Shown piece after piece: positions 1 to 64,000 of a DNA stretch of 64,000 nucleotides. Position 1 is the stretch's first letter. Every line of letters starts with the position of its first letter. Made by a program: the position numbers and the translations under genes. Source of the stretch: Cladochytrium replicatum (Eukaryota > Chytridiomycota > Chytridiomycetes > Cladochytriales > Cladochytriaceae). Under the pieces are notes generated by a model, which was given only the letters and a program-made list of their open reading frames with translations, ran no database searches and was not told the DNA's origin. The stretch spans positions 84,851 to 148,850 of the forward strand of contig JAHLKD010000121.1 of assembly GCA_025526935.1 (NCBI GenBank). Reading direction: 5' to 3'.

Positions 1-1120
1 TATCCGCCTTGAGCGCGTCAGAAAGCAAAAACAGCATCTCCACAAACAACGGCTGCGTTGCCTGTGACGAGCAACTACTCTTCAACACGTGGAATTTCGC
101 CCACACCAGGTCCGAAACCCACATCCTCCAGTTCTTATTTGGGCTCCTTCCTTTCAGATTCTCCCTCGCGACGGTGTGCACCACGGGGCTGAACCCTGCG
201 ATCGAGGTCCCGTCCGTGGGCTGCACGTCCATGAGGGTGTTGAGTAGCCTATCCAGGGCATCACGAAATGGTTTCGTGAAGGCTTTTTGGGAGCCGATCG
301 TGGCTTCTTTTTGGCCCTCGATAAGCACCACGAAGCGGCGCTTGTCGGTCGCCTGCGGGTCGCCGACGGCTTTCTTGCGCCGGTCGGGGCCGCCGGATTT
401 CGCGGGCGGCGGGGAGTCGTCTTCGTCGTTGGGGAGTAGGCCGCCGTTGCTCGAGTTGCGGGACTTGAAGGACTGGGTGTCGGAGGTGCCGAGGAAGTCT
501 GTGGACGGCTGGAGGTGTCCGTCAGCAGTGGTGGTGCCAAAGGCGATAAAGTCGGAGCTGAAGGCCATGTCTTTTTGGAACGAGGCAGCGGAGGGGTGAC
601 GGGCGAAACTGGAGAGGGTGGTGAGGAAGGCGTCCGGGGTCGGACCGGCCGAAACGGAGAGCAGGATCGACGGGTCACTGAGCGAGGAGGAGCCTGTCAT
701 CGGCGGGATCGGCGAGGACGAGGTGCTGCTGAAGGTGTTGGCTGGCGAGTGGGGGACGAGGAAGCCGGAGGTGGCGACCTGGAGCGAGTCGCTTGGTGAT
801 GGGGCGGGTTCGGCCAGAAGAGGGTTGCCTTCTTCCAGGTTCTCGACAACGAGCTCGAGCCACGGAGTGGGGACCCATCCGAATTTGGAATCGCGCGCAC
901 GGCTGCCGTAGTGCTCGTCGCCGCCGGGAGAGACGGCGAGGACAATGAAAAGCTCGTGCAGGTCGAGGTCCACATAGCGATCAGCAGTGTCGCCGTGCGA
1001 GTAGAGTTTCGCGAGGAACGGAGAGGTCGCGCGCAAGCACTTGAAGTGCAGGCATGGCACGAACGGATCGATTGCGGCCATCGTTCCGCTGTTGCCGTTC
1101 GTAGCAGAACTCGCGAGCAT
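1..1120 (-). CDS. unrecognised protein, 3' end beyond window
   Basis: An open frame on the minus strand starts at ATG 1120 (protein begins MLASSATNGNSGTMAAIDPF) and stays open to the window edge, giving at least 373 residues with no intron needed. A second in-frame ATG is at 1081. The first 90 residues look globular, with a hydrophobic stretch HELFIVLAVS. Residues about 110-230 are rich in Ser, Pro and Thr and look disordered. From about residue 245 a second globular part follows (RRFVVLIEGQKEATIGSQKA, then KNWRMWVSDLVWAKFHVLKS). Codon use is GC-rich like the neighbouring genes. I do not recognise the family. The overlapping plus-strand frame at 9-599 is a shadow of this one. That it is a real gene is well supported; its function is unknown. 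Confidence 0.6.
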   Translation of the reverse strand, partial: MLASSATNGNSGTMAAIDPFVPCLHFKCLRATSPFLAKLYSHGDTADRYVDLDLHELFIVLAVSPGGDEHYGSRARDSKFGWVPTPWLELVVENLEEGNPLLAEPAPSPSDSLQVATSGFLVPHSPANTFSSTSSSPIPPMTGSSSLSDPSILLSVSAGPTPDAFLTTLSSFARHPSAASFQKDMAFSSDFIAFGTTTADGHLQPSTDFLGTSDTQSFKSRNSSNGGLLPNDEDDSPPPAKSGGPDRRKKAVGDPQATDKRRFVVLIEGQKEATIGSQKAFTKPFRDALDRLLNTLMDVQPTDGTSIAGFSPVVHTVARENLKGRSPNKNWRMWVSDLVWAKFHVLKSSCSSQATQPLFVEMLFLLSDALKAD

Positions 1121-1276
1121 TTTTTAGGTGTGTGTGGGTACGGTACAGGGGATGCGATGTCGGTTGGTGGTGGCGCTAGGGGGGGCGTTACGCGACGATT
1201 ACTATTATTGTTACATCTGAAATGGCTAGCATTCAATGAATGGATCAATGCTCTTCAGGGATGCACTACTATTGTC

Positions 1277-2908
1277 CTAGGCACTGCCCAGCTCGGGCAT
1301 CAAGAAATAATGCAGCTGTCCTACCACCTTCGGTGGCAACGAAAGCCCCGGGGGTGGGCCAATCGGTTTCATCGACGAGGGGGCACTCTCCGAATCCGGT
1401 GTCTCTGCAGCCGCCTTGGGAGACAATTGCACTTGTTGACTTTGCTGCGCACCAACAGGGCTGCTGATGCTCACACCTGTCGGAGAGCGATAGCTCGATG
1501 CAAGCTGGATCCCGACTCCTCCTGCAGCTGCCATATTTACCACTTCGATCTCATAGGTGATGCGGATGGGGCTCGGGATTGCTGCGCTCCGTGAGTGGCC
1601 GGAGCTCAATGACGGGGGTGGTGTCGAGTCGGACGGCGTGCCAGGGGGTGCGGGGAGATGGAGGATGACATGCTGGCTGAGCGGTGTCGCAAGCACAAAC
1701 CCGCGGAGGATACGTGCATCCACAACGTGTTTGGTTGGGGCAATATACGAAAGGACCTTGAAGCGAGGGTGCTGGGGAGGGAAGAGCACAAAAATGAAAA
1801 ACAACTTTCGTTTGACTCGGTTATGTTGGCATACCTTTTCGCTTGCTGCGGACGGCTTTTGGACGAGCCCAACTTGAAGGGTTCCATCTGCACCTGAGGA
1901 CAAGAATGTGATACTGTTCTTGTTCGCCACAATAGAAACTGGCCACAGAAAAACCATGAGTCAGTAGACAAAAACCAGCTTATACTCTCTGCACTCACTC
2001 TTGTCACTGGTGTCGTGCAAAGCGGTGATGACTCGCTGGAATTCTCCAGACTGGATCTGGCAGATCACATTGTAGTTGATGTCGGGGAGGGGAACGAACC
2101 GATCGATGAGCGGGATAGCATCCACTTCATACAAGATTTTTCTCGTAAAGTCTAATAGAAAGATATGCAGGCGAGTTAACTCTATAGACATCCTTATTCC
2201 ATCCTCCTGCACGTTGGTAGAGGTTTTCTTGAACCCAAACTTTGTTGTATTCATCACGTTTCGCAGCCATCCATCCTCTAAATCTGATATGATTGTTAAA
2301 CAAACCTTGGCTTTCGATGTACATCTCGTAGAGCAGGACTGTCCCTTCTTCGTTCTCTTCCGCCCTCAGTGTGATCTTGTCGTCTTCATCGACCAGCCTG
2401 TCCAAGGATTAGTCATGCGCACCCTATATTCCAACATTGCATTCTAGTACCTCAACTGGTCCATCATCAGTCTCGGATTAAACCCGACAAACACGGCCTC
2501 CCTCGTACACACGTACTTTGCCAACGCGCCATACCCGCTCCCGGCAACCGGCGGGGGTGGCGGCAAAAAACCCCCGGACTGCGAATCCCTCCCTGGCGTC
2601 CCACCAGCAGCAGTAGCTTCCTCTGAATGTTCCGAGGGGGCAATGCTGCTCGCCGAGCTCCTCCTCCTCCCCGCTGCGCCCTTGACGTTCCTCGCGAACG
2701 CAAACGGACGGTGGAAAGGGTCGGCGTCGATATGGCAGGCGACGACGGCGCGCGATTCGGTGTTGCGTCCGGAGGCGAAGCGCAGGGAGATTCCGCGGGG
2801 GGAAAAGATAAAGTTTGCGGCGTTCGTGGGGAGAAAGTCCTTGATTGCGTTGAGGAGGGCGATGATCAGGTGCTTTGAGCCAGGCTGGAACTGGGCCTCG
2901 ACAGGCAT
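1277..2908 (-). CDS. divergent PCNA-like sliding clamp
   Basis: Five exons: 2908-2451, 2397-2306, 2181-1999, 1938-1835 and 1771-1277, giving 443 aa. All introns are GT-AG (53, 124, 60 and 63 nt). The last keeps the frame open and was called from its donor, pyrimidine tract and alignment. PCNA landmarks occur in order: an N-terminal strand-helix (IIALLNAIKDFL); DEDDKITLRAEENEEGTVLL, matching the NEDIITLRAED region; a linker-like segment (LLDFTRKILYEVDAIP); the start of the second half (VICQIQSGEF, like VVKMPSGEF); ITFLSSGADGTLQVGL; ATPLSQHVILHL; and a C-terminus GQLHYFLMPEL, like GHLKYYLAPKIE. PCNA normally has about 260 aa. The excess sits in disordered inserts near residues 75-130 and in the last domain. 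The divergence suggests a paralogue of the housekeeping clamp, probably nuclear and acting in replication or repair. A Rad1/Hus1-type clamp is less likely because the C-terminal motif is PCNA-like. Confidence 0.75.
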
Positions 2909-4165
2909 GGTTTTGGGTAGAGGGGAATTCGGACGGAGGGAGGAGCGAACGGGCTGGGAGAGACCGAGACCAAGAGCGAAAAGAATGGAAAATCGAGAGA
3001 TCAGAAGAAAGAATGACGGAGAGAGAGCACGGAAAGGGAAGGGAACCAACGATGCTAACAACAAGCTACAAACAAGAAGGCGATTTGAGGGGGGGTGACA
3101 CAAAGCCACGTTAGATTGGGATATTACAGAATTATTGCACAGTGGGATGATGCTTTTCGTGTCTGAGAGACGTTGGTATCTCATCATTCTTTTTCTCCCA
3201 GTATGCATAATTGGCTGTCAAAGATGACTCAACCGAATGGTGAGCTGCTTTCGAGATAAAGGGGCTAGAGGAGTTACACTTCGATAAGCGAAACCCTGTG
3301 ATGGCGAAGACAGCGAAGTAGTTCAACCAGAAGGGCAAATGTATGCAGATATCGGCAAGGACAGCAGAGACGGCCCAGTCTTTCACCCTGCCTCTGGGGA
3401 AGACAGGTTATCTGCCGGCACTGCAAAAATTTTCTCCAACCTGCAGCCATTGGTACCGGCTCCGTGATGGAGCTCCTTTGGGCAAAAATAGTGCAACAAT
3501 TTTGGATTCTGGGGGTGTGTTTGAAGTGCTAGTGTAATGATATCCGGCGTCGCACTGCGGTCCTTGGGTCCAATTAACCTTTCATAAGCATCAAATAAAA
3601 TCTATCTAAATCCTTATTTTCTCGCTGCATTTTCAAGTGGTAGCAGTGGAAACCACGTTCCGCAATTGATGGTGTGTTGAGGTCTCCCGACATGCCAGCA
3701 ACCTTTGATTGTACATGTACATTACCTGCATCTCACAGCTCTCCTTCCAGACTATCTTTCCCAACTGGCCTGACGAGTTGGAGGCCTCATCCAACAATCA
3801 TTCCCCTTCTCCTCCCCCTGCTGCTCGCCCTGCTCTGTCTGCCCGTCGCAACAGACGGGCCCGCCGTCCTCCCTCCCACCTCAGTGCTCGCCGCCTTGCT
3901 CTTGGGATATCCCCCTCTGAGTGCCGTCATCATTCCATAGACTCTCACGCCGATCTTGCCACGAGCTTAGAAGTGCCGCTACCATCGGGAACGTACACGA
4001 CGCCGCCGCTGCAGTCACTGTCCCCCTGATCCCGTTGTCGCGTCGTCGTTTTACAGCACCCCCCCCCAAGAACTGTGGTGCAGATGGTATTGTAAACACA
4101 CTAGAACGTCGACATAATTCCAGTGGACCTTCCGGAGATGGACATAAAAAACAGACGCTGAATGT
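2909..4165. other. intergenic stretch, no firm gene
   Basis: This stretch between the PCNA-like gene and the hAT remnant has only short open frames. The best is on the minus strand at 3132-3386 (84 aa), which contains a hydrophobic run (LPFWLNYFAVFAITGF) and could be a C-terminal exon of a membrane protein. I found no supporting upstream exon. Plus-strand frames at 3674-4029 are Pro/Leu-rich and look like chance. Confidence 0.3.
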
Positions 4166-4620
4166 TTGAGAGCCATTAGATCCGTTTTCAACTGGCAAGA
4201 AGAGATTCCTGAGGAAAACGATATACTGGATCGCTATCTTGGCGATCAGGTACTCCGCGGTATTGATTCTGATGGAAAGTCAATCAATATTATGGACTGG
4301 TGGAAGACCATTGGAAGTGTGAACTTTCCAGCCCTAAGCGAGATAGCAATGGACTGCTTAGGAATACCAGCAACAGCCCTCCAGTCGAACTAAAGTTTTC
4401 AGCCAGGGTTGATTTGGTACCTGCAACTCGAAATCGCCTTGCTCCAAGAACAATAATTGCGTTGATGTGCCGTCATGACTGGCTGCATCAATTGAGTACT
4501 GAAGAACCGTTCAAGAATGATTTGAAGCATTCAAAAAGTGATGTTCATGAAGATTTTGCAAAGGTGCACAATTTGGATAAGGATTTTGATGTGGTCTTTA
4601 ATAGAGTTGGAAACAGCTGA
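4166..4620 (+). pseudogene. hAT transposase, C-terminal remnant
   Basis: The frame at 4166-4393 reads through a block typical of the hAT C-terminal dimerisation domain: MDWWKTIGSVNFPALSEIAM, then CLGIPATALQ. It then hits a stop. The pattern continues in another frame (from 4300 onward) as FSARVDLVPATRNRLAPRTI followed by a CRHDWL tail. In hAT families this order is tryptophan pair, P-x-LS-x-A, IP-A-(T/S), FS, R-x-RL, W. The join between frames at about 4390 means a frameshift, and the N-terminal part (BED finger, catalytic core) is absent, so this is a dead fragment of a cut-and-paste DNA transposon. Repeats just downstream (4678-4916) may be part of the same element. Confidence 0.75.
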
Positions 4621-4677
4621 TGATAACGTAATCTTTGAAATATGAAGTTGTTTTGAGTGTTCATCTGTTGAAATACT

Positions 4678-4916
4678 GTCCAGGAGTTGAGAAAGTGTCC
4701 GCGGGGACAGAATCCTACTTCGGAAAGTTTTATAGAGAGGTAAGTTGTACTTGATAGAGATCCCTGAAGTACGGTCAAGCAGTTTGAGAAAGTGTCCAGG
4801 TGGAAAGAACCCTATTGCTATTAGTATTTATAGAGGTTAGCTGTATTTGATAGAGATTACCAGTTCCGTGAATGAGTTGAGAAAGTGTCTGGGTGGACAG
4901 AATCTGGGAGACTGAG
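4678..4916 (+). repeat. 2.5 copies of a ~95-bp repeat
   Basis: Three successive units start near 4678, 4775 and 4871. They share GAGAAAGTGTCC, a following GGTGGACAGAA-like block, a TATAGAGAGGT/TATAGAGGTTA block and TTGATAGAGAT. Copies differ by substitutions and the third is cut short. The same unit occurs twice in inverted orientation at about 48577-48760. The position just after a hAT remnant suggests subterminal repeats of a DNA transposon, but that is inference. Confidence 0.6.
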
Positions 4917-4929
4917 TGTCATTGTGTCT

Positions 4930-6165
4930 GTGTAGACACTTCCTTCCCTAGCATATTATTATTTTCATAGTGGGTAGAAAACTATAGGTATACGATCATC
5001 GCGGCTGCGAGAACATGGGTAGGAGGAACAAGAATGCCGATAACGATCACAAGACGGAGAACTATGTCGATCACAATAGTGGGAGGAGTGTGTTGGATTA
5101 TGAACTTTACAGGACTCTATTACTACAGTCACTTTAACAACCAAATACATAACACACTACTACATAACGGATGGACTGGCGACGTCCAAAAGTTCTCTAT
5201 GCAGGGACAGAGAGACCTGTCAGTTATAAATTATTAAGGCGATAACAATTGTTCTCTCAGGAAGAGTAATATGTATTTATGATGGAGGAAGTACGTACTT
5301 ACGTGTTTTCTCTATTGTTACCAAATACGGTAATATTACGTACATTACACGTTACATCAGTCCAAAGGTATTCATTGTTCCTGTTCAGGAACAAAGAATC
5401 CATTGTCTGATGAAGCAGTAGTTTAGTAATCAAGCTGTACTGCTATATACGAGTATGCATCGCTGATTGAATGGTGTGTATGAGCCTCAGGATCGACTCT
5501 ACTTAATCATGTTTGAACGGAGTATACCCTAGTCCTACTACACTTCCATTCCTGCTCCAGAGGTCTCCTCTGCCTGCAACTCCCTTTCCTACCCACCTAC
5601 TGGGGCCTCCTCTAGACCTCTACACACTCTCTACTTCCAGATTTTTCCTATTCTCTTTTCATCCTCCCTGGCGCTATCATATATTGCATCATCTGCATCT
5701 TGCTTGATGACCGTGCATCCGGTAATTTCATTTCTTCCTCCCTACGTCATCTTCTTGGTCTCCCCTCTCAACTTGGGAATTCGGTTACGAGGGCCAGATT
5801 TGGCAGCACTCCCTAGTTCCAAACGCTCCTTTGCAAATTTCCAAATATGTCAACTTCGTTGATTGTTTTGAGGCTCCCCTCGAACAATGTGACCTGACTG
5901 GGCGAACGTTGGCACGCAGCTGTCTCTGCTAAGAAGAATTATAGGACTAATGAGGTGCACATTTGTCATGATGGGAAAGTGCATGATTGGATTGCCTCTC
6001 CTTCCTCCCCTCCTCCTACTCGCCATCTCTCTCATCTCCACTGAGAAATGTGCTCATGCAGTCCAACAAAATTGTGGTCACACCTCCATTTTTGTTCTAC
6101 AATCTAACCACATGTTGGAATGCTCTCCTTTTCAATCTAATGACTCAAATTTCGACAGTCCAATT
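4930..6165. other. non-coding stretch, nothing recognised
   Basis: AT-rich sequence with only short frames on either strand and no recognisable domain, splice pattern or RNA gene. It is probably degraded transposon sequence, given the flanks. Confidence 0.4.
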
Positions 6166-6171
6166 AAGGAA

Positions 6172-6547
6172 TACAGTCGGACCTGGTTACCTGGACCCAT
6201 CTGTGCATCCCAAATGTGTCCATTGTAAAGGGTGTCTGGTGTCCAGTTTGTCCAAATAATTACCAAAAAAAATTATTGCTAAACCCGCTGGAACATACCA
6301 TGCCTTCAGCAAGAAGCCCCTTCAGAACCTTCAATCCGCCTTTGATTTTATTTATCACATCCAATTTGTTTGGGATACGCAAAAGCCTTTTCAAAGCCTT
6401 CTCAAGAAGCAAGATAGTCTCCCTGAGCGTGAAAACCGGCTCATCTGTCACTGCTCCAACTTCGTTGTCATCATCATCACCCTCTTCCCCTATCTTGTCG
6501 GGGATGCGCACCACAAGATCCGCAACTGTGGGCATTGCTGATGTCAT
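6172..6547 (-). mobile_element. possible pogo-type DNA transposon end
   Basis: The minus-strand frame 6547-6260 encodes an acidic stretch (EEGDDDDNEVGAVTDEPVF) followed by a helix (LRETILLLEKALKRLLR). This combination resembles the C-terminal tail of pogo/Tigger (CENP-B-like) transposases. Below it lies CAGTCGGACCTGGTTACCTG at 6174, flanked by TA, which resembles the CAGT...ACCT ends of that superfamily. No catalytic DDE part and no second end were found, so this is at most a truncated copy. Confidence 0.35.
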
Positions 6548-6749
6548 CCCATGGGCAACTTTGGGTTTTCATGGATAGTCCGGACTTTAATCGTTATTGC
6601 TCCTTGAAACAAAACAAAGGAGATCGTAGCCTTTGATGACTCATCGGTTCTAACAATAAATCCGGTGTAAAGGGGAACTTTTATATTTGCCACATCCGTT
6701 CTTGAAAATTTGTCTGGTCAAACGCAAGCCTGGTGTAATAACCAGGTCT

Positions 6750-8179
6750 GAATGTACCAGTTGAGATACCTCCTGCCCTGAAAGAATACCTGTCTGTGAA
6801 CATGCTATTCCAATCTGATGATTCTCCTTCGCTGGATGATTTTAAATTACCGACCCATGTTGGGAGCAACCTAAATGATTTAATTCGCTCCTTGTACAAA
6901 CATGTTGACAGTTTGCCTCCTTCTCGCCCTGAATTCGACCACGCTATCAAGGCAGATGCTTCAGCTAAGGCCCACTGGGCTGGCATTTATCAATTGTCTC
7001 CCGAAGAACACACTGCCTTGAAACAAGAAATCACTCGCCTCATCAATCTTGGCTTAATTCGTCGTTGGTGCCCCAATTTTCTCTGTACTTCGGAAATACA
7101 AGCTGTGTCTGGTCATCAATTTTTGTACTCTCGAACTCATGAATCGTTTAAAGCACACAGTGATTTTCGCTAAATTGGATCTTCAAAGTAGATACCACCA
7201 AATTCGTATCCGTGAGGAAGACGTCCGCAAGACATTCTTCCCACAAGATTATGGTCACTTTAATTCTTTTATCATGCCACTTGGCCTTTGCAATGCTCCA
7301 GCTAACTTTCAGGCTATGAATAATATTTTCTGTGATTACATTGACCAATTTGTTGTTGTCTACATCGACGACATTCTCATCTACTCTGCAGGAAGATTCT
7401 GGCAGTGACATGCATAAATCCCTCCCATGGACTCCCAATCATGACGCAGCCTTCCACGCACTTGAACACAAGCTCATGTCTCCTGAGCTTCTCTACATTC
7501 CCAACCCAATTGGCCCCATGATCCTTCATACCGATTGGTCCAAACTTCTAGTTGGCTCTCTCAGGAGATTGGCGGCAAACTCTGCCCCATTCTCTTTGAA
7601 TAGCTCAAAAGAATGAAGTATCTCCCCTATAAATGGTGAAATGCATGCTATTTGTCATGCTCGTGAGACCTTTTGCCCTTATCTTATTGGTTGTCAAGTC
7701 CTTCTCAAAACTGACTCTCTGCTGGTTAATAGAACAACGTGTACTCAATGGTTGTCAAATCACACATCCTTGAAACTCTCCTTGAATATAATCTATGCAT
7801 TAAATGTATTCCTGGCAGATTTAATACAGTTACAGATATTCTCTCCTGGGATAACCACAAAAGCTCTGCAAACTGTAACGCCATGACCTTCAATGATTCA
7901 TGGTTCTCAACCCTTTGCTCTCAATTAGACGGCAATTGTTTGTTCTTTGAATCACATTATCTGTCTGGTCTTTCCAAACGCCAGCAATCCTCCTTATATT
8001 GGTACATCCTTCGCGATGGCTTTCTGTTTTATAACAGTCATCTAGACGTACACTACCTCCTTCATTATGCTCCGATATTGTTCAGTCTTTCCATAACACC
8101 TCAAAGCCACGCATCCCTCCGGGAGCGAACAACACAAATTTGCTTATTGCTCGCTCCTACTTTTGGCCAAATTCAGTAA
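6750..8179 (+). pseudogene. Ty3/gypsy pol remnant (RT, RNase H, integrase start)
   Basis: Fragments of one polyprotein follow in order but in different frames. 6796-7173 has the pre-RT segment (IYQLSPEEHTALKQEITRLI). 7139-7408 has the RT core FAKLDLQSRYHQIRIREEDV, a FIMPLGLCNAPANFQ block and the catalytic YIDDILIYS. 7332-7616 and 7641-7886 carry RNase H-like pieces (WTPNHDAAFHALEHKL, HTDWS). 7739-8179 ends in a CIPGRFNTVTDILSW block and the start of the integrase zinc region (LRDGFLFYNS). At least four frame changes make it non-functional. No LTRs were identified directly beside it; the solo LTR at 9403 belongs to another family or is too far away to assign. Confidence 0.85.
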
Positions 8180-9402
8180 GGGTATGTAGTTATATAGAAA
8201 ACAGGAGAGTGTTAAAAACAAGGGGTTTTTGTCTGCAAGTGTGAGTGTGTTAGCAACCGCTGCCCTGAACTAGTGCTAATTGGCTCGAGGCCAGTTGGCA
8301 TAGTGGGATTGAGAATAGTTTCTTAACCTGCACAATACAGGTTCAAACCTCACTTGGGTCATTGTCCCCCAGAGGTCAGGGGTAGCTGCGTGATTTTGGC
8401 AAAACAGATTTTCCTCTGCAGGCGGTGGCAGACTACCTTGGGAAATATAATGGGGTATTATCCTGTGGCAGTACTTGATGACAAGGATATCATGTGGTAG
8501 AGTGCGCTAGGCAAGTAACTTGGTTAAACATAGTGTGGTCACCTAGCTGATATCAGTCAACTGTATTAATATCTCACTGTGGCCAAAAGAGACAAAAAAA
8601 ATAGTAGTACTGATTGGCCAGTAAAGTTGTTCTCAGGATGAGTTCAACCACAAAAAAACCTAATAATACAAGATCACTTGTGATCCTAATTTTGGAAATG
8701 TCAAAGCAGGGATATGATGTAGGCTGGATACAATGTATCTTGAAATGTCCGACCAAGAATCAGAGACATGTGGTGGGTTTTGTCAAACACTTGCCATAGT
8801 CTGGCAAACAGTATTTGAAACCATTTGGCTTTGTTGTCTGGTGATGTTGCTACTATTTGTTGTGTGAATCGTGTCTGGGTGGTCCAATTTGGCCTGGTGC
8901 GTGTCCAACTGGGGTGTCTCCCAGCAGTGCAATTGATGAATTTTGTGCCTATAAATTTGAGCTTTATCCCATCACATGCTTAACAACAGACCACATACAC
9001 TGAACTCACAAAGCATGCAATAATCACCATAATTTGATCACCAATTTTGGTGGTCCATCCTGCATATCAGTCATCTCCACGGTACATTTTTAACCTGGAA
9101 GTTGAGTAAAACCACTGTTTTCAACAGTAGTGTCAGGTACTAGGATGTTCAGCGACAATGCATTGCTGATGGCTCAATATCTTTGCTGTCTGCTGCTTGA
9201 TTCGAAGCCGGAAAAAGAAAAGAGGCGCAAAGCCTGAGGAGCGGAGGTGAGCAGCTGGCTTTTCAAGAACAGCAAGGGAACTGTTGGAGATTCAGAGGTT
9301 GCTTGGAATTATCCTGAGAGTGTAATTTTGATTTATATCCATCTAGGCCAAGATCATGGTATTTGGGGTCTGTAGCTACAATTTCAAAACTGGCGGCCCT
9401 AA
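8180..9402. other. non-coding stretch, nothing recognised
   Basis: There are no coding frames above about 60 codons and no RNA gene. It lies between the broken Ty3/gypsy pol and a solo LTR and is probably old transposon or intergenic sequence. Confidence 0.4.
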
Positions 9403-9757
9403 TGTTAAATTCTGTGTATACGTGGAGGGCTTACTCATTTTTTGCACAATAGGCTTTTTGTCTTGGGCTTGAGAAGTTTTAATGCTATTGCATGATTTAT
9501 GTTTCGGGCAGCAATACTTTTATTTTCTTTATTGTCATTGCTCCATGTTCATGTCGGTGGTTGTGAATTTCTGTGTGGGAATATTTAGTGCGAGTGTGAG
9601 AGGGGCTGGTCCTTGAGACAGTGGAACAAACCAAACACTCATACCACAGTCACCCTATGTTCACCTGGGCCAAGAGACGGAACCTGGAGCTGTTGTGCTA
9701 GCTACAACACAGCTAAAAACGCCCTACCACTGCTGGGAGAAGCCCTTGGTTTTTAAC
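9403..9757 (+). mobile_element. degenerate solo LTR
   Basis: It begins TGTTAAATTCTGTGTA and ends in GCCCTTGGTTTTTAAC. It shares with the 469-bp LTRs at 51592 and 55247 the blocks GGAGGGCTTAC, TGCACAATAGGCTTTT, AGACAGTGGAACAAACCAAA and GGGCCAAGAGACGGAACCTG. It is about 115 bp shorter through internal deletions, and its last base differs (TAACG for TAACA). The flanks CCTAA (9398-9402) and CCCAA (9760-9764) could be a decayed 5-bp target duplication. No internal region is present, as expected after LTR-LTR recombination. Confidence 0.8.
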
Positions 9758-11053
9758 GCCCAAAGACACAGAACAAAATGAGATATCCCTCTACAACCAC
9801 AACCAATACATTTCTGGCCTTCACTATTAAGAGACATGGAACACAGCCTATAGGTTAGGGCAGCAACCTGGATTTGTCTATATAGCAGAGTGCTTGAGGT
9901 AAGCTGTAGATGGTAAACATGGCCACCAGCACAGTTGCCCCCAGAGGAGGAAGAAACGGATGGATACACTGCATTGACACAGTCGATGACATTTTTAGAG
10001 GTGTAAGACGGAGAGGGGATGACCACATTTATTGGAATTTTGTACTCAGTGTTGGGAAAACGCACTTGCACATGTGATTGGTGACTCAGCCACACTTGTA
10101 TTTCAGTAAATTTTACGTTCATTTATTGTTTGAAAAATAACAAAAAGAAATGTTCAAATTGCAAGGTGCTTGCGAGTAAACGTAGAAATGCAAGTAAGTG
10201 AAAGGAACACTCTGAAGAAACAGAGAGTGCTCACCGGTATGATTTCCAAAGAAACATTGTTTGTAGAACAAACTCAATGCCTTACTGTGACATCCAGAAA
10301 AGAACATGAAAAAGAATGTCCAACCTTTGTGCTCAATGTGGGTGGGGGATGGTATCAATGAAGGCGTTTTTGGATATGAAAACGCAGTCTATAAGCAAAT
10401 AGTCAAATTGCAACCGCTTTGAATGCTTTTGAGTCACAGTTTCGCATCAAGTAGCATATAGCAAAATGATTTGGACTCTGCCGCTGAAGCCTCTTCTCTA
10501 ACATCCGCACTAACCACTTTTCAAAAATACAAAGTACATTGTGTTCTGGAAGACCTCTGCGGGATACGTGAAGAGAGTACATCCACTTCCAGAACGTTGT
10601 TTGTGTTCTGTTCTCTTCACAGAATCGGAATGCCTCCCGGATTCATCTTTTTGAAGCTGTGAAAATACCATTACCAACATCGCTTTATTTTCTTTCATTT
10701 TATCCGTCTTCATCAGAAGGGCTTCACATTTTGAGTAGCTTAAGTTCAGTCTGAGTGGTTTGAACATATTTTTCTATTTTGATTGATTGATATGTTTGAT
10801 TGGCAGTCGCATTTCTTTTACATATCGCTCGCTGTGCGAAAGCGATCCTAATTGCTTGCTCCGATATCTTCCTGCTCCAATATCACACTGCAGGTCTCCT
10901 CGCTGATCGCTTGGAGAGGCGGAATCACGGTTAAAAGAAGAGCTGCAATAGTGTTGATTTTTATCTGGTGATATACATTCTGAACATCGTTTTGCTCAAT
11001 CTTATCTTTATGTTCACGAACGAAGGTACAAGGGAGAGGGTGTCAATACAATC
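9758..11053. other. intergenic stretch, no firm gene
   Basis: It contains short minus-strand frames (9724-10122, 10119-10358) and a plus frame (10471-10662), none with recognisable features or consistent splicing. The last few hundred bases probably hold the promoter of the gene starting at 11054. Confidence 0.35.
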
Positions 11054-11865
11054 ATGATTGACCAAATGGAAATCTTCGCCCACACTGAGCAAAAGCCAAG
11101 TACCACAACCCTTGTATCTTCAAACAACGAACAGTTCCTCGACGACGCTAAACCTCCACAATTTGATTCTGACTTCGACGATCATAGCTTGCAAGAGCCA
11201 ACCCGACGAGTTCGTCGGTTGCATGTAAACCCAATCGCATCTTACAAAGAATGGCGGATCCGTCGTGAGCTCAAGCGAGCGCAGTCGATCGCAACGAAGG
11301 AAGCAGAGCGGATCGCAGAGCGGGAACGAAGGATCGACGAGATGAGCGAGCAGATTGCGATGAGGGCTGTTGCAGGGTGGATCGAGAGGGAGAGGCTGAG
11401 GGCTGAAAGGAGGCTGAGGGCAGAGGCGGCTGCTGCCGCTGTTGCTGCTAAGATGGAGAAACGCGTGGTGGTTTTCGGTTTAACGGCGGCTTCCGAATCG
11501 GGAAAGAATGTGAGTGTTGTGATTTGACTAGCATCCCTGGGAAGGGCTGATCGCGCAATCTGGTTAGGTTGTTGGGGAGGACGAGATTATGCATTCTATT
11601 TGTCTGGACAGCCCAACAGAGTCTGCTCACGCTGGTGACCCTGAAGACACACTCCCGCGACATAAACAGAGCCGTGCAGGTGGAGACTTAGCGGAAGATA
11701 AAACGCATGTATGCCACGGCAGTATCAATAAGGGAAGGTTATTCATTTTTTTTGCAGGAAATGATCACAGGTGTGGGTCTTGATGCAGAGCATGGATGTG
11801 TTTCGGAAGAACCGAGGTTGAACTGGAGGCTTTGGATTCATAAATTGAGGATGGGGTTTCGGTGA
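11054..11865 (+). CDS. unknown charged coiled-coil protein
   Basis: Model with three exons: 11054-11509, 11568-11708 and 11758-11865 (introns of 58 and 49 nt, GTGAGT...TTAG and GTATGC...GCAG), giving 234 aa. The start is the first ATG after an AT-rich leader. Residues about 1-55 are acidic and polar. Residues about 60-140 form a long Arg/Glu/Ala-rich helix (ERIAERERRIDEMSEQIAMR, then RLRAERRLRAEAAAAA) that should be a coiled coil or single alpha helix. The tail ends LNWRLWIHKLRMGFR. The first exon is strongly supported by codon pattern. The two small exons depend on my splice choice; without splicing the frame ends at 11527. I do not recognise a family. Confidence 0.5.
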
Positions 11866-12050
11866 GACAGACATAGTCTGTATAACCTATGAAACTGATA
11901 TGGCTGACAGGAGGTTTTCGAGTACGCATCGAAACGCCATCGTTGTATAGGTCAGACTGCAGTCCCATTGTAGTTTTGCTGTTTTAACTTTGAAATTGAA
12001 TCCTCTAAATACGTGAATGCAATTGAATGCTTGCAGAGTACATTTTTTGT

Positions 12051-12642
12051 TTAAACCATAGCGTCGACTTCAATTTCCGCTAAGCATGCGTCGTCGACAT
12101 ATCGCGAGTTTCCGACCTGTACAATCAAATCGTGAGCAAGGAGCGAACGGATCGACAAAAAGAAATCTTGCCATAGTCGAAGCTGGAACACATCCAAGAG
12201 GTTTGAACGTGTCGGCATGGGCACGGGCAATTTCATCCTGATGTTCCTCAATGTTTGCGACAAACATTCGTACTCTCACAACATCCTTCAGGGACCCTCC
12301 TGACTCCATGAATCAGAAATCGATAAGATGTAGCAGTTCAACACACACCCAAGTTCTCGAGTGCATTCCCAATGATGCTGAAGATGTGCATGGCCTGCAT
12401 GTATGGATCTCCGGGGTACTTGATTCCTCCATTTTCTTGGTCGACGCTCATGGTGCCGGCAACCCAGATGAAGTCACCTTTGCGGACCGCTCGAGCATAG
12501 CCAACCTTAAATGATCATTACCGGCGATCGGGTTGTTTGCCAAAATAAGTATTCTTACAGCGGGTTCGTACTTTGAGCGAGACACAAAAACTGTGCGATC
12601 GACGAGTTTGTGAGTTCCTGGCGTAAGAGGTTGTGCGGACAT
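12051..12642 (-). CDS. RidA/YjgF/YER057c family protein
   Basis: Four exons: 12642-12559, 12505-12349, 12299-12172 and 12116-12051, giving 144 aa, a normal length for the family. Family landmarks: YARAVRKGDFIWVAGTMSVD after the first intron; a helix ending FSIIGNALENLGGSLKDVVR; VRMFVANIEEHQDEIARAHA; CVPASTM; and the C-terminal IEVDAMV. Characterised RidA proteins hydrolyse reactive enamine/imine intermediates released by PLP enzymes. The canonical active-site Arg of the P-x-R-(S/T) motif is replaced here: the sequence is PASTM, so catalysis of that reaction is uncertain. The third intron uses a GC donor (ATG|GCAAGA), and only that splice joins PASTM to the C-terminal strand in frame. Introns are 53, 49 and 55 nt. 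Confidence 0.85.
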
Positions 12643-12971
12643 GGTAGAGGTGTGACTGCGTTCCGTTCTGATTTGAGATTTTCCGGCTGTAGTCACTTCG
12701 AAATGGAATGCTTTAGGTGGTGGAGGTGTGGCAGCTGTGGCAAATGCTGGTTCAGGGACACAACAAGCAACTGCGAGGATTATTGACGCTGATCTTGGTG
12801 GCAAAGAACCGCAGAAGAAAGAGATCCACAGCTGCTCTCACCCTGATTGCCGTTGTTTCATTTATCAAGGTCGAAACTGTTGCATTCGTGTATCTTTATG
12901 AGGACGTACATCTTTAAAAATGTCAAATTCATGCTTATTCCCAATTTGGTTAAATTGCTTCGATTGCGAAG

Positions 12972-15900
12972 ATGTCCACCGCCGTCACCGTCGCCTCTCC
13001 TCAGACTCCGCCTGACGTCGATGTCGGCCAAGACGACAGCGGCGCTATGTCGACCGTCAGCATCCAGTCGTTCCCGACTCCTGCTATCAGCCCGTTACGC
13101 AACTTCACGCGTTCCCCACAACGAGATCGAAGGTCGATGACCGCAGCTGAGATGATGCAGTTCTTTAAAACTCCTTACCGTCGCACAAGCTCCACCCAGA
13201 GCTCGGTCATCAGCGAAGAAGGCGAAGGTACATCAACGCCCCCACTAACCGGTCGATCAGCGACTCCCGGCACTCGTCAGAATGCCGAGACACCGTTCAG
13301 CGCCAAAACTATTACCCAATCGAACTGGCGTGCACGAGCTGAGAATATGAAGAGATATATCAATTGGGGTCTCGGAAAGGATGTTCTTGACGTAAAATCT
13401 CCGAGCCAGTCAAGGAGCCCGACAAGGAGTGACAGCACATCACAGTGAGTCATTCTCGCCAATGGTGTCAATCTCACCGTGTTTGGAACAGATTATTGAA
13501 TGGCGTAAAGGAAAGAAAAGGTGAAGAAAGAAGTGACAGAACACTTTTCAGGTCAGATATTTAGAAATAATTGCACTGAAGATCGTAAGCTTAATTACTT
13601 TCTTGTTATAAGGCATTTCGATGCGACGAAGGAAGAGGAAGAAGAAACGATGCATAGCGAAAGCCCCACACAATCTGAAAGGCGGTTCAAGGCTGACAAG
13701 ATAAAGAGCATACTGAAATGGAGAAAGCGGTACTCGCACAGCTACCACGAAGGAGCAGCAGACACTTCCTTTGAGAGCCACCAAAACAACCCTTTCATGT
13801 TAGTAAAAAGTTTTAGCGCAAGCACAGCTAGCCTGACAAAAGTCTAGTTTTGGAAAGGCGGAACCGGAGTCGAAACGTGAGTCGATGGAAGATGAAATGA
13901 GCGAAGCCTCGAGCCATCTTATTGTTACGGACTCCAACCCCGCTTTTGGGGACTTGTCTGCGCTGGAAGGGCAGCCAGGCGAACAAGTCGACAATGACGG
14001 ACAGCGTCAAGACACATCTGGCCACCTGATCTTGACTGACGCTCACCCGGCTTTCGGCAACCTGTCACCACTGCAGCAGGCCGACACTCGCGATAGTGGA
14101 GAGGTATTCTTGGGGCTTGAACATGTGTCACTCCTCGAACTGGAACAGAACGATCTCGATGACGATATCTTTGATTACAACCCGCTTGAGCTTTTGGGAG
14201 GCTCAGGAGTCATAAAGCCAAACGTTCTCGGGGAAGAAGAGGTCCCACCAGGGTCTGTTGTACAGGACGATTTTTTGCAGCTTAAGAAAGGTATGCACGT
14301 TATTGGGCTATGCGAACGCCATTCACTGACTCCAATTTTAAGATATGGACAAAGCAATGGAAGCGGACAAGGGCAGTGACAGTGGCTTTACTATCCCACG
14401 GAATGATTGGCAGGACGATGAATTCCGCCCAGCGGGTAATGTTTCTTTTACCCACTGCTGGATTCAATCGAGCTTGCAATTGATCTAATTGGCTTTTTTC
14501 AAAAAGACGACATTTCGGACATTTTAGAACTAGAAAAAGCAAATGACGATGAAACCGACAAACATGAAAACGATCAGTTGCTGCTCCCATCAATTTTGGA
14601 CCCCCAAGAACAAGAGCTTTTCGATGACATCAAAGTCGCTTCTGGAGGTGCTGTGAACTTTGTGGACTTTTCGATGCCTTTGGAGCCGTCTGGAGACTTC
14701 ACAAAGGACTTGGACGAGAATGAAGATATGCTCTCGGCTCTTCCGGCCGTTCAGAGGAACGTGGCCATGTTGAAGAATGTTCCGTCCCCGGGCACTTTCT
14801 TTGCCCAGCGTAGCTGCGAACTTGGTGACCTCGAAGGCAAAGCTCCGCGTGCATTAAGGGTAAAATTTTTGTGATGATTCATGATTGACAACTAATTTGG
14901 TTGTGACAGCCCCACTTTTCGACTCCTAAATATGACCAGAATGGTAACCTTGTTGTTGAGGAGTCTCCCACCCCCGATGGAGTACGTATCATATATAATA
15001 GGTCCTTTGGAATGATATTCTAACTTTGAAACTAACTAGGCCATGCTTGGAAAGAACGGAGAGTTGCGGCAGGTTCGACCCGCATTGTACACATCGCCTA
15101 CTTCGAATGTGATGAAAGGAGCTCTTCGGCGAGATGAAGCGCAAAAAACCGAAACTGTCGGGTCTGGCAAAAAGAAAGGGCTTTTGGAAAGAATCCCTCC
15201 CAGTACAGTGTCTGTCGCTTCTATCATTAAGGGAGCTGCGACTGCAGCAGAGGCAGATCTGCGAGAATCTCCGGTTGCCACCACCGAAGGATCACAAGAA
15301 CAATCGCCTGCTTTGCAGAAGAAGCAATCGTTCAGCAGTCGTGCTTATTCGATCGAGCTTCCTAAAACCGGGAAGGTCGCCGAGTCACCAGCGTCCGTTG
15401 ACGTTATGTGCCCAACCGTTGCCGTTCGCAAGATTTCCAAGATTTCTATTACTCTGATTAACGGTGACGTAAAAGCTGCTATAGCACGCATTTCCGCTGT
15501 TGGCAAAGCTCACTTGGAAGAATCGAGCGGACTCAGTCCCGCACTTCCTGGCGTCAGAGGTGGTCCATTGGCCGTTACTGGCGGAAACTCCCATGCACTT
15601 TCCATCACGGTCGAAGCCCGTGCTTCGATGTACCCAGGCAGCCCAATCAAACCACGAAGTGCAGCTGCCATTGACACCGCCCACGCCGTTGACGAGGACG
15701 TGTTCCGGTTTAACTCGAGCGGTGCGATTAAGGTCGAGGGACGGGGCAAGCTGGAAGTCCAAGTTTCGTTCCACCCGATGATGCGCGGCGCGTTCACACA
15801 GGTGTTCCATGTGCGGTGTAACGGTAAGGTGGTGCTTCTGAACCTCCGAGGCGAGGGAGCACAATCGACCCCCCCGACACAGAACAAGCGCATCCCTACG

Positions 15901-17163
15901 CTTTCGGGGGCGTTGTCTGCGACGGGACGACCCGGATCGTCGCGGTTTGCCCATCCGGAGATTTTGGAGGTGAAGGAGATTGCGAGCCACTTTGAGGAGA
16001 AGTTGAACAAGATATTGGGGGAAGTAGGGGCGACCAGAGAATTGAAGGCCGCGCCAGTTCGGAATGCCAAACTAGAGAACGGTGGTGTTGGAAGGAGTGC
16101 TGGTGGCGCGGCGAAGGTGATTCGAGGCGGAAATGTTGCGTTGACGACGACGAAGGTGATTGGAGGTGTGGGTGGGGCCGCTGGACCTAAGGAAGTGGTG
16201 AAGAAGGCAGAGAAGAAGGAGGTAATCAAACCGGTTGCGAAAGCGGGGACGGTGAAGGAGAGTCGGGCTGCCAGCGCTCCGGTTATAGCCGAAAAGAAGG
16301 CGGTTTTGAAGCGGTCTCCATCTTCGTTTATGGCACCGACTGCTGCGTCGCGATTGAAGAAGAGCAAGTCAACGGAGGAGCTGAAGCAGAGTACTGTTAG
16401 CAACGTTGCAAAGCGACCGTTGTCCGTGATTGAAACCAAGTCGGTTGCGAAGGTTGTTAATGGGCCCACCCCAATGGTTCGAAGGCTGGCGCAACCTAGA
16501 GCACCTTCAGCTTCTCCTCGTATGCCTGACAAGACCATAAAGCCAGTGACGAAACCAGCAATATTGCGATCTACACGGTCCACACCTACGCTACCGTTAT
16601 CGAAGACGACACCAACCTTGCCACTGGCGAAGAAGGGTAGTGTTGACATCACGGCGATGGTTACTTCACCCGAATCTGGGGTCGTTCTTGAAATCGAGCA
16701 TGGCGGGCAAATTGAAGCAGTCGTTGCGAACGCTGATGCAACCTCCAATCAGTCAGCCGGGGTTTGCCGCAGCCCTCTCAAACCCCCCGGGACATCTATG
16801 GACGCGGAGGCGGGCACTGTCAGTTTCGGGACCGTATCCGCGGGCGGGTTCCGCCAGCGCGACATCAAGATTTTGAACCAACACAAGCGCTGCCCGGTGC
16901 AAGTCGAGATCAGCGTTGGACACCACAAACACCGCGCCCACAATGTCAGCAGTGATGCTTTGCAAGATGAAGATGAGAAGCGCTGCGCGTGCGAGGCGTT
17001 CTTTATCCCTCCGACGCGATCGTTCAAGATCGAGGCAAACTCTATGGTTAAGGTGCCGATTGTATTCGAGCCGCAGGCGGAGGGAGAGTTTGTGGGGTGG
17101 GTTTTGGTTCGGAGGGGGCTTGAAAGGACGAAGGCGAAGTTGGTTGGAGAGTGCCGTGTGTGA
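12972..17163 (+). CDS. large PapD/ASH-like protein, centrosomal candidate
   Basis: Seven exons: 12972-13444, 13613-13802, 13858-14290, 14343-14435, 14507-14859, 14910-14981 and 15040-17163, giving 1,245 aa. All introns are GT-AG and the frame closes exactly. The N-terminus is Ser/Thr/Pro-rich. An acidic part carries a duplicated motif at about residues 239-256 and 275-292 (HLIVTDSNPAFGDLS and HLILTDAHPAFGNLS). From about residue 650 there is a beta-rich immunoglobulin-like region (GKLEVQVSFHPMMRGAFTQV, then VLLNLRGEG), then a long Lys/Ala/Ser-rich linker, and a last beta domain (VSFGTVSAGGFRQRDIKILN ... VPIVFEPQAEGEFVGWVLVR). Such PapD/ASH domains, with an acidic N-terminal half, occur in SPD-2/Cep192 centriole scaffolds, which centriole-bearing fungi may keep. 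That identity is inference; the domain type is moderately certain and the gene itself is well supported. Confidence 0.7.
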
Positions 17164-17502
17164 GAATGTGGGATTGAGGATTCAAGTTTGAGGGTGAGAT
17201 TTTGTGATGGGATGAGAACTTGATCACTTTTGGTCGGTGTTGATTGTCGTTCATTTTTGTTGTTGGGGTTTTCCACCGTCAAGTGCTTTGTTTTGTGCTT
17301 GTCTGTTTTTCTTCAGTATCGGTGCTTTATGCCTTTTTTGTCGGCGCTAATTCCTGTATAATTTATCATTCAACTTCAACCACGAAGGGTCCATATCTAT
17401 GCCCCTGACAGCTGATACACAAATCGCCCCCAAAGGCACGGCAAACACACACATCACGAGGGTGGGAAACTCAGGGTCTCGCCTTATCCCTCACCACACA
17501 CC

Positions 17503-18525
17503 ATGATCCAGCACTTGGATGCTCTGATTGCCGTCGCCGGCATGGCTGGAGAGCTGTGGTCATTTCGTGCCATCGTCGCACTGGTCAACCTCGGCGTAAC
17601 CGACGAGCTTGCGAATGGCCCAGCAACTGCAGATGAGATTGCCGAAAAGCTAAACCTTCACGCTCCCTCCGTTTTCCGAGCGATGCGAGGAGCTGTTTAC
17701 CGTGGGTTTATGACTATCGACCCTTCAACCCGCGTCTTCGCCTTGACCGACAAAGGTGGTGTTCTTACCACCGCCCACCCATTCTCGATGGTCGATTTCG
17801 TCAAGCTGAAAAGCACCCCGGGCCACTGGCAAACCTGGGCCCACGCCGAGCACTCGATCCAGACCGGCGAAAGCGCGACAAACGTAGCGTTCGGCGAGGA
17901 CCTTTGGTCATATTACAGCACGCACCCGGAAGAAAGCGCCCTTTTCTCCGGAGCGATGACCAACTTTTCTACCACCCAGGTCGCATCCATTGTTGCAAAG
18001 TACCCCTTCGCCGAAACAGATCCGGAGTTGATTGTCGACGTCGGCGGCGGACAGGGTGCCCTCCTGGTCTCGATCCTCAAGGGTCTCCCTTCCGCACACG
18101 GGATTCTATTCGACCTCCCGCAAGTTGTCGATAATCTCCCCGCTGATGCACCGCTTGCAAACGCTCACGAACGGATCGAGGTCGTCGGCGGCTCATTCTT
18201 CGAGCCTGTGATCCCGACCGGCGGCGACATCTACGTCCTCAAACACATTATCCACAACTGGGAAGATGAGGACTGTATCAAGATTCTCAAGAACATCGAG
18301 AAGGCCATGAAACCGGGTGGACGGTTACTGGTCTGCGAGCAGCCGCTGAGTTTCGGGCCCGAAGGCAAGCCTATTGCGATGACGGACCTTGGGATGCTGG
18401 TGATGCTGGGAGGAAGAGAGCGGTTCTTGGATGAGTATGAGAAACTGTTTGATGCGGCAGGGCTTAAGTTTACACGCGCTGTTCCAACCGGTGGCATCTC
18501 GGTCATCGAGGCACAGCGGAAATGA
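17503..18525 (+). CDS. SAM-dependent O-methyltransferase (copy 1)
   Basis: A single exon of 340 aa starting MIQHLDALIAVAGMAGELWS. The family is the acetylserotonin/hydroxyneurosporene/caffeate-type O-methyltransferases. The N-terminal winged-helix dimerisation part spans about 1-100 (ADEIAEKLNLHAPSVFRAMR). The SAM-binding motif is IVDVGGGQGALL at about residues 177-188, followed by FDLPQVVDN. The catalytic region KHIIHNWEDEDC puts the likely catalytic base at His251. It should transfer a methyl group to a hydroxyl on a small aromatic or polyketide substrate in the cytosol; the substrate cannot be read. It has no intron, unlike most neighbours, which with the bacterial-type architecture raises the possibility of horizontal origin. 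A close paralogue lies at 21942-22961. Confidence 0.9.
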   Translation: MIQHLDALIAVAGMAGELWSFRAIVALVNLGVTDELANGPATADEIAEKLNLHAPSVFRAMRGAVYRGFMTIDPSTRVFALTDKGGVLTTAHPFSMVDFVKLKSTPGHWQTWAHAEHSIQTGESATNVAFGEDLWSYYSTHPEESALFSGAMTNFSTTQVASIVAKYPFAETDPELIVDVGGGQGALLVSILKGLPSAHGILFDLPQVVDNLPADAPLANAHERIEVVGGSFFEPVIPTGGDIYVLKHIIHNWEDEDCIKILKNIEKAMKPGGRLLVCEQPLSFGPEGKPIAMTDLGMLVMLGGRERFLDEYEKLFDAAGLKFTRAVPTGGISVIEAQRK

Positions 18526-19007
18526 TTGATTGTGATATTTGGATGTTGTTCCTGATGCTCTGTACTACGCATTTATAAGCTTACTATCGAGTTCTGTGCA
18601 ATATATATCTCAAAAGAAAACCGGAGTTCTGTAGATCAGGAGCAAGATGCAGATCTTAACCACAATGTTAAAAGGGGCTAGTCTGTGCTCCATTTTCAAT
18701 TTTGGCTTGAATAAATAAATGTTTTACGCATTTAAACAATCCAAAGTTGATTGAACATAGATTCTTACTGCAATTGGGAGTAACAGTTCGTATCAGTTGA
18801 GAAGCTGTTCCAAAAAGATGTCACACTAAAACAGTGCTCGTTTAGTGCATGAGGAAAGAAAACATTTCTCTGTGCGAAAACAAAGGACCCAGAAACAAGC
18901 TGCAAATAGATCTCCAGCATGTGTGCGGTGGTTGTTCTCGTCTGCAGAGCACGAACAAAAGAACATACCACACTCACACGGTCGCGCTGCGTCAGAATTC
19001 TACACTC
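18526..19007. other. intergenic region between convergent genes
   Basis: About 480 bp between the first O-methyltransferase and the end of the minus-strand HExxH gene. It is AT-rich and probably holds both 3' untranslated regions. No further feature was seen. Confidence 0.5.
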
Positions 19008-20545
19008 TCACAATCCACTGAACGAACCAAAAAGAAGTGCGAGTGCAACTGCGATCGCAAATGCTACGGATGGTCGACTCTGGGTTCTCCATCCGGCAGA
19101 ATTGGGCGGAGCCGCTGTTCTGCTGTCCATAACCTGCACTGAGATTTTCTCTGGCGCGTCCTTCGTGGGCCACCCCATCGCATGGAGCATGCCGAGGGTG
19201 AGGTTTCCGTATGCGGGCAAGACCTTGAATCTCGAATCCGGGAGGGTCGAGGGCGTGTAGCGGAGTACAATCTGGTCGAGTGTGAGTCCAGTGAGGTTCT
19301 GGACGGCCGGGATCATCAAGAAATCAGGCGTTTGCCAGTACGTGTCGTAGTCGACGTGGGCGATGGACGATCCAGGGAGGTACTTGTCCTTGACTGTTTG
19401 GAGGAACGCGAACCGCGCGTTGGGGTTGAGCGTCGACGGCGGGATCGCAAAAGACAGAGTCTTTGTGTTTGCGGTGACGAGCTTGTAGAGAGACTGTGCG
19501 GCCGCGTAGGGATCGCCGGAATTTTGGAAGCCCGAGATAAAGTCGGCGAGTTTGCGGTTGTTGGGGATGTATGAGAAGATGCGAGTGGCTACAGTGCGGG
19601 CGATGGAGTTGGAGGTGGAGGACTCGACCATGAACTTATCAAAGATGTTCAGGGGTAGCCATTGTGGAACGGTGGCCGTGTCAAAGGAGCTGCCGGCGAA
19701 GTCGGGGATCGGGGCAAGATAGTCGGCTTTTGGTTTGAGGGAGCTGAGGGCGCTGATGGAGGCATAGGACACCCATCCCGTGTTGATACCGAGGCCGTGG
19801 GTCAGCTCATGCAGCACGACAAACTCGAAATCAATTTGGTTGGGCTGAATGGGGGTCCCTGAAGACTATGAAAATGATGGGTTAGATCCTCAACCCAACT
19901 TCGGTACACCGCTTCGCGATGTCACCTGTTGGTACCTACATTGTAGTGGAAGCTGAAATCGGCATTGAATTCAGCGAAAATGTCGTAGTCGCTGTAGTCC
20001 GAGTCCGTCACGTCGACGTTGATGGAAAGCTGTTTGAACAGTCCTTGTGGGTACATGTAATACTCTGTGTCATCCGATTTTGCAGGTCTCGCAGCAATAT
20101 AGGCGGCAGCAGTAGCCTGACCGAGAGTATCCTTCAAGTCGCAAGAGGAAGCTGAGCGTCCACCACAAAAGGAGTAAAAGTTTGCGCGGACATTGATGGG
20201 TTTGTAGAAGGTGAGAGAAGATGCAATTCGCTTCCCCGCAGAAAGAAAACCGTCTCGGGCATAGTTGCAGATGGTCGCGGTCAAGTTGCAGCTGAACGTG
20301 ATGACAAACGGTTGTGCAACGGGAGTTGAGACGTTGGCGTCTTGAGCGCTTAAGAACTTTGCGTCGAGCTGGTTCACGACGAGGTTCGAGGACCTGAAAT
20401 CGTTTGAGAAGCCAGTGTACGGGTCGTATTCGTACGGACGCTCGACCTTCAGGACGGAGACGGTGTCGAGGAGAGACGAGGCCGACACCAGAGAGACCGA
20501 CGCGGAAGCCGCGAGCAGCAGCACCAGAGACAGCGACGAGTACAT
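19008..20545 (-). CDS. secreted HExxH metalloprotease-like protein
   Basis: Two exons, 20545-19940 and 19865-19008 (intron 74 nt, GTAGGT...ATAG), 487 aa. The start at 20545 gives a clear signal peptide (MYSSLSLVLLLAASASVSLV); in-frame Met codons further upstream would bury it. The ectodomain has several Asn glycosylation sites and paired cysteines. The second exon contains VVLHELTHGLGINTGW, with His221, Glu222 and His225 forming the zinc HExxH signature. LHAMGW near the end could be a Met-turn. The last 20 residues are hydrophobic after a Ser/Arg stretch, as in GPI-anchored surface proteins. The likely location is the cell surface or outside. The third zinc ligand was not identified, so proteolytic activity is inferred. 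The family was not recognised beyond the zincin motif. Confidence 0.75.
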
Positions 20546-20734
20546 AGCAAAAGTTAAACAGGGAAAGATTGAACGCAGAAACCTTGAACGGATCGTCAAG
20601 TTGGATTCGGGTGCTCCACAACTTGATCGAGACACCACGAAAGCAAAAAATTTTACAACTGCGAAAAAGGAGACAATGATGATCCACTCAGAATTCATGT
20701 CTCTGTCCATCCGAGCTCACCAATCAGATCATGG

Positions 20735-21440
20735 TGCATTTCAGCTATGAACGACGCGAGCATGAACGGGCACATGGATGTTCTGGAAATTTGTAGGTTG
20801 CTGGCCGGTTGGAGTTGAAGTGGAGCGCAAGGCAATTCGGTAACGTCCACGTGCTGGATTGGTGGATTTGCAGCGGGCTTGAGCTGAAGTGGACAGAATC
20901 GGCAATGAACTGGGCAAGTAAACACGGAAAGTTCAACGTGCTGGAGTGGTGGAAGAACGGCGGGCTGGAAATGAAGTGGAGCAAAGGCGCATTGAACTGC
21001 TAGCAAGAATGGGCGAGTGGCAGTCCTAGAATGGACTTGACCTCCAACTCAGCTACTCCAGAAGCGCGATTGAGGAAGCGACTCGTTCGAATCGTATCCA
21101 AGTGCTAGAATGGTGCAAGCAATGCGGGGGATGGAAATCAAGTGGAGCGAAATGGCCATTGATCGGGCCATGTCTGAAGGACAGGTTGCCATGCTTGAAT
21201 GGTGGAGTCGAGTGGTTTGGATACTCGATAAACAGCGAAGGCGATGGACGACGTAAGTAAGTACGGCCAACTGGGCATGCTTGAATAGGAAACCCTCTGG
21301 GTCGACCCTCATGTGGACTGCAGATGGTGGACTGTTTCTTGAGTTGGTGAGAGATCGGAATTGAGCTGCGTTGGACCCATAAAGGGCTGGAAATCAGATA
21401 AAACAGTCGTGAGATGCTCGATTGGTGGAAGAGTAGCTGG
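20735..21440 (+). pseudogene. decayed tryptophan-rich ankyrin-like repeat gene
   Basis: A run of about 33-residue repeats is visible across broken frames: VLDWWICSGLELKWTESAMN, WASKHGKFNVLEWWKNGGLE, MKWSKGALN, then later MEIKWSEMAIDRAMSEGQVA and MLEWWSR. The pattern (V/M)LEWW-x(4)-GLE(L/M)KW(S/T) is an ankyrin-like repeat type that I know from large chytrid gene families. Stops at about 21001, 21230 and 21287 and frame shifts between units break it. No start codon context or intact frame longer than 65 codons remains. Confidence 0.7.
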
Positions 21441-21941
21441 TACCTAAGATGAGTTGAAATGAAAACAGTTTTCCCAATCTACAAGGAAATGAATGAGATC
21501 GGGAGCTGTTCTTTATGTTCCGAATGTGTTGATCTACAGACTTTCTGATCAAAACATAATGTACACCCTCATCAAGGTTCGATCCCTGCCTCCACATTTG
21601 ATAACTGACAAAAAAAATTTCACCCCACCAGTCCCTGCAGCAGGGCTTCTTGGTGTTCCATCAATGCTTGCACCAGCTTCTGGCATTGCGTACCTGAGCT
21701 TGAGAAGTTTAGAAAGAAATTGATCGACCCAGACCGCCGACCTCCGTGGTGTTGTTTGTAGCCGATATGTGGTGCCCCGGTCCAATTAAGCCAAGTTTGG
21801 GGAAAGCAAATATTTAGCGGCCACCAAGAACATATTTTATTTTTCACCTCATCAGATCACGGACGAAATCATTTAAGATCCTCAAGTGTCGCCGCCCCTT
21901 GAGTTTAACCTGGTCATCTTCCCATATCAGATCTATACACC
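21441..21941. other. intergenic region, nothing recognised
   Basis: About 500 bp between the ankyrin-like pseudogene and the second O-methyltransferase. Short frames only. The last 100 bp should include the promoter and leader of the methyltransferase. Confidence 0.4.
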
Positions 21942-22961
21942 ATGATCCAACACTTCGATGCGCTCATCGCCGTCGCCGGCATGGCTGGCGAGCTGTGGTC
22001 ACTGCGTGCCATTATCGCACTGGTCAACCTTGGTGTACCCGACGAGCTTGCGAATGGCCCAGCAACTGCTGAGGAGATTTCCGAGAAGCTGAAGCTCCAC
22101 GCTCCCTCTGTTTTCCGTGCGATGCGAGGGGCAGTGTACCGCGGATTCATGACCGTAGACCCCGCAACTCGAGTGTTCGATTTGACCGAGAAGGGTGGTG
22201 TTCTTACGACCTCCCACCCTTACTCCATGGTGAACCTCGTCAAGCTTTACGGCAGCCCTGGCCTCTGGCAACCCTGGGCTCACGCTGAACACTCGGTACG
22301 CACCGGCGAGGTCGGAACCATTCCGGCCTTTGGTGAGGACATCTGGTCTTACTACGCCAAACATCCCGAAGAGAGCGCGATCTTCTCCGATGCGATGACC
22401 AACTACTCTTCCACCGAGGTCGAGCACCTGATTGCAAAGTATCCCTTCGCTGATGGCGACCCGAAGGTCATCGTCGACGTCGCCGGCGGAAACGGCGCAT
22501 TCCTCAAGGCGATCCTCGAGGCACTCCCCAATGCGCGCGGAATCCTGTTCGATCTCCCGCAAGTCATCGACAACCTCCCTGCGGATGCACCCGCAGCTGG
22601 CCATGACCGCATCGAGCTGGTCGGCGGTTCGTTCCTCGAGCCTGTCATCCCGTCCGGCGGAGATATCTACATCCTCAAGCACATTCTTCACGACTGGTAC
22701 GACCCAGAGTGTGTCACGATGCTCAAGAACATCGAGAGGGTGATGAGCCCCGGTGCAAGGTTGCTGGTCTGCGAGGAGCCGCACAGCTACGGGCCGGAAG
22801 GACAGCCGATGGCCATGTTGGATCTCACGATGTTGGTGATGATCGGAGGCAAGGAACGCTTCTTGGAAGAGTACGAGAAGCTTTTCGATGAGGCAGGGCT
22901 GAAAATTACGGGTGTCATTCCGACTGGGGGTGTTTCTGTCATCGAGGCGATGAGGAAGTGA
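21942..22961 (+). CDS. SAM-dependent O-methyltransferase (copy 2)
   Basis: A single exon of 339 aa, clearly paralogous along its full length to the gene at 17503-18525: it starts MIQHFDALIAVAGMAGELWS and shares RAMRGAVYRGFMT, FDLPQV and NLPADAP. The SAM-binding motif is IVDVAGGNGAFL: the second glycine of the usual DxGGG is alanine here. The catalytic segment KHILHDWYDPEC keeps the histidine. The substrate is unknown, and the divergence around the motif and at residues 85-130 suggests a different substrate from copy 1. It also lacks introns. The two copies are 3.4 kb apart on the same strand, separated by the HExxH gene and the ankyrin-like pseudogene, so they probably arose by local duplication. 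Confidence 0.9.
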   Translation: MIQHFDALIAVAGMAGELWSLRAIIALVNLGVPDELANGPATAEEISEKLKLHAPSVFRAMRGAVYRGFMTVDPATRVFDLTEKGGVLTTSHPYSMVNLVKLYGSPGLWQPWAHAEHSVRTGEVGTIPAFGEDIWSYYAKHPEESAIFSDAMTNYSSTEVEHLIAKYPFADGDPKVIVDVAGGNGAFLKAILEALPNARGILFDLPQVIDNLPADAPAAGHDRIELVGGSFLEPVIPSGGDIYILKHILHDWYDPECVTMLKNIERVMSPGARLLVCEEPHSYGPEGQPMAMLDLTMLVMIGGKERFLEEYEKLFDEAGLKITGVIPTGGVSVIEAMRK

Positions 22962-23129
22962 ATAGTGTAGTTTTTCTTTTTAGATAGCTTTAGGCTTTTC
23001 TGATTCCAGTACTGATACCTTCCTGTTCTATGGGCAAATACATGTAGCCAGAAATCATAAAATCATAACAAAATTATGTCAGATTTTCCTTATTTTTTAA
23101 CAAACCAACCATGTCACGTGGCTGTCCGA

Positions 23130-25107
23130 ATGTCGCTCTTCGACGGTGAAATTGTGCTGCTCCTGGGCGACAGGATCGAGAGAGCCCGCTTGAAGGTGCT
23201 GAGGGGCATCTTAGAACGAAACGGTAGATATTATGATGACTGATTCTGCCAGACTAACCCACGAAAACAGGTGGCAAAGCTGCTGCAGCCTTCGGCCCAA
23301 CTGTTACCCGTATTTGTTCGGTGTTGCCGCCAACCGATGTCCTCGGCAAGCTCAGAATATCCAAAGTTCCACAAACAGTAGATATTGTGCATCCTGACTG
23401 GATAACTGCTTCAGTTCAGGTACATGCAACCCAAAGCATTCGCAACATCTTTGTGATAGCGGATGACAGGAGGGGACATTGAGCACTGCGCATCGAACGC
23501 TTGTGGGACAGCAAAACTCGGAACTTCTCTCTGAAGATCCAACCGTGATCTTGTCTGACTGTGAGACAGTCTCGATTCCTGACGACAGTGAAACGGGCGA
23601 AAACCCGTTCGTCGTAAAGCGAACCTTTCCTCCAGATCTAACACCTGGTTCAAGTCAAACATCTGGGAAGGAACATGGGCGGGAGCGAACCTCACCCTTT
23701 GCGCTCCCAAACGAGGTCTCTGGATCGTCCTCCTTCACAGTTGTCCCTGAGCGATCTGATTCATTCCTCAACACTCAACCTGTATTTACCTCTGACACGA
23801 TTGACCTTTCGGGAAACACGACCGACGAAGACCTCCCTCCGCGAAAACGCGCAAAGATAGGTTCGGCTTCGTCATCTCCTTCGACGAAGCGGTTTGTGAG
23901 AAACCAGCAGTCGTGGTCATGCATGCACCGGAATTCGCACGAGTCCAAATGGAGAGATGATAGAAACCTGAACAAGGACATCACGGACTTGTTTGAAAAG
24001 TTGGTGAAGCGATATGAGGCCGAGGGGGACGAATGGCGTTTGATTTCGTACCGCAAAGCAATCCAGGCACTTAAGCGTCACCCGAAAAAGATCATGAGTG
24101 GGGAAGAGGCGGGGAAGATTAGGGGGATTGGAACCCAGATGGCGAAAAAGGTTGAGGAAATCATCGTTACCGGTGGTCTGAGAAAAGCCGAGGAAACGCC
24201 AATAGAACTGGAGCATTTGGCTATTTTCCAGGGGATTTATGGTGTGGGTCCTAGTATTGCTCGCAAATGGTATGCGTTGGGCATGCGAACGCTCGAGGAC
24301 GTAAAGAAAAGGGACAAGATGGGCCAGATCCATCTCACACACGATCAGCGCGTCGGTCTCGAGCATTACGAAGATTTCAAGGTTTGATGAAACTTCCGTT
24401 TGACCAGCATCAGTTTGAATTTCAACTCTGACACGCAGGTGCGAATCCCTCGAGATGAAGTGACCGAACTGGGACAACGAGTCATCGACGAGGCAGCGCG
24501 AATTGACCCAACAACCTTGGTTTTCATTACCGGATCCTATCGACGTGGAGCGCCAGATTCCGGTGATATAGATCTGTTGATATGTCCTGCAGAGGATGCA
24601 CACCTTAGGATTCTGGGTCTCCTCGTTGCTCGTCTGAAAGAATCCAATCCACCGTTCTTGACCGACGATTTGGGCTCTGCCGACGATCCAACTATGTACA
24701 AGGGTGTTTGCCGTTTGAACCAAAATAGCAGTCATCGACGGATAGATATGCTAATGGTCCGTCGCGAAGAGCTTGGCTCTGCATGTAGGTCGCAGAGATT
24801 GGGATCTCGATCGGTGTTCTTATTCGGCACAAGTGATCCATTTTACAGGAAATGATGTCTTTAATCGATCTATCCGTCATCTTGCGTCTAAAAAGGTGCT
24901 TCGTTGCACCAACTTTCTGTGGTTTGATGTGCTCATCAGTTGTCTCAGGGGATGAGGTTAAGCCAACACGGGCTATTTCAGAATGTCGTCAGAGGCAAGA
25001 ACCGGGCAAAGATCAATGAAGGCGAGCGAATTGCGGGCGCAACGGAGGAAGAGGTGTTCGAAGCGCTGTGTGTGCCCTACAGGCCTCCCGAAGAGCGCAA
25101 TGCCTAG
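23130..25107 (+). CDS. POLL: DNA polymerase lambda-type, family X
   Basis: Six exons: 23130-23223, 23271-23419, 23470-24381, 24439-24784, 24834-24895 and 24949-25107, giving 573 aa, close to the usual 575 or so of polymerase lambda. A BRCT domain fills residues 1-81, ending HPDWITASVQ. A Ser/Pro-rich linker follows. The 8-kDa lyase part with helix-hairpin-helix is at about 240-330 (YRKAIQALKRHPKKI, GIGTQMAKKVEEII, YGVGPSIARKWYALGMRTLE). The palm has GSYRRGAPDSGDIDLLI with metal ligands Asp428 and Asp430, and RRIDML with Asp488. FTGNDVFNRSIRHLASKKGM is the dNTP-selecting segment, and the end EERNA matches the family C-terminus. It should act in the nucleus in base-excision repair gap filling and end joining. 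All introns are 47-57 nt and GT-AG. Fungal Pol4 is the alternative name. Confidence 0.93.
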
Positions 25108-25253
25108 GATTGATACAAGTACAGCATTACGTATATTCGTACATTCGCGTGGGAGAATACAACGCATTTGAACTAATGGTTTTTTTCATATTTAAAAGAC
25201 GTTCAATAGTATTCATGTTATGAGATGTGGAAAATTGACTGAAATCTTCACAC

Positions 25254-25699
25254 TCAAGATATCACACATGCTGACGCAAGAATCGTATCGACCACCACGT
25301 TGGCAAGCTCCTCTCCCACCGCCTCGCCAACCACCTTTCCCGCCACATCCATCGCTCCTTGCATAGGCTTGTGTTTGTCTTTGTACCGCAGCGCTTGGAT
25401 CTCCCGGTTCAGATTCTGCATCTGCTTGTCCATCGCCGCCAGCCGCATACTTTGGTCTGCCAGCCGCTTATTCTGGTGCCGGCTGTGATAGGCAAGGATC
25501 ACTGAGAGCGAGATCAAGAAGAGGACAGCAACAGTCGTCCAATGCTCTTTCATGGACAGTGCCATGGTTTTGATCGAAAGCCTGTGGTTGCTCATGATTT
25601 GGAGGGCGCTTGAAGAAGAAGACGTCAGAAACACAGTGCGCGCGTTGCTTGTTACTGGCAGTGGTCATCTCACCTGGAGAAGAAGCTGGGGAGTGCCAT
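25254..25699 (-). CDS. small membrane/coiled-coil protein with CaaX end (A)
   Basis: Two exons, 25699-25674 and 25608-25254 (intron 65 nt), 126 aa. The short first exon encodes MALPSFFS. A single membrane segment follows at about residues 33-50 (TVAVLFLISLSVILAYHS), then a coiled coil (MDKQMQNLNREIQALRYKDK), a KHKPMQ hinge and a small amphipathic Gly/Val-rich part. It ends ASACVIS: Cys-Val-Ile-Ser is a CaaX box of the type normally farnesylated. The paralogue at 26249-26614 keeps the first exon, the membrane segment, the hinge and CVIS, which argues that all are real. I do not recognise the family. It could be a membrane-tethered protein anchored at both ends. Confidence 0.65.
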
Positions 25700-26248
25700 A
25701 ATGCTTGGCTGGTTTGGTGTAAAAGGGTGTAAAAGAATGACCGCGAAGTACATGCATATTGATGTGGACAGTGGCATCTGGAGATATGTATTGCGTTCAA
25801 ATGCAGGGTTCGGGGTTTACACATCGTTGTGCCGCATCCAAAAACATCACAACCAGGATGTTACGGGAAAATGCATCTGAATTGTGAAGCTTTGCAATTC
25901 GAGGTCACGGATCAACACAGGCAACGGGCGTATCAATAAAGTAACCTGGGACGGGTATTGCTGAGAGCACAGCTTCATGACTTTTTGCAAAGTGATAGAA
26001 GTATTGGACTTCGCACATTAAAAGCACATGAAGAAAAAGTTTCAATTCCAATCTGGTACAACAACTCCAATTACTCTGATAATGAGCTCGAGGTCTATTT
26101 ATCATATAAGTTGAAAGGGAAGAGGTATTTGAAGCGGTGCGGGTTCCCTATCGGCCTTCGACAGAGCGCAACACTGAGAACACTCGTCATTCTTAAAGTG
26201 TTCACAAAAAAACAATTAATTTTGTGCGATATTGACCGTAACGATGGG

Positions 26249-26614
26249 TCAAGATATCACACACGCTGCTGCAAGAATCGCACCAACTACCGCCTCACCC
26301 ACCACCTTTCCCGCAGTCTGCATAGGCTTGTGTTTGTTCTTATTGCGCAACGCTTGGACTTCCTGGTGAAGGCTTTGTATCTGCATGTTCACGGCCGAAA
26401 GCCGCATGTTGTAGTAGCAAAGCATTGCGAAGAGCGAGATCAAGAGGAGAGAAACGATCCAATGCTCTCTCATGATCAGAGCCACGGTTTTGATCGTGAG
26501 CAAGGGGTAGCTCATGATGTCGAGAACGCTTGAGGAGGATACACTATCAGATAATCATGAAGTAAGCACAAGATACTGCAACTCGTACCTTTTGAAGAAG
26601 CCGGGAAGTGCCAT
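26249..26614 (-). CDS. small membrane/coiled-coil protein with CaaX end (B)
   Basis: Two exons, 26614-26589 and 26543-26249 (intron 45 nt), 106 aa. It starts MALPGFFK, then has a membrane segment (IVSLLLISLFAMLCYY), a coiled coil (MQIQSLHQEVQALRNKNKHK), the sequence PMQTAGKVVGEAVVGAIL and a terminal AAACVIS. It is a tandem paralogue of the gene at 25254-25699, about 20 residues shorter, mainly in the coiled coil and tail. The C-terminal CVIS CaaX box is unchanged although flanking codons differ. Function unknown. Confidence 0.65.
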
Positions 26615-26924
26615 GTTGCTTGCTGGCTTGTCTGGTGTACGAAATGATTCGGAAATGGTGGCATGGTCTGCGGTGCCTGCATGCATACACTGCAGGTTCC
26701 GACTTACGCATCTTTGTCAGAATTGTGGGATTAGCAAGCTGGTCTCTGTCACAAATATCAACGTTTATAACCCTCCATTCCTATCCCCTCCTGCCTCATC
26801 TCCATCGGGATAAGGAGCTAACTGGACACAACTCTGTTAGCACACGAAAACCCAACCAGTTGTCTAAAACAAGGTCTATTAATTCCTATCACACAAAATA
26901 GAAAAGAGTTGGAAATTGCATTTT
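26615..26924. other. intergenic region, nothing recognised
   Basis: About 310 bp upstream of small protein gene B and downstream of the methyltransferase gene. It should hold the promoter of the former and the 3' end of the latter. No other feature was seen. Confidence 0.4.
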
Positions 26925-28383
26925 CTATAGTCGCCTTCGCGCAAAGACCCGATACTACAGTGTTCTTTTAACCTCGTGTGCACACCTCATCTCGAATCGT
27001 GGCTACTTACTATCGGTAAGCCCGCCTTCACTTCAGCAAGTTCCAGTATAAATCCGTCAGCTATCGCGTTCCATTCATCAACCGTCTTTCCCAATGCTTG
27101 GGTTGCCAATCCACCGATTGCTTCATACAGTCGACGCACGTCCCAAGCCCAAAGTCGACCAATCTCCTCTCCTTCTCCGGGGAGTGTCCAGCCAAGAGGT
27201 GCAAGGCGCTCGATTGTCTCAATTTCCTCGTATAAGTGGCTCGATTCGACCAATGATCGCAACTCCCGACCTGAATGCGAAGTAAGTCAGGTTGATGGTT
27301 AGATCAAAGTTGTCGTAGGACAAGTATTACCCAAGTAGCTGTTGATACCCCGGGCGGCGAATATCGAGCTTATCACTTTGATAACCTCTGTCAAATTTTG
27401 GGTTGGCGGGTCATTTGGGAAGCCTGGGATTTCGATCTTTGTGAAATAAAATAGAGTTGATCAGAAAAGTTTATTGAGTGAGAGATAAGAGAACCTCGAC
27501 AAGATCGATGTATCCACCAGGTTTTGTTACTCGAAAGAATTCGGCGATGACGTCAGGCCATCGAGCTGCTGGGACAGCTCCGAACATGTTCTGTTGGTGA
27601 ACTTGGCAACGGTCAATTTACTGGATGGTTCCGATGACGAAACTTACCATAGTCGAAGGATTCATCGTCAACTGTCAAAGATGTTAATTATTGTGCTTGC
27701 CAAACCGATACCTACAAGATACCGACATGGTAGTTTCTGAAGTACATCTGCTTCAACGAGCCTGATCTTTTCGCCCGATAATTGTTGGAAAGTGCTTGCC
27801 CATTCAGTTATTTTTATATCCTGAAACGACACGTTTATGAGTATCGCTATCACAGAGTGTGCGACCATTACATACCAATCCTACGTAATCACCCTCGGGA
27901 AAATCACGCTGCATCTCCGCCAACCAGATACCAGATCCACAGCTAGCATGCATAGTTTTCAGGTCCATTATCTAATCTCGGGAGAACGCTTACCCAACGT
28001 CCAGGACACTTGCGCCCAGCTCTAGGAGGTCCCGCGGTATTCCTTTGTAGTTGTGACCGTCGAATCGCTGCCGCACGAGATGGTGCTGTAAGTTCAAGCG
28101 CACATTTTGGACTGCACTGTGCTGTGTCACAAATTGAAATGGCTAAAGTAAGACAAAGGTTTGTGGAAGCGGAAGAAAAGTTACTACGTCGAGAAAGTAG
28201 GACTAGAACAAAAGCTGTGAGTTGGGATGGATTGTGGTATTGCAAAGAAGTGCTCACTTCGCTAAATTCGTTGTTGGCAAATGCGGCAGCAGCTTCGAAG
28301 TCCACCTGAAACTGAGTTTTCCCTTGGTTTAGATGATGCTGGTTGACCGTCGCTCCTTGCGATTGAATATCTTGCAGTGACAT
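26925..28383 (-). CDS. class I SAM-dependent methyltransferase, nine exons
   Basis: Exons 28383-28258, 28085-27994, 27942-27876, 27820-27727, 27671-27648, 27601-27495, 27436-27331, 27270-27011 and 26954-26925; 301 aa, with the frame closing exactly. After an N-terminal HHLVRQRFDGHNYKG helix, motif I VLDVGCGSGIWLAEM has its aspartate at residue 71. Then come GDYVGLDI, a KIRLVEADVLQKLPFDDESF block, DYVHQQNMFGAVPAARWPDV, FRVTKPGGYIDLVE, and an end YRVFARRRL typical of the fungal UbiE/LaeA-like group. Exon five is only 24 nt; the first intron is 172 nt, the others 46-60. The substrate (small molecule or protein) cannot be inferred. The donors GTCGGT at 27726 and GTTCTC at 27494 are weak but required by frame and motif continuity. 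Confidence 0.85.
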
Positions 28384-29072
28384 TCTGCCGAGAACGGACG
28401 AAGGAAACGTCGACTTTATGAATAATGCGAAAATTTTGGTGCGTCTGTGCCCAAGTCGATGAGTTGTTGTCTACAAACGTCAGGCTAGCGACACGGGAAC
28501 AAAGAGCGAACAAAGCGTGCACGACGCATGCAATGGATTTTCAGGTAGCCCAACCAGCTTTGCAACTTTCAGGTATTAATACATGCTTTGGTTAGAAGAT
28601 ATATTGGGCAGGCACCCAGATCCATTCAGCGAACCTACACCATCGTTAAACCACCGCTGAGTGTATCATGTCACTGGCATTCATAATCCGTTTCCTCATT
28701 CTCCCGTCTTCCAGTGTTTGATCCCATATGCCCGCCACGACCATTATAATCCTGATACCCGCACCAAAACTGCGCGGCGATTTTATTCTGTGTACCCGGC
28801 AAATGAACCAACCCCGCAGCAGTTTGCACCTGGTCGTGCAACGACAGATGGGAGGACGCACCTCGAGCAATGGACTCCGGATCTTTAGTTTTCCAAAAAT
28901 TATATGCTGCTTTCATCTTCCCGTGCTTTTGTGGCATTACACGGTGGAAGAACAGGTCGACATCGTCTGCCGCAATAGCAAAGTTTTTCATTTGTACCAG
29001 TCACCTCTCAACGTGTCACCAAATCGCACTTGTTAATCGCGAAAGAGTAATTTGACAAAACATATCAAGAAG
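28384..29072. other. intergenic region with one doubtful ORF
   Basis: Between the methyltransferase promoter and tRNA-Ala. A minus-strand frame 28991-28671 (106 aa) has no recognisable domain, and the reverse strand is equally open, so I do not call it a gene. Confidence 0.35.
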
Positions 29073-29145
29073 TGGAGAACCGGGGTATCGATCCCCGTGC
29101 CTCGCGCATGCTAAGCGCGCGCTCTACCATCTGAGCTAGTTCCCC
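29073..29145 (-). tRNA. tRNA-Ala (AGC)
   Basis: The minus strand folds as a standard cloverleaf of 73 nt. The acceptor stem pairs GGGGAAC with GTTCTCC (one G-T pair). The D arm starts AGCTCAGATGGTAGAGC. The anticodon stem-loop GCGCGCTTAGCATGCGC puts AGC at positions 34-36. The T arm is CGGGGATCGATACCCCG, and the discriminator is A. Internal A and B box sequences match Pol III promoters. No intron. Confidence 0.95.
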
Positions 29146-29155
29146 AGTGCCGCCG

Positions 29156-29370
29156 CACCTGTATTTGACACCTCAGCAGAGCCTGACGGGTAGTCACAGG
29201 AATGAGTTTTTAAGATCTCTGATTTCTATTTCGCTTTGCCCTCCGACTTGCGCGCTTCCCTATGTGCTGGTCCACGACCATCTTGTAAGGCACTTTGGGT
29301 GTTGTTTATTGTTATGCATTGTATGTGCAAATAAATAAATAATATTGTTCAAAAAAAAAAAAAAAAAAAA
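29156..29370 (+). mobile_element. 5'-truncated retrotransposon tail with poly(A)
   Basis: It starts CACCTGTATTTGACACCT only 10 bp from the 5' end of tRNA-Ala and ends AATAAATAAATAATATTG, TTC and 20 adenines (29351-29370). The same sequence, in reverse orientation, is found at 59792-60010 and 61043-61260, and in diverged form at 48085-48260. The other copies are the 3' ends of ORF1-only units, so this is a 5'-truncated copy. It runs straight into the non-LTR retrotransposon that starts at 29371. Confidence 0.8.
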
Positions 29371-29524
29371 CGCACCCCCCGCTGTGCCCCCTGATGGACT
29401 TTCTGGTGGCACCGTGATTTTTGAGGCCCGTTCGCACCCCCGTGCCTCCTCTGTTGAAAATTCCGCTCCACAGCTTCCATTCTCCGCTCCTGCCTCTCCA
29501 ATTCACTGGGCCGATGATGTGAAT

Positions 29525-30706
29525 ATGGGGGAGGATGAAAATGCCGAATCACGTGACTTCCGATCACGTGACCGACGCGCCAAAAGACCTGCTGAACATG
29601 AATTGCCCCGTGGTCGCTCCCGTTCTCGTTCCCGATCACATCTGACAGGTGTCCGGGTTCTTGCTGCTGTGGCTGCTCCCTCGAGTGTTGCATCTCTGGC
29701 CGATCTCCGTGTCGTTCTCACTCAGATGCGATCTGTTTGTGCAACCTTTGATCCGTTGGCGATGCTGGATCCTATGCTTGCACATTTGCCGAGGGACACT
29801 CCTGCTGAATTTTTTAGTGTTTGTCGTGATATGGCCGAGGATCTGGTGGGTCGCTTTGGGAGGCCGCTGCCTTCGCCTTCACCTCCGGTTGCCCCTGTCT
29901 CCCGCCATGATGATGTGGCTGCGCCTGTGTGCCTTCCCCCTAGACAACTGCATGGTAATCCTTCAATTCAGGACGATCTTGGGAACTCTGGTGCTCCTGG
30001 CCCTCGCCCCCCGTCTAGTCGACCTGCCCCACGTGGACCTCGTGGTCCACGCACTTATGCTGCTGCTGCTGCCAATGCCCGTGCCCGTGTGCTTGAGAGT
30101 CTCCCCACACTGAGTGCTGAATCTCGTACAGAAGCTGTCAGGACTGCCCTTGCTGGTCGTGACCCCACTTCGAATGTCAGCCTTCGTGGCCCTCGGCCTG
30201 TCGTATTCTATCCTCCGACCTCTCCGCTGCTGGTCTCCCCACCTGCTGATCTTCAGGCCCGTGTGGATGATTTGACCACTGTGTACATCAAGGACATCAT
30301 GAGACAGCGGCTCGGCTTTGTGCGGACCATGCTGAGGGCTCTCTTGGGCGATGAGGTGGTGCGTGGTATCCGCCACATCAGTTTCGTTGGTCGCAACATT
30401 GCTTCCTTTATCTGTATTCGCTCAACCGCAATTGCTCTCCGTGCGCACTTCTCCACCCAGGAAGCTTCCACTGACGAATCAAACCCTGACTTTCTTCGCC
30501 GAGCCTCTACTCTGCCTTTGGAGCAGCGGGAGGCTGCGGTCAGGGAAGTTGTTCACAAGAGATATGCACATATCCTCAGTTCAGTTACTGATCCTGCTAT
30601 TTTCCTGTATGTCCGTGGTCAGCTCCCCATGGATGCTCAGGAAACTGTGCTGGACAGTGCCCGCGGGATTGCGCGTCAGCCTCGCTCAACCCATCTTCGT
30701 CAATGA
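29525..30706 (+). CDS. LINE ORF1 protein
   Basis: From the first ATG the frame gives 393 aa; the frame is open upstream to the poly(A) junction at 29371, so the true N-terminus may be lost. Early residues are Arg/Ser-rich (RSRDRRAKRPAEHELPRGRS). The middle is Pro/Ala-rich. The last 150 residues are helical and charged (YIKDIMRQRLGFVRTMLRAL, then REAAVREVVHKRYAHILSSV). This fits a nucleic-acid-binding ORF1, although no CCHC zinc knuckle or RRM was seen. The stop TGA overlaps the ATG of ORF2 by four bases (ATGA), suggesting termination-reinitiation. Related sequence is encoded by the half-LINE units at 59792-62310. Confidence 0.75.
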   Translation: MGEDENAESRDFRSRDRRAKRPAEHELPRGRSRSRSRSHLTGVRVLAAVAAPSSVASLADLRVVLTQMRSVCATFDPLAMLDPMLAHLPRDTPAEFFSVCRDMAEDLVGRFGRPLPSPSPPVAPVSRHDDVAAPVCLPPRQLHGNPSIQDDLGNSGAPGPRPPSSRPAPRGPRGPRTYAAAAANARARVLESLPTLSAESRTEAVRTALAGRDPTSNVSLRGPRPVVFYPPTSPLLVSPPADLQARVDDLTTVYIKDIMRQRLGFVRTMLRALLGDEVVRGIRHISFVGRNIASFICIRSTAIALRAHFSTQEASTDESNPDFLRRASTLPLEQREAAVREVVHKRYAHILSSVTDPAIFLYVRGQLPMDAQETVLDSARGIARQPRSTHLRQ

Positions 30707-33700
30707 TTAGTGTTCGAGTTGGTACCTTCAATTGTCGCAATTTGAGCTTTGGAGTTCTTGATTCACTGTTTCGTTTTATGCGCGCAAATCACATTGTTTT
30801 TCTGCTCCTGACTGAAACACACCTTTTTCCTTTAGACCCGCTGCCTTCTCCAGATTTGATTTTTGACACTCGTTTTTCTCCTGGGTCATCGGGTACACGA
30901 CGGGCTGGTGTGGGAGTCTTGATCAATCGCAGTCTTTGTAGAGCTTCTGATTTCCGTCTCGTTTCTAGTTATGGTGGCACCTCTCTATGGTTTACATTTC
31001 GTGGGCTTTTGGTTGGAGGGTATTATTTGCCTCCGTGTGGTATTGCTCAGGACCCCTTCCTTGAAGAGTTTATTGCTTCACTTCCTCAACATGTCCCGTC
31101 GTCTCCGTGCCCTGTTCTTTTGTTGGGCGATTTCAATGCCCGTTTTTTAGCTACTGGTGATCATTCTTCAAATCGTAGGGGTAGGTTGTTTGAGCAATTT
31201 ATTTCTGCGGCTAGTTTCTCTCTAGTTAAGCACCCTTCCTGTCATAACCCCACATTTTCTTCTCGCAATGGTGACTCCATTATCGATTTGTTGTTTGTCA
31301 ATCCTCTGCTTCAATGTGATCCTATTTCTTACATAGTTCATAGTCGTCTAGCCGACGGCGAGTTTATGCCTTGGGCTTCTGACCATTTTCCGGTTACAGC
31401 TGTTTTTTCTTTTGCTCCTCCCAATGCCAGCGCTCCCTCTGCTGCACCCCCCCACAAGCGCTGGGCTGCTCATCTGTTGCGTGAACCTGCTGTCTTTCAA
31501 GCAATGGAGGATGTGGGACATTTGTTTTTTGATCCCACCCTTGCTGATGTCAATGCTGCACTCAGTCCAATTTTAGAAGCTCCCGCCTTTGCCCAAATGT
31601 CTGTGGATGTTGCACAGGGATGTATTGACTCTGCATTGGATATTATTTTGTCCTTTGTTACTTCATGTGCTGCTTGTGTCATTGGACCCCCCAGTTTAGT
31701 TCGCCGTCGCCCTGCCCTGCCATTGTTGCCGCCGCATTTAGTGGCCTTGCGACGGAGCTACTTACTTGCTCATAAGCACTATTTAGCTGTTTCTTCCTGT
31801 GATGATCCTGATCCTGGTTTAGTTGAGTATTGCCACTTGGAGCGTGACCGGCTATCGCGTGAGCGTGTCAAAGCTTTTCGTACTTGGTCTCTTTCTCAGC
31901 GAGCTCGAGAGGCTTCTGGCGACAATATGTTTAGTTCTTCTCCTAGTTCTTTAACCGAGGTTAGCAAAGTTCTTTCCACCGCGCGTAGGTGTCATCAACG
32001 GCGCTCAGCTGCAAGTGGTTTATTGTCTGATCCTGCCTCTTTATCTCATTATCGCAATCACTTTGCCTCCGTTTATCAGACTCAGTTTGCACAATCCTCT
32101 GCCAGTGCAGAACACGTTCGTCTACATGCGCTGAATGATTCTGTGTCAGTTAGTGTTAGTGACTTTGTTTGTGCTATTCGTTCTTCCCCAAACAACTCTG
32201 CTCCTGGCTCAAACCATATTCCAGCTGAGTTATTTAAGCCGTTAGCTTCTGATGTTGCTATCCTTTTTGTTCAACTTTCAAACGCTATTTTCCGTTCAGG
32301 TTTGTCGCCCTCTGCCTGGAATGCTGGCTTGTTGTTACCTGTTTGGAAGAATAAGGGCTCCATTGGTGATATTAGTCAGTACCGCCCCATTACTTTAACC
32401 AATGTTGATAGAAAAATCTTTGAGCGTACCCTGCTTCCTATGCTTGTAGCTCATGTTGGTAAACTTGATCCCGCCCAAGCTGGTTTCCAGGCCAATCGTT
32501 CAGGTGTTGAGTGTGTTTTTGCATTAGATGCTACCCTTCGACGGGCTTCCCGCACTGCTCTGCCTTATTGTGTTACTTTCTTAGATATTAAAGCAGCGTA
32601 TGATACTGTGCATAGGCCTCTTTTGTGGGAACGTCTTCGTCAATTTCCCAGAATTCCAAACCGTTTGATCTCTGTTTTGATGAGTATGTTTGATCGTTGT
32701 TCTTCTCAGGTTGTTATAGAGAATCGTTCTTCTGATTTGTTTTCGCTTCCACGAGGTCTTTTTCAAGGTTCTGTTTTGTCTCCGTTCTTGTACTCAGTTT
32801 TCATCAATCCTTTAGCACAGCTCCTTTGTCGTGAATCTTCTCATCTTGCTAGGTTTTCTTATAACACTCCTGTTTTCAATTCGTTGTTTTTTGCTGATGA
32901 CATAGCTTTGTTTTCTGCCACCCCTGAGCAGGCCCAACGTGCATTGAAAATTTGTGAAGATTTTGCTTTAGCTTCTCATTTTGTGTTTTCACCTTCAAAG
33001 TGTGCTGTGTTATCTTCTCAACGGTTACCCACCCCCTTGAAGCTTCATGGCTCTGCCCTCCCTGTAGAGGTTTCATTTAGATACCTTGGTCACTATTTTA
33101 CTATTGAAGGGTTTGATCTTGCTGCAACTATTGATCATCGCTTAGAGAAAGCTCGTGCCTCATTGTATCTTTTTGCACCTTATGTCTCGTACTTTGGTGG
33201 GTCTGCTCCTCGTGTTGCCAGGTTGTTGTTTTTGTCTTTTATTAGACCTTCACTTGAGTTTGGTTTTGCACTTATTCGGCCTTCCACTGCTCAGCTTCAG
33301 GTACTCGAGCGTTTTTGTTATCATGCACTGTGTCGTCTGTTTTCGATAGCCCATACCACTTCGCGTGTTGGTTTGTTGCTGTTAGCGCAAATTCCTACTT
33401 TTGAGTTCAGGCTGAAGTACCTTCAGGCACGTATGTTTGCTCGCTGGTCTAGTGATTCCAGCCCTCTGTTACCAGCTGCTGTGTTGCAATTCTATCGGTC
33501 ATCTCCAGTCGGTTATGGTTCATCTCCTTATTTTTCCGCTTGTCACAATGATCTCATTGTTCCTATGCCTGTTGTGCTCCCACTTCATCCGTTGATGTTG
33601 CATTTTCAGTCTTTAGCTGTTGCGCATAATGGACCAATTGCAGTTTCGTTTGCCCCTGTCCGCAATTTGAAACTTCGCCACCCTTTGTTGCTACCCCCAC

Positions 33701-34083
33701 ACCAACATCTCCCAACAGTATGTCTTCGTTTGTTCCTGCTATATCGGCTTGGCTGCCTGTTTCCAAACCCCCGACCTTATTGTAGGAACTGTCATGATGC
33801 CCCTGAAGTGTCGCGTGCCCATGTCTCTGTGTGTCTACATTTGCGTGCTAGTTTGTCTGCTAGTTTTGATTTAGGCCCGCCTGACGATCCCCGCCTACCT
33901 CTTGACATTGCAATTGATATGCTTTCACCACGACCTTTTTATCCTTCCCCTGCTTTTTCCCAGGAGGTTCTTGTTCTTCGTGCACTTAACCGCATTTGGT
34001 CAAACTGTCTTGGTTATGAGTTAGTTTTGTCTCCAGCTCCTGATTGTATCTTGTCTGCTTTTGTTGATTTGGATATGCCTTAG
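30703..34083 (+). CDS. LINE ORF2: endonuclease-reverse transcriptase
   Basis: 1,126 aa with no internal stop. The N-terminal apurinic-like endonuclease has GTFNCRNLSFG, LLTETHLF, LLGDFNARF and a final SDHFPVTAVF, so all catalytic blocks are present. The reverse transcriptase follows from about residue 530: YRPITLTNVDRKIFERTLLP, AQAGFQANRS, FLDIKAAYDTVHRPLLW, LPRGLFQGSVLSPFLYSVF, and the catalytic FADDIALF at about 732. The C-terminus has a Cys/His cluster CRNCHDAPEVSRAHVSVCLH. All motifs needed for target-primed reverse transcription look intact, so the copy could be active. The LINE clade was not assigned. Confidence 0.92.
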   Translation: MISVRVGTFNCRNLSFGVLDSLFRFMRANHIVFLLLTETHLFPLDPLPSPDLIFDTRFSPGSSGTRRAGVGVLINRSLCRASDFRLVSSYGGTSLWFTFRGLLVGGYYLPPCGIAQDPFLEEFIASLPQHVPSSPCPVLLLGDFNARFLATGDHSSNRRGRLFEQFISAASFSLVKHPSCHNPTFSSRNGDSIIDLLFVNPLLQCDPISYIVHSRLADGEFMPWASDHFPVTAVFSFAPPNASAPSAAPPHKRWAAHLLREPAVFQAMEDVGHLFFDPTLADVNAALSPILEAPAFAQMSVDVAQGCIDSALDIILSFVTSCAACVIGPPSLVRRRPALPLLPPHLVALRRSYLLAHKHYLAVSSCDDPDPGLVEYCHLERDRLSRERVKAFRTWSLSQRAREASGDNMFSSSPSSLTEVSKVLSTARRCHQRRSAASGLLSDPASLSHYRNHFASVYQTQFAQSSASAEHVRLHALNDSVSVSVSDFVCAIRSSPNNSAPGSNHIPAELFKPLASDVAILFVQLSNAIFRSGLSPSAWNAGLLLPVWKNKGSIGDISQYRPITLTNVDRKIFERTLLPMLVAHVGKLDPAQAGFQANRSGVECVFALDATLRRASRTALPYCVTFLDIKAAYDTVHRPLLWERLRQFPRIPNRLISVLMSMFDRCSSQVVIENRSSDLFSLPRGLFQGSVLSPFLYSVFINPLAQLLCRESSHLARFSYNTPVFNSLFFADDIALFSATPEQAQRALKICEDFALASHFVFSPSKCAVLSSQRLPTPLKLHGSALPVEVSFRYLGHYFTIEGFDLAATIDHRLEKARASLYLFAPYVSYFGGSAPRVARLLFLSFIRPSLEFGFALIRPSTAQLQVLERFCYHALCRLFSIAHTTSRVGLLLLAQIPTFEFRLKYLQARMFARWSSDSSPLLPAAVLQFYRSSPVGYGSSPYFSACHNDLIVPMPVVLPLHPLMLHFQSLAVAHNGPIAVSFAPVRNLKLRHPLLLPPHQHLPTVCLRLFLLYRLGCLFPNPRPYCRNCHDAPEVSRAHVSVCLHLRASLSASFDLGPPDDPRLPLDIAIDMLSPRPFYPSPAFSQEVLVLRALNRIWSNCLGYELVLSPAPDCILSAFVDLDMP

Positions 34084-34363
34084 TGTTTTGAAACATTTTA
34101 CTTTTCCTACGGCTCGCACGGCTCCCCATGTGCTGCCAATTTACGTGTATTTTTACACTTGTATTTGGATTTTGCACTAGCGGGTGATATGTATTGGTTG
34201 GACAATAAATACATATTATGAAGTTCGAAAAAAAAAATCATGTAAGCTCCTCAATTTACTTTTTCTATATATAGAAAAAAACATTAACCTTTTGCAGTTT
34301 CAGCACACCGCACAGTCAACCATTAGTAGATCATTTCTCGTGCCATTGATTAACCATTCTCAA

Positions 34364-37300
34364 TTAGTGCACAGTATTTCTCACTAAATCGGTAACAATC
34401 GAATCCCAACTTCTTATCCACTCTTCCTCCTCTTCTGTAAATGTGTGCAGCACATCTTTGAGTTTTTCATAGTTTTTCTCACTTTCCACCTTCATTTCTT
34501 GTTCCATTGAGTCCAGCGAAGACTCCACGTTGAAATGAAAACCTTCAAGAACCCCTCCAAGCTCGCATCCTCTCACGCTCTCTATTTCGTACAGGGGTCG
34601 TAAAATTTCTGTCGTCTTATTCTTAACGGCTTGCAGTACATCTTGAAGCGCGCTAGAGTAGCGCTGCGTGGATTTTGAGATGGTTCCCTCATATCGCTCG
34701 ATGAGGGCTTTCCCGCGATCATTCGTTTCATGCGCATCTCTGTTTGCGTCATTGATCACTTCAGCGGAGCTTTTTGAAGTCAATAACTCCAGAGCTTTTT
34801 TGCATCGGACCTTGTCTTCATATGGAAGCAACACATGTGAGCAAACATATTCTCTTCATCAGCTGTGCACCATACCTTGAACCAGTATTTCAAGTTGGCT
34901 CTGAAATATTGAGTTTCCTTTCCTCAACATGAATGACAATCCTTTTTTGGTCTTTGATAATGCGACATCAGCTAGTCGCAAAAGGCTGTTACACGCGCGT
35001 CTTCCAAACTCAATCACCGTCCTTTTGAATTCTGCCATGATTGTGAGTTGAAATATGGTTCTCACACCGAACAAACCTTCATTTGCATTCTTTTGATACA
35101 GTTCCGCGTACTTGACTACAGTATCTAAGCTTGGGATAAGGCTTTCGGAAAATACTTCTGGGCTCCGAGGCAAGCGCTGCAGGCCTTGTGGATTTCGTTC
35201 CTCATAAAATTGCTTTCAATGGTTCATATCAGTTTTGAATCCTAATGCTCAGCCCACACCTTACTTTAATGTCAGAGTTCATTTGCTGAAGTGTCTCTTG
35301 CTGGATAGCGTTGATGATGCCAAGAAAAGTTCTTGGGGTTTGCTCACTTTCCGCGGAAGAGAGGGAACCTACAGCGGAGTTCATCGTTTGGGTCCCTGCT
35401 TTCTTTCCGCCGGTTTGGTTCAACAGCATGTAAGCTGCAAAGCTTTTAATTTGTTCCTGAAGGTGCGCTGCTTCTGCAAAGTCGTCCAGCTGGCAATCAT
35501 GTTAAAAAGAAAACTCTGGCGAAGAACATGCTTTATCCATCCTCACCAATGATTGATGTCCAGAGATTTTGGCGATGAATTCATCCAGCGAAGTTCGCAG
35601 TTGTTGCTTCAAATTATCGGCATGTGCACACTAATTTGAAAACGCTGTTGTGATTGTCGTGTGCCTAAAGTTTTCTTTCTGACCATACCACAACCCTTAC
35701 ACGAACTTTCGCCGCCTTGACACGCGCAGACGTCCTGTCTATCAAGTCCAGTTCTTCCTTGTGAGCAATCACCTCGCTCTCTAGTCTCGCCGCCGTCTCT
35801 TCAGTTTCGCGCTGGACTCTTTCAATCGTTTCCTGATGTGATGCCAGAATCTCGTCGACCGATTTCTCCTTGATCGCAGGCTTTTGAGATTGTTTCGTAT
35901 CACCAACAAGCTCTTGCCATAGATTGCGCGACCTTTCCATCGATGAGCTGAGTTTTTTTTTCATCGCACTGGTCGTCGATGTGAGATGATCGTGGAATTC
36001 GAACTCGATGCGCTTAAGTTCGTCTGTGTTTTTGGCATCTTTGATCCTTCGAATCAATGCCGGACCGTACTGCTTTTGGAAATGCGCAGAAGTTTGTTCG
36101 AGTTCTGACACGGCACTCTCGTACAATTTTGATATCTGCGAGATGTTGAAACTTCGAATCATTGCTTCCCTTTCAGCCATCAGGCTGTTGTTTGCAATCG
36201 TTTCTGATTATAACAAAACGCATGATTCCATTTCTTCGTTCTTTCCTACATCAAACTTACCAAGCAAGTCTTTGTATTGTTGCTCAAGTTCGTTCATCTT
36301 TGCGTCGCGATGGAATAATGCTGTATTGAGCTGGCGTTCAAGTTCAGCGATTCGACTATCAATTGTGACTGTCGCTCGCTCCAGACTACTCAACAGCATC
36401 TCATCCACAGCCGTCATACTTTGAGTAAACAGATTTTCACGAAAGATCTTGAGGTAAGATTTCGGGATGTGCAGTAGCTTGAAAATGGGCTTTAATTGCT
36501 TTCTTTGAACCACTGGGGCGAGGTTGCCTGGTTCCATTGATTCCTCCTTCTGTCGTGCTTTTGGTTTTGGGTTCCACTCAATTTTGGCAATCTCCTTCTT
36601 TGCGTGTGAGTGAGCAGCAGTGTCTATTTGCTCTGATTCAATCGCGGGTGCCTTGATCTCTTGAAGCTTCTTCTGTAAGTAGGCAAGGTGATCGTCTACT
36701 TTTGTGAGCAAAAACTGATGCTTTCCCACTGATAAAGTTGTGCCTACTCAGAGCTGTCAAACCTTCAATGCGTGATTTGTTGATGTTTTAAGTACCTCGT
36801 TTCCTTGCGTCTTCTGCCGTAAGATTTGTTCCCTGTTTTTCCTTATCTTTCGACCCCTTCTCTGAAATGAGATCTGCATCAAAGAACAGAAGAAACTGAT
36901 AAAGCTGATCAGCTATTCATCAAAATGGGGAAGCTGGGCTCACCTTGTCGCGGAATTCTGTGCTCAAATGTCGGATTTGATCTTTCAGTGAACTGAGAAT
37001 CCCCGAGCTCTTTTCTTGAAATTGGTGATGCGCTAAAGAAAGCACATGAACAAAACCGCCCCTCGAAACGCACTTCTTACGCCATACCTTCCGTGATTCG
37101 ATGGAGAACTTCATGACACTTCTCTGCATGTAACAACGCTTGTGCATCAGTTTCTGCACGGTTCAGGTTGTCTTGTTCTCGAGCCAAGTGTCTTTCGAGC
37201 AGTTGATACTCTGATACGTAGATCCAGTGCGCGTCAGAAAGTCGAGTGTACATATCATCGCTCGCTTTAGCAAAAGAAGACTTCGTGACTATTGTATAAG

Positions 37301-38580
37301 ATGGCTACATCATTAATATCGATTTAAGCTACCTGGCTCTGGTCAAGCAAGTCCTGAACGTGTAATGTGATTTCCTGGATGAGCTCTAGGACCGATTTGT
37401 TGCTTGTCAACTGATCAACTGCTAGCTCGCATGTGTACTTTGCAGCTGGATTTGTTATAGCTTTGACACAAGTCTCAGAGAATTTTGCCATCTCTTCTTC
37501 AGCAAGTGAGATTGAGGGAATAGCTTCGTTGAGCCGGGCGATTGATTCTTCCATAAGTTTTTGGGCACGTTCCCTAAAGTTCGCTGGAGAGCTCTCAACT
37601 CTTGAAGACAGCTCTGAAAGCAGAAAGGACTGTCGCTCAAGAATCTGAAGTGAACTTTTGTACCAATGTTCAGTATGGGAAGTATATCGGACGTCGCAAG
37701 ATTCAACAAACTGGGATAGCTCTCCCATCTGTTCTGAAAAGCACTCTTCAAGAGCTCTATGATGATCAATAAGATATTTCTCAGGATTGTATTGATTCTG
37801 GAGATTGGCGAGGCCAGTTTGGAAATCCTCTGTTTGCAGGTAGGTGAGATGGCTTTGTTCCTGGGGGAAGAAGCAAAGTTACCGAGCATTGATCGCAACT
37901 TCGAATCACTCCATGAAGCCTCAAGTATTGAAAAAAGCTGGTTTGCGACAGCCACAACTTCTTTCACTACAACAATAAAAATAGAGTGTAAATTGACTTT
38001 GAGCGACTTTCGCTCAAGCAGCAGAAGATTGCAACCAAATGATTCCTCCTAGTACAAATTTTAAATTGCTAATATGTTCAAGGAAGTTTCATTCTTACCT
38101 GCAAATAGCGGGTCTTGGCGCTCTCGGTCGACCTTGCGATTCGATTTCCAAAGAAATCCCTGGTTCTCACTATTGCTGCTTCATTAAGTACCGATTCCAT
38201 TGCCTTTTCCATGTTGAACGCCAAGCCTATGTCGTCTTGGTCCCCGAAATCGTCGAGCGCTTTCAGCCTCTCAACTTCGTGATTAAGTTCGCCGCGAGTT
38301 TTGCCAACGAACGTTTCGAGATCTGAGCGGCTCATTCCAGAGAGTGAATGAGATACACAAAGATCAAGGATGTCATCAAAGAGATCTAGGTAGCGAACTA
38401 TTAATTGAAAAAGATTGAATGTGTGGTAAAAGGAACGACCTCACATTTGCAGTTGTTGGAAAACGCCTCTGCCGCGTTGATCCAGGTTTCTCCGACAAGC
38501 TTGTCGTGCTCCTTCAGCGCTTGCTTTGTTTGATCCCGGTCTTTGATTGCAACTATCTCGAGTGTCTTTGTCGTCCCCAT
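34364..38580 (-). CDS. 1,187-aa coiled-coil protein, 13 exons, possible flagellar protein
   Basis: Exons: 38580-38445, 38397-38099, 38048-37883, 37829-37333, 37280-37088, 37032-36944, 36895-36796, 36743-36261, 36203-35701, 35630-35547, 35489-35265, 35212-34876 and 34815-34364. All twelve introns are GT-AG, 47-70 nt, and the frame closes. The protein is alpha-helical throughout, with coiled coils (for example LYESAVSELEQTSAHFQKQY and ETIERVQRETEETAARLESE). It lacks membrane segments or catalytic motifs. The start MGTTKTLEIVAIKDRDQTKQ lies 97 bp from the start of CWC22 on the other strand. The architecture (long N-terminal helical domain, central coiled coil, C-terminal helical domain) is like CCDC180-type flagellar proteins, but I did not find a diagnostic motif. 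The gene model is strong; the family is a guess. Confidence 0.7.
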
Positions 38581-38677
38581 AGGATTTTGTTATTTTTTAA
38601 CAAAACCAACCCGCGTATCAAGCCCAAAAATCCAATCGAAAGGGAAGGCCAACCGACGAACACATCACACTCAAGCG

Positions 38678-41317
38678 ATGCCTGACTCTGGTGGTTCGGA
38701 CTCGGATTCGTCTGCTTCGTCTCGATCCCGCTCTCCAAATTCGCCCCCTCGAAAGCAGAAGAATCTGCGTGCTCACACTCCCAGCGACAACGAAGAGGAG
38801 TTTGTGCCAAAAAAGTCACCACCCCTACCGAAAAAGGAAGATGAGGAAGAGGCAAACAATGGGACGCTGCAAGAAGAAGCGTTGAATGTATTTGGTCGGA
38901 CCGGCGGCGCCTACATCCCGCCTGCCAAGCTGCGTGCGATGCAGGCATCCATCAAGGATAGATCTAGTGTTGCCTATCAGCGTATGAGTTGGGAGGCGCT
39001 GAAGAAGAGTCTGAACGGTTTGATCAACAAAGTGAACGTATCGAACCTGAAGAACATCGTTCCCGAGATATTTTCGGAGAACCTCATTCGAGGTCGTGGA
39101 CTTCTCTGCCGGAGCTTGATGAAAGCACAGGCGGCTTCTCCAACATTCACGGCGGTGTACGCTGGTCTGGTTGCCATCATTAATACCAAATTTCCTCGAA
39201 TTGTTGCTCTCCTTCTGGGCCGACTCACAATCCAGTTTCGTCGTGCGTACAGAAGGAACGACAAAGCTGTGTGCTTGGCCTCCGTAAGATTCTTGGCTCA
39301 TCTCACTAATCAAGGAGTCGTCAACGAGCTCTTGGTTTTCGAGATTCTGGCTCTTTTGCTTGAACGTCCAACCGATGACTCGGTGGAAGTCGCGGTTGGG
39401 TTGATGAGAGAGTGCGGGGCTTACCTTTCCGACACCAACATGCGTGTGTGCAACGAGCTTTTTGATCGATTCAGGGCCATCCTCAACGAAGGCGCAATCG
39501 ATAAGCGAACACAGTACATGATCGAAGTATTGTTCCAGGTTCGAAAAGACAAATTCAAAGACAACCCCGCTATCATTCCCGAACTGGACTTGGTGGAGGA
39601 GGAAGATCAAATTGTTCACTACGTCGAGTTGGACGAAGAGCTTGACCCTGAAGAAATGCTGAACGTTTTCAAAGAGGACCCGAACTTCATGGAGAACGAA
39701 GAGAAGTACAAGGATATCAAAAAGGAGATTCTTGGGGACGAATCTGATGAAGGAGAAGACGGTGAAGAGGGAACCGATGATGAAGACGAAGATGAAGAAG
39801 CGGCTGCTGCGGATCAGGCGAGGGAGCAAATGAAGATCAAGGATATGACGGACACCAACCTTGTCAATTTGCGCAGGGATATTTATTTGACGATCATGTC
39901 TGCACTATCGTTTGAGGAATGTTGCCACAAACTCATGAAGCTCAACATCAGTGAGGGCCAGGAGTATGTGCTGTGTGACATGATCATCGAATGTTGCAGT
40001 AATGAACGCACCTACATTTCTTTCTACGGCTTTCTGGGCGAGCGTTTCTCAAAACTACACCGAATGTGGGCGGATGCCTTTGCAAACTGCTTCGAAAAAA
40101 CGTACAAAGAGATTCATCGATACGAAACGAACCGGCTTCGTAACATCGCCAAGTACTTCTCGCATCTATTGGCGACGGACGCAATCACATGGCACGTATT
40201 TGCTCTGATTCGATTGACGGAGGTGGACACAACCTCGAGCAGCCGTATTTTCCTCAAGATCATCTTGGAAGAAATCGTGAGCGCCCTTGGTATTCAAAAA
40301 TTAAAGGAGAGACTTGCGGATCCCACCATGGTGATCGCGGTACAAACCGAGAACGGACAACAAACCCGTGGTGTATTTGATGGACTCTTCCCCAAAGACC
40401 CTCGCAGTCCGAAAGACACCCGGTTTGCTATCAACTATTTCACTGCAATCAAACTGGGTATTCTCTCCGAAGACCTTCGTGTCTGGCTCAAAAATGTTCC
40501 CAACATGATCAAAGCACAAGCACAAGCGACGGCCGTATCCGACAGCGACTCATCGGACTCAAGCGACTCTGATGATTCCGAATCCGACTCCGATTCTTCG
40601 GACTCGAGCTCATCGGACTCATCAGACTCGGACTCGGATTCCACTGCTTCGTCTGCTTCATCGCCGCCTCGAAAGGCAGCTCCAGTGTCCAACAACAAAG
40701 TTTCTAGTGCGAATGGGACTCGTTCTCTCGACAATCGTCCCCGAAATTTGAGCCCACCGATGAACAGCGAGAGGCAGCGTATGCTGAACTCTACAATTCG
40801 TCGCGACGATAAGGGAGGCACGAACGGCCGTGCGTCTCCCAACCGACGCCGATCACCTGAAGGGAGAAAGTCACCAGATCGTCGCCGGTCACCCGAAAGA
40901 CGTCGGTCCCCCGATACCCGAAGGTCGCCCGATCGTCGTGAAGGCCGCAGATCACCTGGCGGAGATCGACGTGAACGTCGTAGATCTCCAGACGACCGAC
41001 ACTCACCCGATCGTCGAAAGTCGCCAGCTCGGCGCAGGTCACCGGAAGACCGCCGGTCTCCCGACCGTCGTCGGTCACCTGTTCGCCCCAGGTCCAGACA
41101 CGATGATGATCGAAATGGTCGCAGTCCTCGTGGAAATGACCGAAGACGCGACGAAGGGAGCGCGACTCCTCCGCGGCGTAGAGATAGGAACGAAGGAGCG
41201 GCTTCCAAGCGGCTTCGAAGCAGGAGTGATTCGAGGTCGTCTAGGAGCAGCAGCAGCAATCGGGCCAGCACTCCACCTCGTCGTAGGGATGACGGGAAGC
41301 GGGTTCGACGGGAGTGA
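38678..41317 (+). CDS. CWC22: pre-mRNA splicing factor CWC22
   Basis: A single exon of 879 aa. The start is the ATG of MPDSGGSDSDSSASSRSRSP; the open frame upstream to 38543 lacks support. An acidic/RS-rich head is followed by RTGGAYIPPAKLRAMQASIK and the MIF4G domain (QRMSWEALKKSLNGLINKVN, SLMKAQAASPTFTAVYAGLV, LLERPTDDSVEVAVGLMREC). An acidic linker follows, then the MA3 domain from about 390 (LVNLRRDIYLTIMSALSFEE) continuing through RFSKLHRMW, and finally Ser/Asp and Arg-Ser-Pro repeats. CWC22 binds eIF4A3 and helps load the exon-junction complex in the spliceosome. The lack of introns in a 2.6-kb gene is unusual for this locus. It shares a short intergenic region with the divergent coiled-coil gene. 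Confidence 0.95.
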   Translation: MPDSGGSDSDSSASSRSRSPNSPPRKQKNLRAHTPSDNEEEFVPKKSPPLPKKEDEEEANNGTLQEEALNVFGRTGGAYIPPAKLRAMQASIKDRSSVAYQRMSWEALKKSLNGLINKVNVSNLKNIVPEIFSENLIRGRGLLCRSLMKAQAASPTFTAVYAGLVAIINTKFPRIVALLLGRLTIQFRRAYRRNDKAVCLASVRFLAHLTNQGVVNELLVFEILALLLERPTDDSVEVAVGLMRECGAYLSDTNMRVCNELFDRFRAILNEGAIDKRTQYMIEVLFQVRKDKFKDNPAIIPELDLVEEEDQIVHYVELDEELDPEEMLNVFKEDPNFMENEEKYKDIKKEILGDESDEGEDGEEGTDDEDEDEEAAAADQAREQMKIKDMTDTNLVNLRRDIYLTIMSALSFEECCHKLMKLNISEGQEYVLCDMIIECCSNERTYISFYGFLGERFSKLHRMWADAFANCFEKTYKEIHRYETNRLRNIAKYFSHLLATDAITWHVFALIRLTEVDTTSSSRIFLKIILEEIVSALGIQKLKERLADPTMVIAVQTENGQQTRGVFDGLFPKDPRSPKDTRFAINYFTAIKLGILSEDLRVWLKNVPNMIKAQAQATAVSDSDSSDSSDSDDSESDSDSSDSSSSDSSDSDSDSTASSASSPPRKAAPVSNNKVSSANGTRSLDNRPRNLSPPMNSERQRMLNSTIRRDDKGGTNGRASPNRRRSPEGRKSPDRRRSPERRRSPDTRRSPDRREGRRSPGGDRRERRRSPDDRHSPDRRKSPARRRSPEDRRSPDRRRSPVRPRSRHDDDRNGRSPRGNDRRRDEGSATPPRRRDRNEGAASKRLRSRSDSRSSRSSSSNRASTPPRRRDDGKRVRRE

Positions 41318-41433
41318 ACGTTGTGGGAGGTGATCGTTGGTAACATGTAACGTTATTTCTCGAAACAGAATGTATTTTAAGTTTAAAACAATACACCGCT
41401 GAGGAACAGAAACAGCGTTTATACTTTTGCGAC

Positions 41434-42799
41434 TCAGTACACGCTGCTGTGGTTGTCGGCGAGCACTTTGCGCTCAATCTCTTTGCAGTACTTCTCGGGC
41501 ACTTGATGTTGCGCAATTCCTTCAAGATCATAGGATTAGCACCGGCTACTCAGCATTCCTATGTGTGCTTACCTGAATTTTGCGCTCCTTGATCTGTTCG
41601 ATTTTCGAGTACTTTTCCTGGCGTTCTTTCATGAGTCTTATTCCCTCCATGAAAAATCTTCACGAGCTTTCTTTCGCAGAGAATCCTTTTCCGCAATCTG
41701 GGCCTTCATACTATTTCCCAGAGCTTGGTTGTCAATATGTAAGTGATGATTTACAAACCTTTATTTCCATCGGGTACTTGCGGTTCTTCTCAGCTCTGAG
41801 CGCCTATTCAGCTTGCAGCTTCTCCTCGATCTCTTTTGATGCTTCAAGTTTTCATAAAACTCTTCCGCATTTTATGCGCTTCAACGGCGATCGCGTTCTC
41901 TCTCGCACGTTGCTGCTCCAGACGCTGTGCGCGAAGCCCTTTTTCTTGTACCGCTCGGCGTTCAGCTTGCTCTTTCTCTTTGCGACGCCAGACACGTTCG
42001 TACGCTTCGAAAGCACGTTGAGCACCAAGTGCATCCTGCTGAGCCTGTTTATCAGAGATGTGAAACAAGAAACATGAGAAATTCAATTAAGGAAAGCTGA
42101 ACGCCCTTATCCACCTTTTGCTGTGCTGCATGAAGTCTTGCCAGCTCTTTCTTACGCTCCGCTTTCTACGCTTGCCAAAAGCTTGTCGTTCTCTGTCTCA
42201 CGAGCTTCCCTGTCAGGGAGATACTGAAGCACTTTGCGATCTTCCTCTTCTTCGGGTAGCTGTTGCTGCCTTATGCGTTCGGTGGAGTCCAGGTTTGCTT
42301 TTGCGACCTAAAGCAGTAAACTTTTGTTGGAGGTACTTCGCAATACGCAACTGTAGACACACCTCCAGCATCAGTCTTTTCTGTGACTGAACCTTTGCTA
42401 GCTTTTCCGCTACACCCTGCTCCTGCATGTGCTTGATGGCTTTCAAAATGCCTTTCGTTTCTTGATCACGGCCCTCTTGTTCCAAGAATGCTGCCTCACG
42501 ACGTTCCTCTCCCTTATTGCGCCCTTGCGCAACACTAGAAAAATAATTGATAAAGAATCAATACGGACCCGCTCTTAAGAATACCTTCGATGCGTTTCTG
42601 CTCACGTTCCTCCAAATTTTTCACCTCGTTCACTCTCTCTGATCCTCTTCTGATCATCCAAAGAATATTGTGAGAATTGAGAATTTTCGCAATGGACAGT
42701 CGAATAGTTACCTCACTTTTGACGTCCATCTGAGTTTGAAATTTTCTGTGCTTGTTGGTTGGCTAGTGCTGAGCTACTTCCTATGATATCACCCATCAT
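41434..42799 (-). pseudogene. CFAP45: CFAP45-like flagellar gene with frameshifts
   Basis: Exons at 42799-42717, 42649-42585 and 42523-42363, then from about 42313 down to a terminal TGA at 41434, encode a charged helical protein of the CFAP45 type. Clear blocks are RNKGEERREAAFLEQEGRDQ, AQRAFEAYERVWRRKEKEQA and the C-terminus VPEKYCKEIERKVLADNHSS. CFAP45 is a filament inside axonemal doublet microtubules. The reading is broken by a shift near 42190, shifts near 41885-41865 and an in-frame stop near 41812 and beyond, even allowing for introns. The N-terminal 150-200 residues expected for the family are not found upstream. Either this is a decaying second copy, or the assembly has indel errors here. 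The gene family is fairly certain; its status is uncertain. Confidence 0.6.
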
Positions 42800-43988
42800 C
42801 GTATCAATTTATTTTCATTAACCTAACCGAACGCAGACAACCCTCATTATTCTGTCCACCCGCACAGCCATTTGTTTTGTGATCTGGGCACTAAGCCTCT
42901 AATAATAGCCAAATGTCAAAAACGGGCTAGTAGACCAAAGCGTGGGATTTCTAACTTTTGATGTTGGAGGTAAGAAAATGGTGCAGGCGTGCTATATAAT
43001 TGAGACTAAAGAATATCAGGAAGAACCCTAGTACATCAGAACCAATCGAGGCAGAATCGCCGTGGGGAGACTGGACATGTGCTCTGGGATTCTGACTTCT
43101 AGGCTTGCTCGTATTCTGTATTCTGGATACAACACAGTTTGGAATCTGCTTGGTCCGGTGTTTCCATGCAGTCCGAATCGCTTTCATTATCCCCCATATT
43201 CCCAACTTCTATTTTATCATTAACGGTGACATCTCCGTGCTTCTGGCCCCCACCGAACATGAAACAGGCTCGTTGCATTGAGTTGGGGAGCAGTACTGGC
43301 TGTCTCGGCATTTCCGTTTCGACGGGGCCATGGTGTCCTCGCGAATGGATATTCTCCGAAATCGGCGAAACACTTGTCGAATGTCCACGAAATAATCGTG
43401 AAAGCAATGTTGGCGGTGGCTCCGATTTCGAAGAAAATGAGGGTAGGGTCAAACAAAACCAGAGTGATAGTCGTGGTCACGAGAGCGGGAAGTATTCTGC
43501 AAAAGGTGGACACCGGACTCAACGAAAACTGGAGCTAAGTCATTCAACGTGCAATTCGTTGAATTTGTTTGGACTGACTCCCACGCGATCGAAAATCTCT
43601 CCATATCTCTCTGTCAATCTTCAGATACAGACAGTATGGCCCGCATAGATTACACGTTTGCAACCGATTGTGTTTACACGAGTCTTATGGGTCCTCTTGT
43701 CGCATAGGTGAAGGAGGTACATGAAATGTGCAACAAAACAAACTCTGAAGCAAGAGAAGTCGTTTGTACAGCCAAAAGTTGGATATTTGACGCAAGGGCT
43801 CTGGGCCTCAATTGTTCTATTGGAGCATGTGAAGCAGCTGTTGGAGGCTGGTTTCACAGTTTATAGGCGCGAGCCATCCGATTCGAACGAGGATGGCCGA
43901 TCCCGCATGGTTCTCTATGCAGTAACGATGGAATCATGACGCTTGTAAATTACAAATCTGTGACAACAGAAATCGAACATCGAATAAA
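42800..43988. other. unresolved coding-like region
   Basis: Both strands carry coding-like pieces I could not assemble. On minus, 43522-43220 has two hydrophobic segments (RILPALVTTTITLVLFDPTL, GATANIAFTIISW), and an overlapping frame 43452-43099 could be a polar C-terminal tail, as in a membrane receptor. On plus, 43721-43939 (72 aa, ending GRSRMVLYAVTMES) and an open stretch at about 43550-43700 look equally coding. No consistent exon chain was found. Confidence 0.3.
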
Positions 43989-46436
43989 TTAAGACGACAA
44001 CATATCTGCAATAAGCACACCATCCCCACCAACCGCAGCGTCCGTAACGTGCTCCACACCAGCCCGCACAGGATTAATTACAGTCCCCACAGCGGTGAAA
44101 GTCTCATCAATAATCTCTGGATATTTTGCTGGCTCTCCCATTTCTGCTTCTATGGCTTCGGTGTTGTTCAATATTGCATCCTCCATCACAACGTCTCCCG
44201 AAGTATGTCTTGGTACAGAGCTCTCCGCACCTTCTAACAACGCAATTCTCTCCCGTGTCGAAAGCTTATCCAACGCCTTCTTGCTCTGAGTGCAACCCGT
44301 CGTCATCTCAGCAGCGCTGCCCTCCCCATTCTCTGTGATCGAAGTGTCCGTCACTCCCGCTTCCTCTGCAACCTTTTTCGCCACTTCTGAAATTGTTTCC
44401 ACGCATTCAGCGAAATCTCGATTTGGTCCTGCTTCGCTTGTTTCGACGATTGCAACCACATCGTCTGAAGCTTCCACATGCCCTTGCATTGATGAGCCCA
44501 GCCCGCTCGCCAAGATAGGTTCCAAGAAATCATACGCCATATACCATCGAAACCGATCCGCATCCGCTTGTCCAAACTTCATTCCGTCATCGGACGCGTC
44601 GTCCACTGCACCGTCTCCTTTTGTTGCAAGAGCGAAGCTTTGTGAGGCCTTTGCTTTTGCACATAGGATGCAGAAGACACCGCAACTGCTCGCGTCCATT
44701 TGCTGCGGACAGACCGCGACAACCGCTGGCCAGGATGAAAACTCGTCCGCGCTCATGTTGAGAGAGTCCGCTGCGTTTGGGGAAGTTGTTTTTGATGAAG
44801 GTCTCAAGGTGGAGTCATCGAAGACAAGCTCGACATCTAAGCTCGCGTCTGGTTGAGAATTCAATTCCAGAAAGTCGGTCGTCTGGGCGGCTGGAGGTTT
44901 TGATCTTGAAATCACGTCGGAATGATTTTGCTGGCTGTCCTCGACTATTGGTATTGGGGGCATAAATGGAGTTTGTCCATTTGCCTTTTGAGTTTCTAGG
45001 ATTGTACCTAGCTTTGGGTTCGATTCCTTCAAAATCGATTGCACAGCGTCATCTACAGTCGCTGTTACTTCGGCATGGTTCAATTCGCTCATGTCCGCCA
45101 GAGTGGATATTAATTCGTTGTACTTTGGTGGATTTCGTTCCTCACTAATTCCAGTCTCCCGATCAGAACAAAAATGTCCATTCAACGCATGATCATTTGC
45201 CTTTGAATCGAAAAAAGGACTGAATGATTCTTCAGCGGATGCATCTCGCTGAATGTCGGGCACGTCTGATTTCGTCATGAGGGGGGCTACGCGCGCAAGA
45301 AACTCTTGCCTCAAGTACCACTTAAGCGAACTCAAGACTTTCTTCCCGTATGACGCTGGTCCTCTCATGCTGTCAAAAAACTCTAGCCGTCGTCTTGCCA
45401 GATCAATTATAGCCAAGCACCTAGTTGCCACGTTTAAGCAAGTGGACGAACTGGATGGAGACTGTAAACTCACCAATGCTTTCGGCCCTTATGAACAGGG
45501 ACCACAACCATTCGATAAGAAAAGATCCCCAGCGGGTTGCGGCGAGTAAAGTAGGCAACACCATTGTAGTCAAGTGGATCTTTTGAGTCTTTGATCTGCA
45601 TGTCAACAACTTCCACCTCCACATCTGGTACATCTTCCACTTCCACACCGGTATCGTCTGAAACCACCATAACTGCAGGATCCTCTCCGATAATCGTCTC
45701 ATCATCTGTCTCCACTCGAATACGCTTTCGGGGTTTCAATGCTGTTCTTGTTCGAGGACGCTTAGGAGTTTTCCGACGACCAAGTTTATTCAGCGTTGTG
45801 TGGAAGAAGGTGGACATAAACCTTGTTGAAGGGAATTGTGGTGCAAGGATCGATAAATACCTAGGATTTCTACAATTAGCTGAATATCCGTAAAGCTTAC
45901 GCGACTGACCCATTGATGTGCACATCGGATAGCCAGCCGGATGGTTCTAAAAGCTGCCGGACGAGATTCAACGTAATTGGTTCACCTTTGACTGTCAAAA
46001 GCGTCGCATCCATCGCGGCGCCGGCTGCATTATCCTCAGGAGAAATATCGGTTACCGATTTTTCAGCTCTACTCGATGGAGTGTTCGGACCTCGCTTTCC
46101 ACCTCCTTTCCCACCTCGTTGCTTTGTGGTACCAACCGCGAACGAAGGATCCTCTTCTTCGATATCGTAAGGCTCTGTCAATGAGATGGGATACGAAGTC
46201 GACGCTTCTTTAGTCCGTAGTCTCCCAGAGCGGCGTTTACCGTCCAGCTCGATCATTGGTGCCGACGATTCCCCAGCTACATCCATTACCTCGACTGCAT
46301 CGTCGTCCGCGGGTTTACTATGCAGTGGTGGGGTCGTGATTACGACAGGCATCGGCGGAGGGTTGAGACCTTTTGCGATCAAGAAGGCGTGGAGTTGGTG
46401 GAGGTGCGAGGCCAAGAAAGCAGCACCCAGCGGCAT
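43989..46436 (-). CDS. Ulp1/SENP-type (C48) SUMO protease with large inserts
   Basis: Three exons: 46436-45901, 45860-45474 and 45420-43989, 784 aa; the frame closes. The catalytic domain is recognised by LEPSGWLSDVHINAYLSILA, MSTFFHTTL, VPVHKGRKHW (catalytic His307), LEFFDSM (Asp324, 17 residues later as in Ulp1) and CPQQMDASSCGVFC (Gln548, Cys554). The spacing from Asp to Cys is 230 residues against about 50 in Ulp1. A long polar insert lies between them, and a second acidic insert sits before the His. It should remove SUMO or a related modifier in the nucleus. The 230-aa C-terminal tail is acidic and disordered. The start ATG is 68 bp from the MED7 start on the other strand. Confidence 0.88.
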
Positions 46437-46504
46437 ATTTGAGTCAAGTGTCGAAATGATCAATTCCCATTCCACCAAGCCATTAATTATTGTTATTGTT
46501 CAGA

Positions 46505-47288
46505 ATGTCAGACCAGGAGAATCCGGCACTCGCTGCAGTGTACCCGTTCCCACCACAGTACTACAAGCTGTACTCAGATGAGAGGATCGCTCGCTTCAAC
46601 AGGCTGAAAGATGCGTCTGTGGAACGTGTCGAGCTGGAACAACAGGGCAACATTGATGCGCTGGGGGCGTTCATTCCTGTCGCAGAGGAAACCCTCGATC
46701 CTCCGGAACCTGTCGAGGGAATTTATCAAATGTTTGGGCAGCAATACACGGTAATATTCCGGTCGGTGCGCTTCCAGTGTCTCTGATGGGCTTGTAGACA
46801 GCCGAAAAGTTGCCATCCCTAACGCAACAGGGAATCCCTCAATTATTTCCCGATGGGCCGATAGGTGAAGAAATACTAGGACTTCAAAGATTAGGTATCT
46901 CATTCAAGATCATTAGATCGTGTCGCTGAGTTACGAAATATGAATCATTCTCTCCTATTGAACTTTCTGGAGCTGGTGGATATCATGTCGACTGAACCAG
47001 ATGCTGCAAAGGTATTTTATTATTTTCTCTCAGGATGTTATGTTGAAGCAGTGAACCTCCACAGTTTGAGCACAAGTTCAATCACATTAGGCTCCTTTTG
47101 ATTAACTTTCATCATCTCCTGAATGAATATCGACCTCATGAGGTATTTTGAATTATTTTTAAGTCAAATTGTTTACTCAAATGTTGAAGGCTCGCGACAT
47201 TATCAGGTTAATGCTAGAAAGGCAAATACGTAGACGGAAGTCAAACTTTGATGCAATCTGGAAGTATGTACTGAATGATTTTGTTTAA
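46505..47288 (+). CDS. MED7: Mediator subunit MED7
   Basis: Five exons: 46505-46750, 46798-46864, 46917-47011, 47065-47142 and 47190-47288, 194 aa. Family blocks in order: YPFPPQYYKLYSDERIARF, LDPPEPVEGIYQMFGQQYT, LTQQGIPQLFPDGPIDRVAE, LRNMNHSLLLNFLELVDIMS, FNHIRLLLINFHHLLNEYRP and HEARDIIRLMLERQIRRRKS. It is a core subunit of the Mediator middle module, bridging transcription factors and RNA polymerase II in the nucleus. Introns are 46-53 nt and GT-AG. The start MSDQENPALAAVYPFPP is the first ATG after the shared 68-bp spacer with the divergent protease gene. Confidence 0.95.
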
Positions 47289-48084
47289 GCCACATTAATA
47301 TGTCCCAAGGGTTTGCAATGAAGTTCAACAATTGCTGAACAAACCGCTTGAGCAACTGCAAACCCTTGAAGATTTGTCCCACAATTAATCTCCACTGGCT
47401 CCTTTCCAACAGTCCTATTATCAATTACTTCATATCACAATAATATTTGCATATTTTTTAAGCCCGCTCTTTTTCTACTACTGGAGCAAGTTTCTCTGTG
47501 CAGTAAAGAGGTTGTTGCAGGATACGAAAGCAATGCTGTTTGGCTGGCAAAATCTGGTACACAGGAAATAAAAGCATAATCTAAATTAAAGGTAGAACAA
47601 GAAAAACAACTCTTGTTCAAGAGAAAAACCAGCCTGCACCAAATCAGCCGAGACCTTAAAATCAGCAAATTTACTTGGTTCCACTTCTTCAAAAAAATAT
47701 TTTATCAATTGCATGGAGTACATGCAAACCAGTTCATGCATGCGCAGAGCAAAGATCAGATTCTTGGACGGAAACCCCAATGTGACCGAGACACAGAAGA
47801 TTAAGCAGGAGCCAGAACACGTAGAGCATCCAGAAATTGGCCACAAGGAGTGCTTGGGGAATATCCAGTATGATCAGTTGCAGAGGAACTGGTTTCAAAC
47901 ATGGCAGTCTTGGGGATTTTGATGCACGTCGTTTTCCTTTTGGATCAGGACCAGCAACAGCAGTCGGCATTTCATTAGCATCATCCATCATTCCTGGCAC
48001 ATCAACAACATCAGGAGGGGAACCGCCACAGCCTTAAGGAGATATAAAATTATTTAATCACCCGCTTTTTAACAGATTTTACTT
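47289..48084. other. intergenic stretch, no firm gene
   Basis: AT-rich. The minus frame 48000-47734 (88 aa) starts with a polar part and has hydrophobic patches; the reverse strand is open too. No domain was recognised. It may be transposon-derived. Confidence 0.3.
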
Positions 48085-48260
48085 ATTAATTTTGCACATA
48101 CAATGCACATAACAAGCAATACAAGATGGTCATCGACCAGCACATAGGGAAGCGCACAGCATAAGGGAAAAGCAACAAAGAAAAACAGAGGAAGTAAACT
48201 CAAACCTCTGGCTACCAGTCAGATACTGCTAAGGTGCCAAAAAACAGGTGAGTAAAAAAT
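48085..48260 (-). mobile_element. diverged non-LTR tail repeat
   Basis: On the minus strand this reads CACCTGTTTTTTGGCACCTT, then (after a gap) CTATGTGCTGGTCGATGACC and GCATTGTATGTGCAAA. It matches with substitutions the tail repeats at 29156-29370, 59792-60010 and 61043-61260. The poly(A) end is not preserved. Confidence 0.6.
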
Positions 48261-48386
48261 AAATGAGAAAATAAAATGTTAAAGATCCACAAATGCAAGG
48301 CCAGAGAGGGAGTCTGGGGGAGAAATTTCTAATGGCAGACACATACAGTGAAAGAAAATTAAATGGAGACAACAAAAAAGATAAAG

Positions 48387-48560
48387 GTTTTTTTGAAATT
48401 TATAACATGTATTTATTCTCCAACCAATACATATCACCAGCTGGTGCAAAATCCAACATGCCTGAAGGCAGCCTGAACTCAAATGTAGGAATTTGCGCAA
48501 ACAGCAACAAGCCAGCACGTGAAGTGGTATGGGCTAGCGAAAACAGACAACACAACTAAC
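48387..48560 (-). mobile_element. internally deleted LINE 3' fragment
   Basis: The minus strand first matches ORF2 of the LINE at 29371-34236 around 33335-33420 (GCCCATACCACTTC and AAATTCCTACATTTGAGTTC). It then jumps to its 3' end (GGTGATATGTATTGGTTGGA, AATAAATACATGTTATAAAT) and ends in a short A-run. About 0.75 kb of ORF2 is missing. It lies directly beside the tail repeat at 48085-48260, in the same orientation. Confidence 0.65.
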
Positions 48561-48576
48561 CTCTCTATCAATGTTA

Positions 48577-48760
48577 CTAGCAATAAGATTCCGTCCACCT
48601 GGACACTTTCTCAACTCATTGACGGTACTTCAGTGATCTCTATCAAGTACAACCAACCTCTCCACAAATGCTACTCGCAATAGGATTCTGTCCACCCGGA
48701 CACTTTCCCAACTCATTGACAGTACTCAGTTGTCTCTATCAAGTACAACTATGTTGATGG
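48577..48760 (-). repeat. two inverted copies of the 4.7-kb repeat unit
   Basis: On the minus strand, two units contain GTTGAGAAAGTGTCCAGGTG / GTTGGGAAAGTGTCCGGGTG, GGACGGAATC / GGACAGAATCC and TTGATAGAGA. They match the repeats at 4678-4916 in opposite orientation. The unit is about 95 bp. Confidence 0.6.
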
Positions 48761-49003
48761 ATGCACATATATGGAACTAGCTACTCCAGTCTTCATCCAC
48801 TACCGACACTGAGGGGAAATAGCCTTACCAGAGACGTCTGGGACAAGTTCATGCGTAATCATACATTACATGAAAGAACTGGCATTTCTAACTATTGGTC
48901 ATGAAGACATCCTCCTTTACTCATTGGAATCTAGTAGAGTTCTGCAAGTGATCACGCGTTGCAGAAAGAATGTGATGCTAATCAGTTTGCTGCTGACAGC
49001 TAT

Positions 49004-49231
49004 TGTTAAAAACCAAGGGCTTCTCCTGGCAGCGGTAGGGCGTCTTTAGCTGTACTGTAGCTAGCACAACAGCTCCAGGTTCCGTCTCTTGGCCCAGTAC
49101 CTGTAAAATAATCGAAACTGATCGCCCGTAATTCTGAGTAATCAGGGAAGTGTTTGTGTAGCCGGTAATACGTTCCTGAGTGAACGCACAAAAAGGTCCA
49201 AAAATGGTGGGTCCTGGATGAAACCACCACC
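49004..49231 (-). mobile_element. LTR fragment joined to retroelement leader
   Basis: Reading the minus strand, 49231-49103 is the leader of the plus element (identical start GGTGGTGGTTTCATCCAGGA, the primer-binding site, then 110 bp matching 52081-52190). It joins at a GT microhomology to 49104-49004, the last 101 bp of an LTR. It is what remains of an element that lost everything between the leader and its 3' LTR. Confidence 0.75.
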
Positions 49232-49708
49232 TGTTAAAAACCAAGGGCTTCTCCTGGCAGCGGTAGGGCGTCTTTAGCTGTACTGTAGCTAGCACAACAG
49301 CTCCAGGTTCCGTCTCTTGGCCCAGTACCTGTTCTCCCAGGTGTGTATATGCCTAATACTCCGACAGGCTGTACACTACACCCAAGCTGGTCAGGCAACC
49401 AGGGAATGCTGTGGTCAAAGACATTGGTCACATCAACTCCTATATTCAAGTGAACAGTGCGTGTGGGCATACCTGTGGTCAAAGACATTGGTCACATCAA
49501 CTCAAAGGACCAAGCCACACCACATTCCCCACTAAATGCCAAGATCACTCCACACAGGACCTGCCAAACATGGATATAAATACATGAAATACAAGTCCAT
49601 AAATAAGAATGAAGAGGGATTGACAAAAAAACTCTCAGGTCAAAGAGAAAAAAGACAACCCAAAGGATAACCCATATAGCAAACAGTCTGATATGCTAGT
49701 TTTTAACA
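49232..49708 (-). mobile_element. 477-bp LTR, 3' copy of minus element
   Basis: On the minus strand it starts TGTTAAAAACTAGCATATCA and ends GCCCTTGGTTTTTAACA. It has the same length as, and appears identical to, the copy at 51111-51587. It contains an internal direct repeat (GTTGATGTGACCAATGTCTT, twice). The last 100 bp are shared with the 469-bp LTR family; the rest is unrelated. It is preceded by a purine-rich CTTCGAGGCGGCATC. Confidence 0.85.
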
Positions 49709-51110
49709 GATGCCGCCTCGAAGACGATACACTGGGTCACCGTGTATCGCTCGTCAAAAAAGACAAAAAAGAAAACATACGATAGAGAAACAGAAGGAAT
49801 GTGTGTGGAGTTCACAACTAAACTTACACAACCCCCAATCCAATATGACTGACTTCGAAATTTAGAAAGGACCAAAGGGATAGAGTACTCTGCTCGTACC
49901 ATTTCAGGCATTCTAGATCAAAGATCAAGGTAGACCACAATGGGCCCATAACATACGAAACCCCAGTGTGGTGGAATCGCAAGCAAAAGCGCAGGTGCAA
50001 AGCTAAACAACAATGCAAGTGCAGAAGCGGTGAACGAGACTAACTAGCAACGTTCTAATGGTAAGTGTCAAGGAACTGAGAGTGCAAGCTGATGAATGCA
50101 AAAATCAGGGATCCTCCATGACAAAACCCAAAGACAAAAGAGTGGAAGCTTGTGCACTAGCAACACCAGCTACGATAGGGGTATATAACACAAAAAATCC
50201 AGATTCAACTGGCGCAGGTGGTTTCTTCAAAAGCCGTTGACACATGTTGGTCTGTAACAGATCGAAAGGAAACCTCTTCATGGTATGCTGTGTCCAGAAA
50301 CCAAGGTGATGTCTATGTGAAGACAACCGTGGGAAACAAAACGCGTCACGTGCTGCGCCACATGCCCGAATTTGATGGAAACTCGTCAACGTGAAGTAGA
50401 CCCCAATCTCCAAGCCCAGAAAAGTCCCGCAAACTTCATGTATCCGCGTTGCGCGCGATGCATCCACAGGCAATGGAGGTGCCATCTCAAGAAACAATGG
50501 AGTTGTTGAAGGAAACAAAGTTCATGATGCATGCATACGGACATGTCACCATAACTCTGCAGGCAGCCAACGAAACCGAGCGAGCAATACACGAATCGAT
50601 TCGCAATGCGTAGGCGATGGTTTTGATAGGCACTTGCCGTGGTCCAGCGAGAACTGACGGATCAAAGCTGAAAGCTTCGAAATGCTGTAGCTCCATGAAT
50701 CCTCCGCCAAATGACGCGAGCTGGGCACCAATCAATCCGGCTTGATGAGACGGTTCTTCTGAGGTACTGTTCGCGACGATCAGACAAGAATTGGCGAAAT
50801 CAAAAATCGAAGACCTCTGGAGCAGACCAAAGGTAGTGAAGTTGGTCAAAAGGCTCAGGAGCAAAGATAGCAACATCAGAAAGCGAGGAAAGCGATGGTC
50901 TGTCGGAATTCCTCTCAAAAAAGTGTGCCAGAGTCCCCAGAGCAAAAAGAAGGTTGAAACCACCAGGGATGCTCGAGATACATAAGGAGCAAAACCCGTT
51001 CGCGTAGGAGGTGAGAATCGATCCTGAGAATCCTCCGTATCTGTAGTTCCATGTGTCGGTCCACACCGACTGAGACAAGAAGGTAATAGTTCCTGGATGA
51101 AACCACCACC
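49709..51110 (-). mobile_element. 1.4-kb internal region of non-autonomous LTR element
   Basis: It lies between two equal 477-bp LTRs. The primer-binding site TGGTGGTTTCATCCAGGA sits two bases inside the 5' LTR (about 51108-51091, minus) and a polypurine-like tract before the 3' LTR. No gag, protease, RT or integrase motif is visible. Minus-strand frames at 50963-50487 (158 aa) and 50518-50105 (137 aa) are open but unrecognised. The base composition is less AT-rich than the LTRs, so it could be captured host sequence. Confidence 0.7.
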
Positions 51111-51587
51111 TGTTAAAAACCAAGGGCTTCTCCTGGCAGCGGTAGGGCGTCTTTAGCTGTACTGTAGCTAGCACAACAGCTCCAGGTTCCGTCTCTTGGC
51201 CCAGTACCTGTTCTCCCAGGTGTGTATATGCCTAATACTCCGACAGGCTGTACACTACACCCAAGCTGGTCAGGCAACCAGGGAATGCTGTGGTCAAAGA
51301 CATTGGTCACATCAACTCCTATATTCAAGTGAACAGTGCGTGTGGGCATACCTGTGGTCAAAGACATTGGTCACATCAACTCAAAGGACCAAGCCACACC
51401 ACATTCCCCACTAAATGCCAAGATCACTCCACACAGGACCTGCCAAACATGGATATAAATACATGAAATACAAGTCCATAAATAAGAATGAAGAGGGATT
51501 GACAAAAAAACTCTCAGGTCAAAGAGAAAAAAGACAACCCAAAGGATAACCCATATAGCAAACAGTCTGATATGCTAGTTTTTAACA
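51111..51587 (-). mobile_element. 477-bp LTR, 5' copy of minus element
   Basis: It has the same boundaries and length as 49232-49708 with no difference noticed in the overlapping translations, indicating a recent insertion. It lies head to head with the 469-bp LTR of the plus element, separated only by GACC (51588-51591). Confidence 0.85.
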
Positions 51588-51591
51588 GACC

Positions 51592-52060
51592 TGTTAAATT
51601 CTGTGTACCCTTGGAGGGCTTACCCATTGTTTTGTGCAATAGGCTTTTCTCTTGGGCTTGAGAAGTTTTTATGCTATTGCTCGATTTATGTTTTGGGCAG
51701 TCATGCTGTTTATTTTCTTTATTGTAATTGTTGAATATTCTTCTGTGTGGGAATATTTATTGCGGTGTGAGGGTGGCTGGTTCCTTGAGACAGTGGAACA
51801 AACCAAACACTCACACACCACAGGTATAAATAAAGGAGACAGTGGAACAAACCAAACACTCACACACCACAGTCTTCCTGGTTAGCAATCCCAGCCTTGA
51901 TTTGTATTAGCCACAGAGTGCTTGTGTGCAACAAGGGAATTTGCTTTATCATCACCCCATATTCAACTGGGCCAAGAGACGGAACCTGGAGCTGTTGTGC
52001 TAGCTAAAGTACAGCTAAACACGCCCTACCGCTGCCAGGAGAAGCCCTTGGTTTTTAACA
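51592..52060 (+). mobile_element. 469-bp LTR, 5' copy of Gag-integrase element
   Basis: It starts TGTTAAATTCTGTGTACCC and ends CCCTTGGTTTTTAACA. It has the same length as the 3' copy at 55247-55715, and all overlapping translations are identical. It contains a direct repeat (GACAGTGGAACAAACCAAAC, twice) and a TATA-like TATAAATAAAGG between the copies. Confidence 0.9.
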
Positions 52061-52062
52061 GG

Positions 52063-52080
52063 TGGTGGTTTCATCCAGGA
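52063..52080 (+). promoter_or_regulatory. primer-binding site
   Basis: TGGTGGTTTCATCCAGGA begins two bases after the 5' LTR. TGG start, position and length fit a tRNA 3'-end primer site. The same 18-mer follows the 5' LTR of the minus element and occurs in the 49103-49231 leader, so all three share a primer. The priming tRNA was not identified. Confidence 0.75.
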
Positions 52081-52208
52081 CCCACCATTTTTGGACCTTT
52101 TTGTGCGTTCACTCAGGAACGTATTACCGGCTACACAAACACTTCCCTGATTACTCAGAATTACGGGCGATCAGTTTCGATTATTTTACGCATTTTTCTG
52201 AGCACAAT

Positions 52209-55190
52209 ATGTCGACAACTTCGAGGGTTCAGGATCGCTTGGCGAGGGCTCATGTTGGACAGCCTTTGGAACCTCGGGAACGATTGCGGCATCTTGCGGA
52301 GCGCTTGGGGGAACCTCGCAATGCGTGGAGGAATGCGTTTTTGTTGATGTATTCATTGGAGGACGTTGCTGGATTTTTGGCCAGTATTGGATCTGGCCAG
52401 ATCGCTGTCCCGAATGCACTTGTGGAATTGCTAAACCGTGCGCGTGAAGAGGGACGCGCTGAATCGGCCGTATCGCTCGAGCAGCTTGAAATCGAGAACG
52501 ATGCACTTGTGATGCAGTGCTCGGCGCTTGCGGATAACTTGGTTCTGGCGACGGATCAGCTTGATCCCATTGATGTTCCTGATGTCGAGGACGATGGAGA
52601 GAAGCGTTGGACTGATTCCCAGACCCAGACCGATTTTTGGGATGCCGATTTATCGAACCATGATGGAATTGGCCAAAACTTGGCAGACCTGCAGCAGGAA
52701 CTGGCTAGTGCTTGTCGAGAGCTTCGCGTTGCACAGGAGAATGCAGCGGAAGCACGGCGCAAGGCAGCCAGTGCTGCAGCGGAGCTAGAGACGGCTCGAT
52801 CGGTGGAGGCAAAGCGAGTTTCAGCTCTGGATGACTTGGAGAAGCAGTTGAAGGTGTCCCAAGAGCTTGCCAGCCAACTCCGCATCGAGGCCGAACTGGT
52901 AGAGGCGGAATTGGCCTCAGTGAAGGCTGCCGGAGCCAGTCTTCGCACTCGTTTGGATCGCGCCAACATACCCGACGGCGAAATGGCGCAGCAGAGCGGG
53001 CGTGGGAGCGAGGTCTCTTCACAAAACGAAAATGGACCTCCAACGTTGGCAGATCGATTTTGTGGTCTGTGGCGAGCAGAATGCAGGGCCAACCACAAAT
53101 TGCGTGAAGCTTTGGATTTATCAATTGCTGAATGTGACAGATTGAAGAGGGATCGTGATCAGATTCGAGCATTACTTGCAGTGTCATCATCATCTGACGA
53201 TCAGCACTCCGATATGCAAGAGCTTGGACCAAAGGACTCGGCATCACAACAAGCTTCCCCAGTTTTACCATCTGCCCAATTTGTTTTGAAAGATGCAGCT
53301 GTACCAACAGTGAAAACACTTGGAACTAGTGATTATCATGGACCTACAGCGGATGTTTTCCAGAGCTTTCCAGTTGGCCAATCTTCCCCTCCACAGGGAA
53401 ACATTGGACTGGAAATTGTTTCAGCACTCCAACAAACTGGGCTTCTCACCAAACGATCAGAGAAGTTAGACCAGAATGCTCTAAACAGCATACCTCTTTT
53501 TGCTGGGACTTCTTCTTCAGGCCAGGCTGATGATGCCAGCTCAAATGAGTTAGGGAAGTTTTTCAAAGCAGTGACAAAAGTTGCAATTAGTCAAGCTTGG
53601 ACAGAACCAATGCAAGCTCAAGCTATGGTGCTACGGTTCAAAGATAATTCTGCAGTGTCACGCTGGTGGGACGATCGTGATGAACAGTGGAGGCGTGAGC
53701 GTGTTCAGGATTTGGAAAAGCCAGCACAGCGTTATCTAGCAATTATAGAAAAAAATAATGGAGATTTGAAGCAGTGCAGTGAGCAAGAGCGAGTCTTTGC
53801 CACCTCTTGGGAATTTATAGATAATATTCTGTATCATAATGCTGGAGGTTGGAAGGTATTTGTACCAACTGAGGTTGCCGAAGCAACTATCCTCCAGGAT
53901 AGACATGAAAGAGGTGGTCATTTTTCTGCTGAAAAAATGTTTGCTGCATTAGCTACAGTCTTCTGGTTTCCAAAGATGCTGCATAAGATCAGGAGATGGG
54001 TCAAAGGTTGCCAGGTGTGTCAAGATCATGCCCGAGCACCCCCTCATTCAACTTTCCTCCGGAATATTGCAGCCATAACTGGTCGTTGGGCTCATTCATC
54101 TTTAGACAATGCAGGTCCATTCTGTGGTTGTCATCCATTGATTGGCATTCTTGTTGTAGTCTGCTGCTTCTCTTCACGATGTCATCTCTACAAGTGTAAC
54201 ATCAACCCAACATCCGAAGAAGTTGGCAATTTGATATACGAGAGATATTATCCACTCCATGGTTTACCAGAGAGATTCACATCAGATAGAGGATCTGCCT
54301 TTGTTAGTGGGATGACGCAGACAGTCCTGAAGCGATTGGGAATCGAGCAGCATTCTAGTACAGCTCATCATCCACAGGCTAATCCATATGCAGAGAGCAC
54401 AGTGAAATTGGCAGTTGCAGTTCTATCCAAATTAGCTGATGCAGTGTACGATGGGGATGACTGTGGGTTAGCATGGGAGCGTTACCTTCCGATGGTTGAG
54501 TTCGCAATCAATTCACAAGTTCGAGCCAGTAATGAACCTTTGGGAGTTACCAGATTTGAACAGGATTTGGGATATAATCCCACTGGTCCAGGAGCCCTTA
54601 TCGATTCGTCAGAACATCGTGCCCTACGGTCAGCTGATGCAGAAAGACTAGTCGATCGATTGAGGGAATTGCAAATCCAGTGCACTACACTTTATTCAGA
54701 ATATCAGGAGTATTATAAAAGAGCTCAGGACACTAAGAGGCCAATTCCAATATTCAAAGTTGGAGACGATGTTATGCTCACCACCAAGCATATGAAGTTC
54801 TATCAACGGAAACTATCGGAATCTTGGGTTGGTCCATTTGTCGTTGAGGAAGTGGGCAAGTATGACACCTACCGTCTTGCACTTCCCAAAAAGTTTTCTC
54901 GTGTCAATCCTTGGTTTCATGTTTCAATGTTGAAGAAGCATGAACCTCCTGCTCCCCGGCAGCAAGGTCGAGATAGGCCAGAACCGGAGCTCGAAGAAGA
55001 TGGTGAATGGTATGAAGTCGAACGAATAGTGGCTCACCGGAAACATCGCGGGAAACTCCAGTTTCGTGTGCGTTGGTTAGGCTATCCGCCCTCTGATGAC
55101 TCCTGGGAACCTGCTGACGAACTGGAAGAACATTCAGCTGACACTGTTGCAGAGTACAAGGAGCGTGCAGGTGTTTTCATTCTTTTTTGA
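52209..55190 (+). CDS. Gag-integrase fusion with chromodomain, RT absent
   Basis: An uninterrupted frame of 993 aa from ATG 52209 (the frame is open back to 52062). Residues 1-490 are Gag-like: alpha-helical, with a long coiled coil (RVAQENAAEARRKAASAAAE) and a capsid-start-like NSAVSRWWDDRDEQWRRER. At about residue 497 it passes directly into the segment preceding integrase (KPAQRYLAIIEKNNGDLKQC), then the HHCC zinc finger (RHERGGHF ... CQVCQ), the catalytic core with Asp in SSLDNAGPF, Asp in TSDRGSAF and Glu in YAESTVK (D-x35-E spacing), the GPF/Y-type region, and a C-terminal chromodomain (WYEVERIVAHRKHRGKLQFR, RWLGYPPSDDSWEP). Protease, reverse transcriptase and RNase H are missing. It must depend on another element for cDNA. 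The group is the Ty3/gypsy chromoviruses. Confidence 0.9.
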   Translation: MSTTSRVQDRLARAHVGQPLEPRERLRHLAERLGEPRNAWRNAFLLMYSLEDVAGFLASIGSGQIAVPNALVELLNRAREEGRAESAVSLEQLEIENDALVMQCSALADNLVLATDQLDPIDVPDVEDDGEKRWTDSQTQTDFWDADLSNHDGIGQNLADLQQELASACRELRVAQENAAEARRKAASAAAELETARSVEAKRVSALDDLEKQLKVSQELASQLRIEAELVEAELASVKAAGASLRTRLDRANIPDGEMAQQSGRGSEVSSQNENGPPTLADRFCGLWRAECRANHKLREALDLSIAECDRLKRDRDQIRALLAVSSSSDDQHSDMQELGPKDSASQQASPVLPSAQFVLKDAAVPTVKTLGTSDYHGPTADVFQSFPVGQSSPPQGNIGLEIVSALQQTGLLTKRSEKLDQNALNSIPLFAGTSSSGQADDASSNELGKFFKAVTKVAISQAWTEPMQAQAMVLRFKDNSAVSRWWDDRDEQWRRERVQDLEKPAQRYLAIIEKNNGDLKQCSEQERVFATSWEFIDNILYHNAGGWKVFVPTEVAEATILQDRHERGGHFSAEKMFAALATVFWFPKMLHKIRRWVKGCQVCQDHARAPPHSTFLRNIAAITGRWAHSSLDNAGPFCGCHPLIGILVVVCCFSSRCHLYKCNINPTSEEVGNLIYERYYPLHGLPERFTSDRGSAFVSGMTQTVLKRLGIEQHSSTAHHPQANPYAESTVKLAVAVLSKLADAVYDGDDCGLAWERYLPMVEFAINSQVRASNEPLGVTRFEQDLGYNPTGPGALIDSSEHRALRSADAERLVDRLRELQIQCTTLYSEYQEYYKRAQDTKRPIPIFKVGDDVMLTTKHMKFYQRKLSESWVGPFVVEEVGKYDTYRLALPKKFSRVNPWFHVSMLKKHEPPAPRQQGRDRPEPELEEDGEWYEVERIVAHRKHRGKLQFRVRWLGYPPSDDSWEPADELEEHSADTVAEYKERAGVFILF

Positions 55191-55231
55191 GTTTATCTGA
55201 TGACATGAGCTTTGGTGACCCAAAAGCTCAT

Positions 55232-55246
55232 CTTCGAGGGGGCACC
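55232..55246 (+). other. polypurine tract
   Basis: TTCGAGGGGGCACC lies directly before the 3' LTR, the expected position for the plus-strand primer. The minus element has a related tract (TTCGAGGCGGCATC) at the equivalent place. Confidence 0.6.
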
Positions 55247-55715
55247 TGTTAAATTCTGTGTACCCTTGGAGGGCTTACCCATTGTTTTGTGCAATAGGCT
55301 TTTCTCTTGGGCTTGAGAAGTTTTTATGCTATTGCTCGATTTATGTTTTGGGCAGTCATGCTGTTTATTTTCTTTATTGTAATTGTTGAATATTCTTCTG
55401 TGTGGGAATATTTATTGCGGTGTGAGGGTGGCTGGTTCCTTGAGACAGTGGAACAAACCAAACACTCACACACCACAGGTATAAATAAAGGAGACAGTGG
55501 AACAAACCAAACACTCACACACCACAGTCTTCCTGGTTAGCAATCCCAGCCTTGATTTGTATTAGCCACAGAGTGCTTGTGTGCAACAAGGGAATTTGCT
55601 TTATCATCACCCCATATTCAACTGGGCCAAGAGACGGAACCTGGAGCTGTTGTGCTAGCTAAAGTACAGCTAAACACGCCCTACCGCTGCCAGGAGAAGC
55701 CCTTGGTTTTTAACA
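55247..55715 (+). mobile_element. 469-bp LTR, 3' copy of Gag-integrase element
   Basis: It has the same boundaries and length as 51592-52060. It is followed by GCTAT, the right-hand member of the 5-bp duplication that flanks the whole composite. Confidence 0.9.
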
Positions 55716-56344
55716 GCTATATCATACTTGAGTACATCTCGTATGATATTAATGCAAGGTACTACATACTTATTTCTCATGGAGAACATGTCATTGTAGA
55801 CAAGATTATAGCTAATCTTCATGTTCTGCTCACAATAGTTATTGTGAACAATCTCTGGGATCTATATCTCCCTATTTGAGAGAATGATATTTATATTAGA
55901 TATTCCTATAAATCTATAGTCACAGGTTAATTATAAAAGCCGAAACGTATATTTGAGTTGTTTGCACAATTCAAAGAGCGTGTGGCGATGTGAGATTTCA
56001 GGTGGCTGTGGCGTGAGAGCGTTGTCAACCTGTCTCCTGAAAGTAAAATAACCTTCAAGTAACTGTCCTTGCTTCTACAGCAATCCGCAAGGCAAAGTCC
56101 GAACACTGGGAGCAAGCGAACCAACCTACTGCTTCTGAACAGGTCACTCAGTAGTCTGTCTAGGATGATCTGTTGCTATTTGCAATGCATTCTTAGATCT
56201 GTGGTCACGTGATCTATTTTTAAGGCCACTAACATATATCTGAACAAATCAAAAACTAATTAAACAAATCAAAAATGAATTAAATTCTTAACAAATCAAA
56301 AATTAATTGAATTCTAAACAAAAGATAGGAAATCCCAATCCACC
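55716..56344. other. AT-rich spacer, nothing recognised
   Basis: Sequence between the composite and the second LINE copy. It contains a simple repeat of AACAAATCAAAAATTAATT-like units (about 56243-56320), where the LINE copy breaks off. No gene was seen. Confidence 0.4.
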
Positions 56345-59300
56345 AACTCTTTCCCCAGACGACACAGTGCATAACAAAAACGCTTGAGTACCTGAAGCTG
56401 AGCAGTGGAAGGCCGAAGAAGTGCTAAACCAAACTCAAGTGAAGGTCTAATAAAAGACGAAAACAACAACCTGGCAACACGAGGAGCAGACCCACAAAAG
56501 TACGAGATATAAGGCGCAAAAAGATGCAATGACACACGTGCTTTCTCTAAGCGATGACCAATAGTTACAGCAAGATCAAACCCTGCAATAGTAAAATAGT
56601 GACCAAGGCTTCAAGGGGGTGGGTAACCGCTGAGAAGATAACACAGCACACTTTGAAGGTGAAAACACAAAATGAGAAGCTAAATCAAAATCTTCACAAA
56701 TTTTCAATGCACGTCGGGCTTGCTCAGGGGTGGCAGAAAACAAAGCTATGTCATCAGCAAAAATCAATGAATTGAAAACAGGAGTGTTATAAGAAAACCT
56801 AGCAAGATGAGAGGATTCACGACGAAGGAGCTGTGCTAAAGGATTGATGAGAACTGAGTACAAGAACGGAGACAAAACAGAACCTTGAAAAAGACCTCGT
56901 GGAAGCAAAAACAAATCAAAGCACGATTCTCTATAACAACCTGAGAAGAATAATGATCAAACATACTCATCAAAACAGAGATCAAAAGGTTTGGAATTCT
57001 GGGAAATTGACGAAGACGTTCCCACAAAAGAGGCCCATGCACAGTATCATACGCTGCTTTAATATCTAAGAAAGCAACACAATAAGGCAGAGCAGTGCGG
57101 GAAGCCGTCAAAGGGTAGCATCTAATGCAAAAACACACTCAACACCTGAATGATTGGCCTGGAAACCAGCTTGGGCGGGATCAAGTTTACCTACATAAGC
57201 TACAAGCATAGGAAGCAGGGTACGCTCAAAGAATTTTCTATCAACGTTGGTTAAATAATGGGGCGGTACTGACTAATATCACCAATGGAACCTTATTCTT
57301 CCAAACAGGTAACAACAAGCCAGCATTCCGGGCAGAGGGCAACAAACCTGAACGGAAATAGTGTTTGAAAGTTGAACAAAAAGAATAGCAACATCAGAAG
57401 CTAACGGCTTAAATAACTCAGCTGGAATATGGTTTGGGCCAGGAGCAGGGTTGTTTGGGGAAGAACGAATAGCACAAACAAAGTCACTAACACTAACTGA
57501 CACAGAATCATTCAGCGCATGTAGACAAATGTGTTCTGCACTGGCAGAGGATTGTGCAAACTGAGTCTGATAAACAGAGGCAAAGTGATTGCGATAATGA
57601 GATAAAGAGGCGGGGTCAGACAATAAACCACTTGCAGCTGAATGCCGTTGATGACACCTACGTGTGGTGGAAAGAACTTTGCTAACCTCGGTTAAAGAAC
57701 TAGGAGAAGAACTAAACATATTGTCGCCAGAAGCCTCTCGAGCTCGATGAGAAAGGGACCAAGTACGAAAAGCTTTGACACGCTCACGCGATAGCCGGTC
57801 ACGCTCCAAGCGGAAATACTCAACTAAAACAGGATCAGGATCATCACAGGAAGAAACAGCTAAATAGTGCTTATGAGCAAGTAAGTAGCTCTGTCGCAAG
57901 GCCACTAAATGCGGTGGCAACAATGGCAGGGCAGGGTGAAGACGACCTAAACTGGGAGGTCCAATGACACAAGCAGCGCACGAAGTAACAAAGGACAAAA
58001 TAATATCTAATGCAGAGTCAATACATCCCTGTGCAACATCCACAGACATTTGGGCAAGGGCGGGAGCTTCTAAATTGGACGAGCGCAGCATTGACATGAG
58101 CAAGGGTGGGATCAAAAAACAAATGTCCCACATCCTCCATTGCTTGAAAGACAGCAGGTTCACACAACAGATGAGCAGCCCAACGCTTGTGGGGGGAACT
58201 AGCAGAGGGAGCGCCGGCAGTAGGAGGAGCAAAAGAAAAAACAGCTGTAACCGGAAAATGGTCAGAAGCCCAAGGCATAAACTTGCCGTCGGCAAGACGA
58301 CTATGAACTATGTAAGAAATAGGATCACATTGAAGCAGAGGATTGACAAACAACAAATCGATAATGGAGTCACCATTGCGAGAAGAAAATGTGGGGTTAT
58401 GACAGGAAGGGTGCTTAACTAGAGAGAAACTAGCCGCAGAAATAAATTGCTCAAACAACCTACCCCTACGATTTGAAGAATGATCACCAGTACCTAAAAA
58501 ACGGGCATCGAAATCGCCCAACAAAAGAACAGGGCACGGAGACGACGGGACATGTTGAGGAAGTGAAGCAATAAACTCTTCAAGGAAGGGGTCCTGAGCA
58601 ATACCACACAGAGGCAAATAATACCCTCCAACCAAAAGCCCACGAAATGTAAACCATAGAGAGGTGCCACCATAACTAGAAACGAGACGGAAATCAGAAG
58701 CTCTACAAAGACTGCGATTGATCAAGACTCCCACACCAGCCCGTCGTGTACCTGATGACCCAGGAGAAAAACGAGTGTCAAAAATCAAATCTGGAGAAGG
58801 CAGCGGGTCTAAAGGAAAAAGGTGTGTTTCAGTCAGGAGCAGAAAAACAATGTGATTTGTGCGCATAAAACGAAACAGTGAATCAAGAACTCCAAAGCTC
58901 AAATTGCGACAATTGAAGGTACCAACTCGAACACTAATCATTGACGAAGATGGGTTGAGCGAGGCTGACGCGCAATCCCGCGGGCACTGTCCAGCACAGT
59001 TTCCTGAGCATCCATGGGGAGCTGACCACGGACATACAGGAAAATAGCAGGATCAGTAACTGAACTGAGGATATGTGCATATCTCTTGTGGACAACTTCC
59101 CTGACCGCAGCCTCCCGCTGCTCCAAAGGCAGAGTAGAGGCTCGGCAAAGAAAGTCAGGGTTTGATTCGTCAGTGGAAGCTTCCTGGGTGGAGAAGTGCG
59201 CACAGAGAGCAATTGCGGTTGAGCGAATACAGATTAAGGAAGCAATGTTGCGACCAACGAAACTGATACCACGCACCACCTCATCGCCCAAGAGGGCCCT

Positions 59301-59790
59301 CAGCATGGTCTGCACAAAGCCGAGCCGCTGTCTCATGATGTCCTTGATGTACACAGTGGTCAAATCATCCACACGGGCCTGAAGATCAGCAGGTGGGGAG
59401 ACCAGCAGCGGAGAGGTCGGAGGATAGAATACGACAGGCCGAGGGCCACAAAGGCTGACATTCGAAGTGGGGTCACGACCAGCAAGGGCAGTCCTGACAG
59501 CTTCTGTACAAGATTCAGCACTCAGTGTGGGAGACTCTCAAGCACACGGGCACGGGCATTGGCAGCAGCAGCGGCATAAGTGCGTGGACCACGAGGTCCA
59601 CGTGGGGCAGGTTGACCAGACGGGGGGCAAGGGCCAGGAGCACCAGAGTTCCCAAGATCGTCCTGAATTGAAGGATTACCATGCAGTTGTCTAGGGGGAA
59701 GGCACACAGGCGCAGCCACATCATCATGGCGGGAGACAGGGGCAACCGGAGGTGAAGGCGAAGGCAGGGCCTCCCAAAGCGACCCACCAG
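56345..59790 (-). pseudogene. second LINE copy, truncated and frameshifted
   Basis: The minus strand is closely similar to the LINE at 29371-34236. ORF1 pieces are at 59787-59515 and 59372-58938; the endonuclease at 58941-58018; the middle and RT at 58295-57279, 57138-56836 and 56914-56576 (LFSATPEQARRALKICEDF); and the late ORF2 at 56535-56345. At least five frameshifts or small deletions separate these. The 5' end is cut at ORF1 (equivalent to about 29841) and joins a poly(A) tail repeat. The 3' end is also lost, breaking off at a VLKRFCYALCRL block, so no poly(A) of its own remains. Confidence 0.88.
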
Positions 59791-59791
59791 A

Positions 59792-61020
59792 TTTTTTTTT
59801 TTTGAACAATATTATTTATTTATTTGCACATACAATGCATAACAATAAACAACACCCAAAGTGCCTTACAAGATGGTCGTGGACCAGCACATAGGGAAGC
59901 GCGCAAGTCGGAGGGCAAGGTGAAATAGAAATCTGAGATCTTAAAAACTCATTCCTGTGACTACCTGTCAGGCTCTGCTCAGGTGTCAAATACAGGTGAG
60001 GGATAAAGAAAAGAAAGAACACTCAACATTGTGAAGAATATAACAGCAAAGAGCAAATCACGGGTCAACGAAGGTCAGAAGCTGAGGTCATCGAAGGGGC
60101 ATATAATCGAGCGAGATGCACTGCGTAGAAAGATGAGACGGATCAACAAGATTGCGGTAGAACAATGCAACAGCTGGCTCAGACGTAGTAGCAATCGCCT
60201 TGGCACTTCGATGGAGCAGAGAGTCATAGCGTTGCAGAGAGTCGGAACTGTCAGAATACGAAGGGGGACACATCCAAATCAGTGATTTCTCGACCAGTAT
60301 GTGTTTGCGGATCAGATCAGCAGCATAAGAACGACAAAGAAATTCACAGAATCAGAGCCGAGAAATGAGATGTAGCGGATGCCATGGTAAGCGGTATACG
60401 GAAGATCTTTGCGAAGGTCCCTGAACCAGAAATCGGAGAGTAGTGAAGGATTCGGCACATTCTTGACAAATTTGAAGCTTCTATGCGAGGTCGGCAGGTC
60501 GTCCAAGAGGAAGTGCGAAACAAGTAAAGCTCATTCATGGAATCATTGGCGGCAGGTGATGAGGCTGGAGATGGGGCTGAGCAGGTGGCTGAACTGTCAA
60601 GAGTGGTGGTGGCAGTGTGGGTGGCACAGGGGCAGTGCTGGTGGCAGTGTTGGTGGCACCAAGGGCACAGGTGGCAGCGATGTGTAAATGTGGAGGAGAA
60701 GCAGGGAGAGTTGGAAGCAGATCAGGGTTGAGGGTAGCAGGGGAGGAGAGCAGAAAGGGACGCAATAGAAGTGCAGAGCACTTTAGGAAGGTCAGGGAAC
60801 TTGCAAAGTCAGAAGGCAGAGCAGAGGCAAGTGAGAGAGATAAGGGTGAGCAGAGGAGTAGCTCCTGCTAGTCAGCAGACTGCTCAGAAGAGAAGCAGGT
60901 CAAGGGGTCAATGGAGAGCTAAGGGAGAGAGGAGCAGAGGTGAAAAGAAGGGTAGCAGGGGTACAAGGCTCACAGTTGCGATGGATAACCGGAGGTGAGG
61001 TGCAATGATCATGGCAGATA
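59792..61020 (-). mobile_element. ORF1-only half-LINE unit A
   Basis: Read on the minus strand, a unit of about 1.2 kb starts near 61020. It has a Pro/Ala/Thr/Ser-rich part (60765-60535), then an ORF1-like part (60506-60312; 60273-60088 with SDSSDSLQRYDSLLHRSAKA and ATTSEPAVALFYRNLVDPS), and ends with the tail repeat and poly(A) at 59803-59792. The coding part matches the last third of LINE ORF1 in layout (HISFVGRNIASFICIRS versus YISFLGSDSVNFFVVL). Frames are broken. No endonuclease or RT is present. Confidence 0.65.
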
Positions 61021-61042
61021 AGATAGACAATGTTGAGAAACC

Positions 61043-62310
61043 TTTTTTTTTTTTTTTTTTGAACAATATTATTTATTTATTTGCACATACAATGCATAAC
61101 AATAAACAACACCCAAAGTGCCTTACAATGGTCGTGGACCAGCACATAGGGAAGCGCGCAAGTCGGAGGGCAAAGCGAAATAGAAATCAGAGATCTTAAA
61201 AACTCATTCCTGTGACTACCCGTCAGGCTCTGCTCAGGTGTCAAATACAGGTGAGGGATAAAGAAAGAAAGAACACTCAACATTGTGAAGAATATAACAG
61301 CAATCACTGGGTCAACGAAGGTCAGAAGCTGAGGTCATCGAAGGGGCATATAATCGAGCGAGATGCAACAGCGTAGAAAGATGACGGATCAACAAGATTG
61401 CGGTAGAACAATGCAACAGCTGGCTCAGACGTAGTAGCAATCGCCTTGGCACTTCGATGGAGCAGAGAGTCATAGCGTTGCAGAGAGTCGGAACTGTCAA
61501 ATACGAAGGAGGGGACACATCCAAATCCAGTGATTTCTCGACTCCAGGTATGTGTTTGCCGGATCAGATCAGCAGCATAAGAACGACAAAGAAATTCCAA
61601 CAGAATCAGAGCCGAGAAATGAGATGTAGCGGATGCCATGGTAAGCGGTATAGCGGAAGATCTTTGCGAAGCAACACACGAAGGTCCCTGAGTTGGGCGA
61701 CGAGTAAAACCAGAAAATCGGAGAGTAGTGAAGGATTCGGCACATTCTTTGACAAATTTGAAGCTTCTATGCGAGGTCGGCAGGTCTGTCCAAGAGGGAA
61801 GTGCGAACAGGTACAGCTCATTCATGGAATCATTGCGGCAGGTGATGAGGCTGGAGATGGGGCTGAGCAGGTGGCTGAACTGTCAAGAGTGGTGGTGGCA
61901 GTGTGGGTGGCACCAGGGGCAGTGCTGGTGGCAGTGTTGGTGGCACCAAGGGCACAGGTGGCAGCGACGTGTAAATGTGGAGGAGAAGCAGGGAGAGTTG
62001 GAAGCAGATCAGGGTTGAGGGTAGCAGGGGAGAGAGCAGAAAGGGAGCGCAATAGAAGTGCAGAGCACTTTAGGAAGGTCAGGGAACTTGCAAAGTCAGA
62101 AGGCAGAGCAGAGGCAAGTGAGAGAGATAAGGGATGAGCAGAGGAGTAGCCCCTGCTAGTCAGCAGACTGCTCAGAAGAGAAGCAGGTGAGAGGGTCAAT
62201 GGAGAGCTAAGGGAGAGAGGAGCAGAGGTGAAAAGAAGGGCAGCAGGGGTACAAGGCTCACAGTTGCGATGGATAACCGGAGGTGAGGTGCAAATGATCA
62301 TGTCAGAGAG
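61043..62310 (-). mobile_element. ORF1-only half-LINE unit B
   Basis: A near-duplicate of unit A in the same orientation, with an 18-base poly(A) (61060-61043 on minus). Frames are longer: 62301-61822 (159 aa, Pro/Ala/Ser-rich) and 61825-61322 (167 aa, HRSFKFVK ..., SSDSLQRYDSLLHRSAKAIA). Small indels distinguish it from unit A. Its 5' end lies within about 40 bp of the 5' end of tRNA-Leu at 62341, pointing away from the tRNA. Confidence 0.65.
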
Positions 62311-62340
62311 ATGGTGGTCAAGGCGTGGTAGTGTTTGTCA

Positions 62341-62423
62341 GGGGAGATGGCCGAGTCGGTCTAAGGCGCCACGTTAAGGCCGTGGTTTCTTCGGAAGCGT
62401 GGGTTCGAATCCCACTCTCCTCA
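62341..62423 (+). tRNA. tRNA-Leu (AAG)
   Basis: An 83-nt cloverleaf. The acceptor pairs GGGGAGA with TCTCCTC (one G-T pair). The D arm is GCCGAGTCGGTCTAAGGC. The anticodon arm CCACGTTAAGGCCGTGG reads AAG at positions 34-36. A long variable arm (TTTCTTCGGAAG) is typical of tRNA-Leu. The T arm is GTGGGTTCGAATCCCAC, and the discriminator is A. No intron. Confidence 0.95.
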
Positions 62424-64000
62424 CGAAAGATCTGGAGGTCGAGATACAATTTTGTGCTATCAAACCATCCGGGAAGGATTCGTAATCTAGAAGCGTCACT
62501 CGGTAACTAACCCTGGTGTCTGTGCAAATGATGTTCTTCTTGTCCTTGTGCCAACAACTTCCCTAGATCAACATTTATATGCCCCTCACTACCACAACGG
62601 TTGTTCGGCTGGCCGTGAGGAACGTGAAGGGGGGCACTGAAAGCTCTGGAAGCAGCTGATTGCCAAGCTCTCCGCAGAACCACAACTCATTCTGGCAGTC
62701 AAGTCAGTATGGATCCAAATGATGTTGTCGTTAATCCTCAAACTGAGAGCAGGCTGGCGTTCCTTCATTGTACACACAATCTTGTAATGATTCTGTGAGT
62801 TGGTTTTAGTGTTTCTGGTCGTACTTCTTTACTTCGCGTTGGCTGGTGTCGCCCTTGACCAATGTCACACGAATGGGGGTAACAGGAGGCTGCACTTTTG
62901 TATTATGTAAATCACCCACAAATCCTTTCGCAAATCACAAACAAGGACCCAGTCCAGCTTCTGGCTCCTGTTGCACTGAAGAGTCAGCAAAACTAACGTT
63001 GGCAGCAGGCTCTGTTGCACGCTGATAAAGGGCCGGCCTAACTTGCTGGAGTCATTGGAAGAAGATGTGGAGCAGGATCTCGAGCGCTGTTGTTGCCACC
63101 GTGCTCTGACATACGTCTGCGTTTGTCCTGCATGGTGTTTGGTTTCCCTCGGAGGCTGCCTTATGCTTTGGTTTGACAAGGCGATGTCCATTTTTTGTTA
63201 TGGTGTGGCTGGAACGCTTAGAAGTTGAAGCGTCTGCCTGGACAGAAAGTACAAATCTCGAAGTCCGTTGTGGATAGAAATGTTTATTACAAAACTTCCA
63301 ATGTGTCTTCTTGGAAAGAGTCCAAGTGGATAGAAAATGCAATTCAGCTAAATATTACTTCCTTTTTTCTTTTCTTATCACACCAGGTTTACACAGGTCT
63401 GATGCACTACCTGATAAGGGTTTTACCATTGAGCCAATACCCAACCCATCCCATCCGGAAAATTTTCCTGAAACCCTGCCTCTTGTATGGTGGTATGGTG
63501 ACTATTTGTCAACGGACGTGACCTGACCCGGATAAAATCCGCCAATCCTTATTCGGCCGTTCACCTATCTCTCTTTATCTCACGATAGCATATAAGTTTG
63601 GGAGTCTCCTTCATTGCAATCAATTCATATATTTGGTCCACTAAGGTTTAAAGAGGTTCTTAACTGACAAAAGTATATTCTTTCATCTGTTTCTGAAGAT
63701 ATTAGATTCTCGATTGAAAGGTCCTTGTTGCAAATAGATCCTTTCAAACGAGAAAAGGAAGAAAGTAAGATTCTAAGCAAAAAGAAAGGAAGAGGAACAG
63801 AGACAAGATGTTTAGATGAATTTTTGTTTGGTGTTTGCTTCAATCACCTAAAGGAGATCAGTTTGAAAAGCGTCAAAGCAGTGTTTGCTTCAATCACCAA
63901 AAGGAGATCTGTTTAAAGCGTGAAAGCAAAACTGTTTTTCAAGAAAAGAGATTGTTTCCTCTTTAAGAAGAGGAATCTGTTAACACATCATTCCCCTAAT
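62424..64000. other. non-coding stretch to window end
   Basis: Only short frames on both strands, with no domain or splice pattern recognised. Near the end, an approximately 50-bp sequence is repeated in tandem (GTTTGCTTCAATCACC...GGAGATC, at about 63832 and 63883), and 63590-63640 has a TATA-like CATATAAGTTT followed by a leader-like sequence. This could be the start of another LTR element beyond the window. Confidence 0.3.

Follow-up and report, generated by a model that had tools for sequence, protein, structure and literature searches.

LTR retrotransposons are thought to integrate as single molecules, each with one U3 and one U5 end. In the multimeric Ty1 arrays of yeast, several cDNA units enter the genome together, in head-to-tail order and on the basis of recombination. 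Tandem LTR-retrotransposon structures, in which a single short target duplication encloses several LTRs and internal regions, have been described in rice and other plants; a single insertion was inferred for two rice loci, and the origin was left between complex insertion and illegitimate recombination (PMC11899658, 2025). No inverted dimer is described in the part of that article considered here, and its main text contains no match for head-to-head and none for end joining. In the parts considered of two further articles, cDNA ends are united by end joining at the 2-LTR circle junctions of retroviruses and Ty elements (PMC4751563, PMC11912779), and yeast Ty circles show no signs of end joining (PMC4751563). 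The head-to-head cases of Arabidopsis, in the section considered of the source, concern DNA transposons (PMC12312487).

Here, we analysed a 64,000-nucleotide stretch of the genome of Cladochytrium replicatum (the window), which contains a block of two LTR elements arranged head to head within one 5-bp target duplication. The CWC22 protein of this genome has 85% identity, over 93% of its length, to the one recorded for C. replicatum, which agrees with a chytrid source. Joint entry of cDNA units would be a point of likeness to the Ty1 arrays, which differ in being head-to-tail and recombination based. The plant tandems, as presented in the part of the source considered, are alike in their single short duplication, but their units are head-to-tail with common LTRs, whereas the two main units of the block are inverted and have no common LTR (PMC11899658). 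In contrast to a 2-LTR circle, which in the parts of the sources considered unites U3 and U5 of one molecule (PMC4751563, PMC11912779), the block unites the U3 ends of two molecules and is integrated. Among the titles and abstracts listed in searches of the open-licence literature, we found no report of a head-to-head LTR dimer inserted within one duplication, nor any other precedent.

Structure of the block

The block (49004-55715) is flanked directly by GCTAT at 48999-49003 and 55716-55720. It starts with TGTTAAAAACC... at 49004 and finishes with ...GGTTTTTAACA at 55715, both of which are U5 ends, while the inner LTRs abut U3 to U3 across the four bases GACC (51588-51591). The equal flanks, the two outer U5 ends and the head-to-head inner LTRs are all as described in the original prediction. 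Outward from the centre on the minus strand, the left half has two identical 477-bp LTRs, one at 51587-51111 and one that ends at 49232, with a 1402-bp internal region between them, and then a 129-bp leader of the right family and a 101-bp partial LTR that ends at 49004. On the plus strand, the right half has two identical LTRs of 469 bp, the second of which ends at 55715, on either side of a 3186-bp internal region. The features are:

48752-49003, plus strand: left part of an unrelated host repeat interrupted by the block (92-98% match to block-free paralogs)
48999-49003, no strand: left copy of the target site duplication, GCTAT (flank comparison)
49004-49104, minus strand: partial left-family LTR (positions 377-477), forming the left outer U5 end (100% match)
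49103-49231, minus strand: leader (positions 1-129) of the right family's internal region (100% match; AC overlap with the partial LTR)
49232-49708, minus strand: 3' LTR of the left, non-autonomous element, 477 bp (identical to its own 5' LTR)
49709-51110, minus strand: internal region of the left element, 1402 bp, ending ...GGCGGCATC beside the LTR (same unit at other loci)
51111-51587, minus strand: 5' LTR of the left element, with its U3 end at 51587
51588-51591, no strand: junction GACC, made up of GA (complement of TC, the left U3 extension) and CC (the right U3 extension)
51592-52060, plus strand: 5' LTR of the right element, 469 bp, with its U3 end at 51592 (identical to its own 3' LTR)
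52061-55246, plus strand: internal region of the right element, 3186 bp, with a GG spacer, a putative primer site starting TGG and ...GGGGGCACC before the 3' LTR
52062-55190, plus strand: open frame of 1042 aa with integrase zinc-binding domain, rve core, Tf2-1-like SH3 and chromodomain (Pfam matches)
55247-55715, plus strand: 3' LTR of the right element, forming the right outer U5 end
55716-55720, no strand: right copy of the target site duplication, GCTAT (flank comparison)
55718-56022, plus strand: right part of the interrupted host repeat (~92% match to paralogs, where it is contiguous with the left part)

As is usual for LTR retrotransposon insertions, TG...CA-ended LTR pairs and a short (5-bp) target duplication are present, the latter here round the whole block; both LTR pairs are identical. 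A normal single element has one U3 and one U5 outer end, whereas both outer ends of the block are U5.

The left outer U5 end is provided by a third, partial LTR (101 bp) and not by the left element's own 3' LTR. About 127-129 bp of right-family leader separates the two, and the partial LTR and the leader overlap by a 2-bp microhomology, AC. The left unit is a rearranged three-LTR chimera and, since this partner was already rearranged, its history includes at least one further joining or template-switching step. The same left unit, with an LTR spacing of 1879 bp, recurs at other loci, and its tail alone resembles a head-to-tail tandem. The longest frame in the left internal region has 158 aa and no Pfam match. 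The original prediction of an inverted dimer inserted through two U5 ends is borne out by the single duplication, the empty paralogs and the junction bases, with one refinement of its make-up: it had overlooked the 101-bp partial LTR that makes the left partner a three-LTR chimera.

The 1042-aa frame of the right element has the domain order Integrase_H2C2, rve, SH3_Tf2-1 and Chromo, that is, a chromovirus integrase with a C-terminal chromodomain. A Pfam search of this element gave no reverse transcriptase (RVT) match, so the arrangement with RT/RNase H upstream of the integrase was not found. The block is thus like Ty3/gypsy chromoviruses in the order of its integrase zinc-binding, rve, SH3 and chromodomain modules, its 5-bp duplication and its TG...CA ends; it is unlike them in that the right element is without reverse transcriptase and the left has just its short frame without a Pfam match. 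A protein search of plasmids returned one weak match only.

The right element has 1660 bp in common with longer copies and then departs from them; on sequence comparison, it reads as a deletion derivative of those copies. Genome-wide, 68 RT_RNaseH_2 matches were found, 13 of them in open frames of 1642-1646 aa. Two matches in 1643-aa open frames, C1:146377 and C2:198969, fall inside 8.3-kb right-family copies when placed by their coordinates, and reverse transcriptase was presumably supplied by such longer copies of the right family. The LTRs of the two families are 97.9% alike over their last 95 bp, and their internal regions have the first 20 bp in common; no similarity was found between their U3 regions beyond a common TGTTAAA start. 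LTR hybrids between the left and right families occur in the genome, which suggests that the RNAs of both were reverse transcribed together.

Bases retained at the U3-U3 junction

In the left family, the tract ...GGCGGCATC before the 3' LTR ends in TC in all 42 occurrences, and in the right family, the corresponding ...GGGGGCACC ends in CC in 4 out of 4 (both counts cover occurrences with a recognised purine-rich tract, and overlapping loci enter them repeatedly). The U5 end of both families is followed by GG and then by TGG, the usual start of a primer site, and the GG spacer separates U5 from TGGT in 79 of 79 occurrences. Both cDNA ends would fit 2-nt trimming by integrase, and two bases are probably trimmed from each cDNA end in these LTR elements. 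If so, a blunt join of a left to a right U3 end must read GA followed by CC, as observed. GACC is what blunt joining of two cDNA U3 ends should give if it takes place before 2 nt are trimmed. This reading was set down before the results of the junction search; GATC for a pair of left ends follows from it and was not stated beforehand.

The junction search used exact LTR ends with gaps of 0-20 bases, a design that misses diverged copies, and found three places: GACC in the block (C121), GATC at C3 and a U5-TC-U3 tandem at C57. The proposed search for further GACC junctions thus yielded no exact copy outside C121, but did yield the related head-to-head GATC junction, with a duplication of its own, CTCGA. 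A tail-to-tail U5-U5 join, sought by the exact U5 pattern within 20 bp, gave only the C57 tandem.

Among outer U3 ends at large, a preceding TC is only mildly commoner than chance: it was found at 19 of the 162 left-family U3 ends that lack the internal tract beyond them, with ~10 expected by chance. Seven of these 19 were identified. They comprise the four composite junctions at C3, C39, C57 and C121, the inversion at C2, a normal insertion flanked by GATAC at C1:140605, and C1:114521, where the TC lies within the element's own duplication, AGCTC. U5 ends followed by GG but with no primer site accounted for 14 rows. Right-family U3 ends preceded by CC accounted for four, namely C121, C67 (which looks like an internal 3' junction), C44 and C90.

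Composite insertions elsewhere in the genome

At C3, a full left element and a single shortened LTR face each other head to head, their U5 ends outside. The U3-U3 junction is GATC (GA plus TC), CTCGA lies on both outer flanks, no duplication of its own was found for the inner element, and an 8-nt filler is present. C3 is an independent second case of a head-to-head dimer. Its GATC is also a perfect palindrome, and the fold-back of a single molecule is possible for C3 alone.

Other arrangements also involve these families. C57 consists of two left elements in tandem, with 8 differences between them over the 1402 internal positions; it lies within CAAGG, with two unmatched bases at the outer U3 end (one if the flank is read as TCAAGG). 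Its U5-U3 junction retains TC but not GG, and some junctions, such as this one, depart from a simple two-base rule. At C39, a left element, a second LTR breaking off at base 69, 376 bp of foreign DNA and a left LTR preceded by TC all lie within GAAAC; read antisense to the element, this foreign DNA codes for part of a CEP19-like protein (Pfam E 1.6e-8). C80 comprises a left LTR, a right internal region, a right LTR, a partial left internal region and a left LTR within one GCAGG. Its GGTTTTT junction could be an untrimmed U5-end join or a plain internal deletion in a tandem. C6 is a head-to-tail tandem with a common LTR. At C2, the four flanks CATAA, GAATG, TTATG and CATTC are compatible with inversion of the 364 bp that lie between two inverted elements. 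L078, considered as a full-length copy, was rejected as such and is an LTR split by other DNA.

Probable joining before integration

It is very likely that a U3-to-U3 join between two different cDNAs came before integration, and that integrase inserted the resulting dimer via its two U5 ends. The U3 regions at the C121 junction are unlike, so two molecules are needed there, and a hairpin or fold-back of a single molecule was rejected on the same ground. The extra bases retained at the junction indicate that joining preceded end trimming and hence integration. Autointegration was set aside by reasoning, since it uses trimmed ends and would not retain GA and CC.

The course of events would start with two linear cDNAs of one reverse-transcription pool, a chimera of the non-autonomous left family and a right-family molecule without reverse transcriptase. 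Their U3 ends would have been joined while both still bore the two extra bases that integrase normally trims. With only the U5 ends left free, integrase would synapse these two, and the inverted dimer would be inserted in one concerted step, duplicating GCTAT and leaving a single 5-bp duplication. The cDNA molecules were probably extrachromosomal when joined, and the enzymes would have come from longer family copies carrying reverse transcriptase.

The U3-U3 join could instead have arisen in reverse transcription, if the enzyme, on reaching the terminus of one cDNA, passed directly to the end of the other without ligation, the dimer then integrating via its two U5 ends. End-to-end jumping is known for some reverse transcriptases and predicts the identical GA plus CC junction, and the two-family hybrids fit template switching in the same pool. 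However, it needs strand switching between two finished double-stranded ends, and both the join to the CEP19 fragment and the 8-nt filler at C3 look more like end joining, though compatible with jumping. We regard this origin as unlikely and favour end joining by host enzymes as the more probable source of the join.

A single target duplication at an otherwise empty site

As had been claimed, the inner elements have no duplication of their own. A separate 5-bp duplication was sought on three sub-blocks and none was present, the flanks being unequal for the left element alone (CCACC/GACCT), for the left element with its tail (GCTAT/GACCT) and for the right element alone (AGACC/GCTAT). A 304-bp query from the left flank, searched against the genome (50.5 Mb, 198 contigs), returned 41 rows, of which 39 lie elsewhere; the other two are the window itself and a short piece close by within it. 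The suggested search for an empty site turned up empty paralogous copies within the genome. From the 39 rows elsewhere, eight paralogous copies at seven loci were read, and the block is absent from all eight, the left flank joining the right through one GTTAT. As these flanks are contiguous with a single GTTAT, the block represents a single insertion in one copy of the host repeat, and all eight copies read show the site empty where the window has a single outer duplication, as expected of a dimer inserted as a unit.

The window carries the variant C (GCTAT) on both sides, and this base is missing from the eight paralogs read (GTTAT), so the two 5-mers are copies of one target. Most likely, the variant predated the insertion and was duplicated with the target. 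The chance of a random match had been put at 1 in 1,000; the match itself stands, but that figure understates the support, given the variant on both sides against eight GTTAT paralogs.

As a yardstick, left-family U3 and U5 outer ends were paired on contigs C1-C23 in a partial list, in which 57 U3 ends were entered and 23 had a listed U5 end within 9 kb or less. An exact 5-bp duplication was present in 17 of the 23 pairs of this partial list. The six pairs without one include the composite at C3, the inversion at C2 and a C1 row that was mispaired and whose LTR is in fact flanked by a duplication; the others are C8:357875, C12:14449 and C23:86797. Among the 17, C8:943 and C23:478056 have equal flanks and could represent a single event counted twice, and the LTR at C1:594966 is interrupted by other DNA.

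These flanks make it highly improbable that two independent normal insertions were later united by ectopic recombination, inversion or deletion. Later rearrangement does occur in this genome, as the inversion signature at C2 illustrates, but it leaves unlike outer and complementary inner flanks, whereas the outer flanks of the block match, 4 bp lie between its inner ends and, going by the paralogs read, the host sequence is complete. An assembly artefact is a natural concern where the arms of a block are inverted repeats 98-99% identical, yet a misjoin would not yield an equal duplication in both host flanks with a base absent from the eight paralogs read, nor would it produce junction bases that match both U3 extensions, or the like case on a different contig; we hold it to be very improbable. 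Nested insertion of one element at the edge of the other, which the abutting elements and an interrupted LTR of the same family elsewhere (L078) might suggest, is scarcely credible, since it should have left its own 5-bp duplication at the inner boundary, where none is present, and GACC is the sum of the two U3 extensions.

Implications

With joining before integration as the preferred reading, the chromosome appears to keep the trace of an intermediate that existed as free DNA, in which two different cDNAs were joined with untrimmed ends, and which was then inserted through like ends. If true, integrase would be able to use a U5/U5 pair in nature. Retained 2-nt ends would point to a pre-integration origin and so give a direct way to tell whether compound LTR insertions form before or after integration, which is left undecided for the rice tandems in the part of the source considered (PMC11899658). 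Tentatively, and with somewhat more doubt than confidence, we propose that free cDNA in C. replicatum may be routinely joined end to end before integration, to other cDNA, to broken cDNA or to host gene fragments, with integrase accepting any product that has two usable ends, U5/U5 included. Were this so, compound elements and captured host exons, such as the CEP19 piece at C39, would share one pre-integration route, with occasional telomere-like filler. The junction bases show how compound mobile elements can be built.

Hybrid LTRs and other candidate composites

In two further genome pieces (L032 and L040), right-family U5 sequence is followed by the left-family internal region; both are LTR hybrids of the two families. 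U5 ends with odd neighbours were also found elsewhere in the genome:

Contig C143, position 9807: U5 end
Contig C100, positions 2773 and 2997: U5 ends
Contig C12, position 704739: U5 end

Among these, one leads into GG and then into another LTR-like sequence, TTTAACAGG, one pair has the identical neighbour twice, 224 bp apart, and one lies 172 bp away from a further U5 end. They may be additional composites. Two left-family copies (C8:943 and C23:478056) share identical 11-base flanks on both sides, perhaps reflecting a duplicated region or two haplotypes within the assembly.

Other DNA between and within elements

Two loci combine elements with other DNA:

L019 (C2:71540-75209): two inverted elements with a 364-bp host segment between them
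L069:3543-3918 (C39), antisense to the element: captured DNA of 376 bp that contains a CEP19-like coding frame

At the first, the flanks CATAA, GAATG, TTATG and CATTC fit an inversion of the host segment between the two inverted elements. The CEP19-like piece sits within a composite element bounded by a single target duplication.

Other features in the window

Three further features were annotated in the window:

30703-34083: non-LTR (LINE-type) element whose 1126-aa frame carries domains for endonuclease and reverse transcriptase
9403-9757: an older copy, seen as partial, diverged LTRs of the left and right families (82-94% identity)
43989-45476, minus strand: 495-aa frame that matches Ulp1 protease weakly, scoring under the curated cut-off

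Telomere-like sequence at element junctions and contig ends

A 10-nt telomere-like repeat, GGGTTAGTTA, which is unusual next to the common TTAGGG, was present on four of the nine contig ends read, all of them right ends (L079, C5; L080, C2; L081, C3; L083, C8). Two element copies also belong here:

L066:3978-4000 (C3): shortened LTR with filler, at the second head-to-head locus
L002:1504-2484: right-family copy at the end of C5

In the shortened LTR, base 13 is fused to base 152 via an 8-nt filler, GGTTAGTT, which carries on from the TAG before it, in phase with this genome's telomere-like repeat. The right-family copy is broken off at internal position 373 and runs straight into the telomere-like repeat, a junction that perhaps represents a healed break.
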